52,747 nucleotides of DNA from a virus. Where the stretch lies: positions 1-52,747 of the IMG/VR virus record IMGVR_UViG_3300025892_001683; one strand, written 5' to 3'. Position 1 is the first letter of the stretch; each line of letters opens with the position of its first letter. The notes beneath the pieces are model-generated. The model was given only the letters and a program-made list of their open reading frames with translations, did no database searches and was not told the DNA's origin. Made by a program: the position numbers and the translations under genes. Below are positions 1 to 52,747 of the stretch, piece by piece.

Positions 1-175
1 AACTCACTGATGACGAGGTACTACCTGTGACAGTAAATCCTGCATCTTCTAATTCGCTTTTTAAATTACTATACTGACTACTGGTTGTGTTTGAGTTGTA
101 GTATATTAATGCATCGTTTGCAAATGCAACAGAACAAAAGAACAAACTAATTACGCTGAATAAGAGTAATTTCAT
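1..175 (-). CDS. Secreted protein of unknown function (3' end outside window)
   Basis: Reading the minus strand from an ATG at 173-175 gives a typical signal peptide (MKLLLFSVISLFFCSVAFA) followed by a mature start NDALIYYN rich in Ser, Thr and Asn. The frame stays open to the window edge, so the C-terminus is missing. The start lies 29 bp inside the end of the FecR-domain gene, so it is probably the next gene of the curli-like operon. I do not recognise the mature domain. By position it may be an exported partner of the curli-like system, but that is inference. Confidence 0.6.
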   Translation of the reverse strand, partial: MKLLLFSVISLFFCSVAFANDALIYYNSNTTSSQYSNLKSELEDAGFTVTGSTSSSVS

Positions 176-1265
176 TATTAATTGATCCTCCGTCCGGGTT
201 TATATCAAAGTCAGTAACCTCGTTGCTGCCTTGAAGGTGATTAAATCTGTATGTATAATCTTTGTTTAGTTTTATCTTAACGTAATTGCCTGCAGCGTCT
301 TCCCTAATATAGATGTATTGAGGATCTTGATCCAATACTGTAATGCCAGTAGTTTCATTAGTTCCTAAAAAACTTAGTCTTTCTGATGCTGCTAGTTCGT
401 CTGCCATTTGTCTAAGAATATTTGCTAACGATGCATCAAGTGCATCATACAAAAAGTTTTGTGAAAGTGGATCGTAATCTAATTCACTAGTCCAAGTTTC
501 TTCTGGTGTGGACAAGTAATCTTTTGATAGTTCTGCAAACTCTAAGAAATCTAATTTTAAAATATCTGCAATTGTTTTTACACGGTCTCTTTCTTCTTCT
601 GCTGTTATTTCTTTTGGTTTACGTATTATCAACAAATTGTTAATGTAATCTTCTGACAGATCAAGTAGAACAGGTTTTAAAGGTTGTGATTTTTCTGTTT
701 CAACAACAGTTGCCTGAAATGCTTTGTTAAGTATTACAGTTCCTATATCACTTGAAACTTCAATTTCTCCTACAACACACAATCGTTGACCCATTACCAT
801 TGTACAACTTGGTAACAGTATGATAGTAGAGCTTCCTGTTTCATCTACAGTTAATGAAAAGTCAGTACCACGAACACCAACTACTGCTGTGGGTGTTCTT
901 ATTTTTATATTTTGCCTAGAGTTTTTTGCAATCTGTCCGCTCGCATATCTTACTGTACCAAAACTTGCTTTTAGTGCAAGGGTACCAGTTGAAGTATCAG
1001 GATCGTAAACAAACTCATCAATAACAAGTTTGCTATTTTCTGTTACATCTACCCGAGTCTCATCAAGGAACTGTATTGCTGTCTTACCATTCTTGGTTAT
1101 TATACTGTCATAACTTTCAACATCAAAATCTTTCTCTATCTTTTCAAATCGAGGACCATCCTTACGTTGAATGTCTGTTTCTCCTTGCTGCTGTATCACA
1201 TCACCTATTTTAGCATATGATGGCGCGGCCAAGAATATGACAAGTAGTACAACCAATAAACGCAT
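147..1265 (-). CDS. Secreted FecR-domain protein of the curli-like operon
   Basis: The 372-residue protein starts with a signal peptide (cleavage near PSYA18). It carries a FecR-type domain: the hallmark GVRGTDF lies at residues 130-136, preceded by a beta-rich stretch. The C-terminal half (about 205-372) is acidic, partly helical and unassigned. FecR domains occur in periplasmic signalling proteins and in surface or adhesin-associated exported proteins. Here the protein has no transmembrane anti-sigma architecture, so a structural or cell-surface role fits better. Its ATG abuts the end of the curlin-like gene (shared base 1265), which implies translational coupling in a CsgF-CsgG-curlin-FecR unit. 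The domain is clear; its function in the phage is not. Confidence 0.75.
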   Translation of the reverse strand: MRLLVVLLVIFLAAPSYAKIGDVIQQQGETDIQRKDGPRFEKIEKDFDVESYDSIITKNGKTAIQFLDETRVDVTENSKLVIDEFVYDPDTSTGTLALKASFGTVRYASGQIAKNSRQNIKIRTPTAVVGVRGTDFSLTVDETGSSTIILLPSCTMVMGQRLCVVGEIEVSSDIGTVILNKAFQATVVETEKSQPLKPVLLDLSEDYINNLLIIRKPKEITAEEERDRVKTIADILKLDFLEFAELSKDYLSTPEETWTSELDYDPLSQNFLYDALDASLANILRQMADELAASERLSFLGTNETTGITVLDQDPQYIYIREDAAGNYVKIKLNKDYTYRFNHLQGSNEVTDFDINPDGGSINNEITLIQRN

Positions 1266-1990
1266 TAGTCTGTCTGGCTTATATCAACGTCAAAGTCATC
1301 ACCGGATATTGTCAGGTCAACGATGTTATCATTGATACCGCTTTGAGTTATATCAATTTTACCGCCTCCACCTGTTACACCAAGTGTGATTCCCATTCCT
1401 TGACTATCACCATTACCACTTTGCGTTGTTGTTATAGCAACACCTTCATCACTGTTATCACTGTTTATAGATGTTGATGCACTGTTGTCAACTGTTACAG
1501 TTAACGCTGCGCTCTGTCCGTCTACATCAGTATTAACGATGTTATTATCACCAGTTACAGTAAACGAAATAGTTGAACTATCAGCACTGGCACTTTCACC
1601 AATGTCAAAGTCGTATGTGTTATCGTCTCCGGTAGTAGTAATATTAAGTGTCACAGTATCACAGTTTCCTGTAGCAGAACTGGAACATAGCAGATCCACG
1701 GTATTTGAGTCACCCGTAAACTGCCAGGTGCCAGTATAAGTGTCACCCTTAATTATTGCAGCAATAGTGTTAGAACTACCTGTTTGCGTAATTGCAAAGT
1801 TCATAGTATCGCCTGCTAGTGTAACGTCAGTACTTGATGTACCGATTACGTTGTTTGCTCCGTCTTGTGTGATGTCTAAGTCCAACCCGTCGCCTGATTG
1901 TGTAATGTAAATGTCATTAGCAAACGAAGGTGTTAAGAATAGCAACATCGCAACAAGAAGGATATTTGATATTGAAAATGATTTATTCAT
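1265..1990 (-). CDS. Curlin-like secreted amyloid repeat protein (candidate CsgA/CsgB-type substrate)
   Basis: This is a 241-residue exported protein with a signal peptide (cleavage near PSFA24). The mature part consists almost entirely of degenerate repeats of the type ITQSGDGLDLDITQDGANN, ITQTGSSNTI and ITQSGINDNIVDLTI. That matches the curlin pattern of alternating beta strands with Gln/Asn and Gly turns seen in CsgA and CsgB. It is very acidic, with many Asp and Ser residues. The start codon overlaps the end of csgG by 8 bp and has a strong Shine-Dalgarno (AAGGAGCG). Co-location with CsgG and CsgF homologues strongly suggests it is the secreted substrate. Whether it forms fibres, or works in lysis, adhesion or biofilm formation, cannot be told from sequence. 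Confidence 0.75.
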   Translation of the reverse strand: MNKSFSISNILLVAMLLFLTPSFANDIYITQSGDGLDLDITQDGANNVIGTSSTDVTLAGDTMNFAITQTGSSNTIAAIIKGDTYTGTWQFTGDSNTVDLLCSSSATGNCDTVTLNITTTGDDNTYDFDIGESASADSSTISFTVTGDNNIVNTDVDGQSAALTVTVDNSASTSINSDNSDEGVAITTTQSGNGDSQGMGITLGVTGGGGKIDITQSGINDNIVDLTISGDDFDVDISQTD

Positions 1991-2843
1991 TATTCGCTCC
2001 TTCTTCCTTTATGGTTTTGTTATTATGGTCCTGCGGATGAGTTTGTATAAGTGTCGCCTTGCCTTTAAACTTCCACAGTTCTTTTACCTCTCCCTGGTGT
2101 ATTAACTCAACTACGGCTGCTTCGATTGCAGTTCTCACAGCATAATTGACAGGTTCATTCACAGCACTTCCGCTTTCTATCTCTAAAGCCTTAGTGCCAA
2201 GATCCAGGAACCTAAATACGTCTGCTCCAGACCTGTGACTAGCGATTCGCTTTTCGGTCGCTGTAGTAAGCAAAACTTCTCCTGTCTGCACACTTACGAT
2301 TCGCATTGCCACTGTTACTTGGTCTATACGGTATTGCATGTTAGCACCAATACCGAAATAACGAGCACCTATGCCCCCACTTTCGATATTGCTTTCATAA
2401 CCAACTACACCACCTTCTATCATTAGACCAGCAAACAATAATGGTTTTAATTTAATTGCCTCTTTGCCTTCATATACTTCCCTTGTACTTTTAATAAGTT
2501 GCCTTTCCTTGACGAGGTTATCAAGACCAATCCTCTCTACGACAGTGAACCAAGTGCTGTCGCCTACTTCCTTTAGTGCCTGTACTACCCATACTTCTGA
2601 GCCTTGTGTAATCGCAGAACTTAACTGCGAAAAATTTTGATTTGGTTTACGTTGCCCTGTCTTGTCCATAAAATTGTAAACTGCTATAGTAATCTTTGGA
2701 CCGTCTAACTTAGGAACTGTATCAAGAACGCTTTGAATTGGAGACCGTGAAACTTCTGGTGGTGTCCATTTCGCTTGATTCATAGATGTGGCGCACCCCG
2801 AGAGTACAATCGCCATTACTATCGCCATCACAGTCTTAAGCAC
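1983..2843 (-). CDS. csgG: CsgG-like curli secretion channel lipoprotein
   Basis: The 286-residue lipoprotein precursor has a lipobox LSGC with the lipidated Cys at 17. The body closely follows CsgG: VYNFMDKTGQRKP (55-67), VERIGLDNLVKERQ (102-115) and GGIGARYFGIGANMQYRIDQ (156-175). CsgG forms the nonameric outer-membrane pore that exports curli subunits. Asn and Phe at 70-71 match the Asn-Phe pair of the E. coli constriction loop, while the neighbouring Tyr of that loop is not obvious. It lies between csgF (9 bp upstream) and the curlin-like gene, which it overlaps by 8 bp. The assignment is firm. A phage origin is inferred from the surrounding genes. Confidence 0.92.
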   Translation of the reverse strand: MLKTVMAIVMAIVLSGCATSMNQAKWTPPEVSRSPIQSVLDTVPKLDGPKITIAVYNFMDKTGQRKPNQNFSQLSSAITQGSEVWVVQALKEVGDSTWFTVVERIGLDNLVKERQLIKSTREVYEGKEAIKLKPLLFAGLMIEGGVVGYESNIESGGIGARYFGIGANMQYRIDQVTVAMRIVSVQTGEVLLTTATEKRIASHRSGADVFRFLDLGTKALEIESGSAVNEPVNYAVRTAIEAAVVELIHQGEVKELWKFKGKATLIQTHPQDHNNKTIKEEGANNE

Positions 2844-2852
2844 TAGTTCCTC

Positions 2853-3305
2853 CTAAAATCCAAATCCAGTTAGCGGAACAATTAGTTCTGTAAATGTTCC
2901 GTCTTCTTCTGTGATTTGCACAGTTATGGTGCCTGCTGTTTCGTCCTTTATCCAGTATATTGTCGCGCCTTCGATTTCAGCAGTGCCTGTTAATGCACCG
3001 TTCTCTTCGAACATACCGTCAACTAAATTCTTTGAAATTTGTGCGTAAATTCTAGATTCTACGTTGTTCAAGAATTTTGCCAATGTGGTATTTGCTGCTT
3101 CTCTCGCAGCAGCACGTTCTTTAGCCTCAGCCTCGTCTTTTAATGCTGCTTTTCTGTTGGCTTGCAATTGCTCTATTGCCAACACGTGGTTAGAATATCC
3201 TTGTCCACTAAATGAGGGATTTTTAAAGTTGAATGTCATACTATCAGCCACTGCTGTAGAAGCAGTCAGTGTCAGTATTAAAGTTGTTACCCAAATTTTG
3301 TTCAT
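2853..3305 (-). CDS. csgF: CsgF-like curli assembly factor
   Basis: The 150-residue exported protein has a signal peptide cleaved after AVA20. The mature N-terminus, SMTFNFKNPSFSGQG, is the conserved CsgF segment that in E. coli inserts into the CsgG channel (GTMTFQFRNPNFGG). A charged helix (about 45-75, rich in Ala, Glu and Lys) and a C-terminal beta region with ITVQITEEDG follow, as in CsgF. It is the first gene of the operon, just downstream of a late-promoter-like motif at 3343-3350, so the system is probably expressed late. The family call rests on the N-terminal motif and on csgG next door. Confidence 0.85.
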   Translation of the reverse strand: MNKIWVTTLILTLTASTAVADSMTFNFKNPSFSGQGYSNHVLAIEQLQANRKAALKDEAEAKERAAAREAANTTLAKFLNNVESRIYAQISKNLVDGMFEENGALTGTAEIEGATIYWIKDETAGTITVQITEEDGTFTELIVPLTGFGF

Positions 3306-3342
3306 TCCGATTTCGCTCCCGGAGTAATGATTATTCCAATAG

Positions 3343-3350
3343 TATTTATT
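3343..3350 (-). promoter_or_regulatory. Putative T4-type late promoter for the curli-like operon
   Basis: The minus strand reads AATAAATA, 7 of 8 matches to the T4 late consensus TATAAATA, followed by CTATT. It lies 38 bp upstream of the csgF start and 56 bp before the end of the 336-aa gene. Confidence 0.5.
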
Positions 3351-3405
3351 ACTAAATGTATGATTTAGTGTGAGTAGTTAATATGTGCGTAGTTTAGTAA
3401 AGGAC

Positions 3406-4416
3406 TTATCTTATATACAGTTGGGGCATGTTCTCTCTTAATTGCTGCCCTTTGTATATAACTTGTGCTGATGAAATCTTAGCAGAATCAATTAACTGTT
3501 CTGCTTTAACAGCATAGGTGTAATGCGTTTGTCCTACAAGTAATAAACCTTTGAATCCGCTATCTGCTTGGTATGCATTAAAACACACCTTATTCCATTC
3601 TCTACGAAACTCTGGGTTTCCTATTTCTAAATTACCAGCAATGCTTGCAATATCGTAATCTTTTATAATAGCGTTTAATATTTCTTCTTTAGGAAAATCT
3701 TCAGGAACTGCTTGACTAAGTTTTGTAGCAGATAATCCAACAGGCATTTTTACTCCTGCTGCTGCTTTTATCTCTTTATAAGCGTTCCATGCTTCAAGTG
3801 AATTAGTTAATGACTTGTTAATAGTAGTCCAAGGACCTAGTCTTCCTTCATTACCTTTTACCTCTACCTTACCTACGCCGTCTATAGAGATATCACCACC
3901 TTGTTCATCTACATCAGCATCAGAAGCATATGTTATCTTAGTTGAAAGGATAGCAAGTGCTGCTTCACCTGGTCCAGCATCTGACTTGCCAAACTTCATA
4001 CTTTGCATTTTACGGAACAGTTCTTTAGGAATACCTTCATCAACTACACTTTCAAGCGGAGCAATATCTGTCATTCCGGTGGGTGGGCATAGTTCTTTTA
4101 CATCAACGTAATCCATACCTGCTTGTAATTTATTTACAAATTCATTAACTTGATTAGTATCACCTAGTGTTGGAATTGTTTTTATGCACCATGCCATTAC
4201 TTCAGCAGTTACATCAGGATCTTTTGAACCTTCTAAGTATCCTTTAATCCTTTGTGCTACTGGACTGTTATCGTCAGTTTTTACACCACCGCCAGCAATA
4301 AGCATATATGCTTTGTCTAACGTAGGATCATCCGCTCTCATTTTTTCAAACTTGCGGATAATATGCGCCTTTTTCTGCGCATCACTTTGGAATTTTTTAA
4401 ACTCGAAGAATCTCAT
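3406..4416 (-). CDS. Unassigned phage protein, probable virion or late protein
   Basis: The 336-residue protein begins MRFFEFKKFQSDAQ, resembling the short MR-x-x-EF leaders of other proteins in this window (start codons at 31451 and 36265). The N-terminal third is helical and charged. The middle holds DADVDEQGGDISIDGVGKVEVKG, a beta-turn-rich stretch that faintly recalls the active-site strands of restriction-like nucleases, but I see no firm catalytic set. The start is preceded by CATAAATA (4425-4432), a late-promoter-like octamer overlapping the end of the bilin reductase gene, so it may be a late transcription unit of its own. I do not recognise the family. Confidence 0.6.
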   Translation of the reverse strand: MRFFEFKKFQSDAQKKAHIIRKFEKMRADDPTLDKAYMLIAGGGVKTDDNSPVAQRIKGYLEGSKDPDVTAEVMAWCIKTIPTLGDTNQVNEFVNKLQAGMDYVDVKELCPPTGMTDIAPLESVVDEGIPKELFRKMQSMKFGKSDAGPGEAALAILSTKITYASDADVDEQGGDISIDGVGKVEVKGNEGRLGPWTTINKSLTNSLEAWNAYKEIKAAAGVKMPVGLSATKLSQAVPEDFPKEEILNAIIKDYDIASIAGNLEIGNPEFRREWNKVCFNAYQADSGFKGLLLVGQTHYTYAVKAEQLIDSAKISSAQVIYKGQQLRENMPQLYIR

Positions 4417-4424
4417 AACACAAG

Positions 4425-4432
4425 TATTTATG
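4425..4432 (-). promoter_or_regulatory. Putative T4-type late promoter inside the end of the bilin reductase gene
   Basis: The minus strand reads CATAAATA followed by CTTGTGTT and then the ATG of the 336-aa gene. The short distance suggests a very short leader. Confidence 0.45.
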
Positions 4433-5123
4433 TCAGTTTAGGAAAGAGCATGTCAGTGCAAAACTTGTCTACGTCCGCTTCATCTAAGCCTAAAGACTTC
4501 ATTGTGCGTGGTGTATGTGGGTTCTGTTGCTGATTGTGGCAGTAGTAGTTCTGCGCTTCTGCTGTTTTTTCAGGATCAGCAGTTCCTGTAAATTCGCCTA
4601 TTTCTGCAAAGTATGCACGTAGATTATCAAGTGCAAGTTGAATGATAACAGTTGCTTCTTCTTCTCTTACATTACTTGCTGCAATCATGCTTGGAGTAAA
4701 GATGTTTGTTGCCCACTCTGGTAATGCACGCCTCTTCTCTGGTACAAAGTCTTGTACTGCTTCCATATAGCCGTTAATCATAGGATGGTTAACACCGCCA
4801 CTACTACGACTGAAGTCATGGAATGCACCTGTCATTTTCTTCTTACCTGATATAACATCAAACCCATATATAGGTCCATCATTGCTTAATACAGGAAATA
4901 CACAAACATGCATCATCCACAGGCCTTTTGTTTCACGTGCATCAACTACATCAATATGAGCTCTACGAACATGTTCGTTTTGCCATACTCTATTGATCCA
5001 TAGTTCGTTGTTAAAGTGTGCTAGTCCTGGTTCATCATATTCTGTGCCGTTAGCATCAAAGATATTAAGAATCTCTTGTTTGCACTCAATGAGTTTATCC
5101 CATATTATACTACTTTGGGACAT
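4428..5123 (-). CDS. pcyX: Ferredoxin-dependent bilin reductase, PcyX/PcyA type
   Basis: The 231-residue protein has the ferredoxin-dependent bilin reductase pattern: LWMMHVCVFPVLSNDGPIYG (68-87), then FDVISGKKKMTGAFHDFS. His72 and Asp89 fall where PcyA has its biliverdin-contacting His and Asp. Cyanobacterial PcyA makes phycocyanobilin. The PcyX group, described from marine viral metagenomes beside heme oxygenase, makes phycoerythrobilin from biliverdin using reduced ferredoxin. This gene overlaps heme oxygenase by 14 bp, so product and substrate enzymes are translationally coupled. PcyX rather than PcyA is inferred from the short length and the non-cyanobacterial phage context. Reaction specificity needs an assay. 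Confidence 0.85.
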   Translation of the reverse strand: MSQSSIIWDKLIECKQEILNIFDANGTEYDEPGLAHFNNELWINRVWQNEHVRRAHIDVVDARETKGLWMMHVCVFPVLSNDGPIYGFDVISGKKKMTGAFHDFSRSSGGVNHPMINGYMEAVQDFVPEKRRALPEWATNIFTPSMIAASNVREEEATVIIQLALDNLRAYFAEIGEFTGTADPEKTAEAQNYYCHNQQQNPHTPRTMKSLGLDEADVDKFCTDMLFPKLT

Positions 5124-5658
5124 ATTGCATCATGTCTTTGAATAGTTCAGTTGCATAATCAAAACATATTTTTGCTTCGTCTGCCATACTGTCATTTGTT
5201 TTTGCTCTAATAGACTCTTTAGTTTCTTTTATATCACCTTCAAAGTCATAAAACGTTCCTTTACCTGGAATACGTTTTTTAATCATTTGTCCACCACTTA
5301 GGTCTCCCATATGTCTTACATATACATGTGCCATAAGTTTATCAGCATCGTTCATAATTGTTTTCATATGAGCAAGATATTTTTTAGTTGCCATTGTGTG
5401 TTCTGGTGGTTTCTCATCTTGTGGCCAAAGTTCTCTAAAATCTGCTAGTATTGATTTAGATCTCATTATGTGTGGAAAGTCATCTAATAGACCTTGCGCT
5501 CTTGCCATAACTTCTAAAACTTCATAACACGGAAATTGATTCCAAAGATATGTTGCATACAGTTTAGGATCAATTGATCCGCCCATTAAGTGTTTTACAA
5601 ATTGTTGTCTTTCTGCGTTCTTATGGTGTTCCCATGTTAATTCTTTAAGGTTGTTCAT
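5110..5658 (-). CDS. ho1: Heme oxygenase (heme to biliverdin IX-alpha)
   Basis: The 182-residue protein opens with LKELTWEHHKNAE, where His11 or His12 is the proximal heme ligand. The distal-helix motif GDLSGGQ lies at 118-124. These are diagnostic of the HO-1/HmuO/PigA-like fold. The enzyme cleaves heme to biliverdin, CO and iron, drawing electrons from ferredoxin in bacteria. It is shorter than cyanobacterial HO1 (about 240 residues), as in other compact bacterial and phage versions. Its stop overlaps the bilin reductase start and its ATG overlaps the clpS stop, so clpS-ho1-pcyX read as one cistron group. The iron released could also help an iron-limited host, which is inference. Confidence 0.92.
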   Translation of the reverse strand: MNNLKELTWEHHKNAERQQFVKHLMGGSIDPKLYATYLWNQFPCYEVLEVMARAQGLLDDFPHIMRSKSILADFRELWPQDEKPPEHTMATKKYLAHMKTIMNDADKLMAHVYVRHMGDLSGGQMIKKRIPGKGTFYDFEGDIKETKESIRAKTNDSMADEAKICFDYATELFKDMMQYVPK

Positions 5659-5963
5659 TCTTCCTCGATCCTAATTTTTAGTGGAGATCCATTTTTCCTA
5701 GCATAGGATGTAGATTCTATTGCAAGGTGTTCTGCTAATTCATGAGAATAAATTCCTGCAATACCACTGCCGGTATTATGTATTTCCATTGTTACTTTTT
5801 TTGCTGATTCTTCAGTATGTTTAAAAAATGCCTTTAAGATATCTATCACAAGATCCATAGGAGTTACGTCATCATTTAGTAACAGCACTTTCCACAACCC
5901 CGGAGGCTGGACGTCTATTTTAACTTGTTCATCGATTATTATATCTTCTTTAACGTCCGTCAT
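5655..5963 (-). CDS. clpS: ClpS adaptor of the Clp protease
   Basis: The 102-residue protein matches ClpS: LLLNDDVTPMDLVIDIL, then the second conserved block IHNTGSGIAGIYSHELAEHL. ClpS binds the N-domain of ClpA and delivers N-degron substrates to ClpAP. Its length fits the family. It is translated just ahead of heme oxygenase (4 bp overlap) and lies downstream of hsp20. The phage also encodes ClpP (46587-47177) and a tmRNA, so ClpS may help redirect host proteolysis. A cyanophage-style effect on phycobilisome turnover is less likely because the suggested host has no phycobilisomes. Confidence 0.92.
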   Translation of the reverse strand: MTDVKEDIIIDEQVKIDVQPPGLWKVLLLNDDVTPMDLVIDILKAFFKHTEESAKKVTMEIHNTGSGIAGIYSHELAEHLAIESTSYARKNGSPLKIRIEEE

Positions 5964-5980
5964 ATTTTAACCTATAAATT

Positions 5981-6002
5981 GTGAGGGAGTTGCCTCCCTC
6001 AC
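5981..6002. terminator. Perfect hairpin between hsp20 and clpS
   Basis: GTGAGGGAG pairs with CTCCCTCAC (9 bp, 4-nt loop). On the minus strand AATTTATAGG follows rather than a U-run, so it may be an attenuator or mRNA-stability element rather than a full intrinsic terminator. Confidence 0.5.
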
Positions 6003-6014
6003 ATTGTTCTACAG

Positions 6015-6458
6015 TTACTTAACTTCGATACTTCTTGCTTTCTTAGATTCTGGAATAATTCTTTCCAAAGAAATTCTAAGTAAACCATCTTTAAGTTCAG
6101 CACCTTTTACTTCTATTTCATCTGCAATAGTAAAGGCTTTTGTAAAGTGTCTTTTACTTATACCTTTGTAAAGCACACCGTCCCCGTCATCTGCATTAGT
6201 TTCGTGAATAGATTTGATAGTAATTACACTATCTTTGTATTCTACGTTAATATCTTTTTTACTAAATCCAGCCAACGCCACTTCAATATCATAAGTGTAT
6301 TCACCTGTCTTATTGATATTGTATGGTGGGTAGTTACTGCTTGAACTGTTCATAAAGAACTCGTCATTGAACATACTTTCAAAGCGTTCAAACATAGGAT
6401 CAAATCCTACAGTTACTGGTCTTAGTTGATTAAAGATAGATAGATTTTTGCTTGTCAT
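6015..6458 (-). CDS. hsp20: Hsp20 / alpha-crystallin small heat shock protein
   Basis: The 147-residue protein carries an alpha-crystallin domain: YTYDIEVALAGFSKKDINVEY, GVLYKGISKRHFTKAFTI, then the terminal ELKDGLLRISLER. The N-terminal FDPMFERFESMF segment is typical of phage and bacterial IbpA-like proteins. T4-like marine phages often carry one. The frame is open 25 codons further up, but the ATG at 6458 has AAGGAG six bases before it, and a late-promoter motif (6518-6525) lies in the upstream extension, so I place the start here. Holdase activity during late infection is the likely role. Confidence 0.9.
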   Translation of the reverse strand: MTSKNLSIFNQLRPVTVGFDPMFERFESMFNDEFFMNSSSSNYPPYNINKTGEYTYDIEVALAGFSKKDINVEYKDSVITIKSIHETNADDGDGVLYKGISKRHFTKAFTIADEIEVKGAELKDGLLRISLERIIPESKKARSIEVK

Positions 6459-6517
6459 AGTTTTCTCCTTATTAAGCAAGTTAATTTGAACAAACCCTGT
6501 TGGCGTTTGCTCAAAAG

Positions 6518-6525
6518 TATTTATC
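6518..6525 (-). promoter_or_regulatory. Putative T4-type late promoter for hsp20
   Basis: The minus strand reads GATAAATA followed by CTTTTG, about 60 bp upstream of the chosen hsp20 ATG. It lies within the open-frame extension, which argues against the longer start. Confidence 0.55.
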
Positions 6526-6582
6526 ATACTCATATATTATATATGTATGAAACGATAAATTTCAAGTTTAAATCTTTCCAAA

Positions 6583-7695
6583 CTACGCATTAAATTGATT
6601 AAACACTTGATTTACCTGTTGTGTACATCTTACGAATGTTGTACACTTAGGCATATCTTTAATGCGTTTTGCACCAATGTATGTGCAAGTGGATCTTAGT
6701 CCACCTAGTATTTCTGTTAGTGTACCTTCTACTTCTCCTTTGTAAGGAATAGAAACAAGTTTACCTTCTGCTCCACGGTATCCATCTTTACGTGTACCAT
6801 GTGTTGCCATTGCCGCATCTGAACTCATTCCGTAGAACTCAACAAAGTTTTGTTCTTCAAAACGTGGAACATAAGTTCCGTTGTCTAACTTGTGAGCACC
6901 ACCTGTTGCAGTATGTTTTGTAATAATGTTACCGCCACCTTCTTTGTGTCCTGCTAACATACCGCCTAGCATTGTAAAGTGAGCACCTGCTCCAAAGGCT
7001 TTACTTACATCTCCTGGATACACACAACCGCCATCAGCAATAATGTGTCCACCAATACCGTTGGCCGCATCAGCACATTCAATAATGCCTGATAGTTGAG
7101 GTACACCAACACCTGTCATTAATCTTGTAGTACATACTGATCCTGGACCAATACCACACTTAACAATGTCAGCACCTTTGATAATAAGTTCTTCTGTCAT
7201 CTCTGCTGAAATAACATTACCAGCAATAATAGTTTTGTCTGGGTATGCATCTCTAACTCTTGAAATAAAGTCTGCATAGTTTTCATGATAAGCATTTGCA
7301 ACATCAATAGTAATAAACTTAATGTCTGGATACATCGCTAGTACTGCTTTCATAGTAGCATAGTCTTTTGCATCTTTATCCCAAATAACTCCTGTACCTG
7401 TACAAACACTTAGGTACTTCATCTTTACACCTTGACTTTGTTCTTTCCAGTCATCAACGGAGTAGTGCTTTCTCATTACAGTAATCATCTTATGTTCTTG
7501 TAATACTTTAGCCATTTCAAATGTACCAACACCGTCCATGTTACTTGACATAATAGGTACACCTGTCCATTCGTTACCGTAATGAAATTTGAATGTACGA
7601 GTCAAGTCAACATCACGTCTACTTTCTAATTTAGAACGCTTCGGCTTAAACAATACATCCTTGTAGTCTAGTTTAATATCTTGTTCGATTCTCAT
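6583..7695 (-). CDS. guaC: GMP reductase (GuaC-type)
   Basis: The 370-residue protein follows E. coli GuaC from the N-terminus (MRIEQDIKLDYKDVLFKPKRS) with the substrate loop GIGPGSVCTTR (181-191), catalytic Cys188 and GGHIIADGG. CBS domains are absent, separating it from most IMP dehydrogenases. GuaC reduces GMP to IMP with NADPH and so moves guanine nucleotides towards adenine. That would suit replication of an AT-rich phage from a recycled host pool. It starts with a GAGG Shine-Dalgarno and lies 2 bp downstream of the DexA-like gene, so both likely share the early promoter at 8309-8337. IMP dehydrogenase activity is the main alternative. Confidence 0.88.
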   Translation of the reverse strand: MRIEQDIKLDYKDVLFKPKRSKLESRRDVDLTRTFKFHYGNEWTGVPIMSSNMDGVGTFEMAKVLQEHKMITVMRKHYSVDDWKEQSQGVKMKYLSVCTGTGVIWDKDAKDYATMKAVLAMYPDIKFITIDVANAYHENYADFISRVRDAYPDKTIIAGNVISAEMTEELIIKGADIVKCGIGPGSVCTTRLMTGVGVPQLSGIIECADAANGIGGHIIADGGCVYPGDVSKAFGAGAHFTMLGGMLAGHKEGGGNIITKHTATGGAHKLDNGTYVPRFEEQNFVEFYGMSSDAAMATHGTRKDGYRGAEGKLVSIPYKGEVEGTLTEILGGLRSTCTYIGAKRIKDMPKCTTFVRCTQQVNQVFNQFNA

Positions 7696-7697
7696 TA

Positions 7698-8279
7698 TTA
7701 CCTCGTTTTTGCATATGGCTGGATATAATCACCATTTAGTTTAGAACTTGTTCTAAGTGTTCGTAGAACATTCTGCACACCTACTGCTTGATTCCAAGCG
7801 TCTTCCAGTGCATGGTGTGCAAGCACAGGAGGTCTTTCAGGATTGATACCTATATCAAATAGAGTTCTTGTGCATCTTACCTGCCAAAAATTCCAAGGAA
7901 CCATCTTTTCTAATTTTGCAAATACATTTTCGCAGATTATTATATCAAAGGCTGCACCGTGGCTCCAAACTCTTTGTGCGCCCCAACAAAACTTGTACAG
8001 TTTATCAAAAGCATCTCTAATGTGTATACGACCTTCAGTACTAAATGCTTCATCTTGTGCTGCTTTACTTTGTTCACCCCACCAAGCAATAGTCGCCGAG
8101 CTAGTTGAAAGTCCTAGTTCATTACAACTATCTACATCTACTTTGAGATATAATTTTTCACAGTTCTTAGTATTAAGGTCATCCCCGAAAGGATCAAATT
8201 TAATTACCCCTATAGTTAGGATGGTAGCATTTGGAGTAGTATCTAGAGTTTCTAGATCTATCATGATATCTGTATTCAT
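7698..8279 (-). CDS. DexA-like 3'-5' exonuclease (DEDD family)
   Basis: The 193-residue protein starts MNTDIMIDLETLDT, the DxE motif I of DEDD exonucleases. It continues with WSHGAAFDIIICENVF (motif II, second Asp) and LAHHALEDAWNQA (motif III, His and Asp). This arrangement matches T4 DexA and the Rv2179c-like RNase T superfamily group, which degrade single-stranded nucleic acid. GAAAGGC precedes the ATG by nine bases, and a near-perfect sigma70 promoter lies 30 bp upstream, pointing to early expression together with guaC. DNA versus RNA substrate cannot be decided by reading. Confidence 0.8.
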   Translation of the reverse strand: MNTDIMIDLETLDTTPNATILTIGVIKFDPFGDDLNTKNCEKLYLKVDVDSCNELGLSTSSATIAWWGEQSKAAQDEAFSTEGRIHIRDAFDKLYKFCWGAQRVWSHGAAFDIIICENVFAKLEKMVPWNFWQVRCTRTLFDIGINPERPPVLAHHALEDAWNQAVGVQNVLRTLRTSSKLNGDYIQPYAKTR

Positions 8280-8308
8280 ACGTGTTTGCCTTTCGAGTGT
8301 ATTAATTT

Positions 8309-8337
8309 ATTATAACAGTAATTGCCTAAAATGTCAA
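8309..8337 (-). promoter_or_regulatory. Sigma70-type early promoter (dexA-like and guaC)
   Basis: The minus strand has TTGACA (8332-8337), a 17-bp spacer and TATAAT (8309-8314): a perfect consensus pair, with the exonuclease ATG 30 bp downstream. Confidence 0.85.
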
Positions 8338-8341
8338 GCGA

Positions 8342-8647
8342 TTAAATTTTAGCCGCTTCTTTTTGTTTCTTCTTCCATCTTGCGATCCCAGCCTTTTTTG
8401 CTGTTCTTCTTTTTTCGCTTGGCTTTTGATAGTATTGCCTATCTCTTAATTCTTTAAATAAACCTGCTCTCTCAATTTTCTTTTTTAATTTTCTAAGAGC
8501 TTTGTTTATGTCTTCGCCTTCACGAACAAAAACTTGTAACCCACCTGGAGCAGGATTGCTATTGTTGTCTCTATCTCTATTTGGTTTTTTATAATTAGAA
8601 AAACTACTATAGTTGTTTTTCCCTTTGTTTCTATTATATCCTTGCAT
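8342..8647 (-). CDS. rpsU: Ribosomal protein bS21 homologue
   Basis: The 101-residue basic protein has a bS21 core: VFVREGEDINKALRKLKKKIERAGL, then ELRDRQYYQKPSEKRRTAKKAG. A low-complexity Asn, Arg and Tyr-rich N-terminal extension (about 35 residues) precedes the core. bS21 sits at the 30S platform near the anti-Shine-Dalgarno and affects initiation. Phage-encoded bS21 is known in marine phages and may bias ribosomes to phage mRNA. The stop lies 4 bp before the -35 of the promoter at 8309-8337. The extension is unusual and could be an RNA-binding tail. Confidence 0.9.
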   Translation of the reverse strand: MQGYNRNKGKNNYSSFSNYKKPNRDRDNNSNPAPGGLQVFVREGEDINKALRKLKKKIERAGLFKELRDRQYYQKPSEKRRTAKKAGIARWKKKQKEAAKI

Positions 8648-8648
8648 A

Positions 8649-9023
8649 TTAAGTTATGTGATCCCCTATTATAGTTGTTAGTTGTTCTTCGGTATCAATT
8701 CTATTATTATTGACACCTTCTAATGTTCGCAGTTGTCCAAAATAATATGAATTTGATTGTGCTGTTAAATATCCTATCATAGTTTGATCATCTGCTTCTG
8801 CATTAAATATTATTATACTACATTTTAATTTTTTGTCAAGTGCCCATTCACTATCATTTTGTCCATTACTAACATATATAATGGTAGGTTTACATTCTTT
8901 TAATTGATAAATGACAGATGAAATCAAAAGAGTTTGTTCTTTCGTACATCCGTATACTAAAATTCTAACACCGTCTTGGGCAATATCATCCGGTGGTGTT
9001 ATTATTGTGATTCTATTTTTCAC
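8649..9023 (-). CDS. Unassigned phage protein
   Basis: I place the start at GTG 9021-9023, preceded by GAAAGGC with a 4-nt gap, the same Shine-Dalgarno used by other genes here. An ATG nine codons upstream (9050) is possible. The product (about 124 residues) has an alternating beta-alpha pattern: RITIITPPDD, VRILVYGCTKEQ, TIIYVSNGQ, SIIIFNAEADD. That resembles a Rossmann-like or response-regulator-like fold without recognisable catalytic residues. It directly precedes bS21 in the same direction. Confidence 0.65.
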   Translation of the reverse strand: MKNRITIITPPDDIAQDGVRILVYGCTKEQTLLISSVIYQLKECKPTIIYVSNGQNDSEWALDKKLKCSIIIFNAEADDQTMIGYLTAQSNSYYFGQLRTLEGVNNNRIDTEEQLTTIIGDHIT

Positions 9024-9087
9024 ATTTGCCTTTCTTTGAGTCTTTTCCAAACTGTACTTTCGCCTTGTTCTGCATTTTGTATATAGC

Positions 9088-10953
9088 CTATTCTTGTATT
9101 TCTTTTGTCTTCTTGATTTGTTGTTTTCCCTCTTTTTCTATCCAATTTAGATATTCTCTCTTTTTTTTTAATTCTTCTTGGTCCTCTACAACTTCTGTGT
9201 AGATAGGCTTGCCAACTTTGATTTCTTTTTCTAAGTCTGGCATAATTTTAAATTTAGAGTTTTCGTGTGGTGCTGTTACTTCTTCGTATAACTCTTGCCA
9301 TTCTTTAGTAGTATCTTCTTCGTGGTCTGGTTTTGGTTGTAAATGTTTCATCCAAGGCAAAGTTTCTATTTTACCTTCATCAAGTAATTTTCTACTAAAT
9401 TTTACACTGTTGCGTTCGTCTTCTGCTTTCCATTTAGTAATAGCAATTCTTTCTTCTTCCGACGTGTTTAGTAGTTCTGGATCGTCTTCAGCAGCCTTAT
9501 TAGCAGCCTCTACCCATTCATTCCATTTATCTAAATCGTTACCTGGAACTTCAACTTCTTTTTCAAAATCAAGTTCCATTTGATCTTCGTCTGCATATAA
9601 TTTCTTTTCGTATTCATATCCTTCCATAGCCATTTCATGTAAAGTCTGTTCTTTAGGTTCAGGATCTACGTCTGGCCATAGTAGGAATTGATCAGTGTTT
9701 TTTTTTGACAGTACTGGCGGAACGTTTTCTGCTATCTTCTTTGCACGATTGAACTCATCGTTTCTACGATGTGCTTCATTCCACTCTTCGTCTGAATAAG
9801 GAGGTCCTGGCTCAGGATCTGGATTTGGCTTTCCCGGCAAATCACCGCCTTTGTTCTTGCGATGCCAATTAAATGTATATTGGCTTGCAATTAATAGTAA
9901 TACAGCAAGCGGATCGAACACGAATATAATAATTATAATCACCCATCTTACTGCTGCCTCTAGTAAGTTTTGATTTGCATCTTCACCATATATGAATTCT
10001 GCAATATACTTAATAGGACCTACTTCTGCTTCTAGTTTACGATACTCTTTTTCGTAACCAAATTTTTCTTCGTTAACTGCATCTATCTTAACCTGCTCGT
10101 TTTCAATAAAACCTTCTAGTTCTACTACACGGCCATCAATATCTACTGTTTTTGTATTTGCTTGATTACGTAGGTTTTGAATACGATCATTGATTGCTTT
10201 GAGATCAGCACTGTATTTGCCTTCAACTTTAGATAAGTCTTCATCTAGTTTTGTATTGATTGCAAGTATTTCTTTTTGTGCTCTTGATGCTACACTTAGT
10301 TCATTATTCTTTGCTTTTTTAACTGCATCATCATATGCTTTTGTTCCGCCGAATGATCCTTCAAACTTTTTCTCAGCGGCGGTAATTTCTGCATCACGTC
10401 TATCCTGTGCTTGTTTGATACGTGTTTGTTGCTGTTCAACTTTAAATTTAGCATCTGCTCTTAATGCATCTTTTTCTGCGTTAATACGAGCATAAATTTT
10501 ATCTAAGCCTAGTTCTTCTTTTTCAATAAGGCTGTCTACACGTACATCATCGCCACTCATTAAACGATCTAATTCAGTACGCCATCTTTCAATTTTTGCT
10601 TGACTTCGTGTTTCTTTTTCATCAAGTGTTTCTATAAGAGCAACTTGTTCTTGCGACATACTTGTCTGTTCAATATGTGCTTTAGATAAGAAGCCAAAAA
10701 TACCCATGCTTGTAATAAACATGAGTATGAATACTGCTAAAGAAAGATAAGTTTTTAACCACCATGTAGCACGATCCCAATATCGATGGAGCCAAACTGC
10801 TGTAACTAACTTACCTACTTCTAATGCTACACCCATAACTATAATGGGGATAACTGCGGCCGCAAAGATTGCGGCTAAACCTGCTACACTGTAGTAGATT
10901 GCTATTGCACTAATCGTAAGTGCAGATAAAAATGTTAGTATTCCAAATATCAT
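9088..10953 (-). CDS. Large multi-pass membrane protein with coiled coil
   Basis: The 621-residue protein has three hydrophobic helices in the first 95 residues (starting near 2, 28 and 67), then a long charged coiled coil (about 100-320, rich in Glu, Lys, Ala and Gln). A further transmembrane segment with VIIIIIFVFDPLAVLLLIA lies near 335-360, and an acidic hydrophilic tail with PEPGPPYSDEEW follows. The layout suggests an inner-membrane protein with an extended soluble rod. I believe related proteins occur in T4-like marine phages, but I cannot name a family. A late-promoter motif (10960-10967) lies directly upstream of the ATG. Confidence 0.7.
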   Translation of the reverse strand: MIFGILTFLSALTISAIAIYYSVAGLAAIFAAAVIPIIVMGVALEVGKLVTAVWLHRYWDRATWWLKTYLSLAVFILMFITSMGIFGFLSKAHIEQTSMSQEQVALIETLDEKETRSQAKIERWRTELDRLMSGDDVRVDSLIEKEELGLDKIYARINAEKDALRADAKFKVEQQQTRIKQAQDRRDAEITAAEKKFEGSFGGTKAYDDAVKKAKNNELSVASRAQKEILAINTKLDEDLSKVEGKYSADLKAINDRIQNLRNQANTKTVDIDGRVVELEGFIENEQVKIDAVNEEKFGYEKEYRKLEAEVGPIKYIAEFIYGEDANQNLLEAAVRWVIIIIIFVFDPLAVLLLIASQYTFNWHRKNKGGDLPGKPNPDPEPGPPYSDEEWNEAHRRNDEFNRAKKIAENVPPVLSKKNTDQFLLWPDVDPEPKEQTLHEMAMEGYEYEKKLYADEDQMELDFEKEVEVPGNDLDKWNEWVEAANKAAEDDPELLNTSEEERIAITKWKAEDERNSVKFSRKLLDEGKIETLPWMKHLQPKPDHEEDTTKEWQELYEEVTAPHENSKFKIMPDLEKEIKVGKPIYTEVVEDQEELKKKREYLNWIEKEGKQQIKKTKEIQE

Positions 10954-10959
10954 TGTATA

Positions 10960-10967
10960 TATTTATT
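10960..10967 (-). promoter_or_regulatory. Putative T4-type late promoter for the coiled-coil membrane protein
   Basis: The minus strand reads AATAAATA followed by TATACA and the ATG at 10953. The leader would be extremely short. It overlaps the end of the preceding gene. Confidence 0.45.
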
Positions 10968-11403
10968 CCCTATGCCAAGTCCAATTACTATCCATATTAC
11001 TAAAGCATGCCGATACCGCTTTAGTTTTGTGTTTACCATGTGCTATTACACTTAAATGTAAGCGCCTGCAATACCCGTCACTCACAGGCCATGTAACAAC
11101 TGGGACAGAGTATCCACTAGCATCATTTAGATACCATTTTACTTTGCCACCATTCTCTGCATATTCTAATGCATGTATAATGCTCTGATGATATGCTATC
11201 TTTTGTTGATTGTCAAGTTTCTTATTCCAGCCAAACCCAAACTCTACTAGTCTAGGTATAATACCATTAGAACTATATTCATAGAACTTAGGATCCCACA
11301 TAGTTTCAGCATAAGATGCTGTGCTAATAGTTAATGCCAGTATTAATGATTTCCCAAGTACCATCAGGTTTTTGACAACTGATTCCGCGCCTTTGAACAT
11401 CAT
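10963..11403 (-). CDS. Secreted protein related to the 17-kDa surface antigen type
   Basis: The 146-residue exported protein has a hydrophobic segment MVLGKSLILALTISTASYA with likely cleavage after SYA. The mature part holds IIHALEYAENGGKVKWYLND, GYCRRLHLSV and AVSACFSNMDSNWTW, a pattern I associate with the C-terminal half of rickettsial-type 17-kDa surface antigens (Cys-Arg and Cys-x-n-Asp-x-Trp). It overlaps the preceding lipoprotein gene by 80 bp. The start is uncertain: ATG 11403 or 11400 follows GGAGGT, while ATG 11364 begins exactly at the signal peptide. It belongs to the envelope cluster 10963-12798. Confidence 0.6.
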   Translation of the reverse strand: MMFKGAESVVKNLMVLGKSLILALTISTASYAETMWDPKFYEYSSNGIIPRLVEFGFGWNKKLDNQQKIAYHQSIIHALEYAENGGKVKWYLNDASGYSVPVVTWPVSDGYCRRLHLSVIAHGKHKTKAVSACFSNMDSNWTWHRE

Positions 11404-11659
11404 GACCTCCTAGTTTTGTCCAGTAAGTAAACTCTCCGCAATTAGGTGCCATTCCGCTTTTAACTGCAAAAAGTTTTTTTATGTTATCGTCTGTGCATTC
11501 TATCAGAGTAACACTGTCAACAGTTTGTCCGTTCTGAACAACAATTTCTTCTGATGTGTTACAGTACTGTGGCTTTTCTGCCTGCACTAGTGGTTGGTTA
11601 GTAGAAGCGCAAGCAGTAAGTAAAACAGCACTTGTTATGATTAGTGCTATTTTAAACAT
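11324..11659 (-). CDS. Small lipoprotein with surface-antigen-like C-terminus
   Basis: The 111-residue lipoprotein precursor has lipobox LTAC with Cys17. The C-terminal RRGISCQKPDGTWEI matches the end of 17-kDa surface-antigen-type domains, like the next gene. Residues 30-60 include a Cys pair that could form a disulphide. Its ATG overlaps the stop of the upstream lipoprotein gene by one base. An outer-membrane location is inferred from the lipobox. The role in infection (exclusion, lysis or envelope support) is unknown. Confidence 0.65.
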   Translation of the reverse strand: MFKIALIITSAVLLTACASTNQPLVQAEKPQYCNTSEEIVVQNGQTVDSVTLIECTDDNIKKLFAVKSGMAPNCGEFTYWTKLGGHDVQRRGISCQKPDGTWEIINTGINY

Positions 11660-12150
11660 TACTGTACCTGCTTTGCTTCTTGGATTAACCTATCGAATAC
11701 ATCGAGCGGCATCTTAATTCGTACATAAGTGTGTACTCGGCCTGTACTTGCCAATTCGTATGAGTACTTCTTAACTTCAAGATGTTCTCTAATAGTTGTA
11801 TTCTTAACGAGATGTTCTACTCTGGTACGATCGCTTCTCTTGTCGTTTTGGATGTCGACAACAGTTGAACTGTTAACTGTACCGTTGATTCTTTCTGCAT
11901 AGCCTTTTACAGCAAATGCATAAGCCTGCGATTCACTTGCTTGTTCATAGATACTTTCTCCCATGCCACATGCATAAGCATAATCGTCTTTCCAAAATAA
12001 GAAACCTTCTGAACCAATTTGTTCACATTCGATATACCAATTTGGATTTGCTTTTGTTTCACGTACTTCTATAGTTTTCATTGACGAACAAGCACCTAAT
12101 AAACTTAGTGTTGCTACTGTCAATACTGCCTTTGTTATTGCCTTTTTCAT
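11659..12150 (-). CDS. LPP20-like lipoprotein
   Basis: The 163-residue lipoprotein precursor has lipobox LLGAC (Cys21). The mature region SQAYAFAVKGYAERINGTV, followed by a strand-rich part ending in VHTYVRIKMPLDVFD, resembles LPP20 or FlgT-like N-terminal domains found in bacterial outer-membrane lipoproteins. A near-consensus sigma70 promoter (12186-12214) and a late-like GTTAAATA (12172-12179) precede it, so it may be made both early and late. It heads a three-gene overlapping lipoprotein unit. Phage-encoded outer-membrane lipoproteins sometimes block superinfection, which is a guess here. Confidence 0.65.
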   Translation of the reverse strand: MKKAITKAVLTVATLSLLGACSSMKTIEVRETKANPNWYIECEQIGSEGFLFWKDDYAYACGMGESIYEQASESQAYAFAVKGYAERINGTVNSSTVVDIQNDKRSDRTRVEHLVKNTTIREHLEVKKYSYELASTGRVHTYVRIKMPLDVFDRLIQEAKQVQ

Positions 12151-12171
12151 AGTTTTACCTTTCCGGTTTTG

Positions 12172-12179
12172 TATTTAAC
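12172..12179 (-). promoter_or_regulatory. Putative late promoter variant for the lipoprotein unit
   Basis: The minus strand reads GTTAAATA followed by CAAAACC, 22 bp upstream of the lipoprotein ATG and just downstream of an early promoter. This is a dual early/late arrangement. Confidence 0.4.
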
Positions 12180-12185
12180 AAGTAC

Positions 12186-12214
12186 ATAATACTATAAATT
12201 TCTGTACTTGTCAA
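12186..12214 (-). promoter_or_regulatory. Sigma70-type early promoter (lipoprotein unit)
   Basis: The minus strand has TTGACA (12209-12214), 17 bp, then TATTAT (12186-12191). The lipoprotein ATG follows 36 bp downstream. Confidence 0.8.
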
Positions 12215-12234
12215 GTGTTTTCTTTCCAAAATGA

Positions 12235-12798
12235 TTATCTGGAAACATAAAATATATGCAATCCAATCCTTCCAATAAGATGCATACTCTTGTTCCAACT
12301 AGGATCAACATAAGTTGCGTGATAGTGTGTTGCACCATCTGATATACCTCTTAGATAGTCGAAGTGATACATTTTGTAAGCAATCTCTTGTGCCTGTCGC
12401 CATTTATCGCCTTTTGGTTGATCATCAGGCTTACCATCGCAATACCAACTGAATTGGCAACGATGTTTAATTGGAACTTCTTTTCCTTTTTCTTCCTTCC
12501 ACCATTTTGAAATTGGTCCTTGCTTCACAACACTACAAATATCATTTGGATAACGTGTGTCATAAACTCTGTTTAATACTACGTCAGCAACTGCTGCCAT
12601 GCCTGCAAGATTATCTGTACGTGATTCGTAATAGATATTCTGTGCTAGACAAAACTCTTTTGGATTAGATTCTGCTGTGTAATATTGTGTTGTCGTATTG
12701 TTCGAGTTGTCCATCAACGTCTCAGTACGAGCATCTAGAGCGAATGTCGTAGATACTGTAGCGATAACAATTAACATTGCTAATGATGAATATTTCAT
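12235..12798 (-). CDS. SleB/CwlJ-type cell wall hydrolase, exported
   Basis: The 187-residue precursor has a signal peptide (MKYSSLAMLIVIATVSTTFA). The mature domain reads FCLAQNIYYESR with the catalytic Glu58, then AVADVVLNRVYDTRYPNDICSVV and CQFSWYCDGKP, which are the conserved blocks of the SleB/CwlJ hydrolase family. These are lytic transglycosylase-like amidases that cleave peptidoglycan. An export signal suggests activity from the periplasm (lysis or wall remodelling) rather than as a virion enzyme. An ATG four codons upstream is too close to the AAAGG Shine-Dalgarno, so 12798 is preferred. It ends 20 bp before the lipoprotein promoter. Confidence 0.85.
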   Translation of the reverse strand: MKYSSLAMLIVIATVSTTFALDARTETLMDNSNNTTTQYYTAESNPKEFCLAQNIYYESRTDNLAGMAAVADVVLNRVYDTRYPNDICSVVKQGPISKWWKEEKGKEVPIKHRCQFSWYCDGKPDDQPKGDKWRQAQEIAYKMYHFDYLRGISDGATHYHATYVDPSWNKSMHLIGRIGLHIFYVSR

Positions 12799-12851
12799 AA
12801 TAGTGTACATCCTTTATTTAAAATGTTAAGAAGTATAGATAACATAGTAGT

Positions 12852-12938
12852 TTAGTTACAACCTGATATGCAAATCATAAAGACTTCATTACCAAAAATC
12901 TTTACAATAATAGCAAGTATTAAAATACCTTCTAACAT
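12852..12938 (-). CDS. 28-residue hydrophobic micro-ORF
   Basis: An ATG at 12936-12938 overlaps the TGA of the 154-aa gene and has a strong GAGGAG Shine-Dalgarno eight bases before it. It encodes a short hydrophobic peptide (core LEGILILAIIVKIF) likely to span a membrane. The good ribosome site and coupling support translation. No function can be assigned. Confidence 0.45.
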   Translation of the reverse strand: MLEGILILAIIVKIFGNEVFMICISGCN

Positions 12939-13402
12939 CAGTTTCTCCTCATTTGTGCAATTTCAGTTGCCTGTTTACTACCTGTCTTGTCATCGTCATC
13001 TGCAAACACAGGAACAAGATTACTTTTGTGCATCATTGCAATACCTACAAGTTTACGCTCGCCTGTGTACTGCATTGATTCTTTCTTAGTGCAAGGAGCA
13101 AATGTATGCTCACTCTTAAGACTAGGAATGTTTTCTGTTTCTCTACGTGTTGGACCACTGTAGTGCCAAGGTGTACGCATAATAGTTTCTGTCTTACGTT
13201 TTGGTTTGTATTCGCCACGCATATATTTTACAAAGTCATCTAGTTTCTCAAACTGAAAACTGTGCAAGTTTTTCTTACGCATATCTTTGTTATGCTGTCG
13301 CCATTGAATAGTATACTTCTCAAGTTGACCTTGAGTTACAGGTTTCTTCTTACGTTTTTTTGTGTTGATGGTTGTAAGACCACGTGCAAGGTGCATTGTC
13401 AT
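12938..13402 (-). CDS. Unassigned basic phage protein
   Basis: The 154-residue protein is very basic in its first half (NTKKRKKKPV, KRKTETIMRT), with a region FQFEKLDDFVKYMRGEY. The C-terminus holds an acidic FADDDDKTG. The composition suggests nucleic-acid binding. It sits 1 bp after the SWIM-domain gene and overlaps the micro-ORF start, so the three are probably one unit. I do not recognise the family. Confidence 0.65.
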   Translation of the reverse strand: MTMHLARGLTTINTKKRKKKPVTQGQLEKYTIQWRQHNKDMRKKNLHSFQFEKLDDFVKYMRGEYKPKRKTETIMRTPWHYSGPTRRETENIPSLKSEHTFAPCTKKESMQYTGERKLVGIAMMHKSNLVPVFADDDDKTGSKQATEIAQMRRN

Positions 13403-13403
13403 A

Positions 13404-13667
13404 TTAGGCTCCTAATGCGTAATCGTTAATGTTAAAGTTATCGGAACACACTGCTTGCCAACGTTCTGCAATTGCTCTAGTGTGTTTGCACTTGCCGTGC
13501 ATTGTCATGCCCATACAGTCGCAAGTAAAGCCTTTCTTAGTAAACTCAACTGTGTATGAATTACCACGACTACCTTCTATAGGATACTCAGTATCTACTG
13601 CCCAGTGTTTACTCATATCCATAAAATTTACTTTAAGATATCTTGGTCCGTATTTGTTCTTTGCCAT
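13404..13667 (-). CDS. SWIM zinc-finger protein
   Basis: The 87-residue protein contains CDCMGMTMHGKCKH: Cys49 and Cys51, then Cys60 and His62, the CxCx(n)CxH signature of SWIM zinc fingers. It is preceded by a beta hairpin (YTVEFTKKGFT) as in that fold. SWIM domains bind DNA or proteins. Stand-alone phage versions are common in T4-like marine phages. It is coupled to the downstream basic protein and follows the Bax-like gene by 45 bp with its own AGAGGCA ribosome site. Target unknown. Confidence 0.8.
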   Translation of the reverse strand: MAKNKYGPRYLKVNFMDMSKHWAVDTEYPIEGSRGNSYTVEFTKKGFTCDCMGMTMHGKCKHTRAIAERWQAVCSDNFNINDYALGA

Positions 13668-13712
13668 TTGTGCCTCTCTATTGCCTAATTAATATATACA
13701 GTATACTACCTT

Positions 13713-14372
13713 TTATAGTAATTGTCTAGCATTAATTGTGTCCAAAATGATAGCACTATACAATTCGTTAGTACTCCAAGGAGCAATATGCGGAACTAAT
13801 AGTTCGTAATTCCAAGTTTCAGCCCATTTAGATTGTCTTGCTCTTTCTATTCGAAAGTCTGCATATGCAGGATGCCTATTTAGAATATCAATGGCATCTT
13901 GTACACTTTGACACTTTGTTGGGTATGTTCGTACCCCAAACCTAGCATCGGGTAGATCTAAGGGTTTGAGTTGTGGAATTTTTGGATCCCAAGTTCTAAT
14001 ACCAAATAGGTTATTACCTTCTTTAGCAAACCTACTTGTACCCCATCCACTTTCAATACCAGCCATAGCAATAATTAAACCTTTAGGTATTCGTTTGTCG
14101 TGATGTACTGTAAAGTTAAGATAATCTACACAATCGCTAACTGCTTGTGTAAATGATTCTGGTGAGTTGTATTTGAAGTCTGGTTCGTGTAGTCCAAGAT
14201 CACTAGCACGATCTAGTATTAAACTTTCAATCTTATATACTAATTTTTCTTTGATATGAGCATTTGGATAGAATGTACCTGTTCCGAACGCTCCTGATAT
14301 TAGTAATAATGTAACCAGTATAAAGAATATTTTGCCTTTGATAGTGCCTAAAAACTTATTAAACCTAGCCAT
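13713..14372 (-). CDS. Bax/GH73-type N-acetylglucosaminidase, membrane-anchored
   Basis: The 219-residue protein has an N-terminal hydrophobic anchor (about 13-32), then a glucosaminidase domain with AMAGIESGWGTSRFAKEGNNLFG; Glu107 is the likely catalytic acid. That matches Bax-like members of the FlgJ/GH73 group, which cut the glycan strand of peptidoglycan. With the SleB-type hydrolase nearby the phage has two exported wall enzymes of different bond specificity. GAAAGGC precedes the ATG, and an early-type promoter (14405-14433) lies just upstream. Early expression would be odd for lysis, so wall remodelling is possible. Confidence 0.82.
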   Translation of the reverse strand: MARFNKFLGTIKGKIFFILVTLLLISGAFGTGTFYPNAHIKEKLVYKIESLILDRASDLGLHEPDFKYNSPESFTQAVSDCVDYLNFTVHHDKRIPKGLIIAMAGIESGWGTSRFAKEGNNLFGIRTWDPKIPQLKPLDLPDARFGVRTYPTKCQSVQDAIDILNRHPAYADFRIERARQSKWAETWNYELLVPHIAPWSTNELYSAIILDTINARQLL

Positions 14373-14404
14373 TATATGCCTTTCGTTTGTTAATTATAGT
14401 TTAT

Positions 14405-14433
14405 ATTGTATATTATATGCAACATAATGTCAA
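14405..14433 (-). promoter_or_regulatory. Sigma70-type early promoter (Bax-like gene)
   Basis: The minus strand has TTGACA (14428-14433), 17 bp, TACAAT (14405-14410). The gene starts 33 bp downstream. Confidence 0.8.
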
Positions 14434-14445
14434 GTATTTTTTACA

Positions 14446-15177
14446 CTATTGTTGCCAAACTGCTGCACTATATCCTTTACCGTTTGTGTCGCCACCTACA
14501 TTATCTAGTTCTTCATTGTTATATGAAATAGTGTGTATAACATCTTCACCATTAGGTGCTTCACTATATTGGATCTTAAGTTTCTTAGGATCAAAGTCAC
14601 CTACAGTTTCAACAGTTGCATCAAAGAATGTACCTTTTTCCATACTTAACATTTGTATGATGTAAGTTCCTTTGTCGGGATATAAGTCTTCAATTGGGTC
14701 TAAGATTTCTGTTTCCCAATCAGTTTCTTCACTAATAGCACTTGCAAGTTCATTGATATCTTTGTTCGCTATAACTTCATTTATATGGGTAGCATTGTAA
14801 TCGTTACTATCAACTTCGTCAACGTTTATGTTTCCACTATCAATACTAACACTATTAATGTGTTCAAACTCTGACGGCATCTCATACCAACTGCTGCGCC
14901 ATTCTTCTCCGTCACTATCCGGACTCATTAGAAAGTCTGCTTCAGGTGGTACACTATCAATGTCTTCGAATTCAAAATCATCATCTTGTGCATTAAGAAG
15001 ATAGTTGCATAAATCACCATCGCCGTGATCCTCTACTACTTTTTTCCAAAAGTCATGTGCTTCTTTTGTGAGTGTGCCGTAAGCGTGTTCGCCACCATAC
15101 CCATAAATTTGTATGCGATAATAACGCTTGCCTTTAATTGTTTCTACTAGTTCTTGCTTCTGTTCTAATGTTGCCAT
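14446..15177 (-). CDS. Unassigned acidic phage protein
   Basis: The 243-residue protein is strongly acidic, with many Asp, Glu and Asn residues (EFEDIDSVPPEADF, NINVDEVDSNDYN). It begins MATLEQKQELVETIKGKRYYRIQIYGYGGEHAYG. A repeated strand pattern suggests a beta-rich soluble protein. The ATG has AAGGAAG seven bases upstream. The upstream promoter (15319-15347) probably serves it, either through a small ORF or a 130-nt leader. Family not recognised. Confidence 0.65.
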   Translation of the reverse strand: MATLEQKQELVETIKGKRYYRIQIYGYGGEHAYGTLTKEAHDFWKKVVEDHGDGDLCNYLLNAQDDDFEFEDIDSVPPEADFLMSPDSDGEEWRSSWYEMPSEFEHINSVSIDSGNINVDEVDSNDYNATHINEVIANKDINELASAISEETDWETEILDPIEDLYPDKGTYIIQMLSMEKGTFFDATVETVGDFDPKKLKIQYSEAPNGEDVIHTISYNNEELDNVGGDTNGKGYSAAVWQQ

Positions 15178-15313
15178 TTTCTACTTCCTTTACCAGAATA
15201 TCTAATAACTCAATAAATTCATGAACAGCCTTTAACTTTTCTTCCTGACTGGTATTACCATTAACAGTTTTCAAAAGTTTAGGATATTCTTTGGTTAGAG
15301 TTTTATTAATCAT
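15134..15313 (-). CDS. Possible 59-residue leader ORF
   Basis: The ATG at 15311-15313 begins five bases after a perfect TATAAT, so a transcript from that promoter would be nearly leaderless. The product is helical (KLKAVHEFIELLDILVKEVEN). It overlaps the start of the 243-aa acidic gene by 44 bp in another frame. No Shine-Dalgarno is seen. It may instead be untranslated leader. Confidence 0.35.
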   Translation of the reverse strand: MINKTLTKEYPKLLKTVNGNTSQEEKLKAVHEFIELLDILVKEVENGNIRTEARTSRNN

Positions 15314-15318
15314 TCTTA

Positions 15319-15347
15319 ATTATATGACAGTTTAGAATTAAAGTCAA
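15319..15347 (-). promoter_or_regulatory. Sigma70-type early promoter (acidic protein)
   Basis: The minus strand has TTGACT (15342-15347), 17 bp, TATAAT (15319-15324). It overlaps the end of the Rieske-related gene. Confidence 0.75.
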
Positions 15348-16417
15348 GAAGAAATTAACGTTTGCTGGTACGGATCAACATCCAAATACTTGCCCCATTC
15401 TGTATAGTAATGGCGCATGCCTACTTCATCGTGTATGGTTCCGTTCTCATGTCTACCATGCAATATGTTACGTGCTTCTGTGCCTTCACGCATTGTAGTT
15501 CCTTGTCCTGCTACACCAATTAGGTCTTCATGTAGGTTACGCCCGAACGGTCCCCATATGCTGTTGTGATGATTGATACGTGTGCGTCTTTCTTCTGGTG
15601 TGTCTTTGCGTAGTCCATAACCTCTAAACTCTATAAGCACTTTGTTAGGACCTAATGGAGTAACACTGTCGCTTCTATACGCACTGCCACGCAAGTTAAA
15701 ATTAAAGCCTGGGAACAAGTCTACCATATACCATTGGTTGGGCGGCAGATTAGGAAAGGACAGTTCGCCTCTATCTTCAAAGCCTTCATACTCTTCGTAG
15801 TTGACAGTGAATGAACTTACATTTACATGTCCGTTGTCAAAAGGTATATTCTTACGTGCAAAGTATTCATCATTGAATCCGCTTACACGATTGAAGTAGT
15901 GCATGAAGTCGTGATAGAATTCACTGTTAGTATCGTGCCAAAGTTTGTAGTTTGTATCTATAACTGCTTTGTGATAATGAAACACTTCCATTTCTTCTGT
16001 GTCAATAGCATCTGCTATACAATCAAATGCCCCTGCTGTCCACTCTTCAACACTCTGTGTAGGATTAGGATCAAGTGTTACCCATACCATACCTCCGTGC
16101 TTTACTTCACAGTGTAGTTTAGGTTCACTTGTTACGACAGGTGCTTTAAATGTACCGCTTGGCTGACTAATTCCATAGTTTCGCCATGCATGAACACGTT
16201 TGCCAGTATTGTATGCAAGTACGTTTACACCTGCTATCTGTGAAGTTCTAAAGTCTCCTTGATTATACATTTCACTAATGTGACATATAGGCACCCATAC
16301 CTTTGAAAAGATATGTTCTTGTTCTTGTGCAAATATTTCTGGACTATTGTAGGCTGTGCTACTGATTGATTCTACGTTTGGTTGTGCTAACCAATTCTTA
16401 TGATTACGTGGTGGCAT
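15344..16417 (-). CDS. Rieske-type oxygenase homologue lacking the Rieske cluster ligands
   Basis: The 357-residue protein follows the alpha subunit of Rieske non-heme iron oxygenases. The N-terminal part has IFSKVWVPICHISEM and GVNVLAYNTGKRVHAWRN (63-80). The catalytic domain has NYKLWHDTNSEFYHDFMH with His169 and His173, and a late segment WGPFGRNLHEDLIGV whose Asp298 could complete the iron site. However, the usual Cys-x-His and Cys-x2-His loop that should follow HAWRN is missing: residues 81-107 run straight to LHCEVKHGG. A bound [2Fe-2S] cluster therefore looks impossible. Either it accepts electrons another way or it does different chemistry. It starts after an AAGGAG site and is separated from nfu by 74 bp. 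Substrate unknown. Confidence 0.7.
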   Translation of the reverse strand: MPPRNHKNWLAQPNVESISSTAYNSPEIFAQEQEHIFSKVWVPICHISEMYNQGDFRTSQIAGVNVLAYNTGKRVHAWRNYGISQPSGTFKAPVVTSEPKLHCEVKHGGMVWVTLDPNPTQSVEEWTAGAFDCIADAIDTEEMEVFHYHKAVIDTNYKLWHDTNSEFYHDFMHYFNRVSGFNDEYFARKNIPFDNGHVNVSSFTVNYEEYEGFEDRGELSFPNLPPNQWYMVDLFPGFNFNLRGSAYRSDSVTPLGPNKVLIEFRGYGLRKDTPEERRTRINHHNSIWGPFGRNLHEDLIGVAGQGTTMREGTEARNILHGRHENGTIHDEVGMRHYYTEWGKYLDVDPYQQTLISS

Positions 16418-16491
16418 GGTTTCTCCTTATGCTATATTTAAATTATTATAGCACAGAAAAAATATAAAATCTAATAGACTGTGTCTATTGA

Positions 16492-16773
16492 TTAATAGTA
16501 AGGATTGTTAAAGTTTGGATCGTCCATTCCGTCAACTGCTGTTACTTCTGGAATGTAATGTTTAAGCATATTCTCGACACCCAATTTAAGAGTAACTGTA
16601 CTACTTGCACAGCCGGAACATGATCCTTGTAGTAAAACACTTACACGGCCTGTTTTCTGATCAAAGTCTTCAAACTTAATAAAACCTCCGTGTTGTTCTA
16701 CAGCAGGTTGTACCTGCTCGTCGATAATTTTATTAATTCTAATAACTGTATCGTTGTATTCTTCTTTATTCAT
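16492..16773 (-). CDS. nfuA: Nfu/NifU C-terminal-type Fe-S cluster carrier
   Basis: The 93-residue protein has the NifU C-terminal domain: VQPAVEQHGGFIKFEDFD, then GSCSGCASSTVTLKLGVENML with Cys52 and Cys55 forming the CxxC that holds a bridging [4Fe-4S] or [2Fe-2S] cluster. Length matches stand-alone Nfu domains; the NfuA A-type domain is absent. It sits between the AlkB-like gene and the Rieske-related gene. The phage also encodes IscU. A role supplying clusters to ferredoxin or to phage or host metalloenzymes is inferred. A late-promoter-like GATAAATA precedes it. Confidence 0.88.
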   Translation of the reverse strand: MNKEEYNDTVIRINKIIDEQVQPAVEQHGGFIKFEDFDQKTGRVSVLLQGSCSGCASSTVTLKLGVENMLKHYIPEVTAVDGMDDPNFNNPYY

Positions 16774-16778
16774 ATAGG

Positions 16779-16786
16779 TATTTATC
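16779..16786 (-). promoter_or_regulatory. Putative T4-type late promoter for the Nfu gene
   Basis: The minus strand reads GATAAATA followed by CCTAT and the ATG at 16773. No clear Shine-Dalgarno lies in the short leader. Confidence 0.5.
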
Positions 16787-16820
16787 GTACAACTTGCCTC
16801 TAGGGGTAAGAAAATTTAGC

Positions 16821-16850
16821 CAAAAAGAAAGGGTGCCGTTGCCGACACCC
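16821..16850 (-). terminator. Intrinsic terminator after the AlkB-like gene
   Basis: The minus strand forms an 8-bp GC-rich stem (GGGTGTCG/CGGCACCC) with a GCAA tetraloop, followed by TTTCTTTTT. It lies 8 bp past the alkB-like stop. Confidence 0.85.
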
Positions 16851-16857
16851 CCACAGT

Positions 16858-17922
16858 TTAAGCGAACTGTTTTGCTATTTCTCTTTCTGCTTCAGTAGCC
16901 ATCTCCTTATCCCATTTGTCCAAATGCTTTTTCATAAAGCGATTGAACACAGGAGGAATTAATGCTAATGCAAAAAGTGTGAAGTAACCTACACCTGTGT
17001 TAGGTGCGCCTACTTCGTCAAGTTCCCAGAAGTGTGTTTCACCTCTGTCATGATGATCAGCCTGGCGACCAATCTCTATGAAGAACCAACTTGTGAATAA
17101 TGTAGAATTATCCCATGAGTGTCTATAGTCTATTGGTTCGCTCTTAACACGAATCAAACCATAGTGTTCAAGATAGTTAAGTGCTTCAAGTTCGAAGTTT
17201 GATATTAACCAAACAAGTCCGATACATGCGACACCTAACCAACCACCTGCAAAGAAAAACAATGCAAGTGTAGGTACACTCATCATGTAACCTCTTATCC
17301 ATCTGTTACTTACGGATAAGAAAGGTTTACCTAAACGTTTCAATCTACCACGTTCCATTTCAAACAAGAACTTACTTTGTCCTAAGTGTGATTTAGCATA
17401 GTGTGAATAGATATCACGTCCTCTAGGTGCAGTTGCAGGATCATCTTCACTTGCTAATTCCAAGTGATGATTGTACACATGAGCATAACAGAAATGTGCT
17501 GAACCACTTAGTCCCATCATCCAACGACTTATTACAAATGCAATGCCTTTGGTGTGCGATAGTTCATGCCCATAGATTATACCTATGCCTGCAAATATAC
17601 CTGTTGATAGTGTAGCACCTAATAGTTCTGCACCTGCCATACCATTAAATATTTGGTAAGCAAGAGCTAACTGTAATGCTACAAAGACTGGCAACATCAA
17701 ATACATAACCATATTCTGTAACCAGGGGATACCTAAGGTCTCTCCATTCTCATCAACTGCTCCACGAGTGTGTTTAGTGATAAGTGTGTCAAGTATAATG
17801 CCTACTCCCAATAAGCCTACACCTGTCCATGCCCATGCTCCACCTGCCAACACTCCTGCGAGTGTTACAAGTATTAACAATGGTGCTATGAAGTACCTTA
17901 TGTTTACGAAAAGTTTATTCAT
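16858..17922 (-). CDS. AlkB-like membrane diiron alkane/fatty-acyl hydroxylase
   Basis: The 354-residue integral membrane protein has the histidine clusters of AlkB: GHELSHTKG (118-126), HVYNHHLELASEDDPATAPRG (148-168), NYLEHYGLIR (249-258) and QADHHDRGETH (287-297). AlkB and related enzymes use a His-ligated diiron centre and rubredoxin to hydroxylate terminal methyl groups. In the fourth motif the usual RHSDHH is RQADHH, so one commonly conserved His is Gln, and substrate or activity may differ. The start at 17922 has GGGAG before it; the frame is open 28 codons further. A fatty acid desaturase role is the alternative. A phage copy beside Fe-S and oxygenase genes is unusual. Confidence 0.82.
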   Translation of the reverse strand: MNKLFVNIRYFIAPLLILVTLAGVLAGGAWAWTGVGLLGVGIILDTLITKHTRGAVDENGETLGIPWLQNMVMYLMLPVFVALQLALAYQIFNGMAGAELLGATLSTGIFAGIGIIYGHELSHTKGIAFVISRWMMGLSGSAHFCYAHVYNHHLELASEDDPATAPRGRDIYSHYAKSHLGQSKFLFEMERGRLKRLGKPFLSVSNRWIRGYMMSVPTLALFFFAGGWLGVACIGLVWLISNFELEALNYLEHYGLIRVKSEPIDYRHSWDNSTLFTSWFFIEIGRQADHHDRGETHFWELDEVGAPNTGVGYFTLFALALIPPVFNRFMKKHLDKWDKEMATEAEREIAKQFA

Positions 17923-17996
17923 TGTGTTTCTCCCGGCTTTCGCCTGTAGTTTATCACAATGTTCGTAATAGAACCTTTCTATTACTTTACTATAAT

Positions 17997-18025
17997 ACTG
18001 TAACACAATAAGTGAACAGTGTCAA
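17997..18025 (-). promoter_or_regulatory. Sigma70-type early promoter (AlkB-like gene)
   Basis: The minus strand has TTGACA (18020-18025), 17 bp, TACAGT (17997-18002). The leader would be about 70 nt to the ATG at 17922. Confidence 0.65.
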
Positions 18026-18101
18026 GTATATACAAGTATTTAATAGATCGACGGAAAAACCACCGTGTTATAGAATATAGGTAGATACTAATATACTAGG
18101 G

Positions 18102-19070
18102 TTATATAAAGTAATTTCTTACAGTTTTTACAAATAAGGACACATTCTTAGGAGGTGTTTCTTTTAAAATACCATGACCTAAACCACATACCCATCCTGT
18201 AGGATCTTCGATAGTTTTGAGCCATTTTTGGATTTCTTTTTCTAATGTTTCACTATCTTGTAAAAGTAATGTTTCGTCAAAGTTTCCTTGTACAAATCCT
18301 GTATCAACTTTCTTAAGAGTTTTGTTTAGGTCAACTGTACTATCTACACCTATACCTGCAAAATTTAAATCAATTACTTTGTTTAAACTATTATAAGGAA
18401 GTGTTCTAGAATAATATGCTGTATTGCCGACATCTGCAAGTTGTTTCAAAAGAACAACACTATATTCTTTGTCAAAATAACTCTTATTAATATTTGAAAG
18501 ACCGCTATCAAATATCATTACACAATCAGCACCTGCTTCAATTTGTTTTTTAATACTTTCTTTAAGTAATGGTACAATTACATTCTTCAAATAGTTGTGT
18601 TTGAAGTCATCGCTTACTTCTTCATCACCTATCGCATAATTTAAAATAGTCCAAGGTCCACCTACAAATCCAACTAATCCTTTTTTGTGAGATAACCTAT
18701 CTCTAGTTTGTTTAAGTGCTTTTGATTGAAAATTCAAAAACTTTAATGCTTTTCCTATGTCTTTATGATCTACCCAATTGTCTTCGTCTAGGTTCCATTC
18801 GAACTTTGGCCCTGGATTAAACTTCAACGGTAACCCTAGCCCTTCTAGATGAAACAGTATATCACTAAAAAGTATTGCTACATCAAAATCAAATTCATCA
18901 ATAGGTAGCATTGCTACATCTGATGCAAGTCTTGGAAGTTTGCACATTTGTTCAAATGACCAATCTTGTTTCATTGCCATGTATGATGATTGGTATCTAC
19001 CTGCTTGCCTCATCATCCATATTGGAGGACACTGATTTTCTCTCCGTAGTAGAGCATTCTCAAATTTCAA
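18102..19070 (-). CDS. hemE: Uroporphyrinogen decarboxylase
   Basis: The 322-residue enzyme has the signature PPIWMMRQAGRYQ (15-27), whose Arg residues bind substrate carboxylates. It also has LFSDILFHLEGLG with the essential Asp, GFVGGPWTILNYAIG, and a C-terminal GWVCGLGHGILKETPPKNV. HemE removes four acetate carboxyls from uroporphyrinogen III to give coproporphyrinogen III. It is slightly shorter than bacterial HemE (about 340-355). The start is TTG at 19068-19070, nine bases after AAGGA; an ATG is absent in this position. It lies 23 bp downstream of the peroxiredoxin gene and is probably co-transcribed from 19703-19731. It forms a set with the phage HemA and HemC. Confidence 0.93.
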   Translation of the reverse strand: MKFENALLRRENQCPPIWMMRQAGRYQSSYMAMKQDWSFEQMCKLPRLASDVAMLPIDEFDFDVAILFSDILFHLEGLGLPLKFNPGPKFEWNLDEDNWVDHKDIGKALKFLNFQSKALKQTRDRLSHKKGLVGFVGGPWTILNYAIGDEEVSDDFKHNYLKNVIVPLLKESIKKQIEAGADCVMIFDSGLSNINKSYFDKEYSVVLLKQLADVGNTAYYSRTLPYNSLNKVIDLNFAGIGVDSTVDLNKTLKKVDTGFVQGNFDETLLLQDSETLEKEIQKWLKTIEDPTGWVCGLGHGILKETPPKNVSLFVKTVRNYFI

Positions 19071-19093
19071 AAAACGATTCCTTTTTGTTTTTA

Positions 19094-19651
19094 TTATGCC
19101 GCCGCAATATTATCGTTGGCAGTCAAATAGTCCATTATATTTTCTGGTGATGTTTCGCCATATGGATCGTCATTTTCTTTTGACGCTTCTGGTTCGACAA
19201 AACCTTTTTCTACTACGCCGTCATTGATAACAACAGCGAAACGTCTTGAACGCATACCAAATCCTTTGTGTCTAAAGTCAATTAGCATACCTAATGTTTC
19301 TGCTAGTTCACCATTACCGTCTGGGATAACTTTTACGTTCTTAATGCCAAGGTGTTGCGCCCAAGCATTCATTACAAAACTATCATTAACACTTGAAACG
19401 TAAATTTCATCTATGCCTAAGGTATTAGTAATGGCTTTATAGTTTTCTTCAAATCCCGGAAGTTGATAAGTTGAACATGTTGGTGTAAATGCACCTGGTA
19501 AAGAGAACACAATAACTCTCTTACCTGCAAATAAATCATCAGTAGTCTTACCTACAAATTCGCCGCCAATTGGACAGCCGCCGTCTTCTGGTGCTTCATC
19601 GCCTACTCTACACTGAAAGGTAATAGTAGGAATCTTCTTTTCTTCAATCAT
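19094..19651 (-). CDS. Peroxiredoxin, Prx5/AhpE-like type
   Basis: The 185-residue protein has the peroxidatic motif LPGAFTPTCSTYQLPGF with Cys59, typical of Prx5-type peroxiredoxins. Downstream conserved parts include VSSVNDSFVMNAWA and RRFAVVINDGVVEKGFVE. It reduces peroxides, with glutaredoxin or thioredoxin as reductant, and the phage also carries a glutaredoxin. It is first in an early unit with hemE, so it may protect against photo-oxidative stress from porphyrins or bilins. That link is inference. A perfect early promoter lies upstream. Confidence 0.9.
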   Translation of the reverse strand: MIEEKKIPTITFQCRVGDEAPEDGGCPIGGEFVGKTTDDLFAGKRVIVFSLPGAFTPTCSTYQLPGFEENYKAITNTLGIDEIYVSSVNDSFVMNAWAQHLGIKNVKVIPDGNGELAETLGMLIDFRHKGFGMRSRRFAVVINDGVVEKGFVEPEASKENDDPYGETSPENIMDYLTANDNIAAA

Positions 19652-19702
19652 ATAGTTTTTTAGTCCTGTTAGTTTGCTTTAAAATTTTTTAAAGTCTATT
19701 GC

Positions 19703-19731
19703 ATTATATTTTATCTATAATAATATGTCAA
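19703..19731 (-). promoter_or_regulatory. Sigma70-type early promoter (peroxiredoxin-hemE)
   Basis: The minus strand has TTGACA (19726-19731), 17 bp, TATAAT (19703-19708): perfect consensus. It begins directly after the tmRNA coding piece. Confidence 0.88.
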
Positions 19732-19740
19732 GCACTTATT

Positions 19741-20022
19741 CTTGAAAGTGCAACTTTTCTGTTGCCAGGTAAGTTGCCAACCCCGTCACCTAGTTAAACT
19801 AGGCAGCAAGAGCAAAGTTTTCGTTTGCGTCTATCGTTTTGTTCGCGATAACGGTGCTTACATCCCGGTAATCTCGTTCACCTTTAACAAGCCAGTCGAT
19901 CCTAGTTCGCCCCCATCATAAGCACATTAAATTGTCTGTGTTAATCTTCAATGTGCTTATGGTGGAGGCGTCGGGTACTGCCCCCGAGTCCTGTTCTTGT
20001 GACATATGATGCTGTCATCAAT
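19741..20022 (-). ncRNA. ssrA: Circularly permuted two-piece tmRNA
   Basis: On the minus strand the order is acceptor piece, spacer, coding piece: the alphaproteobacterial permuted arrangement. The acceptor piece ends in an encoded CCA at 19960, with a T-arm CGGG-GGCAGTA-CCCG. Its CGCCTCC (19964-19970) pairs over 7 bp with GGGGGCG (19908-19914) at the 5' end of the coding piece, including the G3-U70 pair needed for alanyl-tRNA synthetase, with A73. The coding piece continues GAACTAGGATCGACTGGC, like canonical tmRNA, and carries a tag reading ANENFALAA then TAG (19799-19828), after ATAGAC. The spacer forms an 11-bp hairpin for processing. The outer ends are estimates. tmRNA with SmpB rescues stalled ribosomes and tags products for ClpXP. 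A dedicated promoter lies upstream. Confidence 0.93.
19918..19960 (-). repeat. 11-bp inverted repeat in the tmRNA spacer
   Basis: AATGTGCTTAT (19950-19960) and its exact complement (19918-19928) can form an 11-bp stem with a 21-nt loop. It sits between the acceptor CCA and the 5' end of the coding piece, so it is the segment expected to be cut out when the two-piece tmRNA matures. Confidence 0.8.
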
Positions 20023-20031
20023 TACACTATA

Positions 20032-20060
20032 TTTATAACACCTTTTTAAAGGTTTGTCAA
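20032..20060 (-). promoter_or_regulatory. Sigma70-type promoter of the tmRNA
   Basis: The minus strand has TTGACA (20055-20060), 17 bp, TATAAA (20032-20037), within 15 bp of the tRNA 3' end. The same region also reads TATAAATA, a perfect T4 late octamer, so late transcription is possible too. Confidence 0.75.
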
Positions 20061-20074
20061 TCTTTTTTTAAGAA

Positions 20075-20165
20075 TGGTAGCAGTGGCCGGATTCGAACCG
20101 ACATCAGCCAATTATCTGTTGCTACGGAGTATAAACCCGCTGTTTTACCATTAAACTACACTGCC
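20075..20165 (-). tRNA. tRNA with long variable arm, apparent anticodon UAU (Ile AUA?)
   Basis: The 91-nt cloverleaf has acceptor GGCAGTG/CACTGCT, A73 and encoded CCA. The D arm is GTTT-AATGGTA-AAAC and the anticodon arm GCGGG-TTTATAC-TCCGT. A 21-nt variable arm with a short stem and a T arm GTCGG-TTCGAAT-CCGGC follow. Counting from U33 the anticodon is UAU, which reads AUA. A long variable arm is normal for Leu, Ser and Tyr but not Ile, so identity is uncertain. An AT-rich phage would gain from a dedicated AUA reader. Confidence 0.75.
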
Positions 20166-20171
20166 AAAGAA

Positions 20172-20246
20172 TGGTGGGCCCGGAGAGAATCGAACTCCCG
20201 ACAAGACCGTTATGAGCGGCCGGTTCTACCACTGAACTACAAGCCC
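20172..20246 (-). tRNA. tRNA with CAU anticodon (Met, or lysidine-Ile)
   Basis: The 75-nt cloverleaf has acceptor GGGCTTG/CGGGCCC, A73 and encoded CCA. D arm GTTC-AGTGGTA-GAAC, anticodon arm GGCCG-CTCATAA-CGGTC with anticodon CAT, T arm GGGAG-TTCGATT-CTCTC. It has a paired 1-72 position and lacks the three G-C pairs of an initiator, so it is elongator Met or an Ile tRNA modified to lysidine. It lies 7 bp after a 58-codon ORF and 6 bp before the second tRNA. Confidence 0.88.
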
Positions 20247-20253
20247 TGTATTC

Positions 20254-20430
20254 TTAATGTATTGTGTCTACGCCCGGTATGGGGTTTGGATATTCTGCTA
20301 TGAGAAGTATGTCGTCTATTTTGATTTCTGGATGTTGTTCTTCTAGGGTAAGACATGCATCTTTAAAACCCATTGCAACGACTTCGTATATATCGTTGTT
20401 AGTCAATTCAAAATGATATAGTATCGGCAT
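20254..20430 (-). CDS. 58-residue unassigned protein upstream of the tRNAs
   Basis: The ATG at 20428-20430 is preceded by AAGGGAAAGCA, and the frame runs 58 codons to TAA. The product is acidic (FELTNNDIYEVVAMGF, CLTLEEQHPEIKIDDIL). A strong early-type promoter lies 28 bp upstream. It is co-oriented with the two tRNAs and may share their transcript. Family not recognised. Confidence 0.6.
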   Translation of the reverse strand: MPILYHFELTNNDIYEVVAMGFKDACLTLEEQHPEIKIDDILLIAEYPNPIPGVDTIH

Positions 20431-20458
20431 TTGCTTTCCCTTTTGCTAATGTTTAACT

Positions 20459-20487
20459 AATATAGCAGAGGTCGTTTAGTTTGTCAA
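20459..20487 (-). promoter_or_regulatory. Sigma70-type early promoter (small ORF and tRNAs)
   Basis: The minus strand has TTGACA (20482-20487), 17 bp, TATATT (20459-20464). Confidence 0.8.
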
Positions 20488-20492
20488 CCTTT

Positions 20493-20798
20493 TTATGCAA
20501 CTTCTTGATAAGGTATTTTTTCTTTTTGTGATGATTTTTGTGTGTCTGGACGAAGCGGTTCTAGCCAACTGTCTGCAATATATGCTTTAGGTGTATCACC
20601 AAACATATTGCTTAGGCCTTCTCCGCTTATCCACCAATAATGATCTGCAACAGGGACAACGCAGGTAACACCTCTAAAATCAAATCTGCCTCCTGCATCA
20701 AATTTACCAATATATTTGTCAACAAGAACTATCTTACCGATGTTGTTCTCGTTTACCGAAAATATAATTTTTGCTAAATCTCCCTGTTCGCACTTCAT
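20493..20798 (-). CDS. Unassigned phage protein with a SH3-like beta pattern
   Basis: The 101-residue protein begins MKCEQGDLAKIIFSVNENNIGKIVLVDKY and continues with FRGVTCVVPVADHYWWISGEG, a small beta-barrel-like pattern seen in many phage proteins of unknown role. It ends 5 bp before the -35 of the promoter that follows. It begins 1 bp after the DUF454 gene stop and is probably translated from the same mRNA. Confidence 0.6.
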   Translation of the reverse strand: MKCEQGDLAKIIFSVNENNIGKIVLVDKYIGKFDAGGRFDFRGVTCVVPVADHYWWISGEGLSNMFGDTPKAYIADSWLEPLRPDTQKSSQKEKIPYQEVA

Positions 20799-20799
20799 A

Positions 20800-21219
20800 T
20801 TATTTTAACCAAGCAATCCTTTTGCCTGCCTTTACTCTACGTTTTTGTTCTTCAACTGAACCTGGATATCTCCAAGCCCATATTGCTACTAATGCCATTG
20901 AACCACCTGTCCAAGCCACTGCGGCAATGTTGTATGTAGTAAACCAAAAGAAAGCAAGTGATGATGCCATCACAGCAATCATTAAATATTTTCCTTTTGT
21001 AGGAAATACTTTCTTCTGTACCCAGTTTGTTAAGAACGGTCCAAAATATTTGTGATTGTATAACCAATCGTGCATACGTTTACTACTCTTTGCAAAACAA
21101 TATGCTGCAAATACTAAGAAGATTGAAAACGGAATACCTGGAACAACTACACCTATATAGGCCATGCCCAGTGATAAGAATCCAATTCCCATCCATATGT
21201 ATTTTTTTATTTTATTCAT
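20800..21219 (-). CDS. DUF454 (YbaN-like) inner-membrane protein
   Basis: The 139-residue protein has the DUF454 pattern: an N-terminal hydrophobic segment with GFLSLGMAYIGVVVPGIP, then FLVFAAYCFAKSSKRMHDWLYNHKYFGPFL, and two further membrane helices (about 78-115). The conserved PGIPFSIFLVFAAYCFAKSS region is typical. Members such as E. coli YbaN have no known biochemical role, although in some bacteria DUF454 genes sit near heme genes. Given the heme genes in this phage the association is suggestive only. Confidence 0.8.
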   Translation of the reverse strand: MNKIKKYIWMGIGFLSLGMAYIGVVVPGIPFSIFLVFAAYCFAKSSKRMHDWLYNHKYFGPFLTNWVQKKVFPTKGKYLMIAVMASSLAFFWFTTYNIAAVAWTGGSMALVAIWAWRYPGSVEEQKRRVKAGKRIAWLK

Positions 21220-21265
21220 AAATCTATTACCTTTATTATTGTAAAAGTAGTTATCTATAAATTAA

Positions 21266-22183
21266 CTATGGAGATACAACTATGACTTCTTTTGTTGTAG
21301 GGTTGTAATACATTGGACTAAATCCTGCAGGAGCAGAACCGCCTGTTACTTCTCGAATAGGACTTATATATGCTTCGCCAGATCCTGAAGGAGCAATTGT
21401 TGCTAGATCTGCTGAAATTATCAATGTTTCATCTGGTTGATTCGAAGTTCCAGTAACACTTCCAATTGCTATACACTTGGCACCCTGACCGCTTCTACCA
21501 GCCGTATAACCAATTGCTATTGAATTTTGTCCTTGTGAAGTGGCTCCTGCTTCAAATCCTATTGCTATACTGTTATTACTTTGTGCAAATTCGGCAGCCT
21601 GCGCACCTATAGCAACTGCTCTATTACCGGCGTTTGTTTCTTGTGCTTTCCATCCAACTGCTGTGTTTAAGTAACCTTGATTAGTCAATCCTGAGTTCGA
21701 ACCAATAGCAACGCTACTAGATGCCTGATCTGTTTTTCCTGCTCGATATCCTATAGCAACACTAGAACGCTCAGAAGCGTGGGAGGCAAATATTCCGCCT
21801 TCACTTTGATTTTGATTACCTGCTTCAAATCCTATAGCAATACCACCTGACAGTTGACCTGTAGCACCTGCGGAAGATGCTAGAGCAATTGTTTCATCTT
21901 GTGTCCTTAGAGAAGATGCAAAAACAGAACCGTTAAGTCCGTCAATAACCAAAGTGCTGTCATCTGCAAATACACTGCCTTTAAAATCTGCTGTAATTAA
22001 TTCAGGAAGACCAGCACTTTGAAAAGTTAAATTGCCGTTTCCGTCTGTTTGTAATACTTGATTTGGTGTGCCGTCTGTCGCAGGGAACTGATAACTCCCA
22101 TCACCTCCTAGATGTGTAAAGTTGCCATCTAGTTCTTCGTAGGTTAATGCTTGTCCCTTGTCTGCACGTTTAATTAATGTCAT
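21266..22183 (-). CDS. Tail fibre / adhesin with YadA-like head repeats
   Basis: The 305-residue protein begins MTLIKRADKGQALTYEELDGNFTHL, an N-terminus common in marine myovirus tail-fibre or baseplate-associated proteins, followed by GTPNQVLQTDGNGNLTFQ. Residues 120-265 hold about seven degenerate repeats built on SVAIGYRAG, SVAIGSNSG, SIAIGFEAG and SIAIGYTAG, the left-handed roll repeats of trimeric YadA-type heads. The C-terminus PMYYNPTTKEVIVV is a short capping strand. It starts by ATGA overlap with the 65-aa gene and lies downstream of PAAR. Host-surface binding is likely. Confidence 0.75.
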   Translation of the reverse strand: MTLIKRADKGQALTYEELDGNFTHLGGDGSYQFPATDGTPNQVLQTDGNGNLTFQSAGLPELITADFKGSVFADDSTLVIDGLNGSVFASSLRTQDETIALASSAGATGQLSGGIAIGFEAGNQNQSEGGIFASHASERSSVAIGYRAGKTDQASSSVAIGSNSGLTNQGYLNTAVGWKAQETNAGNRAVAIGAQAAEFAQSNNSIAIGFEAGATSQGQNSIAIGYTAGRSGQGAKCIAIGSVTGTSNQPDETLIISADLATIAPSGSGEAYISPIREVTGGSAPAGFSPMYYNPTTKEVIVVSP

Positions 22184-22377
22184 TCGCTAGTAGTTCCATC
22201 ATCATCGTAGTGTTTGCCTACGTAACTACTATATTTATTACCACGTGTTCCAGGATTATCTTTTATGTAATCAAAGACTACATATTCAAATCTTGCTGTT
22301 TGATTTTTTGTAGGGAGTGTTTTAAAACTAAAACCGTCTGCTGTTAGTACTGCTTCTGTATTGCTATACTTCGGCAT
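22180..22377 (-). CDS. Small unassigned protein of the tail cluster
   Basis: The 65-residue protein (MPKYSNTEAVLTADGF, FEYVVFDYIKDNPGTRGNKYSSYVG) lies between the PAAR gene and the tail fibre and overlaps the latter by 4 bp. Small proteins in this position often belong to baseplate or fibre assembly. No family recognised. Confidence 0.55.
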   Translation of the reverse strand: MPKYSNTEAVLTADGFSFKTLPTKNQTARFEYVVFDYIKDNPGTRGNKYSSYVGKHYDDDGTTSE

Positions 22378-22381
22378 AGCA

Positions 22382-22678
22382 CTATCCGTTCGCTATAACA
22401 TTGCCACTTGCTGTGGCTGCTGCATTTGGAACCCAACTACCATGACCAGCAGTTGCATCTCCTAGTCTATGAACAGCAATACTATTAGCAAATACATTTG
22501 GTGAAGCACCTACTGCAGGGTCACCACAAGCAGTTACATCACCTAGTCTTACTGTTGAACTATCGTTTGTAAAAACATTTGGTGAGCCTGATGCGTAAGA
22601 AGTTTGATGGAAAGGACTTGGTGTAGGACTTGCGTGTCCAACGTGTACGTCCTGTCCTACTCTTACTACGCCAGGCAT
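22382..22678 (-). CDS. PAAR-repeat spike tip protein (gp5.4-like)
   Basis: The 98-residue protein has the PAAR pattern: MPGVVRVGQDVHVGHASP, then SPNVFTNDSSTVRLGDVTACGD, SPNVFANSIAVHRLGDATAGHG and a terminal ASGNVIANG. PAAR proteins form a sharp zinc- or iron-bound cone at the tip of the central tail spike; T4 gp5.4 is the phage example. His and Cys residues at conserved turns fit metal binding. It shares one base with the upstream gene stop (TAATG overlap) in a tightly packed tail cluster. Confidence 0.9.
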   Translation of the reverse strand: MPGVVRVGQDVHVGHASPTPSPFHQTSYASGSPNVFTNDSSTVRLGDVTACGDPAVGASPNVFANSIAVHRLGDATAGHGSWVPNAAATASGNVIANG

Positions 22679-22965
22679 TATGTTGCTATTCCAGTTGTGC
22701 TTGTAATATATTGTTTAGACATGTCGTCTTGTGTTTTTACAACACAAACTACTTTGCTATTATCTATTGACACTGTAGCGTCAGTACCAATAGTAAACAT
22801 AAATGGTGCTAGACCTAAGCCTTTTTGTGTTGCTGTAACCATTAAAGGTTTAGACAGTACCATAGCACTGTTTTTATCTTCTTTGTATCTTGCGACAACT
22901 TCCTCGCCTGATGTAAGTTTAATAGAGACTGTGTCTCCTACTTTGTAAGGTGTTTCAATTATCAT
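22678..22965 (-). CDS. Sm-like small beta-barrel phage protein
   Basis: The 95-residue protein begins MIIETPYKVGDTVSIKLTSGEEVVARYKEDKNSAMVLSKPL, a strand-rich pattern like Sm/LSm-type small barrels annotated in marine T4-like phages. The second half has SIDNSKVVCVVKTQDDMSKQYI. It overlaps glutaredoxin by 4 bp and the PAAR gene by 1 bp. RNA binding or a baseplate role are both possible. No catalytic motif is seen. Confidence 0.6.
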   Translation of the reverse strand: MIIETPYKVGDTVSIKLTSGEEVVARYKEDKNSAMVLSKPLMVTATQKGLGLAPFMFTIGTDATVSIDNSKVVCVVKTQDDMSKQYITSTTGIAT

Positions 22966-23213
22966 ATAGTGTGTCCTGTTCCGTTGTATCCTGTGTCATC
23001 TAGATACTTTTCAAATTCATTATAACCGCCAATTGTTTTACCATTAATTTTAATTTGCGGCACTGTTCTTGCACCTGGAAACCATTCAAGTAATTCTTCT
23101 CTTGAATAATCTGTTCCTAGTGATTTATATGTGTGTTCAAGTTGACGTGTTTTGCATAAGTTTACTGCCTTAACACAAAAAGGACAACTTGGTTTTCCGT
23201 ATATCTCAATCAT
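22962..23213 (-). CDS. grx: Glutaredoxin
   Basis: The 83-residue thioredoxin-fold protein starts MIEIYGKPSCPFCVKAV with the CPFC redox motif, followed by ARTVPQIKINGKTIGGYNEF containing the cis-Pro and the GG glutathione-binding turn. It probably serves as hydrogen donor for the class Ia ribonucleotide reductase encoded just upstream, as T4 NrdC does, and could recycle the peroxiredoxin. I start at ATG 23213, which makes an ATGA overlap with the upstream 47-aa ORF. An in-frame ATG at 23228 is the alternative. Confidence 0.88.
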   Translation of the reverse strand: MIEIYGKPSCPFCVKAVNLCKTRQLEHTYKSLGTDYSREELLEWFPGARTVPQIKINGKTIGGYNEFEKYLDDTGYNGTGHTI

Positions 23214-23353
23214 TCTTTCATCATCCATTTCTTTAAAAATTGTTGTTGTTGCTTATCTGTATATATGTATTTAGATTCGCCTGATACAAACAATCTGAAT
23301 TTCTGCAGAAGTGCAATTTTCCAATCTATCAACTGTAGTAAAAAATATCTCAT
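23210..23353 (-). CDS. Possible 47-residue ORF between nrdB and glutaredoxin
   Basis: ATG 23351-23353 to TGA, encoding a basic peptide (MRYFLLQLIDWKIALLQKF, FLKKWMMKE). It overlaps the glutaredoxin start in an ATGA arrangement, as is usual in this cluster. No clear Shine-Dalgarno. Confidence 0.4.
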   Translation of the reverse strand: MRYFLLQLIDWKIALLQKFRLFVSGESKYIYTDKQQQQFLKKWMMKE

Positions 23354-23356
23354 ACG

Positions 23357-23524
23357 TTAACCAGAATAAATTACTGATCCTTTTTTATCAGTAACTCTTA
23401 CCATAATAACATTTTGTCTTTTCTTTCCTAAAGCAGCAGAAATAGCCTGTGCTTCTGAACCGTATGATCCAATTGTTACCCAAGATTCGTATGGTGAATG
23501 TTTTTTAAATTGAGCTTTGAACAT
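23357..23524 (-). CDS. 55-residue unassigned protein downstream of nrdB
   Basis: ATG 23522-23524 to TAA. The peptide (MFKAQFKKHSPYESWVTIGS, SAALGKKRQNVIMVRVTDKKG) looks like a small beta-beta-alpha-beta domain. It lies 12 bp after nrdB. Composition is like its neighbours, supporting a real gene. Family not known. Confidence 0.55.
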   Translation of the reverse strand: MFKAQFKKHSPYESWVTIGSYGSEAQAISAALGKKRQNVIMVRVTDKKGSVIYSG

Positions 23525-23536
23525 ACTAATACTTAT

Positions 23537-24667
23537 CTAAAGTTCGAAACCTTTGAAGGTATCTTTCTCAACATCTTGTTTAACACCCCCAACGATATAA
23601 CTTTCTACTTCTGTTTCTTGTGGAGCAACTTGCAAGCCTGAGCTAGATAGCCAGTGCTGTGTCCACGGTAAAGGATTAGTGTTTAATGGACGATCGTAGA
23701 TTGTTTTAAGTCCTAGTGCTTTTAATCTCTTATTAGCAATAAACTCTACATATGAATGTAGTAGATTTGCATTAAGTCCTACAATTGATCCTTTTGCAAA
23801 AAGATAATCTGCCCAACGCTTTTCTTCTTCAACACACTCACGCCACATTTCATAAACTTCTTCTTCACACTCTTTAGCAATCTTAACAAAATCTGGATCA
23901 TCATCACCTTTCATCCAATGCTTTAAAATGTGTGTAGATAAATTCAAATGTGTTGCTTCATCACGTGCAATCAACGAAATAATCTTTGCAGATCCTTCCA
24001 TCTTCTTTAGCTCGCCAAATGCAAACGTACATGCAAATGATACATAGAAACGTAAACCTTCTAAAATGTTTACAGTCATCATTGCTTTGTATAATTGCTT
24101 CTTGACTTCATACATATCGCCTTTCTTATGATGGAACCAATTGTCTGCAATCTCATTAAACTTGTCGTATTCTTTAGTAACACTTTCTGCTCTAGCAAGA
24201 ATTTCTTTGTCTTCTAAGATAGTATCAAATACTTCGCTAGGATTTGCATAAACATTTTTTACAATGTGTGTATATGAACGACTGTGAATTGTTTCTTGAA
24301 AGTCCCAAGCCACAATACAACTTTCTAATTCAGGATTAGAACAGTATGGTAGGAAAGCAAGACAAGGTCCACGTCCCTGTACACTATCTAATAGTGTTTG
24401 ATATTTTAAGTTACTTGTAAAAATATGTTTTTCTTCTTCACGAAAGTCTTGATAGTCTGCTCTGTCTTTCTGTAAAGAAACTTCTTCAGGTCTCCAAAAG
24501 TAACCTAACATAGTTTGATTAAGTTTGTCATACTCTGGATAACGAAATACGTCATAACGTTGTGTGTTACCGTCTTCTCCAAAGAACATAAATTCTTTAG
24601 TAAAGTCTACTTTCTTTTTGTTGAATACTGTTTTAGCCAATGTCTGTCTCTCTCTCTTTTTCGTCAT
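23537..24667 (-). CDS. nrdB: Class Ia ribonucleotide reductase, small subunit
   Basis: The 376-residue protein has the diiron ligands and the radical Tyr of NrdB: VAWDFQETIHSRSYTH (Asp, Glu, His, and the Tyr in SYTH) and ARDEATHLNLS (Glu and His). It supplies the tyrosyl radical for reduction of ribonucleoside diphosphates. The C-terminal tail TFKGFEL is the peptide that docks to NrdA. It lies 8 bp downstream of nrdA and is followed by glutaredoxin, a usual phage nucleotide module. No intron or intein interrupts it. Confidence 0.95.
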   Translation of the reverse strand: MTKKRERQTLAKTVFNKKKVDFTKEFMFFGEDGNTQRYDVFRYPEYDKLNQTMLGYFWRPEEVSLQKDRADYQDFREEEKHIFTSNLKYQTLLDSVQGRGPCLAFLPYCSNPELESCIVAWDFQETIHSRSYTHIVKNVYANPSEVFDTILEDKEILARAESVTKEYDKFNEIADNWFHHKKGDMYEVKKQLYKAMMTVNILEGLRFYVSFACTFAFGELKKMEGSAKIISLIARDEATHLNLSTHILKHWMKGDDDPDFVKIAKECEEEVYEMWRECVEEEKRWADYLFAKGSIVGLNANLLHSYVEFIANKRLKALGLKTIYDRPLNTNPLPWTQHWLSSSGLQVAPQETEVESYIVGGVKQDVEKDTFKGFEL

Positions 24668-24675
24668 ACGTTCTA

Positions 24676-27066
24676 TTATATATTACATGCTTCGCATTCT
24701 TCGCCGTCATCAATATCCACAGTGATAGTTTCTTTACCATTCACATGTCCATTAACTCCATTATGGCCATTTATAGTGCCGTTCATTGTAGCACCATTAA
24801 TTTGATTGTCAACTGTAGTTTCTTCCAAACCAGCAGGTTGAACATTCTCATCATCACCCTTAAAGTCATAAGTGTTTTGATAGTAACTAGTCTTCCAACC
24901 CATCTTGTAGGTTGTTAACATATCTTTCATCATAACACTTAACGGTACTTCGTTGTTTTCAAAGTGTGTTGGGTTATAACTCCAGTTACCGCTAATTGCT
25001 TGATCGTAAAACTTCTGCATAGCAGCGACAATATTTATATAACCTTCATTGCTGGGCATATCCCAAAGCAATGTATAAAAATTCTTTAGTTGACCAAACT
25101 GCGGAACAACTTGTTTAAGAGGCCCTTTCTTTGACTTCTTAATGGACAAGAAAGCTCTTGGTGGTTCAATACCGTTGGTTGCGTTTGACACAACGGAACT
25201 GCTTTCTGATGGCATCTGTGCGGACAAAGTGCTGTGCCGTAGTCCGTGCTTCTTAATATCGTTTCGTAAAGTTTTCCAATCATACTGTAACTTCGCCTTA
25301 ATAACATTATCGACATCTTTCTTATATGTGTCAATGGGTAAGATGCCGTCTGCATATTTAGTACGACTGAAGCCTTCACACGCACCGCGTTCTTGAGCAA
25401 GTTCGTTACTTGCAACAAGTAGATAGTATTGGAATGCTTCTGAAAGTTCGTGTACTAGTTTCCATGCCTCTGGATTATCATACTTAACTTTATGCTTTGC
25501 AAGATAGTGTGCAAGGCCAATGTAACCAATACCAAGCGAACGTCTTGATTTAGTGCTTAGTTCAGCAGCCTTAACAGGATAACCTTGATAGTCAATAATT
25601 TCTTCTAATGCTCTTACTGCAAGATCACATAAGTTTTCTAATTCTTCTAGTTTGTTAATTAAACCTACGTTAATAGCAGAAAGAATACAAAGAGCAATTT
25701 CGCCTTCTTCATCATCAATGTGTTGAATAGGCTTAGTTGGTAGTGTAATTTCTTGACACAAGTTACTCATAAAGATCGGATCTTTAAATGAACTGTGTGA
25801 GTTACAATGATCAACATTCATAATATAGATACGTCCTGTTTCAGCACGTTCTTTTAATAAGTCACCAAAAAGATCTCTTGCCTTAATTTTCTTCTTTCTA
25901 AGAGATGTTTTTCTTTCTGCTGCTTCATATACTTCTTGAAACTTATCGTTGTCACCTGAGTAAAATGCATCATACACTTCTGGGACATCGTGTGGCGAGA
26001 AAAGAGTTATGTCTTTATCAGCCAACAGCCTTTCGTAAAATACTTTATTGATTTGAATTGAATAATCTAATTTACGTACACGATTGTCTTCAGTACCTTT
26101 GTTATTTTTAAGTACAAGAATATCTTCAATCTCATAATGCCAAATAGGAAAGTGTGTAGTTGCACTACCACCACGTACACCATTTTGTGTACAACTTCTT
26201 ACTGTGCTTTCGTAAACTTTTAAGAATGGGACAACGCCTGTATGGGCTACTTCTCCACCTCGTATTTTTGAATTGATTGCTCTTGTTCTTCCTGAGTTAA
26301 TCCCAATTCCTGCCCTTTGAGCAATGTAGTAACCGATCGCGCTATTAGAGCTAAAGATACTAGGAAGAGTATCATCCACATCAACAAGAACACAACTGGC
26401 AAACTGACGAATAGGAGTACGCACTCCTGCCATGACAGGGGTTGGTATGTTGATTTTAAAAAGTGAAGTCGCGTCATAATATTTTTTCACGTATGATAAA
26501 CGTGTCTCCTTAGGATATTCAGCAAATAGTGTTGCAGCAATCATCATATACATATGCTGTGGCGTTTCAAAAATGTCGCCGTTACTTCTATCCTGACACA
26601 AGTACTTATCTACAACTTGACGTAATCCAGCGTATGTAAATTCTTCGTTACGATCATGTTTGATATATGTGTTTAATTTTTTTAGTTCAGTGTCTGTATA
26701 TTTTTCTTTAATATTAGAATCGTATACGCCACGCTTAATATTCATATCGATAATTTCTGTTAACGACTGATGTTCGTATCTACCGTAAACTTTTTTATGT
26801 AAAGTATACAGTAACAATCTTGCTGCTGCATATTGATAGTTAGGTGCTTCTAATGATATAAGATCATTAGCACTCTTTACTAATATATTTTGAATTTCAT
26901 CTGTTGTCATGCCGTCATAAAATTGTAAATCAGCATTCATCTCTATTTGAGATGCACTTACACCAGAAAGACCGTTACAAGCCTCATCGACTACAAAGTG
27001 CATCTTATCTAAATTTAGTATTTCCTTGGAGCCGGAACGCTTCGTGATGTAAATCTCTTTTGTCAT
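24676..27066 (-). CDS. nrdA: Class Ia ribonucleotide reductase, large subunit
   Basis: The 796-residue protein starts with an ATP-cone (ITKRSGSKEILNLDKMHFVV). Catalytic Cys residues are in QFASCVLVDV, MSNLCQEITLPT (with the Asn-x-Cys-x-Glu radical triad) and LCILSAINVG, and the mobile C-terminal pair is in EECEACNI. A low-complexity Asn/Gly linker (NGATMNGTINGHNG) precedes the tail. It makes deoxynucleotides for replication. A late-promoter-like GATAAATA at 27108-27115 lies upstream, which is unexpected for a nucleotide gene, so it may also be read from further upstream. Complete and uninterrupted. Confidence 0.96.
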   Translation of the reverse strand: MTKEIYITKRSGSKEILNLDKMHFVVDEACNGLSGVSASQIEMNADLQFYDGMTTDEIQNILVKSANDLISLEAPNYQYAAARLLLYTLHKKVYGRYEHQSLTEIIDMNIKRGVYDSNIKEKYTDTELKKLNTYIKHDRNEEFTYAGLRQVVDKYLCQDRSNGDIFETPQHMYMMIAATLFAEYPKETRLSYVKKYYDATSLFKINIPTPVMAGVRTPIRQFASCVLVDVDDTLPSIFSSNSAIGYYIAQRAGIGINSGRTRAINSKIRGGEVAHTGVVPFLKVYESTVRSCTQNGVRGGSATTHFPIWHYEIEDILVLKNNKGTEDNRVRKLDYSIQINKVFYERLLADKDITLFSPHDVPEVYDAFYSGDNDKFQEVYEAAERKTSLRKKKIKARDLFGDLLKERAETGRIYIMNVDHCNSHSSFKDPIFMSNLCQEITLPTKPIQHIDDEEGEIALCILSAINVGLINKLEELENLCDLAVRALEEIIDYQGYPVKAAELSTKSRRSLGIGYIGLAHYLAKHKVKYDNPEAWKLVHELSEAFQYYLLVASNELAQERGACEGFSRTKYADGILPIDTYKKDVDNVIKAKLQYDWKTLRNDIKKHGLRHSTLSAQMPSESSSVVSNATNGIEPPRAFLSIKKSKKGPLKQVVPQFGQLKNFYTLLWDMPSNEGYINIVAAMQKFYDQAISGNWSYNPTHFENNEVPLSVMMKDMLTTYKMGWKTSYYQNTYDFKGDDENVQPAGLEETTVDNQINGATMNGTINGHNGVNGHVNGKETITVDIDDGEECEACNI

Positions 27067-27107
27067 CTTTTTTTCTTGCCTCTATTCCTTAATTATTTGT
27101 ATAAGGG

Positions 27108-27115
27108 TATTTATC
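27108..27115 (-). promoter_or_regulatory. Putative T4-type late promoter upstream of nrdA
   Basis: The minus strand reads GATAAATA followed by CCC, 42 bp upstream of the nrdA ATG. This 3' context is less like the others (usually CT), so confidence is moderate. Confidence 0.4.
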
Positions 27116-27244
27116 AGGATTGGTTTTACCCACCCATATTACAGAACAAATGAAGATACCTTTTCTTCATGTGCATTTAATTAGTTTTTATTGTAACAGA
27201 AAGTGTTCAAGAACGCAATAGAAAAAGCGTTCAAAAGCGCAAAA

Positions 27245-28825
27245 TTATACACCGTAGGAAACATCAAAAGATATATTGCCTGTTTGTCCTGTTGTCAAAG
27301 GATTTTTATAGTACAATACAATTGTTTCTACGCCACTGTCCGTATCATTGTCTCTTAGTTCTACATCAAACTGAAAGTTACTCATAATTTTGCCACCCTC
27401 AGAAGTTGTTCCTAAGTCTGAATATTGATACTCATCTGTAAAACTAATCTTCTGTAAGCCGTCACCGACTGTCATAACTAGTTTTCCGTATCTTACATGA
27501 ACACCTAATCTTAAAATGTAGTTTAACGATATAAAATTGTTTAATGCGCCGAAGACCGCTACTGGTCTAAAACTGTTAGATAAAAATATCTGTGAATTAT
27601 TTCTATTTGTAATCTGTGTAAAGTCTGAATTTACAACCTCTGCTATACCTGTAATTGTTTCTGAACTTACAATACCTGCATTTTGTTGTCTGTTAGAAAA
27701 ACAATTGTGTACAATGTTGTCAGTACTTTCACCAAACGATATCATTGGCCAAACAGGATTGGCTGCTGTGTTAGTGCTGTTACCACAGTTTGTAAATGTA
27801 GACCCTGTAAATTTAGTTCCTGAACCCCAGTTACTTGTAAACACATATCTACTTACTTCTTGGAATTCACAATCTTTAATTTGCCAATTGTTTGCTTGCC
27901 CACTGACACCAATAACATTAATTGATGTATCGTTAATAAAGAATTTACAATCATGGAAGTCAACTTTAGTATCAGTTACAATTGTTTGACTACACTTAAC
28001 ACTCAAAGCATTGCTTTCAAATAAACAGTCCTTAAATTTAATGTCGTCAACTTTGATACCTGCTGTTGAGTTTGTCCAAAACACTGCACTATCTATTGTA
28101 GATAAGTTAATGCTTGTTGAAGGAGTACTTAATAAGTATTCGCCTTTCCAAGTAACATTTTTAAAAGTTGAATTTTTCAAACCTGATATAACAGTTTGTC
28201 CACTTGACCTTTCGATAGTCAAATTCTCAATTACAATATTTTCTGGTCTGTCGCTACTTGTAAAACTTGAAAGCGCAGTTGTTCCTGCAGATGTAATAAA
28301 TTTAATATTTGTTGTGTCTATTTTAAGTTTTGCACCTGACTGTGTTTCTCCACGTAATATTACATTACTAGGTATCTCTAAGTCACTAGTAAATAGGTAT
28401 TCTCCATTAGGTACTTTTAAGACTTTTTTATATGTGTCGTCAGTATTTCTAAATAGTTCTGTAAATGCATTTACAAATGCTTGGTTAGCAGATGTAGAAC
28501 CATCTGGTACGGCACCATAATCAATAACAGAAACTTCAATTTCATCTACCTTACCTAATAGTGTTCTTGGTTGAGATAATGTAATTGCAGGATCGTCTGA
28601 TGAGAATCTATAACTGTTGGCAAGTTCTAGTATGTTATCATGCTCAGTAATTACTTTAGTATTACCTACATACGGAGCACCTTCTTGAACTGAACCGTTA
28701 CCAATATACAGTTCTTGTGTATCTACTGCCCATGCAAGTTCAGCAGAACTTAACTGCGGAACACCACTGCTTGAATTCTTTTGACCTCTACGGATCTGGA
28801 TTTTGCTTATTTGAACAACAGCCAC
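27245..28825 (-). CDS. Tail spike with pectate-lyase-like beta helix
   Basis: The 526-residue protein starts MAVVQISKIQIRRGQKNSSS, with SAELAWAVDTQELYIGNG, a virion-attachment leader common in marine T4-like fibres. It is followed by ISVIDYGAVPDGSTSANQAFVNAF, the start of a pectate_lyase_3-type right-handed beta helix (about 95-400; PENIVIENLTIERSSG, VKIDDIKFKDCLFE-like coils). The C-terminal 110 residues form a separate beta domain. It likely binds or cuts host surface glycan. A late-promoter motif (28851-28858) lies just upstream of its ATG. Confidence 0.82.
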   Translation of the reverse strand: MAVVQISKIQIRRGQKNSSSGVPQLSSAELAWAVDTQELYIGNGSVQEGAPYVGNTKVITEHDNILELANSYRFSSDDPAITLSQPRTLLGKVDEIEVSVIDYGAVPDGSTSANQAFVNAFTELFRNTDDTYKKVLKVPNGEYLFTSDLEIPSNVILRGETQSGAKLKIDTTNIKFITSAGTTALSSFTSSDRPENIVIENLTIERSSGQTVISGLKNSTFKNVTWKGEYLLSTPSTSINLSTIDSAVFWTNSTAGIKVDDIKFKDCLFESNALSVKCSQTIVTDTKVDFHDCKFFINDTSINVIGVSGQANNWQIKDCEFQEVSRYVFTSNWGSGTKFTGSTFTNCGNSTNTAANPVWPMISFGESTDNIVHNCFSNRQQNAGIVSSETITGIAEVVNSDFTQITNRNNSQIFLSNSFRPVAVFGALNNFISLNYILRLGVHVRYGKLVMTVGDGLQKISFTDEYQYSDLGTTSEGGKIMSNFQFDVELRDNDTDSGVETIVLYYKNPLTTGQTGNISFDVSYGV

Positions 28826-28850
28826 TTAATAACTCCTAAATTGTTATTAG

Positions 28851-28858
28851 TATTTATC
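28851..28858 (-). promoter_or_regulatory. Putative T4-type late promoter for the tail spike
   Basis: The minus strand reads GATAAATA followed by CTAATAA, 25 bp upstream of the tail-spike ATG with AGGAG between. This supports late expression of a structural gene. Confidence 0.6.
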
Positions 28859-29555
28859 AGACTGAGTTGTAATACTCTTCTACTTTATTAAGCCACATAT
28901 CCTGGTACTTTGAAAAAGTGTCCTCTGTTACCTCAAATTGCTGGTATTGAAAGGCTCTACTACACATAAAGATAACGCCTGTCTTAATATCTGTGCCATA
29001 TACTTCGTTATGTGCCATAGCGTATGCCACAAGTTGCAAATAGTAATCTTCTACCCATTCTGCTTTCTTAGGCTTATTAGTTTGTTTGTGGTCCATTATA
29101 GCAGGTTTACCCTTATAAACACCACATAAGTCTGTTGTACCTGAGTATAGCCCTGGAAAGTATAAACTTTGCTCCATTGCCCATACTTCGTCAACATCTT
29201 TAAGTCCGTTCTCAATAATCACATCAGCCATCTTGTTCGCTTGTACGTGTACAGGATTGTTTCCTGGCTGTCTTTGCATACCAACTAAGAATCTTTCTAA
29301 GTTGCCGTGCATTGCAGTACCAACTCCGGCTGCTTCAGTTGTAATACGCCTAGCATTTTCTTCACCAACACGCTTGCGCCATTCAATAAGGTGAGTCATA
29401 TCTTTAGTTGCACCAAGGATAGTTGTAACACTTGGAAGTTTTTCACCGTCTGGTGTAAGGTATACACGTTTACGTGTAACTTTATCATTAATTTGTTTCA
29501 GCTCGTTATACTGATATCTTTCTACGAAGGGTGGTGGTGTTAAAGTCTTTGACAT
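28857..29555 (-). CDS. PD-(D/E)XK exonuclease, RecB/Cas4-like
   Basis: The 232-residue protein has LPSVTTILG at 40-48, a segment seen before the nuclease core in this family, then GVGTAMHGNLERFL with the conserved His. YSGTTDLCGVYKGKPAIMDHKQTNK follows (Asp142, Asp155 and Lys157 as the PD-DxK core), and YYLQLVAYAMA holds the motif IV Gln and Tyr. Such phage enzymes process DNA ends during recombination-dependent replication. It follows the 2OG oxygenase gene by 1 bp. Exonuclease direction and polarity are unknown. Confidence 0.78.
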   Translation of the reverse strand: MSKTLTPPPFVERYQYNELKQINDKVTRKRVYLTPDGEKLPSVTTILGATKDMTHLIEWRKRVGEENARRITTEAAGVGTAMHGNLERFLVGMQRQPGNNPVHVQANKMADVIIENGLKDVDEVWAMEQSLYFPGLYSGTTDLCGVYKGKPAIMDHKQTNKPKKAEWVEDYYLQLVAYAMAHNEVYGTDIKTGVIFMCSRAFQYQQFEVTEDTFSKYQDMWLNKVEEYYNSV

Positions 29556-29556
29556 A

Positions 29557-30207
29557 TTATAATACTAACCTATTGATTGGTGCTTTATCTTTCATCCATG
29601 AATCATGAAAATCTCCGTGTGCAAACACATTAAATGCTAAACAGTAACGCTTGTCTGTGTTAGATGTCATAGGAGTAGTTCCGTGTTCTAGGTAGGAAGG
29701 AAAAAGTATTGTTGTTCCTGTATTTGGTTTTGCTGACCAATTTTTGCTGTTAAAAATATTCCATTGTTTATATTTTGGTTTTAAGAAACCAAAAAGATTA
29801 TGTGCCTGCGGAGCATATATTTCAAACATACTTTCATCGTCGTCTGGAATATTAATATAACAAGTTCCAGATAGCAAACTGTTATCATGATTGTGTGCAG
29901 GTGCAAAATCACCCTGTTTGTGTACTGTTACCCAACTGTTGGTTATGTAAAATTCTATGTCGTCTTGTATTTGTAACATAGCATGTGCATAACCTTGAAT
30001 AATGTTTACCAGGTTGGATTTGAAACCAGCCATAACAGGATTATCTAATACTAGAGTATCTTCGGAGAGCCAGCCAACGCTTGACTCCATTTCATAATAC
30101 TCTAAGTTTCTTATGTGTTTTGCTACTTCTTCCGTAATCGGCAGTTCTGTAACACAGATTGGCTGAGAAAATAGTGGCAGTAGATCGGCTTTGGGTTCAT
30201 GTGTCAT
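29557..30207 (-). CDS. 2-oxoglutarate/Fe(II)-dependent oxygenase
   Basis: The 216-residue protein follows the 2OG-Fe(II) oxygenase family common in marine phages: FAPAHNHDNSLLSGTCYINI (iron-binding His and a conserved Ser-Gly) and LFPSYLEHGTTPMTSNTDKRY with His175 and Arg187 (the 2OG salt-bridge Arg). The frame is open further up, but ATG 30207 falls at the predicted transcription start of the promoter at 30215-30243 and no better start exists, so it may be leaderless. Substrate unknown; protein or DNA hydroxylation are both possible. Confidence 0.78.
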   Translation of the reverse strand: MTHEPKADLLPLFSQPICVTELPITEEVAKHIRNLEYYEMESSVGWLSEDTLVLDNPVMAGFKSNLVNIIQGYAHAMLQIQDDIEFYITNSWVTVHKQGDFAPAHNHDNSLLSGTCYINIPDDDESMFEIYAPQAHNLFGFLKPKYKQWNIFNSKNWSAKPNTGTTILFPSYLEHGTTPMTSNTDKRYCLAFNVFAHGDFHDSWMKDKAPINRLVL

Positions 30208-30214
30208 ACTGTAT

Positions 30215-30243
30215 ATAGTACTATCATTTTGTTTGCTTGTCAA
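30215..30243 (-). promoter_or_regulatory. Sigma70-type early promoter (2OG oxygenase and nuclease)
   Basis: The minus strand has TTGACA (30238-30243), 17 bp, TACTAT (30215-30220). It overlaps the end of the nitrilase-family gene. The ATG lies 7 bp after the -10, implying a leaderless mRNA. Confidence 0.7.
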
Positions 30244-31046
30244 GTATGATTGGCAATTAAATTTCCCCAAGGATGCATCTTTTCCATTGGTAACGTAACT
30301 GTGAAGTTGTGCTGTCCAATTTCAGATACGCCTGCAATTTTTTCACCTGATACCCAGCATCCGCTAGGAGATGAAGTTCTTCCATTATAAGGTTCTCCTT
30401 TCATATGGCAACTGCTGTCAACACTGATAACCACAATCCTAAAGATACTGCTTATTTGTTGTAACCAAGCAGTGTGCCAATCCCAATTAATCTGATCAAT
30501 TAACTCACCATTGCCACGAGCACCATTCGTGCAGTGTATTAGGATATTGACAGCGCCGTCCTTACAATATTGTTGTGGAAGGCAAGTCATTCCTCCGAGT
30601 GGTCCTCCCCAGAAATCATTGCATACCATAACACCGGCAGAGATACCAGGATGATTAGGAAGTTGAATAGGGTCGGTAGTTGGTGCAGGTTTACATCCTA
30701 ACTGTGTATCGTAAGGTATAATTTGGCTTTTCGGTTGATGATTTACAATCGTTCCTTGGTTGTTAATAATTAAACAATCGTTATATAAGTCTTCTCCGTC
30801 TTTTGCCATTGTGCCTAGGAATAAACCTGTTTGTGTTTCTCTCGATGCATTTAGCACAATCTCTAATGCTTCATCGCTTGAATCATTCGGGCTACTCTCT
30901 CCATACCCGCTCAGCGCACATTCTGGAGTGATTGCGTAATCACACCCAGGATTATCATAAAGAGATTTAGCAATATGATTGGCATTTCTAACAGTGTCAG
31001 AAGTGCAGTCCATTTGTATTCCCAAGAATTTTAAATCACTATTCAT
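30240..31046 (-). CDS. Carbon-nitrogen hydrolase (nitrilase superfamily)
   Basis: The 268-residue protein has the Glu-Lys-Cys triad of the nitrilase superfamily: TPECALSGYGESSP (Glu42), HQPKSQIIP (Lys106) and GVMVCNDFWGG (Cys142). These enzymes hydrolyse amides, N-carbamoyl amines or nitriles. Family members include aliphatic amidase, N-carbamoylputrescine amidase and the glutaminase domain of NAD synthetase. A phage use in polyamine or NAD metabolism is conceivable, but the branch cannot be told by eye. It ends against the promoter of the 2OG oxygenase. Confidence 0.85.
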   Translation of the reverse strand: MNSDLKFLGIQMDCTSDTVRNANHIAKSLYDNPGCDYAITPECALSGYGESSPNDSSDEALEIVLNASRETQTGLFLGTMAKDGEDLYNDCLIINNQGTIVNHQPKSQIIPYDTQLGCKPAPTTDPIQLPNHPGISAGVMVCNDFWGGPLGGMTCLPQQYCKDGAVNILIHCTNGARGNGELIDQINWDWHTAWLQQISSIFRIVVISVDSSCHMKGEPYNGRTSSPSGCWVSGEKIAGVSEIGQHNFTVTLPMEKMHPWGNLIANHT

Positions 31047-31091
31047 AATAGTATATATTTTACGCTGAGAGTTAAAATGTTAAGAGTGGTA

Positions 31092-31451
31092 TTATTGTTG
31101 CGCCAATTGCTGTGGCGCTGCACTTGCTGCTGTAGCATCTACTGCTGCTTGTGCGTCTGTTGCTCCGTCTGCTGGAGTCTCATCGTCTTGTGCTCCGGGA
31201 ACATTCAGTTCAATTCCATCTGCGTTAAAGTTCTTAACTAGATTTTGGATTGCTGGTGAACTATCGTACATCGCTTTGAACATTTCATAATCTGCCATTA
31301 GTGATGCATCGTTTGATTTAAGTATTCTATTAAGTCCTGCCCAATTCATCTTAGCAGGTACTTTCTTAGCAGATGCTCTGCCTATAAGATTTTTTAATAC
31401 AATAACATATCTATCAACCATCATGTTAGGAGAAAATTCTACAAATCTCAT
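31092..31451 (-). CDS. Unassigned protein with MR-x-x-EF leader, probable virion/internal protein
   Basis: The 119-residue protein begins MRFVEFSPNMMVDRYVIVLKN and ends in an Ala, Asp, Thr and Gln-rich tail (DGATDAQAAVDATAAS). The low-complexity tail is shared in style with the two genes upstream. One-base overlap with the preceding gene shows coupling. The short leader resembles those of other proteins here that may be targeted into the prohead. Function unknown. Confidence 0.6.
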   Translation of the reverse strand: MRFVEFSPNMMVDRYVIVLKNLIGRASAKKVPAKMNWAGLNRILKSNDASLMADYEMFKAMYDSSPAIQNLVKNFNADGIELNVPGAQDDETPADGATDAQAAVDATAASAAPQQLAQQ

Positions 31452-31702
31452 TACTTAATGCTCGCTAGTTGTTTTTGTAAGTCCATAATTTCTTGTTGTT
31501 TGGCTTTGATAGTGTCTTGCAATTCTTTCTTTCTATTCTGCATGTCAAGTGCTTGCTGTGCCATCATCTTGGCTTGTGCTTGTGGATCAGTAGCAGGTGC
31601 TTGTCCTGGAACTGCTGGTGCTGGTGTAGGTGCTGCTCCCATTCCTGCTGCAGGAAGAGCATCAGTAAGTTCTTTGTCTAAATAGAACTCCGACAGTTTC
31701 AT
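31451..31702 (-). CDS. Small Pro/Ala-rich and coiled-coil protein
   Basis: The 83-residue protein starts MKLSEFYLDKELTDALPAAG, then a Pro-Ala linker (APTPAPAVPGQAPATDP) and a C-terminal coiled coil (ALDMQNRKKELQDTIKAKQQEIMDL). The layout suggests a structural or scaffold-like adaptor. It lies 1 bp after the 265-aa gene and overlaps the next by one base. No family recognised. Confidence 0.6.
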   Translation of the reverse strand: MKLSEFYLDKELTDALPAAGMGAAPTPAPAVPGQAPATDPQAQAKMMAQQALDMQNRKKELQDTIKAKQQEIMDLQKQLASIK

Positions 31703-31703
31703 A

Positions 31704-32501
31704 TTAACCTGCCAGTGTTTTTAATAAACGTGACTCGTAATTAATTGATTCGCGTGTTTCTCTACCGGCTGTTTCCATTCCGCCTGCTGCTGGTTCTGCT
31801 GTTGCAAAATCATCTGTTGCTGGTGCTTCCGCTGGTGCTTCTGCTGCTGCTGGTTCAGCCATATCAGTTTCGCCACCTTCTTCAGGTTCAGTGCCAAGCA
31901 TATCGCTTGAAGTTTCTTCGCCTGCTAAAACGCCAACTGCGCTTGATAGTGTTTCACGTGTAGTTTTTAAATTTTCTAGTGCTGCTTGAATTGCTGGAGC
32001 ACTTGATTCGATGAATGTCTTTGATTCTGCTTGACCAATTTCATCTCTAATTGAATCGCCTAATTGTAGTAATGTTTCGTTTTCCATTGAAGAAATCTCT
32101 TCAATGAAACGGCTCAATCTGTCAACCATAGTTTTTGCTGTAACAATAGCACTGGCTTGTTGGATTTCACCTTCTGTGACTTTAGTTTCCATTTCTTCTC
32201 CGGAGTTATCTGGTGTTTCTTCTGCTATTTCAAGACCTTTAATAGCAACTTCTTCTCTTTCTTCTAGCTCTTTGTTAATTGCATCAAGCATCCATTGTGC
32301 TTCGTGATATGTATCGCTTTCTAAGTTTTCATTAAACTCAGATGTACTTCTTGCTTGATGTAATTGTGTTCTAAGTTTGTTCCGTGCATCTTCTAATTTT
32401 GCGGCATCAAACGTAGAAAAATCAATTTTCTTGCCAAAAGCCTTGTGAATTGATTCATTCACCTTTGCTGCTTTAGTTTTAAATAGGTCTTGTGTTTTCA
32501 T
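31704..32501 (-). CDS. Acidic helical protein, probable prohead or virion protein
   Basis: The 265-residue protein begins MKTQDLFKTKAAKVNESIHKAFG. VNE-S near residue 17 resembles a T4 prohead protease site. Long helices follow (RDEIGQAESKTFIESSAPAIQAALENL), then a Glu, Ala and Pro-rich linker (EPAAAEAPAEAPATDDF). I start at ATG 32501 because GGAAGAGAG lies just upstream and a late promoter (32527-32534) overlaps the longer start. A head-core or internal protein role is inferred from style and context only. Confidence 0.65.
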   Translation of the reverse strand: MKTQDLFKTKAAKVNESIHKAFGKKIDFSTFDAAKLEDARNKLRTQLHQARSTSEFNENLESDTYHEAQWMLDAINKELEEREEVAIKGLEIAEETPDNSGEEMETKVTEGEIQQASAIVTAKTMVDRLSRFIEEISSMENETLLQLGDSIRDEIGQAESKTFIESSAPAIQAALENLKTTRETLSSAVGVLAGEETSSDMLGTEPEEGGETDMAEPAAAEAPAEAPATDDFATAEPAAGGMETAGRETRESINYESRLLKTLAG

Positions 32502-32526
32502 TGCTCTCTTCCCAGATGTTATAATA

Positions 32527-32534
32527 TATTTATT
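32527..32534 (-). promoter_or_regulatory. Putative T4-type late promoter (265-aa virion-type gene)
   Basis: The minus strand reads AATAAATA followed by TATTATAAC, 25 bp upstream of the chosen ATG. It overlaps the end of the 146-aa gene. Confidence 0.55.
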
Positions 32535-32974
32535 CAAAAGCCTGTCAAAAGTTCTGCTCTCGACTTAGCATATAGTGCTTTTTCTTTTGCTATGTCGTAT
32601 CTTGTCCACAAAATCTCTGCTCTTGCTTCGTTACTGTTATTTACCGCTTTATGGTAGTTATCCAAATGAAATTTGCTATCTAAAAAATATTTGCTATATT
32701 CTCTATCAATTGCGAATAATTGGGTAGTAAGGCTTTCATTTTTTCCACTTGCTAGATTGTTTGCTATCTTAATTGCAACGCAATTAAGTGATATTTCGTT
32801 AAACTTAACTACTCCGTCAACTACTATATCTTTTAGTGGGCCAGCACTCTTTATGAGTACGTTTCCTACTAGAATTCCTTCTGCTGTTCGGGTTGGCAGA
32901 TGTATTCCGTTATCTATAAATTTCTTATAGACGGAGTTAACTAGTTGTTCAAAACGTTTTGATACTTCATTCAT
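32534..32974 (-). CDS. Unassigned phage protein
   Basis: The 146-residue protein (MNEVSKRFEQLVNSVYKKFIDNGIHLPTRT, then DIVVDGVVKFNEISLNCVAIKIANNLASG, and a helical C-terminus YDIAKEKALYAKSRAELL) looks alpha/beta and soluble. A hairpin terminator (32974-32993) and late-like AGTAAATA (32996-33003) precede it. No family recognised. Confidence 0.6.
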   Translation of the reverse strand: MNEVSKRFEQLVNSVYKKFIDNGIHLPTRTAEGILVGNVLIKSAGPLKDIVVDGVVKFNEISLNCVAIKIANNLASGKNESLTTQLFAIDREYSKYFLDSKFHLDNYHKAVNNSNEARAEILWTRYDIAKEKALYAKSRAELLTGF

Positions 32975-32993
32975 AAAAAAAGGCCCTTAGGCC
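32974..32993 (-). terminator. Short intrinsic terminator-like hairpin
   Basis: The minus strand has GGCC-TAAG-GGCC followed by TTTTTTT. The stem is only 4 bp but all G-C with a long U-run. It sits 30 bp past the 79-aa gene stop and directly before the next ATG. Confidence 0.55.
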
Positions 32994-33022
32994 AATATTT
33001 ACTCTTTCTATACTTGTGAGTG

Positions 33023-33262
33023 TTACATCTTGAGTAGAATTGTAACTACTATTGAAAGAACTGCTGCAATTACAGTACCTGTAGTACCTATAATAACTTT
33101 TGTTAATCCTTTTTGTCCTTCTGTAATATCTTTATGAATGTGAGCAACCTTAACTTCTAGGTTATTCATACGTGTGTCTAACTGCTCGTATCGAAGAGCG
33201 CACAGGTCAACGTGTGCTTCTAAACTTTCTCTTTCTAAACTTGTTGTTTGGCTTTTTGCCAT
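33023..33262 (-). CDS. Small tail-anchored membrane protein with coiled coil
   Basis: The 79-residue protein has an N-terminal helix with heptad features (LRYEQLDTRMNNLEVKVAHIHKDI) and a C-terminal transmembrane helix (VIIGTTGTVIAAVLSIVVTILL). The layout is like small phage inner-membrane proteins including some holin or spanin-like factors, but nothing is diagnostic. GGAGAACAAAAG precedes the ATG. The 112 bp upstream hold no ORF. Confidence 0.6.
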   Translation of the reverse strand: MAKSQTTSLERESLEAHVDLCALRYEQLDTRMNNLEVKVAHIHKDITEGQKGLTKVIIGTTGTVIAAVLSIVVTILLKM

Positions 33263-33374
33263 CTTTTGTTCTCCAAAACAAATCCCCTCTCTAGGGACAA
33301 TTAGTAAACTTGTTAGTTGGCCTAATGTGTTTTTAAGATAGCCTAAATGTAATTAAATGTAATTGCCTATATGT

Positions 33375-33665
33375 TTATTTATCATCATTGCGTTCAAATA
33401 GTTTCCTAATAAGTCCTTTTATACCGCCTAATTCAACCTTAACTTCAACCATTTTATCTGCTGCCTTTTCGACTCTATCAAACATATCCTTAATTACAAA
33501 CATAACCCAGAACCACCATACAGCACACACACCAGCCATAATGCTTACGCCCACATAAACTATGTTATGTGCTTCTATGTGTAATCCCCATAGTGATAAT
33601 AGAAAGCCAAATATCATAAAAAAGATAGTGCTCATCATTATTGTATTGTAATATAGTTTGTTCAT
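33375..33665 (-). CDS. Small two-helix membrane protein
   Basis: The 96-residue protein has two transmembrane helices (about 7-28 and 34-58) and a charged C-terminal helix (DMFDRVEKAADKMVEVKVELGG). Late-like AGTAAATA (33671-33678) abuts the ATG with GGAG. It is followed by another small membrane protein with a coiled coil, so they may form a pair. A holin-type role is possible but unproven. Confidence 0.6.
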   Translation of the reverse strand: MNKLYYNTIMMSTIFFMIFGFLLSLWGLHIEAHNIVYVGVSIMAGVCAVWWFWVMFVIKDMFDRVEKAADKMVEVKVELGGIKGLIRKLFERNDDK

Positions 33666-33713
33666 ATTAATATTTACTCCAAGATAGGGGGCGATAATAC
33701 TGCCAGTATATGC

Positions 33714-34091
33714 TTAAGATTTTTCAATCCAGATGTTTTGATCTCCGTTAAGAGTCATAAAACATGCTTTGGATAGTGTTTCTGTTTCTGTTAGATTTTT
33801 TATAATTGGAATGCCATGCAAGTCTTGCTTCAATAAGCCAACAGGATCATCTCCCTTAGTAAAAGTATCTTCACGTTCAACTTCAAAGTTCCAATGCCAG
33901 TAGGCAATGTCGTTAGAAACTGTTCGGATAGGATCTTTTGGCCATTGAGTATTTGCTCTCATGCCTATGCCTTGGACCAACGTATTGAAATTGCTTTGTT
34001 GGCCTTGTTTAATTTGATCAGAATCTGCTCTGTCGGGGTTAGAGCGTGTAATGTCAATTATTGTTTTAATTGTGTAACCTGGCATAGTCAT
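33714..34091 (-). CDS. Unassigned phage protein
   Basis: The 125-residue protein (MTMPGYTIKTIIDITRSNPDR, GMRANTQWPKDPIRTV, YWHWNFEVEREDTF, DLHGIPIIKNLTETE) looks like a compact beta protein common in marine T4-like phages. A late-like ACTAAATA (34094-34101) lies directly upstream of the ATG, between it and a terminator. No function assigned. Confidence 0.6.
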   Translation of the reverse strand: MTMPGYTIKTIIDITRSNPDRADSDQIKQGQQSNFNTLVQGIGMRANTQWPKDPIRTVSNDIAYWHWNFEVEREDTFTKGDDPVGLLKQDLHGIPIIKNLTETETLSKACFMTLNGDQNIWIEKS

Positions 34092-34106
34092 AGTATTTAG
34101 TGGTCA

Positions 34107-34139
34107 TAAAAAAAGGGTGCCAACGAATTGACACCCTTT
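34107..34139 (-). terminator. Strong intrinsic terminator after the 128-aa structural gene
   Basis: The minus strand forms AAAGGGTGTCAA-TTCG-TTGGCACCC (UUCG tetraloop) followed by TTTTTTT. It lies 17 bp after the stop at 34157. Confidence 0.9.
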
Positions 34140-34156
34140 CAAAGTTATAAAACTTT

Positions 34157-34543
34157 TTACAGTTTTGGTTCTACAATGTTTTCAATTGTTGTTACTGCAC
34201 CAGTTACTGCATAAGCGTTTGTGCCGTCTGCTGTAATTGTACCAGTAGTTTGAATGTGTAAGAACAATACGTCTGTAGTTGCGCTTACGAAAGCAGAACC
34301 GTCTGCTGTTCCCATTCCAACAATTACTCCAGCATCGTCAGTTCCGTTTACGTTACCTGCTTCGATACCTTTTACAATTGTATTAACTTCTGCATCAGTC
34401 ATGTTAGTTTTTGCAACTTTCACGACAAAGATTTTTCCAGCCAAACCAGATGATTTAGACATCTTGTTATAGTTGGAAGTCAGTACTGAAGCAGTTGCTC
34501 CTGCGTTAGTTACTGTTTGTGCTAAACTTGATAAATCAGCCAT
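34157..34543 (-). CDS. Probable abundant virion structural protein (MADL family 2)
   Basis: The 128-residue protein starts MADLSSLAQTVTNAGATASVLT and is rich in Ala, Thr, Val and Gly. It has GKIFVVKVAKTNMTDAEVNTIVKGIEAG and FVSATTDVLFLHIQTTG. It is paired with the upstream MADL-starting gene, has an AGGAGGAATAAC ribosome site, and is followed by a very strong terminator, all signs of high-level late expression. I would guess a tail-tube-associated or head-decoration protein. No family motif is recognised. Confidence 0.6.
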   Translation of the reverse strand: MADLSSLAQTVTNAGATASVLTSNYNKMSKSSGLAGKIFVVKVAKTNMTDAEVNTIVKGIEAGNVNGTDDAGVIVGMGTADGSAFVSATTDVLFLHIQTTGTITADGTNAYAVTGAVTTIENIVEPKL

Positions 34544-34560
34544 TTGTTATTCCTCCTATA

Positions 34561-35043
34561 TTAAAGTGCTGCTAATGGAAAACCACTTACCACTGCTACA
34601 GTTGCCGCGTTAAGGTTAACTGGACCAACGCCTGCTGCTGTTTTTGCTTGGATTAGATCTTCTAAGTGTGCTGCGAAAGTCTCTTCGTTTGCTCCGTCGT
34701 AACCGTCAGTTCCGTAGTCACCTTCGATAAGCACAGTTATAACTTGACCGTTATTAGCACCGTCTGATCTTGTTTCAGACATACCAACGATAGTTCCCAT
34801 TGATTTGATTGTTTCAACAACTTCTTTTACAGCCCCTGTTGGTCCCATTTCGGTAGCACCAAAATCAGTTCCGTTTACTGCAAAGTCGATGTCAAACGCT
34901 GCAAGTGTTTTGCCTAAAGTACTTAGACCCTTGTCAAGCGTTCCTGTTGTATTTAGACCATAGTTGACACCTAAAGCGCCACCTACATTTGATCCAGCGG
35001 CATTACTATCTGCATAGTTTCCCGCAATTCTTAAATCAGCCAT
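34561..35043 (-). CDS. Probable abundant virion structural protein (MADL family 1)
   Basis: The 160-residue protein starts MADLRIAGNYADSNAAGSNVGGALG, rich in Gly, Ala and Asn, then VKEVVETIKSMGTIVGMSETR and QVITVLIEGDYGTDGYDG. It shares the start, composition and style with the next gene, so the two may be diverged paralogues. A strong late-type promoter (35105-35112) and GAGGAG Shine-Dalgarno precede it. Likely a virion protein. Identity unknown. Confidence 0.6.
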   Translation of the reverse strand: MADLRIAGNYADSNAAGSNVGGALGVNYGLNTTGTLDKGLSTLGKTLAAFDIDFAVNGTDFGATEMGPTGAVKEVVETIKSMGTIVGMSETRSDGANNGQVITVLIEGDYGTDGYDGANEETFAAHLEDLIQAKTAAGVGPVNLNAATVAVVSGFPLAAL

Positions 35044-35104
35044 TATATTTTCTCCTCTGATAATGTTAACTCCTCTCCGGAGCCGCTATTTTTGTTAGCA
35101 CTTG

Positions 35105-35112
35105 TATTTATC
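35105..35112 (-). promoter_or_regulatory. Putative T4-type late promoter (structural pair)
   Basis: The minus strand reads GATAAATA followed by CAAGTG, 61 bp upstream of the first MADL gene. Confidence 0.6.
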
Positions 35113-35164
35113 CAAAAAGGGTTTTTTCAGGAGTTATGGTGTTTTTTTAGGGGTTTTTAGCGAA

Positions 35165-36265
35165 TTAATCGCTTTTAAAAGGTGTCCAACGGTCTCTTGG
35201 TACTAGTTTAACCTTGTCTTTGGTTTTAACATAGCCTTCTCCGCCTGGCTTGCCGCCTGTAGTAGAAACTACATCACCTTCAGCCTTATCAAGTTCATCA
35301 ATGATCTCGTTCTTGGCTTTCATCAGTTCAGTTACAAGATAAAAGATATCTTTCATTACTTGTTCCTGTTCCTTAGCAATATTTAGTATCTTGTCTTGTT
35401 TGTTAGCAGATACCTTTGAATTTTGAAGCCAATTGAGGAAACTGTTTACATTTAAGTCTTCTAGTTTCTTAGCACGACTCATTTGATTTATGTAGGTATA
35501 GAATATATTATTTAGGTCACTTAGTCCTGCACGTTTTTCAAAGAACTTAGAAATATTACCCTGTGCTTGATTTGCTACCTTTTCAATATTACCTAAGTTG
35601 TCAGCATTTACAGCAGGTGCTTTACTTACATACTGTTGTCCTAGTACTATAATTTCTGATGATCCATTAAACTGTTTAACATCTGATATAGGAGTTCCGC
35701 TCTTGTCACCAAAGTATTGGTAAGTGTTATGTGCTGCTACTGCAACTTTGCTTTTTGCAATGCGTCTTCCTAAATCACTATCTGCTCTTACATTGTAAGT
35801 TACTTGGTTAGGTGTAAAACTAATACTGCCATCACTGCCATCATATGGCTTTCCAGGATAGTATAGCAAGTCTGCATAAATGTATCCCTTAAAGTCTGCT
35901 GGTGTTGCTTTCTCAAATATAGGCCAAAGGTCTGCCATTTCACCTGCGAATCTTTCACGCCAGTCCTCGCCTTTGCCTCTGCTCATAATAAACTTTTTAA
36001 GTTCTTCTGGACTACCTGACTTGCCTTCTTCTCTACCCCAGTTGTTCTTGCCAACTAGTCTAAAGGTCCCATCATCGTCACGTCCCCAGTATAGTGTAGG
36101 ATAACCATCCCACTTGATAGCAACATCTGAACTGTCCTGTTCCATATCCTTAATGATTTGAACAGCACGTTTTGCTCCATCATCTGGATTAGTAAACACT
36201 AGATCCTCAAGGTGATTAAACTCTCTACCTACTGTTGCTTCTGTTAAAAATTCAAATGCTCTCAT
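35165..36265 (-). CDS. DUF6267-like protein with ligase-type nucleotidyltransferase motifs
   Basis: The 366-residue protein begins MRAFEFLTEATVG. I see a possible motif I of covalent nucleotidyltransferases, IKWDGYP (Lys51-x-Asp-Gly), followed by GTFRLVGKNNWG. Near the C-terminus GEGYVKTKDKVKLVPRD resembles motif IV (EGxVxK, Glu343 and Lys347) and motif V (Lys351-x-Lys353). The order and spacing match DNA/RNA ligases and capping enzymes, though the middle is divergent. The leader MRAFEFLTE-A looks like the T4 capsid-targeting peptide with an LxE cleavage site. It overlaps the 52-aa gene by ATGA. Function unproven. Confidence 0.65.
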   Translation of the reverse strand: MRAFEFLTEATVGREFNHLEDLVFTNPDDGAKRAVQIIKDMEQDSSDVAIKWDGYPTLYWGRDDDGTFRLVGKNNWGREEGKSGSPEELKKFIMSRGKGEDWRERFAGEMADLWPIFEKATPADFKGYIYADLLYYPGKPYDGSDGSISFTPNQVTYNVRADSDLGRRIAKSKVAVAAHNTYQYFGDKSGTPISDVKQFNGSSEIIVLGQQYVSKAPAVNADNLGNIEKVANQAQGNISKFFEKRAGLSDLNNIFYTYINQMSRAKKLEDLNVNSFLNWLQNSKVSANKQDKILNIAKEQEQVMKDIFYLVTELMKAKNEIIDELDKAEGDVVSTTGGKPGGEGYVKTKDKVKLVPRDRWTPFKSD

Positions 36266-36420
36266 TTTTTAAGTAACTTCTTTTGTCTGTTTGTTTTATC
36301 CACATACTTTGCATGCGGAATCTTTAAATTCTTCTTGCCATATACGTCACCAATGGTATGCATTTTGCCTGGCTTGTCAAATGCACTGTACCTAATGTCA
36401 ACTACTTCATTTATTCTCAT
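36262..36420 (-). CDS. 52-residue basic protein of the nucleotidyltransferase module
   Basis: ATG 36418-36420 overlaps the TGA of the pol-beta-type gene (ATGA), and its own TGA overlaps the ATG of the ligase-like gene. The peptide is basic (YGKKNLKIPHAKYVDKTNRQKKLLKK). Double coupling strongly supports translation. It may be a nucleic-acid-binding accessory, which is inference. Confidence 0.65.
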   Translation of the reverse strand: MRINEVVDIRYSAFDKPGKMHTIGDVYGKKNLKIPHAKYVDKTNRQKKLLKK

Positions 36421-37199
36421 TTAACAACATCAATCATCTGTCGCATCCAACCAATTGTGCCTGGCTGAAAACTTTCTAATTGACCTTCTTTAGGAAGTTC
36501 TAATCCATCCTTTTCAAACGTTTCTCTTGCATCTGCTACAAGTTCCTCATAGTTAGGTAACTTCTTAATGTAACTTATAATGCCTTCCACGCTATCCATA
36601 GTAGATGGAGTTGCAGTTTGACCTAACAGAGTTTTTGCTACCGCGTTAGGATCTTTTGTTATTAACTCGTTTGTTTCTCTATCCATTAAACCATTATTCG
36701 CTGACCACTTCATATCCTTAGTTTTCGCTATGCTGGCAAGCAAGATGTGTCTGTGAACCCCTTTGAATGGGCTACCCTCACCGCTTCCCTGTAGGCTAAA
36801 TTTCATCCATTCAGGATCACCAAACATAAGGTCTGTTTGCACAAAACCGTTTGCTGGGTCGCCCTTGATTGGAGTTTTGAAGTGAACCGAAATGCCTGAC
36901 TTTCGTATCCACATCTTAGTGTTTTCACCTTCGTGATTCTTTGATACGTAATCTGCTAGTTTGCTTTCTAGATCTGCTTTAGTTGTTTTTGTTGTGTCTA
37001 CAGCAACATCAATGTCTCCACTGTCTGCTTTTTTGCCGGTAGTACCTAACATGTTATCTGTTAGTTCTAAGTCAATAATACCTTCAAGCCACTGTAGGGT
37101 TGGTACAATGTCATTCTTTTGAATTCTTTGTGTGGCAGGGTTCCCTTCAGTATCTTTGAATATATTCCCACCTTCATTTAAAAGTTCGTTGCCTGACAT
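36417..37199 (-). CDS. Pol-beta-type nucleotidyltransferase
   Basis: The 260-residue protein has a nucleotidyltransferase-fold active site: LGTTGKKADSGDIDVAVD (Gly-rich loop then Asp62-x-Asp64) and a third acidic residue in FVQTDLMFG (Asp123), as in DNA polymerase beta-like or minimal nucleotidyltransferases. The C-terminal half is helical. The leader MSGNELLNE-GG contains an LxE-G site like T4 prohead protease cleavage sites. Sits in a coupled row of four genes with a ligase-like protein. Substrate unknown; end-repair, tRNA nucleotidyl transfer and NMP modification of protein are all possible. Confidence 0.7.
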   Translation of the reverse strand: MSGNELLNEGGNIFKDTEGNPATQRIQKNDIVPTLQWLEGIIDLELTDNMLGTTGKKADSGDIDVAVDTTKTTKADLESKLADYVSKNHEGENTKMWIRKSGISVHFKTPIKGDPANGFVQTDLMFGDPEWMKFSLQGSGEGSPFKGVHRHILLASIAKTKDMKWSANNGLMDRETNELITKDPNAVAKTLLGQTATPSTMDSVEGIISYIKKLPNYEELVADARETFEKDGLELPKEGQLESFQPGTIGWMRQMIDVVK

Positions 37200-37201
37200 T
37201 A

Positions 37202-37462
37202 TTATCCCTTTGGTCTCTTAGACTCTGTTATTTTTCGTATGCCTCTGTTAAATTTAGCGACATCAGAGCCCTTAATACTATTAATAAATCTTCTTTCTAG
37301 ATCAAGTGCTGTCTGTTCATCATATGTTTTATGTATTAGTTCCATAAGGTTAATTGCACTATTAAGAATATTTGCCGCACGTGATTCTATTATTGCTTCA
37401 GAGTCTTTCCTGTCAGCAATTGCGTTAAGTTCTTGTAGAATTGATCTAGTTTTAATTTTCAT
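37202..37462 (-). CDS. 86-residue helical protein heading the nucleotidyltransferase module
   Basis: The protein (MKIKTRSILQELNAIADRKD, AANILNSAINLMELIHKTYDEQTALDLERRF) is all-helical and basic at its C-terminus. ATG has GGGAAGCAT upstream. It ends 2 bp before the pol-beta-type gene. Two promoters, early (37503-37531) and late-like GTTAAATA (37481-37488), lie upstream. No family recognised. Confidence 0.6.
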   Translation of the reverse strand: MKIKTRSILQELNAIADRKDSEAIIESRAANILNSAINLMELIHKTYDEQTALDLERRFINSIKGSDVAKFNRGIRKITESKRPKG

Positions 37463-37480
37463 ATGCTTCCCTATACAGTG

Positions 37481-37488
37481 TATTTAAC
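37481..37488 (-). promoter_or_regulatory. Putative late promoter variant (nucleotidyltransferase module)
   Basis: The minus strand reads GTTAAATA followed by CACTG, 18 bp upstream of the ATG at 37462. Confidence 0.4.
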
Positions 37489-37502
37489 CTTTTACGTTCA
37501 TT

Positions 37503-37531
37503 ATTATATACGGTGTGATATCTATTGTCAA
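37503..37531 (-). promoter_or_regulatory. Sigma70-type early promoter (nucleotidyltransferase module)
   Basis: The minus strand has TTGACA (37526-37531), 17 bp, TATAAT (37503-37508): perfect consensus. It faces away from the plus-strand promoter at 37618. Confidence 0.85.
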
Positions 37532-37617
37532 CCATTAACATTAGGTGTCAACATCTGTTAGGCACACTCATGCAAAAATAGCACTGACGTTATGCATAAA
37601 AGTAATGAAAAAACCGG

Positions 37618-37646
37618 TTGATTTCTGCTCTAATAGGGGTTATAAT
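37618..37646 (+). promoter_or_regulatory. Sigma70-type early promoter (plus-strand early block)
   Basis: TTGATT (37618-37623), 17 bp, TATAAT (37641-37646). It drives a long leader before the gene at 37859. Confidence 0.78.
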
Positions 37647-37658
37647 AAAGTACGTTTA

Positions 37659-37666
37659 TATAAATA
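37659..37666 (+). promoter_or_regulatory. Perfect T4-type late promoter octamer
   Basis: TATAAATA on the plus strand, 12 bp downstream of the early -10, giving the plus block a possible second, late start. Confidence 0.55.
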
Positions 37667-37753
37667 CACGTGAATAGGGCAGTGACACTGTACTATTCGA
37701 CACACAGACACTGGGATAGACCGGGGCAACTTCACAATGCCTTACAAAGCGAA

Positions 37754-37812
37754 TGACGGTAGCAAAGACTACTGACGGTAGCAAAGACTACTGACGCCTA
37801 GAAAAGACTAGG
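37754..37812 (+). repeat. Three tandem hairpin repeats in the 5' leader
   Basis: Two identical 19-bp units (37754-37772, 37773-37791) and a third diverged copy. Each can form a small stem: CGGTAG/CTACTG with loop CAAAGA twice, then CCTAG/CTAGG with loop AAAAGA. The third stem keeps pairing despite base changes. Confidence 0.65.
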
Positions 37813-37858
37813 GGTATCATGCTAACCATAAAGCATCCATACATCAAAGGAGAAAAAG

Positions 37859-38062
37859 ATGAACCACTTAATACGTGGTCTGATGTCTTGGGTGAATAGC
37901 GGGTCAACTAAAAGTTACCGCTCTGAGCTACTGACTTGGGCCAAAACAGAATACGGAAACGATTGGCAGTATGCATATGAATATATGCTAACGCACAACG
38001 GCCGAGCACCAACATTAACAGAAATAAACGGACCTAGATACTTACGTAAGGAGGTAGCATAA
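37859..38062 (+). CDS. 67-residue unassigned early protein
   Basis: The protein (MNHLIRGLMSWVNSGSTKSY, WAKTEYGNDWQYAYEYMLTHNGRAP) is first in the plus-strand early block. It has an AAGGAG site seven bases before the ATG and a one-base stop/start overlap (TAATG) with the next gene. Trp and Tyr-rich; may be a small host-takeover factor. No family recognised. Confidence 0.6.
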   Translation: MNHLIRGLMSWVNSGSTKSYRSELLTWAKTEYGNDWQYAYEYMLTHNGRAPTLTEINGPRYLRKEVA

Positions 38063-38244
38063 TGCGATTCCTACGTAAATTACTCTCAAAACTATTTTGG
38101 TCTGAAAAAGATTGGGTTGAAGATTATCTTAGTCAGTCTACTGATCATGCTGATCTGGAACGCAGGATTAGGAAACTGGATAGGCGCGAGGTCACGCACG
38201 GACCTTTTGGAACTATCACACACCATGGTTACAAATACCGATAA
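38062..38244 (+). CDS. 60-residue unassigned early protein
   Basis: The protein (MRFLRKLLSKLFWSEKDWVEDYLSQ, DHADLERRIRKLDRREV) has an amphipathic basic N-terminus and a charged helix. The YLSQSTDHADLERRIRKLDR segment faintly resembles DUF3563-type short proteins of proteobacteria and phages. Coupled to the upstream gene. Confidence 0.6.
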   Translation: MRFLRKLLSKLFWSEKDWVEDYLSQSTDHADLERRIRKLDRREVTHGPFGTITHHGYKYR

Positions 38245-38268
38245 CACATACACACAAAGGGGAATATA

Positions 38269-38520
38269 ATGTTAATTTGGGAAAGAATAAAAAACACATG
38301 TGAAGCAGTTGGCTATTCAAGAGCAGCATCACAACTAGCATCGCAAGGATACTACGAAGCATCAAAGAATTTGTTACTAGAGAAATCAAAGTTATCAAAT
38401 CAAAAACTAAAAGCAATTCGCAGACTTGAGAAAGTAAAGAAAGCAAAGGCAAACTATGAGCCAGGCGATCATTACTTCAAAGGTAAGAGCGTAGCGTTCT
38501 GGAAAGGGAAGGCAGCATAA
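38269..38520 (+). CDS. 83-residue unassigned early protein
   Basis: The protein begins MLIWERIKNTCEAVGYSRAASQLASQGYYEASKNLL and continues with LKAIRRLEKVKKAKANYEPGDHYFKGKSVAFWKG; helical, basic. AAAGGGGAATATA precedes the ATG. Its stop overlaps the next micro-ORF (TAATG). Confidence 0.6.
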   Translation: MLIWERIKNTCEAVGYSRAASQLASQGYYEASKNLLLEKSKLSNQKLKAIRRLEKVKKAKANYEPGDHYFKGKSVAFWKGKAA

Positions 38521-38624
38521 TGATTATTAAATTTTTTCAAGCAGCAATACCTTTAACTTTTATGTTCGGAGTGTTAATTTGTGTAATGACACTTAATGGT
38601 TTATTCTGGGGAGGAGCATTTTAA
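38520..38624 (+). CDS. 34-residue single-span membrane micro-protein
   Basis: ATG overlaps the preceding TAA. The peptide is mostly one transmembrane helix (IPLTFMFGVLICVMTLNGLFWGG). Its stop overlaps the next ATG. Coupling on both sides supports translation. Confidence 0.5.
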   Translation: MIIKFFQAAIPLTFMFGVLICVMTLNGLFWGGAF

Positions 38625-38683
38625 TGTGGCCTTATACAGATGAAGAAAACGATTTCTTAACTAGTCCAAAACCTAAGAACTAA
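38624..38683 (+). CDS. 19-residue acidic micro-ORF
   Basis: ATG 38624-38626 follows GGGGAGGAGCATTTTA, a strong Shine-Dalgarno inside the previous gene. It encodes MWPYTDEENDFLTSPKPKN and ends just before a terminator. Very short, but the ribosome site and TAATG coupling argue it is made. Confidence 0.4.
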   Translation: MWPYTDEENDFLTSPKPKN

Positions 38684-38694
38684 ATTTAAAAAGA

Positions 38695-38736
38695 GTAGGG
38701 GAGCCGCCCGTCAAGATGACTCCCCTACAACTTTTT
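38695..38736 (+). terminator. Intrinsic terminator of the early micro-gene block
   Basis: GTAGGGGAG pairs with CTCCCCTAC (9 bp, 16-nt loop), followed by AACTTTTTC. Confidence 0.8.
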
Positions 38737-38753
38737 CAAGTTGAGTCTATATA

Positions 38754-38987
38754 TTATTTACGATTGTAGATTGAATATAAAACCCATACAGCAACAAGTC
38801 CAACTAAACCTTGTGCAGAAAATCCTGCAACAATGTTTTGAATGTTAGCAATTATGTTGATGTTTGGCCAGAACGGAATGTTCTGTCCGTTGAACAAGAC
38901 TTCAAGTATGATACCTAAAGAAAGTAAACTTACACCTACTTCCGTTAAGGCACCTGCCCAAGTCTTTACTTTATTAAGAATGTCCAT
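38754..38987 (-). CDS. 77-residue two-span membrane protein, holin candidate
   Basis: The protein has an N-terminal amphipathic part (MDILNKVKTWAGALTEVG), a first helix VSLLSLGIILEVLF, a linker NGQNIPFWPN, and a second helix GLVGLVAVWVLYSIYNRK with a basic end. Size and topology fit small phage holins; it could also be another envelope peptide. GAGGAGGATGACATT lies before the ATG, and the leader has a 7-bp hairpin (39008-39028). It is the only minus-strand gene in this block. Confidence 0.6.
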   Translation of the reverse strand: MDILNKVKTWAGALTEVGVSLLSLGIILEVLFNGQNIPFWPNINIIANIQNIVAGFSAQGLVGLVAVWVLYSIYNRK

Positions 38988-39137
38988 AATGTCATCCTCC
39001 TCTAGTAATCTAATCTCAAATTAAGATTAGTGATATTATTTAGGTAAGTCGTATTAAAAGTAATAATACCATAAATGGTTTGCGGCACCTTAATAACCGG
39101 TTTGGAAGAAAAAAAGTTTATTAAGTACGCAGACAAT

Positions 39138-39145
39138 ACTAAATA
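39138..39145 (+). promoter_or_regulatory. Putative late promoter variant (103-aa gene)
   Basis: ACTAAATA followed by CTTGTG on the plus strand, 50 bp upstream of the ATG at 39196. No consensus early promoter is seen in this 200-bp gap. Confidence 0.4.
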
Positions 39146-39195
39146 CTTGTGTTACATTAGTAACAAAACACACATACACACAAAGGAGAACCAGT

Positions 39196-39507
39196 ATGAA
39201 CAAGACGTTTAAAGAAGGTATCGAAAAAGGTGCCGAGCAGTTAGCACAATCAGTGCGTGAAACACTTCCAAAAGTACAGTTTAATAAAAATGGTTACGAG
39301 ATTCGTACCAATGTACTTGATATGGCTAAGTCATTTACAGAGTTTAGTTATAGCAATAAATGGATAGGGTGGGAAGTAACTGCCAAACGTGATGAGAAGT
39401 CAGGGCAAATTATCAACAAAGTTGATATGCCTGAGATTCCAGGAGTAGACCAAGTATTGGAAACTGCTGAGAAGTTCTACGACTTCATCAACACTACCAA
39501 AAAATAA
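39196..39507 (+). CDS. 103-residue unassigned protein
   Basis: The protein (MNKTFKEGIEKGAEQLAQSVRETLPKVQF, YEIRTNVLDMAKSF, KWIGWEVTAKRDEKSG, VLETAEKFYDFINTTKK) is soluble, alpha/beta. ACAAAGGAGAACC precedes the ATG. The gene stands alone before a terminator. Not recognised. Confidence 0.6.
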   Translation: MNKTFKEGIEKGAEQLAQSVRETLPKVQFNKNGYEIRTNVLDMAKSFTEFSYSNKWIGWEVTAKRDEKSGQIINKVDMPEIPGVDQVLETAEKFYDFINTTKK

Positions 39508-39589
39508 ACAAGACATATTATAGAGTTCCCTATTCGGGATGAAGCATATTAAAGACCGCATAGCGAAATAATAAAGAGTCATAGGATTG

Positions 39590-39625
39590 GGTGTTAGTCA
39601 AAAATAGGCTAACACCTTTTCTATT
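39590..39625 (+). terminator. Intrinsic terminator
   Basis: GGTGTTAG pairs with CTAACACC (8 bp), followed by TTTTCTATT. It closes the 103-aa gene unit just before the next promoter. Confidence 0.75.
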
Positions 39626-39627
39626 GG

Positions 39628-39656
39628 TTGACAAATACAACAACAGAGTGTACAAT
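39628..39656 (+). promoter_or_regulatory. Sigma70-type early promoter (43-aa gene and HAD phosphatase)
   Basis: TTGACA (39628-39633), 17 bp, TACAAT (39651-39656). The ATG at 39663 lies at the predicted transcription start, implying a leaderless mRNA. Confidence 0.78.
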
Positions 39657-39662
39657 ACACAC

Positions 39663-39791
39663 ATGAATAAGAAAAGAAACAAACTAGAACGTAAACTAGA
39701 TGAATATAATCACACTATGGAATTGATTAGAACTATAGTTCCACTTATAGTTTTAGGGTTGCAAGTGTACATTATATTGAAACTTATATGA
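39663..39791 (+). CDS. 42-residue single-span membrane peptide
   Basis: The peptide has a charged N-terminus (MNKKRNKLERKLDEYNHTMEL) and a transmembrane helix (VPLIVLGLQVYIILKLI). The frame extends 24 codons further up but that region holds the terminator and promoter, so the start is placed at 39663, probably leaderless. Its stop overlaps a possible ATG of the next gene. Confidence 0.5.
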   Translation: MNKKRNKLERKLDEYNHTMELIRTIVPLIVLGLQVYIILKLI

Positions 39792-39805
39792 AGAAAGGCA
39801 AAATA

Positions 39806-40390
39806 GTGAAAGATAATATTATAATGGTAGACGCCGACGGTGTCTTGTTAGACTGGGAATGGGCGTTCAACATTTGGATGTTAGAACACGGCTTTGAAAA
39901 GCAAGAAGGATATCAGTTTGTGTACGGTATGGACTTGCGCTATGGTATTAGTAAAGAGCAAGGCAAGAAGTTAATTAAAACATTTAACGAAAGTGCTGCT
40001 ATAGGCTTTTTACCTGCACTAAGAGATGCTGTGTATTATGTAAAACGTTTACACGAAGAACATGGTTACAAGTTTCACTGTATAACAAGCCTTTCAAAAG
40101 ATCGTAACGCACAAAAGTTACGTAAGATGAACTTGCAAAAACTATTTGGTAAAACAGCATTTGAAAAATTTGTGATACTAGGAACAGGTGATGACAAAGA
40201 CGAAGCACTTACTCCATACAAGGACACAGGATGTTGGTGGGTAGAAGACAAACCAGAGAATGCATTAGCAGGCGTCAATGCAGGGTTGAACAGTATCTTA
40301 ATTGAACATGGACATAATATGGGCTACAAGCACGATAGTGTAACTGTTGTTAAGAACTGGAAAGAAATTTTTAATTTAGTAACAAAATAA
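39806..40390 (+). CDS. HAD-superfamily phosphatase / 5'(3')-deoxyribonucleotidase-like
   Basis: The 194-residue protein starts with IIMVDADGVLLDWEWAF (HAD motif I, DADGV), then HCITSLSKD (motif II region) and CWWVEDKPENALAG (motif IV, acidic pair), as in NT5C-type nucleotidases of phages. A role in nucleotide pool control is plausible. I choose GTG 39806-39808 because GAAAGGC lies six bases before it; the in-frame ATG at 39788 has no Shine-Dalgarno. It ends in a bidirectional terminator shared with the permease gene. Confidence 0.75.
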   Translation: MKDNIIMVDADGVLLDWEWAFNIWMLEHGFEKQEGYQFVYGMDLRYGISKEQGKKLIKTFNESAAIGFLPALRDAVYYVKRLHEEHGYKFHCITSLSKDRNAQKLRKMNLQKLFGKTAFEKFVILGTGDDKDEALTPYKDTGCWWVEDKPENALAGVNAGLNSILIEHGHNMGYKHDSVTVVKNWKEIFNLVTK

Positions 40391-40425
40391 AAAATAGGGT
40401 GCTTGTCGAAGGCACCCTATTTTTA
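40389..40425. terminator. Bidirectional intrinsic terminator
   Basis: AAAATAGGGTGC pairs with GCACCCTATTTT (12 bp, 9-nt loop), with A-runs before and T-runs after on both strands. It separates the convergent phosphatase and permease genes. Confidence 0.9.
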
Positions 40426-40437
40426 TGACTTGTAGTT

Positions 40438-41397
40438 CTAGTATCCGTTAGGTACAATAACATAGTGTATCATTAACACTACGCCTACTGATGCACCTAA
40501 GCCTATCATCATCTTGAAGAAGTCTTTGGTCACCAACGGAAACACTGTCTTGAACTTTTCCTTGCCTGTCATAGTTGCCATAGCAAGTTCACGTCCACAT
40601 AGTAGTCCTACGAACACCCATGTTGTTGACATAGGTATATCGTTTAGTTCTTTAAAGAAGAATAAGATCAACCAATACACACCATCAATGATAGTTGCTG
40701 AACGCACATATCTTGTGTTGTGTTTTTCTAGTACAATCTTTTGTATCTTACCACCACCCTCTTTAAACATAAACGCAAGTCCTACAACAAACACAAGGCT
40801 CACTAGGATCATTAGGTCCCATGGAACTTGTCTTGGAAGGAACACAGCAATGTTTGCCATGTCATGACTTAGCCAAGTAAACCACAGGAAGCCTGTTGTT
40901 ACCCATTGTGCTATTCGCCATGCTTTCTTATGTTCTTCTTTGACAGGCTTTGCTTCGTCAAGTAGTTTAGTAACTCCTATCCAAATAATGTATGCCGCGA
41001 CTGCCGCGACAGCATAGCCCATCATGCTTTTCATTAGCATCTTCTCTAGTACAAAGGTACTTGCGAAGGCACTTAATACTAAAAAAGAAGTACTAACTGG
41101 TACTCCTATTCGTGTAAGTATTAATAATAGTCCTGGTGCCATTGCGTGATACCATTGTATCTCTTGGAACGGTATTTTGTTTAGTCGTCCATAACTAATA
41201 TCTCCACCGTTGGTATACCAACCATACCAAAGTGTATACAGTAGAACAGCCGAAGCCGCTCCCCACATCACTTTCCAATTAAATTTTTCGTTATTACTTG
41301 CGATCCATGTACCTAATGTTTGTACGGAATCATTTGCGATAACTGCGTAACCTGCGAACAGGAAACCTACAGCCATCCATAGGGTGAGTGCGTCCAT
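40438..41397 (-). CDS. PiT-family inorganic phosphate permease-like protein
   Basis: The 319-residue integral membrane protein has two inverted-repeat signature motifs of PiT transporters: VIANDSVQTLG near the N-terminus and TWLSHDMANIAVFLPR in the second half (canonical GANDVANA-like). It has about nine hydrophobic helices. PiT proteins import phosphate or sulfate with a cation. It is shorter than bacterial PitA (about 490). A phage copy could raise phosphate uptake in oligotrophic water. The ATG 41397 has AGAGGAG upstream; a 14-codon extension is unlikely. A perfect late octamer lies at 41492-41499. Confidence 0.8.
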   Translation of the reverse strand: MDALTLWMAVGFLFAGYAVIANDSVQTLGTWIASNNEKFNWKVMWGAASAVLLYTLWYGWYTNGGDISYGRLNKIPFQEIQWYHAMAPGLLLILTRIGVPVSTSFLVLSAFASTFVLEKMLMKSMMGYAVAAVAAYIIWIGVTKLLDEAKPVKEEHKKAWRIAQWVTTGFLWFTWLSHDMANIAVFLPRQVPWDLMILVSLVFVVGLAFMFKEGGGKIQKIVLEKHNTRYVRSATIIDGVYWLILFFFKELNDIPMSTTWVFVGLLCGRELAMATMTGKEKFKTVFPLVTKDFFKMMIGLGASVGVVLMIHYVIVPNGY

Positions 41398-41491
41398 TCT
41401 TATTTCTCCTCTGCTTGCCGCTTTTACCACGGCGCTCACATATTAAGACAGGGCTCGACGTTGCCCTGCTGGTAACATCATTGTTACGTTT

Positions 41492-41499
41492 TATTTATA
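41492..41499 (-). promoter_or_regulatory. Perfect T4-type late promoter (permease)
   Basis: The minus strand reads TATAAATA followed by AAACG, 95 bp upstream of the permease ATG. Confidence 0.6.
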
Positions 41500-41544
41500 G
41501 CATCAATTTAGATTAATGTCAAGAATGAAGATTAAAGTTTTGTT

Positions 41545-41574
41545 ACAAAAAAATAGCACCCGAAGGTGCTATTT
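41545..41574 (-). terminator. Intrinsic terminator after the DUF1353 gene
   Basis: The minus strand has AAATAGCACC-TTCG-GGTGCTATTT (10-bp stem, UUCG tetraloop) leading into a run of seven T. It begins 1 bp after the stop. Confidence 0.9.
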
Positions 41575-42168
41575 CTATTTTATTGATTCTTTCCAGTTGC
41601 AGTTTCTTTTTCTGTGTCCGTTCCAAGCCATAAAGCCTCCTAGTCTTAATGAATAGTAAGCCAAGTAGTTCATAACGTAGAAACCGTTTACATTAATGTT
41701 AATATCTCTAAAGATTTCGTCTGCTCTTTTTTGTGATATTACACCAAGTGTATCTTTCTTGTTCTTGTGTAAAAGTGTTTCATACTTATAAGCATAGTCG
41801 TGTACGAGTCCGCCCATAAGTAAAACGCCGACAGGAGAAAAGAACGTATGCAAGAACTTAGGAATACTTGCTCCGTCAAATGTAAATCCTGCAGGAATAA
41901 CATAGTCTTTGTCATTTAGATTGTAGTGAAAATCTTCTGCAAGTTGCCAATGTCTAACACCTAATAGCCACATGATGATACCTTTGAAAAAACCCTTGTC
42001 CTTAGTCTTAATTGGTAATGGTTTTAACACAGGCATGTCAGTGTGTTTATAAGTATGACAAGGCGCTTTTCTCTTATCGAATCTGTTAATGATGAAACCT
42101 ATGATGACAACTATTATTAAAATAGTCCACATCCAAAACTTCATCGCGAGTGTTAGTAATAGATCCAT
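41575..42168 (-). CDS. DUF1353 family membrane-anchored protein
   Basis: The 197-residue protein has an N-terminal transmembrane helix (about 8-29). A DUF1353 domain follows: DYVIPAGFTFDGASIPKFL, then GGLVHDYAYKYETLL with the conserved His-Asp, and a C-terminal KRADEIFRDI-type helix. DUF1353 is found in many tailed phages and prophages; the conserved residues suggest an enzyme, perhaps acting on envelope material, but none is proven. GGGAGCG precedes the ATG. Confidence 0.82.
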   Translation of the reverse strand: MDLLLTLAMKFWMWTILIIVVIIGFIINRFDKRKAPCHTYKHTDMPVLKPLPIKTKDKGFFKGIIMWLLGVRHWQLAEDFHYNLNDKDYVIPAGFTFDGASIPKFLHTFFSPVGVLLMGGLVHDYAYKYETLLHKNKKDTLGVISQKRADEIFRDININVNGFYVMNYLAYYSLRLGGFMAWNGHRKRNCNWKESIK

Positions 42169-42205
42169 TGGTTCGCTCCCGTTGTGTATACTATCGTATT
42201 TAGTA

Positions 42206-42589
42206 TTATAACGGAGTTTTATCTATCCAAGGAGTAAATTCTTTGCCTATAACAACTATGCAACCTGCATTTTCGTCTAGCATAAGAACTACTGAAAAAC
42301 TGCCAGTTTTTGGGTTGACATACATTCTTAGTTCGTTTTCGAAACTGCCGGCTTGGCCAGGAATCAATATCATTCCTTTGCCTTTTAACAAAGGAAGCTC
42401 ATCATACTGTGATATTACAGAATTAAGATTCTCGATGTCTGTGCAATTGATAAATGAAGGTAATAGTCGCCATAGTACTTCCGGCTGAGTTGGTTCTGTT
42501 GCAGGTGGGTTTGTATTAGCGTGACTTAACATGCCGCCGTTAACATTAGTTACGAAAACGAACAGCAAGGCAAATAGTAATGTTTTCAT
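42206..42589 (-). CDS. Secreted protein of unknown function
   Basis: The 127-residue precursor has a signal peptide (MKTLLFALLFVFVTNVNG). The mature part includes PEVLWRLLPSFINCTDIENLN and ENELRMYVNPKTGSFSVVLML, with two Cys that could pair. The ATG 42589 has AAGGG six bases upstream; the earlier ATG at 42604 lacks one. It is divergent from iscU, sharing a 60-bp promoter region. Confidence 0.65.
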   Translation of the reverse strand: MKTLLFALLFVFVTNVNGGMLSHANTNPPATEPTQPEVLWRLLPSFINCTDIENLNSVISQYDELPLLKGKGMILIPGQAGSFENELRMYVNPKTGSFSVVLMLDENAGCIVVIGKEFTPWIDKTPL

Positions 42590-42616
42590 GTTTTTTCCCT
42601 TCATTAGTATTTAGTG

Positions 42617-42624
42617 TATAAATA
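42617..42624 (+). promoter_or_regulatory. Perfect T4-type late promoter (iscU)
   Basis: TATAAATA followed by CTTTTAATA on the plus strand, 28 bp upstream of the iscU ATG. The opposite strand in the same gap reads CACTAAATAC for the divergent secreted protein. Confidence 0.65.
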
Positions 42625-42652
42625 CTTTTAATATAACTTTTAAGGAACAGGT

Positions 42653-43033
42653 ATGGCTTACTCGGATAAGGTACTTGATCACTACGAAAACCCCCGCAAT
42701 GTTGGAAGTTTAGATGCTAAGGCAGTTAATGTTGGTACAGGCATGGTTGGAGCACCTGCATGTGGCGATGTTATGAAACTTCAAATTGAAGTAGAGGATG
42801 ATGTTATAACAGATGCCAAATTTAAAACATATGGCTGTGGCAGCGCAATAGCAAGTTCAAGTTTAGTAACACAGATGGTCAAAGGTATGACACTAGATCA
42901 AGCCTCTGATGTTAAGAACATGGACATTGTAGAAGAACTTGCTCTACCACCTGTGAAGATACATTGTAGTGTTCTTGCAGAAGATGCAATTAAATCAGCA
43001 ATAGCAAATTATAAATCTAAACACAAAGAATAG
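42653..43033 (+). CDS. iscU: IscU Fe-S cluster scaffold
   Basis: The 126-residue protein is a complete IscU: MAYSDKVLDHYENPRNVG, the three cluster Cys at 37 (GAPACGD with Asp39), 62 (TYGCGSAIASS) and 105 (IHCSVLAEDA), and the HscA-recognition motif LPPVK (98-102). It assembles [2Fe-2S] clusters from IscS sulfur and iron. IscS, HscA and HscB are not in this window, so host partners are assumed. With Nfu it gives the phage a scaffold and a carrier. Expression from a perfect late promoter is unusual for metabolism. Confidence 0.95.
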   Translation: MAYSDKVLDHYENPRNVGSLDAKAVNVGTGMVGAPACGDVMKLQIEVEDDVITDAKFKTYGCGSAIASSSLVTQMVKGMTLDQASDVKNMDIVEELALPPVKIHCSVLAEDAIKSAIANYKSKHKE

Positions 43034-43037
43034 ACTG

Positions 43038-43508
43038 TTATTTCTTTTCCATTAACTTAACTGCTTTGTCGTAATCTTTTTGAGCAACAAGTCCTTCGCG
43101 CAATAACTTCTCGCGGTTAGCCATATGTTTCATTTGTACTTCGTCTTTTGATCCGCCAAAGTATGCTACAGCATGTCCTTCTTCAACAAGTATTTCAGTG
43201 GCTCGTTTATCTTCAATAAGGAAGTCTCCAAGGACTCTTCCAAATTTTCCTCTGCTATCTTCTCCGCTTCTGTCAATTTCTGTTTTGAGAATTGAGATAG
43301 ATCCGATTGGTAATAATTCTTTAAGTCTTGCCTTTGATGCGAGTCCAAATGTTTTCTCTACTTTATCTCTTGTACGTGATTCAGGTGTGTCAATACCCAT
43401 CATGCGAACACGTTCTTTGTGCATCCACATTCCAAAACCTAAGTCGATATCTACATCTACTGTGTCGCCGTCTACTACTCTTAATACCTTACATTTATAT
43501 TCATACAT
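43038..43508 (-). CDS. Staphylococcal-nuclease-like thermonuclease
   Basis: The 156-residue protein has the SNase fold: VLRVVDGDTVDVDIDLGFG (calcium-binding Asp), KERVRMMGIDTPESR (catalytic Arg and Asp) and GKFGRVLGDFLIED with the second Arg. The C-terminus is a helical lever. SNases cut DNA and RNA. No signal peptide is present, so it acts inside the cell, possibly in host nucleic-acid breakdown. A late-promoter motif (43534-43541) lies upstream. It converges with iscU, 4 bp apart. Confidence 0.9.
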   Translation of the reverse strand: MYEYKCKVLRVVDGDTVDVDIDLGFGMWMHKERVRMMGIDTPESRTRDKVEKTFGLASKARLKELLPIGSISILKTEIDRSGEDSRGKFGRVLGDFLIEDKRATEILVEEGHAVAYFGGSKDEVQMKHMANREKLLREGLVAQKDYDKAVKLMEKK

Positions 43509-43533
43509 ATTGTTCGCTCCTGAATTATATGAG

Positions 43534-43541
43534 TATTTATT
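43534..43541 (-). promoter_or_regulatory. Putative T4-type late promoter (thermonuclease)
   Basis: The minus strand reads AATAAATA followed by CTCATATAA, 25 bp upstream of the nuclease ATG. Confidence 0.55.
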
Positions 43542-43767
43542 CTATACCTAGTTTATTATAGGCCTCTTCAAATCCTTCTTCATGTATGTATGATTCTTCA
43601 TTATACCATACACGTTTAAAATAACCATCGTAGCAATCTAGAATGCAATCTTCACTTGCATTGAGGTGCCCTTTTACTAACCAAAAAATCCTATAAGCAT
43701 CTTTCTTATTAATCTTTAAGGCCTTCGCCTTTGTCCTTGTATGCCCATTCATCTGTATGTCCAACAC
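43537..43767 (-). CDS. 76-residue unassigned protein
   Basis: The protein (TRTKAKALKINKKDAYRIFWLVKGHL, CILDCYDGYFKRVWYNEESYIHEEGFEEAYNKL) is alpha/beta and compact. It overlaps the end of the 216-aa gene by 59 bp, so the start may be internal (no good Met lies later). It ends at the nuclease promoter. Confidence 0.5.
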   Translation of the reverse strand: MLDIQMNGHTRTKAKALKINKKDAYRIFWLVKGHLNASEDCILDCYDGYFKRVWYNEESYIHEEGFEEAYNKLGIE

Positions 43768-44359
43768 TCCATTTAGGGTTATTTTCTACTGTATAATTCT
43801 GTGTACAAACTTTAAAGTCTGGTGTTTTTCTTTCTGCTGGCACTAGACTTTGATCTGTAAACACAACTCTATTATTTGGTTGTGCTGCTATTTGTCCATT
43901 GTCTAGTTTGATAACGTTAAATGATTTATGCTCTGGATCGTGTTCAGCAAAGTTAGTATCGAGTGTACTGTTTTGTGCGTGACAAGTATCTAGTGTGAAC
44001 ATGTATTCACCTTTGTGCATTTTACGATCCTTACCAAAGAACTCACAATCTGCTAACATAGGTTTTTTAATTACTGTAATATCATAATCAAAGCAATCCC
44101 ATATCTGTAGAGTATCTAATGGCAGTTGATTATCTTTATCATAATCTTCTTTCCATACAAATGCTGATATAGGAAGTTTGTCGTATAGTGCGCCATATTC
44201 TAGGAGTAGCGTTTCAAAGTATAATGCTTTACCTTGTATGCTTCTAACACTTATCCACATTCCAGGAGTTAGTTCACCATGTCCCTTTTGATGATCATAA
44301 AGATATTCTTTCTTTACATACACTTCAACGGGCGGTAGATTATGTACTAGAAAAGCCAC
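43709..44359 (-). CDS. Unassigned phage protein
   Basis: The 216-residue protein (MAFLVHNLPPVEVYVKKEYLYDHQKGHGELTPGMWISVRS) is beta-rich with a C-terminal part FNVIKLDNGQIAAQPNNRVVFTDQSLVP. It resembles conserved marine T4-like proteins of unknown function that often lie near DNA-packaging or regulatory genes, though I cannot name the family. A late motif (44386-44393) and GGAG site precede the start. Confidence 0.6.
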   Translation of the reverse strand: MAFLVHNLPPVEVYVKKEYLYDHQKGHGELTPGMWISVRSIQGKALYFETLLLEYGALYDKLPISAFVWKEDYDKDNQLPLDTLQIWDCFDYDITVIKKPMLADCEFFGKDRKMHKGEYMFTLDTCHAQNSTLDTNFAEHDPEHKSFNVIKLDNGQIAAQPNNRVVFTDQSLVPAERKTPDFKVCTQNYTVENNPKWSVGHTDEWAYKDKGEGLKD

Positions 44360-44385
44360 ATATACTCCTGTGTTAATTATGTATG

Positions 44386-44393
44386 TATTTATT
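44386..44393 (-). promoter_or_regulatory. Putative T4-type late promoter (216-aa gene)
   Basis: The minus strand reads AATAAATA followed by CATACATAA, 26 bp upstream of the ATG. Confidence 0.55.
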
Positions 44394-44403
44394 AAATTAC
44401 TGT

Positions 44404-44640
44404 TTAAGCAGCGTAAGGACGGCCTTCTTTTAAGCCACCTGTGTTAGCGTTATCAGTTAATGCTCCGTTGTTGTCTGAAGCGTGATATCTAGTAGGGAGT
44501 TGTGTAGCATCTGCTGTAACGTCTGCGTAACGCCCTGCTTCTACTACATTACGTGCTGCTCTATCAGCATTAGCAAGTACAAGTTTTTGATCTTGTCTAG
44601 TTTTCTTTAGTGCTTGTGTTGATATACCGTTGGCTGCCAT
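44404..44640 (-). CDS. 78-residue unassigned, possibly structural protein
   Basis: The protein (MAANGISTQALKKTRQDQKLVLANADRAARN, then YHASDNNGALTDNANTGGLKEGRPYAA) has the Ala, Asn and Gly-rich style of small virion proteins. AAGGGAATACG precedes the ATG. It lies 9 bp after the next small membrane gene, so both are likely one late unit. Confidence 0.55.
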   Translation of the reverse strand: MAANGISTQALKKTRQDQKLVLANADRAARNVVEAGRYADVTADATQLPTRYHASDNNGALTDNANTGGLKEGRPYAA

Positions 44641-44649
44641 CGTATTCCC

Positions 44650-44865
44650 TTATTTTATATATTTTTTTAATAATAGGTATGCAGCATAACATACAAACAA
44701 ATATACTGTTGCTACTCCTACATCTAATATATGTTCTCGCATATGATAGATAAACTCTATGCCTGCTTGAACATCTCCCATAGTAGCAGGATCAACCGTA
44801 ATAGTTTCTACCTTGCCATCTTGGTTGAACTCTATAGCGGTTCTTTCTGTTTCATTTGCTGCCAT
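44650..44865 (-). CDS. 71-residue protein with a C-terminal membrane helix
   Basis: The protein begins MAANETERTAIEFNQDGKVETITVD and ends in a transmembrane helix (VGVATVYLFVCYAAYLLL) plus KKYIK. The ATG 44865 has AGGAAC upstream; the longer frame runs into the late promoter. The MAAN start is shared with the next gene downstream. Confidence 0.55.
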   Translation of the reverse strand: MAANETERTAIEFNQDGKVETITVDPATMGDVQAGIEFIYHMREHILDVGVATVYLFVCYAAYLLLKKYIK

Positions 44866-44885
44866 TGTTTCTGTTCCTATATTAC

Positions 44886-44893
44886 TATTTATG
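44886..44893 (-). promoter_or_regulatory. Putative T4-type late promoter (small structural pair)
   Basis: The minus strand reads CATAAATA followed by GTAATATAGGAAC, 20 bp upstream of the ATG at 44865. The plus strand of the same gap reads GTTAAATACATAT just before the ATG at 44906. Confidence 0.5.
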
Positions 44894-44905
44894 TTAAATA
44901 CATAT

Positions 44906-45088
44906 ATGTTCAAAGCAATAAAAAAGTGGTGGAAAAGTTATGGCGAATGCGAGGAAGAGCTTGCAAGATTAGGAATATATTCATATACTAACGCATACGG
45001 ACATCCAACATATTTACATACTAAAGAAGATATTTCAAATGATAGACAAAAAACCGATAAACGAATTATTAAAAAACCTAAAAGATAG
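44906..45088 (+). CDS. 60-residue basic protein overlapping the start of hemA
   Basis: The protein ([23 protein letters not shown], then [23 protein letters not shown]) starts at ATG 44906 directly after a late-like GTTAAATA. It overlaps the first 50 bp of hemA in another frame, so it may couple ALA synthase translation. Not recognised. Confidence 0.5.
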
Positions 45089-46244
45089 CGGCAAATATCG
45101 AGTTTTCAACGACATTATCCGTGAACGCGGAGATTTTCCTAGCGCAATCTGGTATGGTCCTTACAATATTAAAAAGATAGTTAACTGGTGCAGTAATGAT
45201 TACTTAGGTATGGGTCAACATAAAGTTGTTATAGATGCTATGCATACAGCATTAGACCAAACAGGATCAGGCAGTGGTGGTACAAGAAATATTGGTGGCA
45301 CAAGTCATTATCACGTAGCTCTTGAACACGAACTAGCAACACTACACAATAAAGCCAAAGCATTATTATTCACAAGTGCCTACGTTGCTAACGAATGGAG
45401 TCTTATTTCATTACCTAAGATTATACCGAATCTTGTTTACATAAGTGATAGTAACAATCATGCTAGTATGATTGAAGGCATAAGAAACAGTAGAGCACCT
45501 AAAATAATTTGGCAACACAACGATTTAGAACAACTAGAAGAATTATGTGCAAGTGCTGTACTTGCAGGGCAGACACCTTGCATAGTATTTGAATCAGTTT
45601 ACTCAATGGATGGTGATATATCACCAATGAAACAGATATGTGACATTGCAGACAAGTATAAAGCAATCACATATATTGACGAAGTCCACGCTGTTGGACT
45701 TTATGGGGAGCACGGAGGAGGCTGGACAGAGAAATTAGGGTTACAAAACCGTATTGATATAATCAATGGCACACTTGGAAAGGCCTTTGGAACCCAGGGC
45801 GGATACATTGCTGCTGATGCAGAAGTTATTGATGCTATACGTTCAGTCTCGTCCGGCTTTATCTTTACTACTTCAATGAGTCCTGTTACTTGTGCAGGTG
45901 CATTGGCTGCTGTAAAGTATTTGAAAGATCATAATGAAGTAAGAGTAAAGCACCAAGAACGTGCTAGGAAACTTAAACATCGTTTACAGAAGAATGGTAT
46001 AGAAGTTATGGAATGTAGCACAACACATATTGTTCCTGTGCTTGTTGGTAATGCTAAGAAGTGTAAAGCAATGAGTGATAGATTATTAAACGAACATAGT
46101 ATCTATGTTCAACCAATTAACTATCCTACAGTTGCAGAAGGTACAGAGCGATTAAGATTTGCTCCTACACCTTATCATGATGATGGAATGATTGAGGATC
46201 TTATTTTAGCTCTTCAGAAGACTTTTGAGCATCATCAGGAGTAA
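45039..46244 (+). CDS. hemA: 5-aminolevulinate synthase
   Basis: The 401-residue PLP enzyme of the alpha-oxoamine synthase family has [46 protein letters not shown] and [13 protein letters not shown] with PLP Lys248. The terminal [21 protein letters not shown] distinguishes ALA synthase from KBL and BioF. It condenses glycine and succinyl-CoA to ALA, the committed step of the C4 pathway used by alphaproteobacteria. The N-terminus lacks a heme-regulatory CP leader. It is translated inside the previous ORF's end and converges with the cupin gene, overlapping it by 44 bp. With HemC and HemE it would boost tetrapyrrole flow. Confidence 0.94.
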
Positions 46245-46587
46245 GCCTAAATATATCATCTAGGTTGTCAGGAGTTCCTGATTCAAATATAATAGAATTT
46301 GCTTGTAGTGACTTAACAGTGTGTGGACTCATTTCAGCAATGTCAACTGTTTTACCTTCTTCTAATATTGCAGCAGTAGATTTGCCTGTTTTGATATCTG
46401 TAAAAATTATTTGAAACCTTCCAGCATTTATAAACCAACTCTTCTTTCTGTCTTTATGAATAACAACAGTTGTTTCGGCGCCTGCTTTTTCAAATACTAA
46501 TATCTTTCCGCAGTAAAATTGGTTTGATGCCCATACTATTTCGTAACCCCAATCTTTATCAATCTTTCCTGTAGGTGATATATTCAT
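46201..46587 (-). CDS. Cupin-domain protein, mannose-6-phosphate isomerase-like
   Basis: The 128-residue protein starts [24 protein letters not shown], a pattern like the C-terminal cupin of mannose-6-phosphate isomerase type II. It continues with [21 protein letters not shown] and [12 protein letters not shown]. Metal His residues are partly present. It may be a sugar-nucleotide enzyme or a simple binding cupin. Its last 44 bp lie antisense to the end of hemA, and it abuts clpP. Confidence 0.7.
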
Positions 46588-47177
46588 TATGTTCTCTTTT
46601 CTTTTATCTCGTCAATTAGTCCGTACTCGAGTGCTTCCCCTGCACTCATAAATTTATCACGCTCCATGTCCGCAGCAAGTTCGTCAAACGTTTTACCTTT
46701 GCTATTATGCTTTTCATAGATAGCAGTAAGTTCTTTTTTCATTTTAAGAATTTCTTCTACTTGAATCTGCATGTCGGTTGCCTGTCCTCTTGCTCCACCA
46801 CTAGGTTGATGTATCATATGTCTAGCATTAGGTAACATATATCTCTTTCCTGGTGCACCTGCTTGAGCTAACAAAGATCCCATAGAACATGCTTGTCCCA
46901 TAACAAATGTTGCGACTTCGGGTTTAATAAATTGCATTGTATCGTAGATGCACATGCCTGCTGTAACAACTCCGCCTGGGCTGTTAATGAATAAACTAAT
47001 TTGTTTATTAGGATTTTCGCTTTCTAAAAACAATAACTGTGCTACAATAAGGTTAGCCATATGATCTTCAACTGGACCATTCAGCATAATAATTCTTTCT
47101 TTCAGTAGTCTACTATAAATGTCAAAAGCTCTTTCGCCTTTTTGAGTAGTTTCAACTACCATTGGTACTAGTGCCAT
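46587..47177 (-). CDS. clpP: ClpP protease subunit
   Basis: The 196-residue serine protease has the ClpP blocks: [35 protein letters not shown] with the nucleophile Ser, and [14 protein letters not shown] with the catalytic His. It forms the tetradecameric barrel used with ClpX or ClpA. ClpX and ClpA are not seen here, so it would need host ATPases. The phage also supplies ClpS and tmRNA, suggesting redirected proteolysis. ATG 47177 has AAGGAAC upstream; a nine-codon extension begins at 47204. A perfect early promoter precedes it. Confidence 0.95.
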
Positions 47178-47210
47178 ATTTGTTTGTTCCTTTTCGTTAA
47201 TCATAATGCT

Positions 47211-47239
47211 ATTATAATTTATTATTATACAATTGTCAA
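47211..47239 (-). promoter_or_regulatory. Sigma70-type early promoter (clpP)
   Basis: The minus strand has TTGACA (47234-47239), 17 bp, TATAAT (47211-47216): perfect consensus. Confidence 0.88.
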
Positions 47240-47293
47240 TTCTTATTTTGAACTAATAAATCCTTTTACAGTTATATTTTATCAAAAAAATAG

Positions 47294-47322
47294 TTGACAC
47301 TAATATAATGTGAGTATATACT
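47294..47322 (+). promoter_or_regulatory. Sigma70-type early promoter (ParB-like gene)
   Basis: TTGACA (47294-47299), 17 bp, TATACT (47317-47322), giving a leader of about 93 nt. It diverges from the clpP promoter. Confidence 0.85.
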
Positions 47323-47421
47323 GTAAGAACAATGAAGCATTGACCCATTGATTCGTCAAGCAGTCGTGCATAACTGATGCCCTAGTAATTTGTTACACAG
47401 GCACACAATTGGAGAAGTAAA

Positions 47422-48543
47422 ATGGCAAACCCATTAAAGCAAAAACTTACACCCTATAATCGCCAGACAGAAATCAACAAGTACCTGGCAAAATTTAAAA
47501 TTCCATTCGAAATGAAAGATGACGCAATTGATTTGCGTACTATGTCGGACAACTACCCTCGTGGTATTATACCACTTGATGATATTGCAGAAGCAATTGA
47601 TATTGTACTTGGTCCTGACAAGAAGCCTGAAGTCCAAGACCCATACGATCCTAAAGAAGGTATTGTAAAGTTTGGTTGGATTGATTGGGAAGATATGTAT
47701 TTGTGGCCTAGGTTCCAACGAGATGTTGCACCTAACCATTTATATAAGATTGAACAAGACTACGAACATACTGCGGTGCTGTTGCCAACTGCTATACTAG
47801 TAGATGGTATGTACATGCTGTGGGACGGACATCATACATCACAAGAAATGTTTAGACAAAAGTATACTACATACCCTATGTGGTATATCGATACAAATAT
47901 GATTACTGCTGAAACTGTAACTGAAGCAGGGTTTACTGACAAGGTAGAGTATGCTGTTTGGTTAGCAGGACAAAACATGATACGTATTAACAGTCGTAAC
48001 AAACGTAAACTACATGCTTATGATGAGTTTATGATCCTACTTGAAACAAAAGACAGTGCAATTGTACAAATGAATAACGTTCTTACTGCTACAGGGTTCA
48101 GTCCTAAACGTAATGCTAACACTCCGAATGCATTCAGTCAGATTAAAAGTGGACAAACTATCTTTGAAATGACTGACGACTACGGAGTCAAGGGCAAATA
48201 TTTCAAACGTGCATTGCAATTCCATAACACACATTGGACAAAGGCTGCGGCTGAATTAGAGATATGGAGGCCTATGGCATTGTTATACAAGATGGCTGAA
48301 GTTGAAGGCTTTACAATTGATGCTGCCTTTGATGATGAACTAGGTAAACTGTTTATCAAACTATGGGGAGACCCAGAGTCAGTACAAAAAGGACTCAAGG
48401 ACAACTATGAGAATGCTCTGCACACCAAAGGGTTTACTAATCCAAGAGACCATGACCAATGGCGTGTGTACGATTCTATCGTAAACTTATATAATAGTAC
48501 AGTTGGACGTATCACACTTCCAACAGCACAGTGTAGGTGGTAA
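47422..48543 (+). CDS. ParB-like (ParB/Srx fold) protein
   Basis: The 373-residue protein contains a ParB N-terminal-like core: LWPRFQRDVAPNHLYKIEQDY, then AILVDGMYMLWDGHHTSQEMFRQKYTTYPMWYI, where DGHHTSQ matches the DGHHR-type motif of ParB/sulfiredoxin-fold proteins that bind or hydrolyse CTP or ATP. The C-terminal 200 residues are unassigned and helical. Such phage proteins have been linked to DNA binding, nicking or kinase-like acts. It heads the plus-strand early block 47.4-52.6 kb, with GGAG before the ATG. Confidence 0.7.
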   Translation: MANPLKQKLTPYNRQTEINKYLAKFKIPFEMKDDAIDLRTMSDNYPRGIIPLDDIAEAIDIVLGPDKKPEVQDPYDPKEGIVKFGWIDWEDMYLWPRFQRDVAPNHLYKIEQDYEHTAVLLPTAILVDGMYMLWDGHHTSQEMFRQKYTTYPMWYIDTNMITAETVTEAGFTDKVEYAVWLAGQNMIRINSRNKRKLHAYDEFMILLETKDSAIVQMNNVLTATGFSPKRNANTPNAFSQIKSGQTIFEMTDDYGVKGKYFKRALQFHNTHWTKAAAELEIWRPMALLYKMAEVEGFTIDAAFDDELGKLFIKLWGDPESVQKGLKDNYENALHTKGFTNPRDHDQWRVYDSIVNLYNSTVGRITLPTAQCRW

Positions 48544-48544
48544 C

Positions 48545-48931
48545 ATGAAATTCTTATACTTAATGAAAGACCCTCTAGGTAGTGGTGATTGTAAAATTGG
48601 TATCACAGGATTCGATCATGCTAAAACAAGACTAGGTGTCTATCAAAATAGTTATAGTGCGAACAGTAATATAGCAACGTTCAATCATTTATGGTATGGC
48701 AAGCCTAATCCAATTAGCAAGTTAGAAAGCGTACTAAAAGATACATTTGGATATGCAATAATGCTTGAAGGTAGAGGGTTTTCGGAATGGATTGCAGAGC
48801 CAGAAGATGTAATTCTATCCAAAATAAAAGAAACTATAGAAGATTATCATTTTCATGTGTACAAGGCTGATACAGATATCAACATATACAGTATAGATTC
48901 TGTAATAAAAAGGTTGACAAACAGTGAATAA
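48545..48931 (+). CDS. GIY-YIG-like (MUG113/T5orf172-type) nuclease-fold protein
   Basis: The 128-residue protein starts MKFLYLMKDPLGSGDCKIGITG, the YLM...KIGIT variant of GIY-YIG domains, then an Arg in TRLGVYQNSYSAN, FNHLWYGKPNPISKLES and LEGRGFSEWI with a Glu. These match stand-alone phage GIY-YIG relatives. It might nick DNA or act in exclusion. The start at 48545 is 1 bp past the previous stop. Whether it is active cannot be told. Confidence 0.7.
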   Translation: MKFLYLMKDPLGSGDCKIGITGFDHAKTRLGVYQNSYSANSNIATFNHLWYGKPNPISKLESVLKDTFGYAIMLEGRGFSEWIAEPEDVILSKIKETIEDYHFHVYKADTDINIYSIDSVIKRLTNSE

Positions 48932-48942
48932 TTTGTTATAAT
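48914..48942 (+). promoter_or_regulatory. Sigma70-type early promoter (84-aa gene and DNA ligase)
   Basis: TTGACA (48914-48919), 17 bp, TATAAT (48937-48942): perfect consensus, overlapping the end of the GIY-YIG-like gene. Confidence 0.88.
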
Positions 48943-48979
48943 ATACTTAATAATTAGGCAAACAGAAAGGCAAAAAACT

Positions 48980-49234
48980 ATGGCATTAGAAACTAGATCA
49001 CTCGATAGAATCAATCGTCAATTCCGTGAAATGAATGCAGTTGCTCCCAATATGTACTGGCAGCACGGCACACTATGGATAGATACTAACGATAAGGCAC
49101 ATCTTACAATTATAAAAGATGCTATGTTAGAGGACGTTTTGGATATAAAATACACAGTAAAATTTAATTTGCTCAAGGCTACGGAAACAGAACCGTGGGA
49201 CCAATGGGCAATGGATATCGTGGAGGCAGCATAA
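48980..49234 (+). CDS. 84-residue unassigned protein coupled to DNA ligase
   Basis: The protein (MALETRSLDRINRQFREMNAVAPNMYWQHGTLWIDTN, TIIKDAMLEDVLDIKYTVKFN) looks like a small beta-alpha-beta domain. GAAAGGC precedes the ATG and its TAA overlaps the ligase ATG, so it may be a ligase-associated factor. Not recognised. Confidence 0.6.
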   Translation: MALETRSLDRINRQFREMNAVAPNMYWQHGTLWIDTNDKAHLTIIKDAMLEDVLDIKYTVKFNLLKATETEPWDQWAMDIVEAA

Positions 49235-50559
49235 TGAGAACTCAACCGCAAGACATTATTAAAAAACTAGAAGCCGACAACAGTCGACTAGTAAAAGAGC
49301 AAGTTATTGAAGACGCAATGCAGGAAGGACTAGACGAGTTCTTTGAAGGTCTTGCATGGACACTAGATAAGTTACATACGTTTGGCGTAAAGCAAGTACC
49401 AGAGCGTGTTGAAACTCCTCAGCGTGGACAAGGACTTGCTTGGCAACCATTTACAGAACTTGCAAATGCGTTGTATACTAGAAAACTCACTGGACATGCA
49501 GCCAAAGATGCTATTGAACTTGCAATGAATGTTGCAACAGTAGAACAATGGAATGGCTGGTATAGACGTATCCTTATAAAGGATCTACGTTGTGGCGTCA
49601 GTGAAAAGACAGTTAATAAAGTTGCAAAGAAACTTAAACTGGAAAAGTATAAAGTTCCTGTGTTTGAGTGTATGTTAGCCCACGATAGTGCCAACCATGA
49701 GAAAAAGGTAAAAGGAAAGAAGTTACTGGAGCCGAAACTAGACGGCGTCAGATGCATTACAGTAGTGGACTATGAAAGTAGAGTCGTTACACAATATACT
49801 AGGAACGGTAAGGTCCTGGATAACTTTTCACATATTACAGAAGCATTAGAATACTATATGGATGAGATTGGTCGTTCGTATGTACTAGACGGTGAAGTAG
49901 TAAGTGATAGTTTCCAAGATCTTATGAAACAAGTACATAGAAAGAGTGATGTAAAAGCACAAGATGCTAGACTTGCCCTGTTTGATATTATTCCATTAGT
50001 AGAATGGAAGAAGGGTGAAAGTGTACAAGGACAAAGACGTAGAAGCAAGATGCTTGAAACGTTTAAGAATATATTTGCTGACACAAAATGTATTGAGATT
50101 GTTCCACAAACAGAAGTGGATCTAGATACTATGGTTGGTGAAGTTGAGTTCAAAGACTATAATAAGAAGATGGTTGAAGAAGGCTACGAAGGTATTATGA
50201 TTAAGGACATTGATAGTGTGTATCAATGTAAGAGATCGACTGCGTGGCTTAAGATGAAACCGTTTATTGAGGTTTCATTGGAGGTTAAAGATGTTGAAGA
50301 AGGAACAGGACGAAACGAAGGAAAACTTGGTGCATTCGTTTGTGAAGGTATTGATGACGGAAAGAAAATTAATGTTAATGTCGGTAGTGGCTTTAGTGAT
50401 GCTAATCGTGATGAGTTTTGGACTGGTCGCGCTAATATCCCAGGTCAAGTTGTAGAGGTAAGAGCTGATGCAGTTACACAGAACCAAGACGGAACATACA
50501 GTTTACGTTTTCCAAGGTTCTTAAGATTCAGAGGCTTTATAGCAGGTGAGAAAATCTAA
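49234..50559 (+). CDS. ATP-dependent DNA ligase
   Basis: The 441-residue enzyme has all nucleotidyltransferase motifs: I LLEPKLDGVRC with Lys168, III YVLDGEVVSD, IIIa ARLALFDIIP, IV EGYEGIMIKD and V TAWLKMKPF. A C-terminal OB domain ends in SLRFPRFLRFRG. The N-terminal helical domain (1-160) is of the T4/T7 type. It seals nicks in replication. The start is placed at 49234 by overlap with the previous stop; a 13-codon extension is rejected. Early promoter at 48914. Confidence 0.95.
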   Translation: MRTQPQDIIKKLEADNSRLVKEQVIEDAMQEGLDEFFEGLAWTLDKLHTFGVKQVPERVETPQRGQGLAWQPFTELANALYTRKLTGHAAKDAIELAMNVATVEQWNGWYRRILIKDLRCGVSEKTVNKVAKKLKLEKYKVPVFECMLAHDSANHEKKVKGKKLLEPKLDGVRCITVVDYESRVVTQYTRNGKVLDNFSHITEALEYYMDEIGRSYVLDGEVVSDSFQDLMKQVHRKSDVKAQDARLALFDIIPLVEWKKGESVQGQRRRSKMLETFKNIFADTKCIEIVPQTEVDLDTMVGEVEFKDYNKKMVEEGYEGIMIKDIDSVYQCKRSTAWLKMKPFIEVSLEVKDVEEGTGRNEGKLGAFVCEGIDDGKKINVNVGSGFSDANRDEFWTGRANIPGQVVEVRADAVTQNQDGTYSLRFPRFLRFRGFIAGEKI

Positions 50560-50560
50560 C

Positions 50561-51142
50561 ATGGATAGTAAGTTAATAAACTTTGCTAATATTCAATGTG
50601 ATATAAAAAGCCTTGTAAACACTATTGCACTACAAGGCAAGGATCTTGTTGGAGTTGAACTTGGTATCTATCGTGCGGAGAGCTTCTGCACTTTGTTACA
50701 ATGTGTACCTAACATTAAAAAACTGTATGGTGTAGATAATTGGCAACCTTATGTTGATTACATTAAAGATCCGTATGACGGCACACCTAACGGAGCCAGC
50801 ACTGACAGAGAAATTGAATACAGTAAGTTTATGGCTTACCACGCTATCAAATACTGTGCAAATAATCACAAGGCTGAAGTACTAGAAATGGACAGTACCG
50901 AGGCAGCAGAGAAGTTTGATGATGAAAGCCTAGACTTTATCTTTATTGATACCTATTACAGCAAAGAACAAGCAGAGAAAGAGTTAGATGTATGGTATCC
51001 TAAAGTAAAACAGGGCGGATTGTTCATGGGCCACGATTATGACACAACGATCATTCAAATGATTGTTCACGAGCATCGACACAAGAACAATGTGACTACT
51101 CCATTAGCAACGTATGATAAGTGTTGGGCTTGGCATAAATGA
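50561..51142 (+). CDS. Class I SAM-dependent methyltransferase-like protein
   Basis: The 193-residue protein has a Rossmann methyltransferase outline: LVGVELGIYRAESFCTLLQ (motif I, Glu then Gly), KLYGVDNWQPY (motif II acidic), EVLEMDSTEAAEKF and LDFIFIDTYYS, with a late QGGLFMGHDYD. It is like Methyltransf_24 proteins with unknown targets, often sugars or small molecules. The motif I is ELGIYRAES rather than ExGxGxG, so SAM binding is likely but unproven. It lies 1 bp after DNA ligase. Confidence 0.75.
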   Translation: MDSKLINFANIQCDIKSLVNTIALQGKDLVGVELGIYRAESFCTLLQCVPNIKKLYGVDNWQPYVDYIKDPYDGTPNGASTDREIEYSKFMAYHAIKYCANNHKAEVLEMDSTEAAEKFDDESLDFIFIDTYYSKEQAEKELDVWYPKVKQGGLFMGHDYDTTIIQMIVHEHRHKNNVTTPLATYDKCWAWHK

Positions 51143-51372
51143 AGAAGTTCACTGTTGATATAAATGTTGGAGACACTATTATGGTCGGACGTTGGAAGAA
51201 CGTTCCTATCAAAGTAGTTGACATTGAACTCGACAAAGAAGGACAACCTGTACTAATATCTAACACAGGCAAGAAACATCTATTTGCTTGTAGAGTAGGC
51301 AAACTATCTCCGGGAGGGCTTACACCTACTCAAATTATATCAAGAGCTAAAACAGCAACAAGGAAAAAGTAA
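51139..51372 (+). CDS. 77-residue basic beta protein
   Basis: The protein (MKKFTVDINVGDTIMVGRWKNVPIKVVDIELDKEGQPVLIS, then VGKLSPGGLTPTQIISRAKTATRKK) has an SH3-like N-terminal barrel and a basic tail. Overlaps the methyltransferase by 4 bp and the next gene by 1 bp. Possibly RNA- or DNA-binding. Confidence 0.6.
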   Translation: MKKFTVDINVGDTIMVGRWKNVPIKVVDIELDKEGQPVLISNTGKKHLFACRVGKLSPGGLTPTQIISRAKTATRKK

Positions 51373-51644
51373 TGTATAAAATTGAAGATATCGAAACAGG
51401 AAAGAGTTACGGGTGTAAGTTTAAAGTAACTACAATGTTAGACACCCACGGTCGCCCGCCAGGGCTATCAGACACACCATTGGCAGGCCCAGGAGAGTAT
51501 GAAGGATTTGGTGTTATACAAGTGCGTGATAGTAACAGCAAACTTGTAGAAGTATACGATACAAAAGCTCGTAAAACATTTCGTGTAGGCTTCGATAGCA
51601 TCTGGGATATAGATGATGTTGAGTATGTTGATGCAAATGAATAA
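51372..51644 (+). CDS. 90-residue unassigned beta protein
   Basis: The protein (MYKIEDIETGKSYGCKFKVTTMLD, FGVIQVRDSNSKLVEVYDTKARKTFRVGF, then acidic DIDDVEYVDANE) is strand-rich and resembles the previous gene in size and fold style. Coupled by one-base overlap. Not recognised. Confidence 0.55.
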   Translation: MYKIEDIETGKSYGCKFKVTTMLDTHGRPPGLSDTPLAGPGEYEGFGVIQVRDSNSKLVEVYDTKARKTFRVGFDSIWDIDDVEYVDANE

Positions 51645-51840
51645 CAATGGACCAGTATTTGAAAAAGGTTATCCTAGTTACGAAGCAGTCAACCCAGTTC
51701 AAAGAACTTATGAAGTTACATACCCATCAGGTCAAACAGTACAATGGAAGAACTATACCATAACAGACTGTCTTATAAAATTTAATGGACATAACAGTAT
51801 GTATGATTATCAACTTAAAATTAAAGAGCTCAACAAATGA
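51637..51840 (+). CDS. 67-residue unassigned protein
   Basis: The protein (MNNNGPVFEKGYPSYEAVNPVQRTYEVTYPSGQTVQWKNYTITDCL) is probably a small beta fold. ATG 51637 overlaps the previous stop by 8 bp; three in-frame ATG codons upstream are possible. Its TGA overlaps the hemC ATG (ATGA), coupling the two. Confidence 0.5.
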   Translation: MNNNGPVFEKGYPSYEAVNPVQRTYEVTYPSGQTVQWKNYTITDCLIKFNGHNSMYDYQLKIKELNK

Positions 51841-52583
51841 TTTTAAGAATTGGTGTTAGGGGAAGTAAACTAGCATTAGCATATGCAGAACGTGTGTGCA
51901 ATGAGCTTTCTTGTGATACTAAAATAGAAATCATTAAAACAGACGGAGACTTGTTTCCTGATACTCCAATACACGAGATAGGTGGCAAGGGTGTGTTCTG
52001 CAATGCTATTGAATATGCACTTGCACAAGATATTATTGATGTTGCTGTTCATAGTTTAAAAGATATGCCCGGAGATGTAGAACATCCAGACTTACATATA
52101 TGTGCAGTGTTAGAACGTAATAGACCGCATGATGTTCTTATAGGTAATGTGTTTGATGGCTTTACATTAGGTACTAGCAGTCCTAGGCGTAAAGCACAAC
52201 TAGAAGAACTATATGCTAATCAAAATATACAGATTAAACCTATTAGAGGTAATATAGATACTAGACTTACTAAACTAGATTCAGGAGAATATGATGCTAT
52301 TGTACTTGCAGAAGCAGGACTAGATGCATTACAAATTAAAAGAGATTACATTAGGTTACCTATTGTCCCAGCAGTTGGGCAAGGTATTATTGCATTACAA
52401 ACACGCAAAGATGATGTAACGACAAACGAAATTGTTAGCAAAACAAATCATAAACTTACATATGAACAGGCAAAATTAGAAAGAGCATTGTTAAAAGGCA
52501 TAGGTGGAGATTGTTCTACAAAAGTTGCAGGTCATGCAACAGGTAGCAATCCTATTAAATTAGAGGCTGTGTATTATGATTGA
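51837..52583 (+). CDS. hemC: Hydroxymethylbilane synthase (porphobilinogen deaminase), short C-terminus
   Basis: The 248-residue enzyme has RIGVRGSKLALAYA (Ser10, Lys11), VHSLKDMPGDV (Lys75, Asp76), LGTSSPRRKAQLE (Arg117, Arg118), PIRGNIDTRL and GIGGDCSTKVAGHA with Cys226, which carries the dipyrromethane cofactor. It joins four porphobilinogens to hydroxymethylbilane. It ends only 22 residues after the Cys; most HemC (about 310 residues) have about 70 there, so domain 3 is shortened. That may be tolerated or reflect a phage variant. It is last in the plus-strand early block, coupled to a 67-aa ORF. Confidence 0.92.
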   Translation: MILRIGVRGSKLALAYAERVCNELSCDTKIEIIKTDGDLFPDTPIHEIGGKGVFCNAIEYALAQDIIDVAVHSLKDMPGDVEHPDLHICAVLERNRPHDVLIGNVFDGFTLGTSSPRRKAQLEELYANQNIQIKPIRGNIDTRLTKLDSGEYDAIVLAEAGLDALQIKRDYIRLPIVPAVGQGIIALQTRKDDVTTNEIVSKTNHKLTYEQAKLERALLKGIGGDCSTKVAGHATGSNPIKLEAVYYD

Positions 52584-52586
52584 CTG

Positions 52587-52747
52587 CTATAACCAAGTGT
52601 TAATAGCACTGCTTGCTGATAGCTCGCAGGATTTATCCCATAGTTGATCTACTGGACAATTCCATACCCATTGCGGGTCAACATCATTTGCATATAGCCA
52701 ACTGCTTCTCTTAGAGAAAGGCCCCTGCCCACTTAGTTCCATATCTA
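52587..52747 (-). CDS. Unassigned protein, C-terminal end only (start may be outside window)
   Basis: The minus-strand frame ends with TAG at 52587-52589 and is open to the window edge (…MELSGQGPFSKRSSWLYAND, VWNCPVDQLWDKSCELSASS). It converges with hemC, 3 bp from its stop. Trp and Cys-rich; not recognised. It could start at ATG 52740-52742 or upstream of the window. Confidence 0.5.
   Translation of the reverse strand, partial: DMELSGQGPFSKRSSWLYANDVDPQWVWNCPVDQLWDKSCELSASSAINTWL

Follow-up and report, generated by a model that had tools for sequence, protein, structure and literature searches.

The alpha subunits of ordinary Rieske oxygenases contain two metal centres each, a Rieske cluster and a mononuclear iron. 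Electrons travel about 12 Å between adjacent subunits, from the cluster in one to the iron in the next (PMC12445004). Since this inter-subunit transfer is the rule in the family, placement of the cluster and the iron on separate polypeptides is chemically natural. In the caffeine N7-demethylase NdmC/NdmD/NdmE, the Rieske domain has moved onto the reductase polypeptide (PMC4408171). The alpha subunit of methanesulfonate monooxygenase, MsmA, carries its four Rieske ligands as CxH-X26-CxxH, with a 26-residue spacer that is specific to this enzyme (PMC4433239). Gene product gp61 of the cultured phage HMO-2011, annotated as methanesulfonate monooxygenase, and many of its relatives from GOS and virome data were reported in 2015 to lack the CXH-Xn-CXXH motif, and the absence of the motif from one host paralogue was also stated, without explanation (PMC4433239). 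The phage gene, its MsmA label, the absence of the motif and, in principle, the location of a Rieske domain on a reductase are already known. In the literature searched, from which the 2013 HMO-2011 paper fell outside, we found neither an iron-dead Rieske-reductase partner nor reciprocal decay of two paralogues, nor the idea that phages carry one half of the enzyme.

Here we report the analysis of a gene of this type, termed Cat, in a 52,747-nucleotide stretch of viral DNA (the window; IMG/VR record IMGVR_UViG_3300025892_001683), together with its relatives in phages and bacteria. We propose, with a probability of roughly 0.77, that Cat forms the catalytic half of a methanesulfonate monooxygenase (MSAMO) split over two proteins, and that it is reduced in a mixed complex by RY, a second MsmA paralogue encoded by SAR116 bacteria. 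The phage MsmA is cited as a sulfur-cycle auxiliary gene, although the electron route as drawn could not work. A complementary pair offers a concrete and testable answer, in which the virus would supply half of an oxygenase to a host subunit unable to work alone.

An MsmA-type catalytic subunit without Rieske ligands

The Cat gene (P0001) occupies positions 15344..16417 on the minus strand, begins with ATG and encodes 357 aa, and 11 stops are met when the plus strand is read over the same interval. Pfam recognizes the catalytic domain alone (Ring_hydroxyl_A, PF00848, residues 141-345, E=2e-7) and detects no Rieske domain in the protein, yet residues 17-80 still match the N-terminal part of Rieske oxygenases. 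Based on alignment, domain identities and dN/dS, a remnant Rieske domain with deleted cluster loops spans residues 20-118 (16064..16360, minus strand) and is followed by the near-invariant PF00848 catalytic domain at residues 119-345 (15383..16063, minus strand). The deletion was placed by a three-way alignment of Cat, an intact MsmA (L181) and RY (L288) at residues ~80-100 (NYGISQPSGTFKAPVVTSEPK; 16118..16180, minus strand), where CxH-X26-CxxH has been removed. The distance from W41 to the GG motif is 66 residues in Cat versus 114 in intact MsmA, which corresponds to a deletion of 48 residues.

We sorted the homologues into 61 intact MsmA, 14 distinct RY and 153 distinct Rieske-less sequences; two MsmA proteins, one with a masked motif (L231) and one truncated at a contig end (L236), were left out of the Cat class. 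In the alignment with the 61 intact MsmA, all of which have both the Rieske and the iron sites, not one of the 153 Rieske-less sequences keeps a Rieske ligand. The iron site is fully retained. Its first part is the EFYHDFMH segment at residues 166-173 (15899..15922, minus strand), with Glu166 and the iron ligands His169 and His173, and the third candidate ligand is Asp298 (15524..15526, minus strand); these four residues are invariant in 153/153 Cat and in 61/61 intact MsmA. The sequence-only reading, which described a Rieske oxygenase homologue that had lost its cluster and kept its iron site, is thus borne out, and it had correctly placed HAWRN (76-80), LHCEVKHGG (101-109) and the three iron ligands, though it gave no strand for the gene. 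Two features were absent from it, the H-x3-H spacing of the iron-site histidines and the invariant inter-subunit bridging carboxylate Glu166.

That reading had also named a frameshift in the assembly as a possible hiding place of the ligands. Two scans each found relatives of Cat encoded in at least 599 stretches of viral contigs, which rules out a frameshift or assembly error. The Cat-type gene is common and conserved in ocean viruses. Six-frame translation of the window yielded CxH-Xn-CxxH strings only on the plus strand, outside the Cat frame, and no cluster or Rieske ferredoxin was found elsewhere in the window, whose small ORFs were scanned in part.

Structure prediction, which had been suggested as a check, gave a complete two-domain alpha subunit. 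The AlphaFold model of Cat (pLDDT 84.9, pTM 0.87) was built with 70 sequences including intact MsmA, and an earlier model from 14 close sequences (pLDDT 45) was discarded. Structurally, it is closest to salicylate 5-hydroxylase (7c8z; Z 32.7 and rmsd 2.4 across 309 residues). The matches at Z ~28-33 are mostly alpha-beta enzymes of the alpha3beta3 type; dicamba monooxygenase and other alpha3 enzymes score Z ~17, and CntA, also alpha3, ~31. Cat has both the full-length alpha-subunit fold and the 2-His-1-carboxylate site of PF00848. In a profile alignment with solved Rieske oxygenases, His169 coincides with the first conserved histidine of the metal motif and Glu166 with an acidic residue, so that the invariant Glu166 takes the place of the bridging acidic residue of these enzymes.

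When bacterial genomes were scanned with the alignment of phage Cat, two classes of homologue emerged. Proteins of the first class, found in Hyphomicrobiales and other Alpha- and Gammaproteobacteria, are ~415 aa long and 50-59% identical and contain C-P-H-X26-C-x-x-H, whereas those of the second class, from SAR116 bacteria, are ~362 aa long, ~80% identical and devoid of the motif. Between the window Cat and intact MsmA, identity is 78% in the catalytic domain versus 42% in the remnant domain. The sequences indicate that Cat derives from MsmA, from which its H-x3-H iron motif is inherited. Cat resembles MsmA in this spacing, in the bridging Glu, in having bacterial relatives with the exact 26-residue spacer and in the methanesulfonate-type operon surroundings of its SAR116 form; unlike MsmA, it has all four Rieske ligands deleted and would need a cluster from a partner subunit. 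Cat lacks the motif CxH-X26-CxxH, which RY and the intact bacterial relatives retain. Judging by the operon neighbours and the catalytic-domain identity, the substrate of Cat is probably methanesulfonate, which would be converted to formaldehyde and sulfite.

The SAR116 paralogue RY and its linkage to Cat

RY is a protein of 796-857 aa in which a Rieske domain is followed by a decayed catalytic domain and, at the C-terminus, an FAD ferredoxin reductase of the putidaredoxin-reductase/BphA4/TodA type. All four Rieske ligands (CxH-X26-CxxH) are kept and the iron site is absent in 14/14 distinct sequences. The least decayed copy, from a single-contig genome of 2,753,527 bp (G029), reads FKLNHDRTIKFHQDFMK where Cat reads YKLWHDTNSEFYHDFMH, and in the alignment the segment that holds Asp298 is deleted from it. 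In another copy (L178, 2911-5481, plus strand), the dead catalytic domain is interrupted by a long insertion. The fusion is not universal, since one genome (G010, L290) encodes the Rieske part and the reductase in separate ORFs.

In SAR116, the Rieske-less catalytic subunit is genetically linked to the Rieske-reductase fusion. The operon order is RY, a beta subunit of the SnoaL/ring-hydroxylating type, an MsmC-like Rieske ferredoxin of 133 aa, a 281-aa protein without a Pfam match, and Cat in the same direction as RY. Among the operon proteins searched, none was named as containing a GST domain. Genes named from sequence by eye include, upstream, one for an MsmE-like periplasmic binding protein and, downstream, those for a sulfite-exporter-like membrane protein and for formate-THF ligase-like and FolD-like proteins; these surroundings would fit the breakdown of methanesulfonate to sulfite and a one-carbon unit. 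The G029 cluster also contains dmsABC-type genes, in agreement with the report that msmA adjoins dmsABC in SAR116 groups HGC2-C, which includes IMCC1322, and HGC2-D (PMC8547437). One genome (G005; L289 and contig C16) encodes two RY and two Cat, one pair per contig, with RY and Cat ~11-13 kb apart.

Across 61 genomes of the SAR116 family, Cat occurs in 12, RY occurs in the same 12, and the other 49 have neither; the matches in these 49 are stand-alone reductases without the oxygenase part of RY. One of the 12 RY genes is cut by contig ends and one is encoded as two ORFs. The chance of such co-occurrence would be ~6e-13 if genomes were independent, a figure that overstates the evidence, as the 12 genomes are related and do not represent separate events; several of them are also incomplete. 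None of the 12 genomes showed an intact MsmA; MED-G04 (G018) has an intact MsmA without the RY fusion. In a sparse sampling of 385 alphaproteobacterial genomes, the only ones with RY were established members of the SAR116 family. A phage-encoded RY was considered and rejected, as the two matches in viral contigs cover the reductase part alone and no RY oxygenase part was found there.

The two proteins are constrained in opposite domains. Over 91 pairs of genomes that encode both proteins, the median identity of RY is 85.7% in the Rieske domain versus 41.5% in the catalytic domain, while that of SAR116 Cat is 79.4% in the remnant versus 93.2% in the catalytic domain, and the direction of the bias holds in 91/91 pairs for each protein. 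Phage Cat follows the latter pattern (54.5% versus 92.3%), and intact MsmA is even (75.5% Rieske versus 74.3% catalytic). The Nei-Gojobori dN/dS ratios, compared between regions of similar dS, are 0.035 (Rieske) and 0.196 (catalytic) in RY, 0.044 (remnant) and 0.013 (catalytic) in SAR116 Cat, each of these from 7-8 usable pairs, 0.22 and 0.045 in phage Cat, and 0.133 and 0.146 in intact MsmA. The opposite conservation and dN/dS of the domains imply that each protein is selected for the function lost by the other, in phages as well.

A proposed electron route and its rivals

We propose that SAR116 has divided two jobs between MsmA paralogues, with RY providing the cluster and the reductase, and Cat the iron. 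Electrons would pass from NAD(P)H to the FAD domain of RY and, with or without the small Rieske ferredoxin of the operon, to the Rieske cluster of RY, and from there through Glu166/His169 to the iron of Cat, where methanesulfonate would be cleaved to formaldehyde and sulfite. Cat, RY and the SnoaL-like beta subunit would assemble in a mixed ring. During infection, phage Cat would supplement or take over from the catalytic subunit, with host RY as its source of electrons. The invariance of Glu166 in a protein without a cluster points to electron delivery across a subunit interface. The proposed system resembles NdmC/NdmD/NdmE in its Rieske-less catalytic subunit and in the Rieske domain located on a reductase polypeptide. 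In NdmD, however, the reductase fused to the Rieske domain is of the FMN type and the GST-like protein NdmE is needed, whereas in RY a BphA4-type FAD reductase is attached to an entire alpha subunit whose catalytic domain has decayed, and Cat, unlike NdmC, is also carried by phages, which have the catalytic half only.

Points against the split model include the symmetry of a C3 ring, in which even alternation of two subunit types is impossible, and the small Rieske ferredoxin of the operon, which might feed Cat directly. In the latter case, RY would serve mainly as the reductase of that ferredoxin, as its BphA4/TodA-type C-terminus and the position of the 133-aa ferredoxin gene between RY and Cat would allow. 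We regard this as unlikely: it leaves unexplained the strong constraint on the alpha-type Rieske domain of RY, with its dN/dS of 0.035 and ligands kept in 14/14 sequences, and many intact MsmA systems also have a ferredoxin beside a cluster-bearing subunit.

Peroxide shunts are known for Rieske oxygenases, and Cat could act as a stand-alone non-heme iron enzyme that uses H2O2 or another oxidant and has no Rieske partner; the phage indeed lacks a partner gene, and the window has a peroxiredoxin gene and hence a means of handling peroxide. The exact co-occurrence with RY, the reciprocal decay and the kept Glu166 point instead to electron delivery across an interface and make this very improbable. 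A slighter chance still is given to Cat having no oxygenase role in the phage and serving instead as a decoy to poison the host enzyme, or as a virion protein. The gene of HMO-2011 does sit among late genes, near virion structural, lysozyme and terminase genes, and the remnant domain is variable, but all iron-site residues are kept in a near-invariant catalytic domain (dN/dS 0.045), an intact active site is not required of a decoy, and the same protein is encoded in a methanesulfonate-type operon on SAR116 chromosomes. Host RY is the best candidate donor for phage Cat. Of the options raised from the window alone, reduction by another donor is supported, while another oxidant or a wholly different chemistry is not needed.

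The split model would tie Cat to SAR116-type hosts and would allow host range to be predicted from gene content and vice versa. With cluster and iron naturally kept on separate proteins, the pair would also lend itself to studies of electron transfer between Rieske oxygenase subunits. Counts of MsmA genes in ocean surveys lump whole enzymes together with two types of half-enzyme.

Phages carrying Cat and the origin of the gene

Among 165 phage loci with Cat, 69 are HMO-2011-like and 44 resemble the T4-like virus of the window, so unrelated phage types have come to share the gene. The 50,697 phage records searched contain a single genuine cultured-phage match, HMO-2011, a podovirus type that infects a SAR116 strain; its gp61 is 73% identical to the window Cat. 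The earlier reading knew of no described phage enzyme of this type; this protein is one, and its motif loss is published (PMC4433239). Gp61 and the Rieske-less paralogue of SAR116 (IMCC1322-type) are 71-82% identical to the window Cat and have the same deletion. Matches to 'Acinetobacter phage MD-2021a' were rejected because they are bacterial contigs with an ordinary antABC cluster; these records (L083, CAKLQF020000010.1), as bacterial chromosome contigs, give false phage matches for antA, hemE and alkB.

The Rieske-less proteins group together in a catalytic-domain tree as a single clade (100/99), and SAR116 Cat branches within the phage diversity. An AU test rejected the phages as one clade (p-AU 0.037) and did not reject SAR116 as one clade (p 0.106). 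With tree support this modest, descent of the host gene from viruses is a tentative hypothesis, possible but rather doubtful: MsmA might have lost its loop in a phage that relied on host electrons and then passed to SAR116, after which the host's own MsmA would have lost its iron site, leaving a catalytic half of viral ancestry.

The window is a fragment of a T4-like myovirus. Its own host may be a SAR116 bacterium, but the NrdA of the phage is nearest to those of Pelagibacter phages and cyanophages. A permuted tmRNA of the alphaproteobacterial type lies at 19708-20056 on the minus strand (Rfam RF01849, E 6e-42; tag ANENFALAA), adjoining tRNA-Ile(tat) and tRNA-Met(cat), and gives weak evidence about the host. 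The same tmRNA type occurs in a phage of a Methylophilales host. The tag was dropped as a host marker, as it differs from the two readable SAR116 tags and Methylophilales phages carry related SsrA.

Next to Cat, an Fe-S carrier with a NifU/NfuA C-terminal domain (Pfam) is encoded at 16492..16773 (minus strand), and this gene neighbours Cat in 13/165 phage loci. A NifU N-terminal-type scaffold gene lies separately at 42653-43033 (plus strand), so parts of the Fe-S assembly pathway are present in the window phage. The membrane fatty-acid-desaturase/AlkB-like oxygenase gene at 16858-18006 (minus strand) has no relative in genuine phage records and recurs in one other Cat-phage locus. Tetrapyrrole genes are found at 4428-5658 and 18102-19070 (both minus strand) and at 51837-52583 (plus strand); the set comprises a ferredoxin-dependent bilin reductase, a heme oxygenase, a HemE-like uroporphyrinogen decarboxylase with a TTG start and a HemC-like porphobilinogen deaminase. 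A CsgG-family gene (curli secretion pore; PF03783, E 1e-53) is located at 1983-2843 (minus strand).
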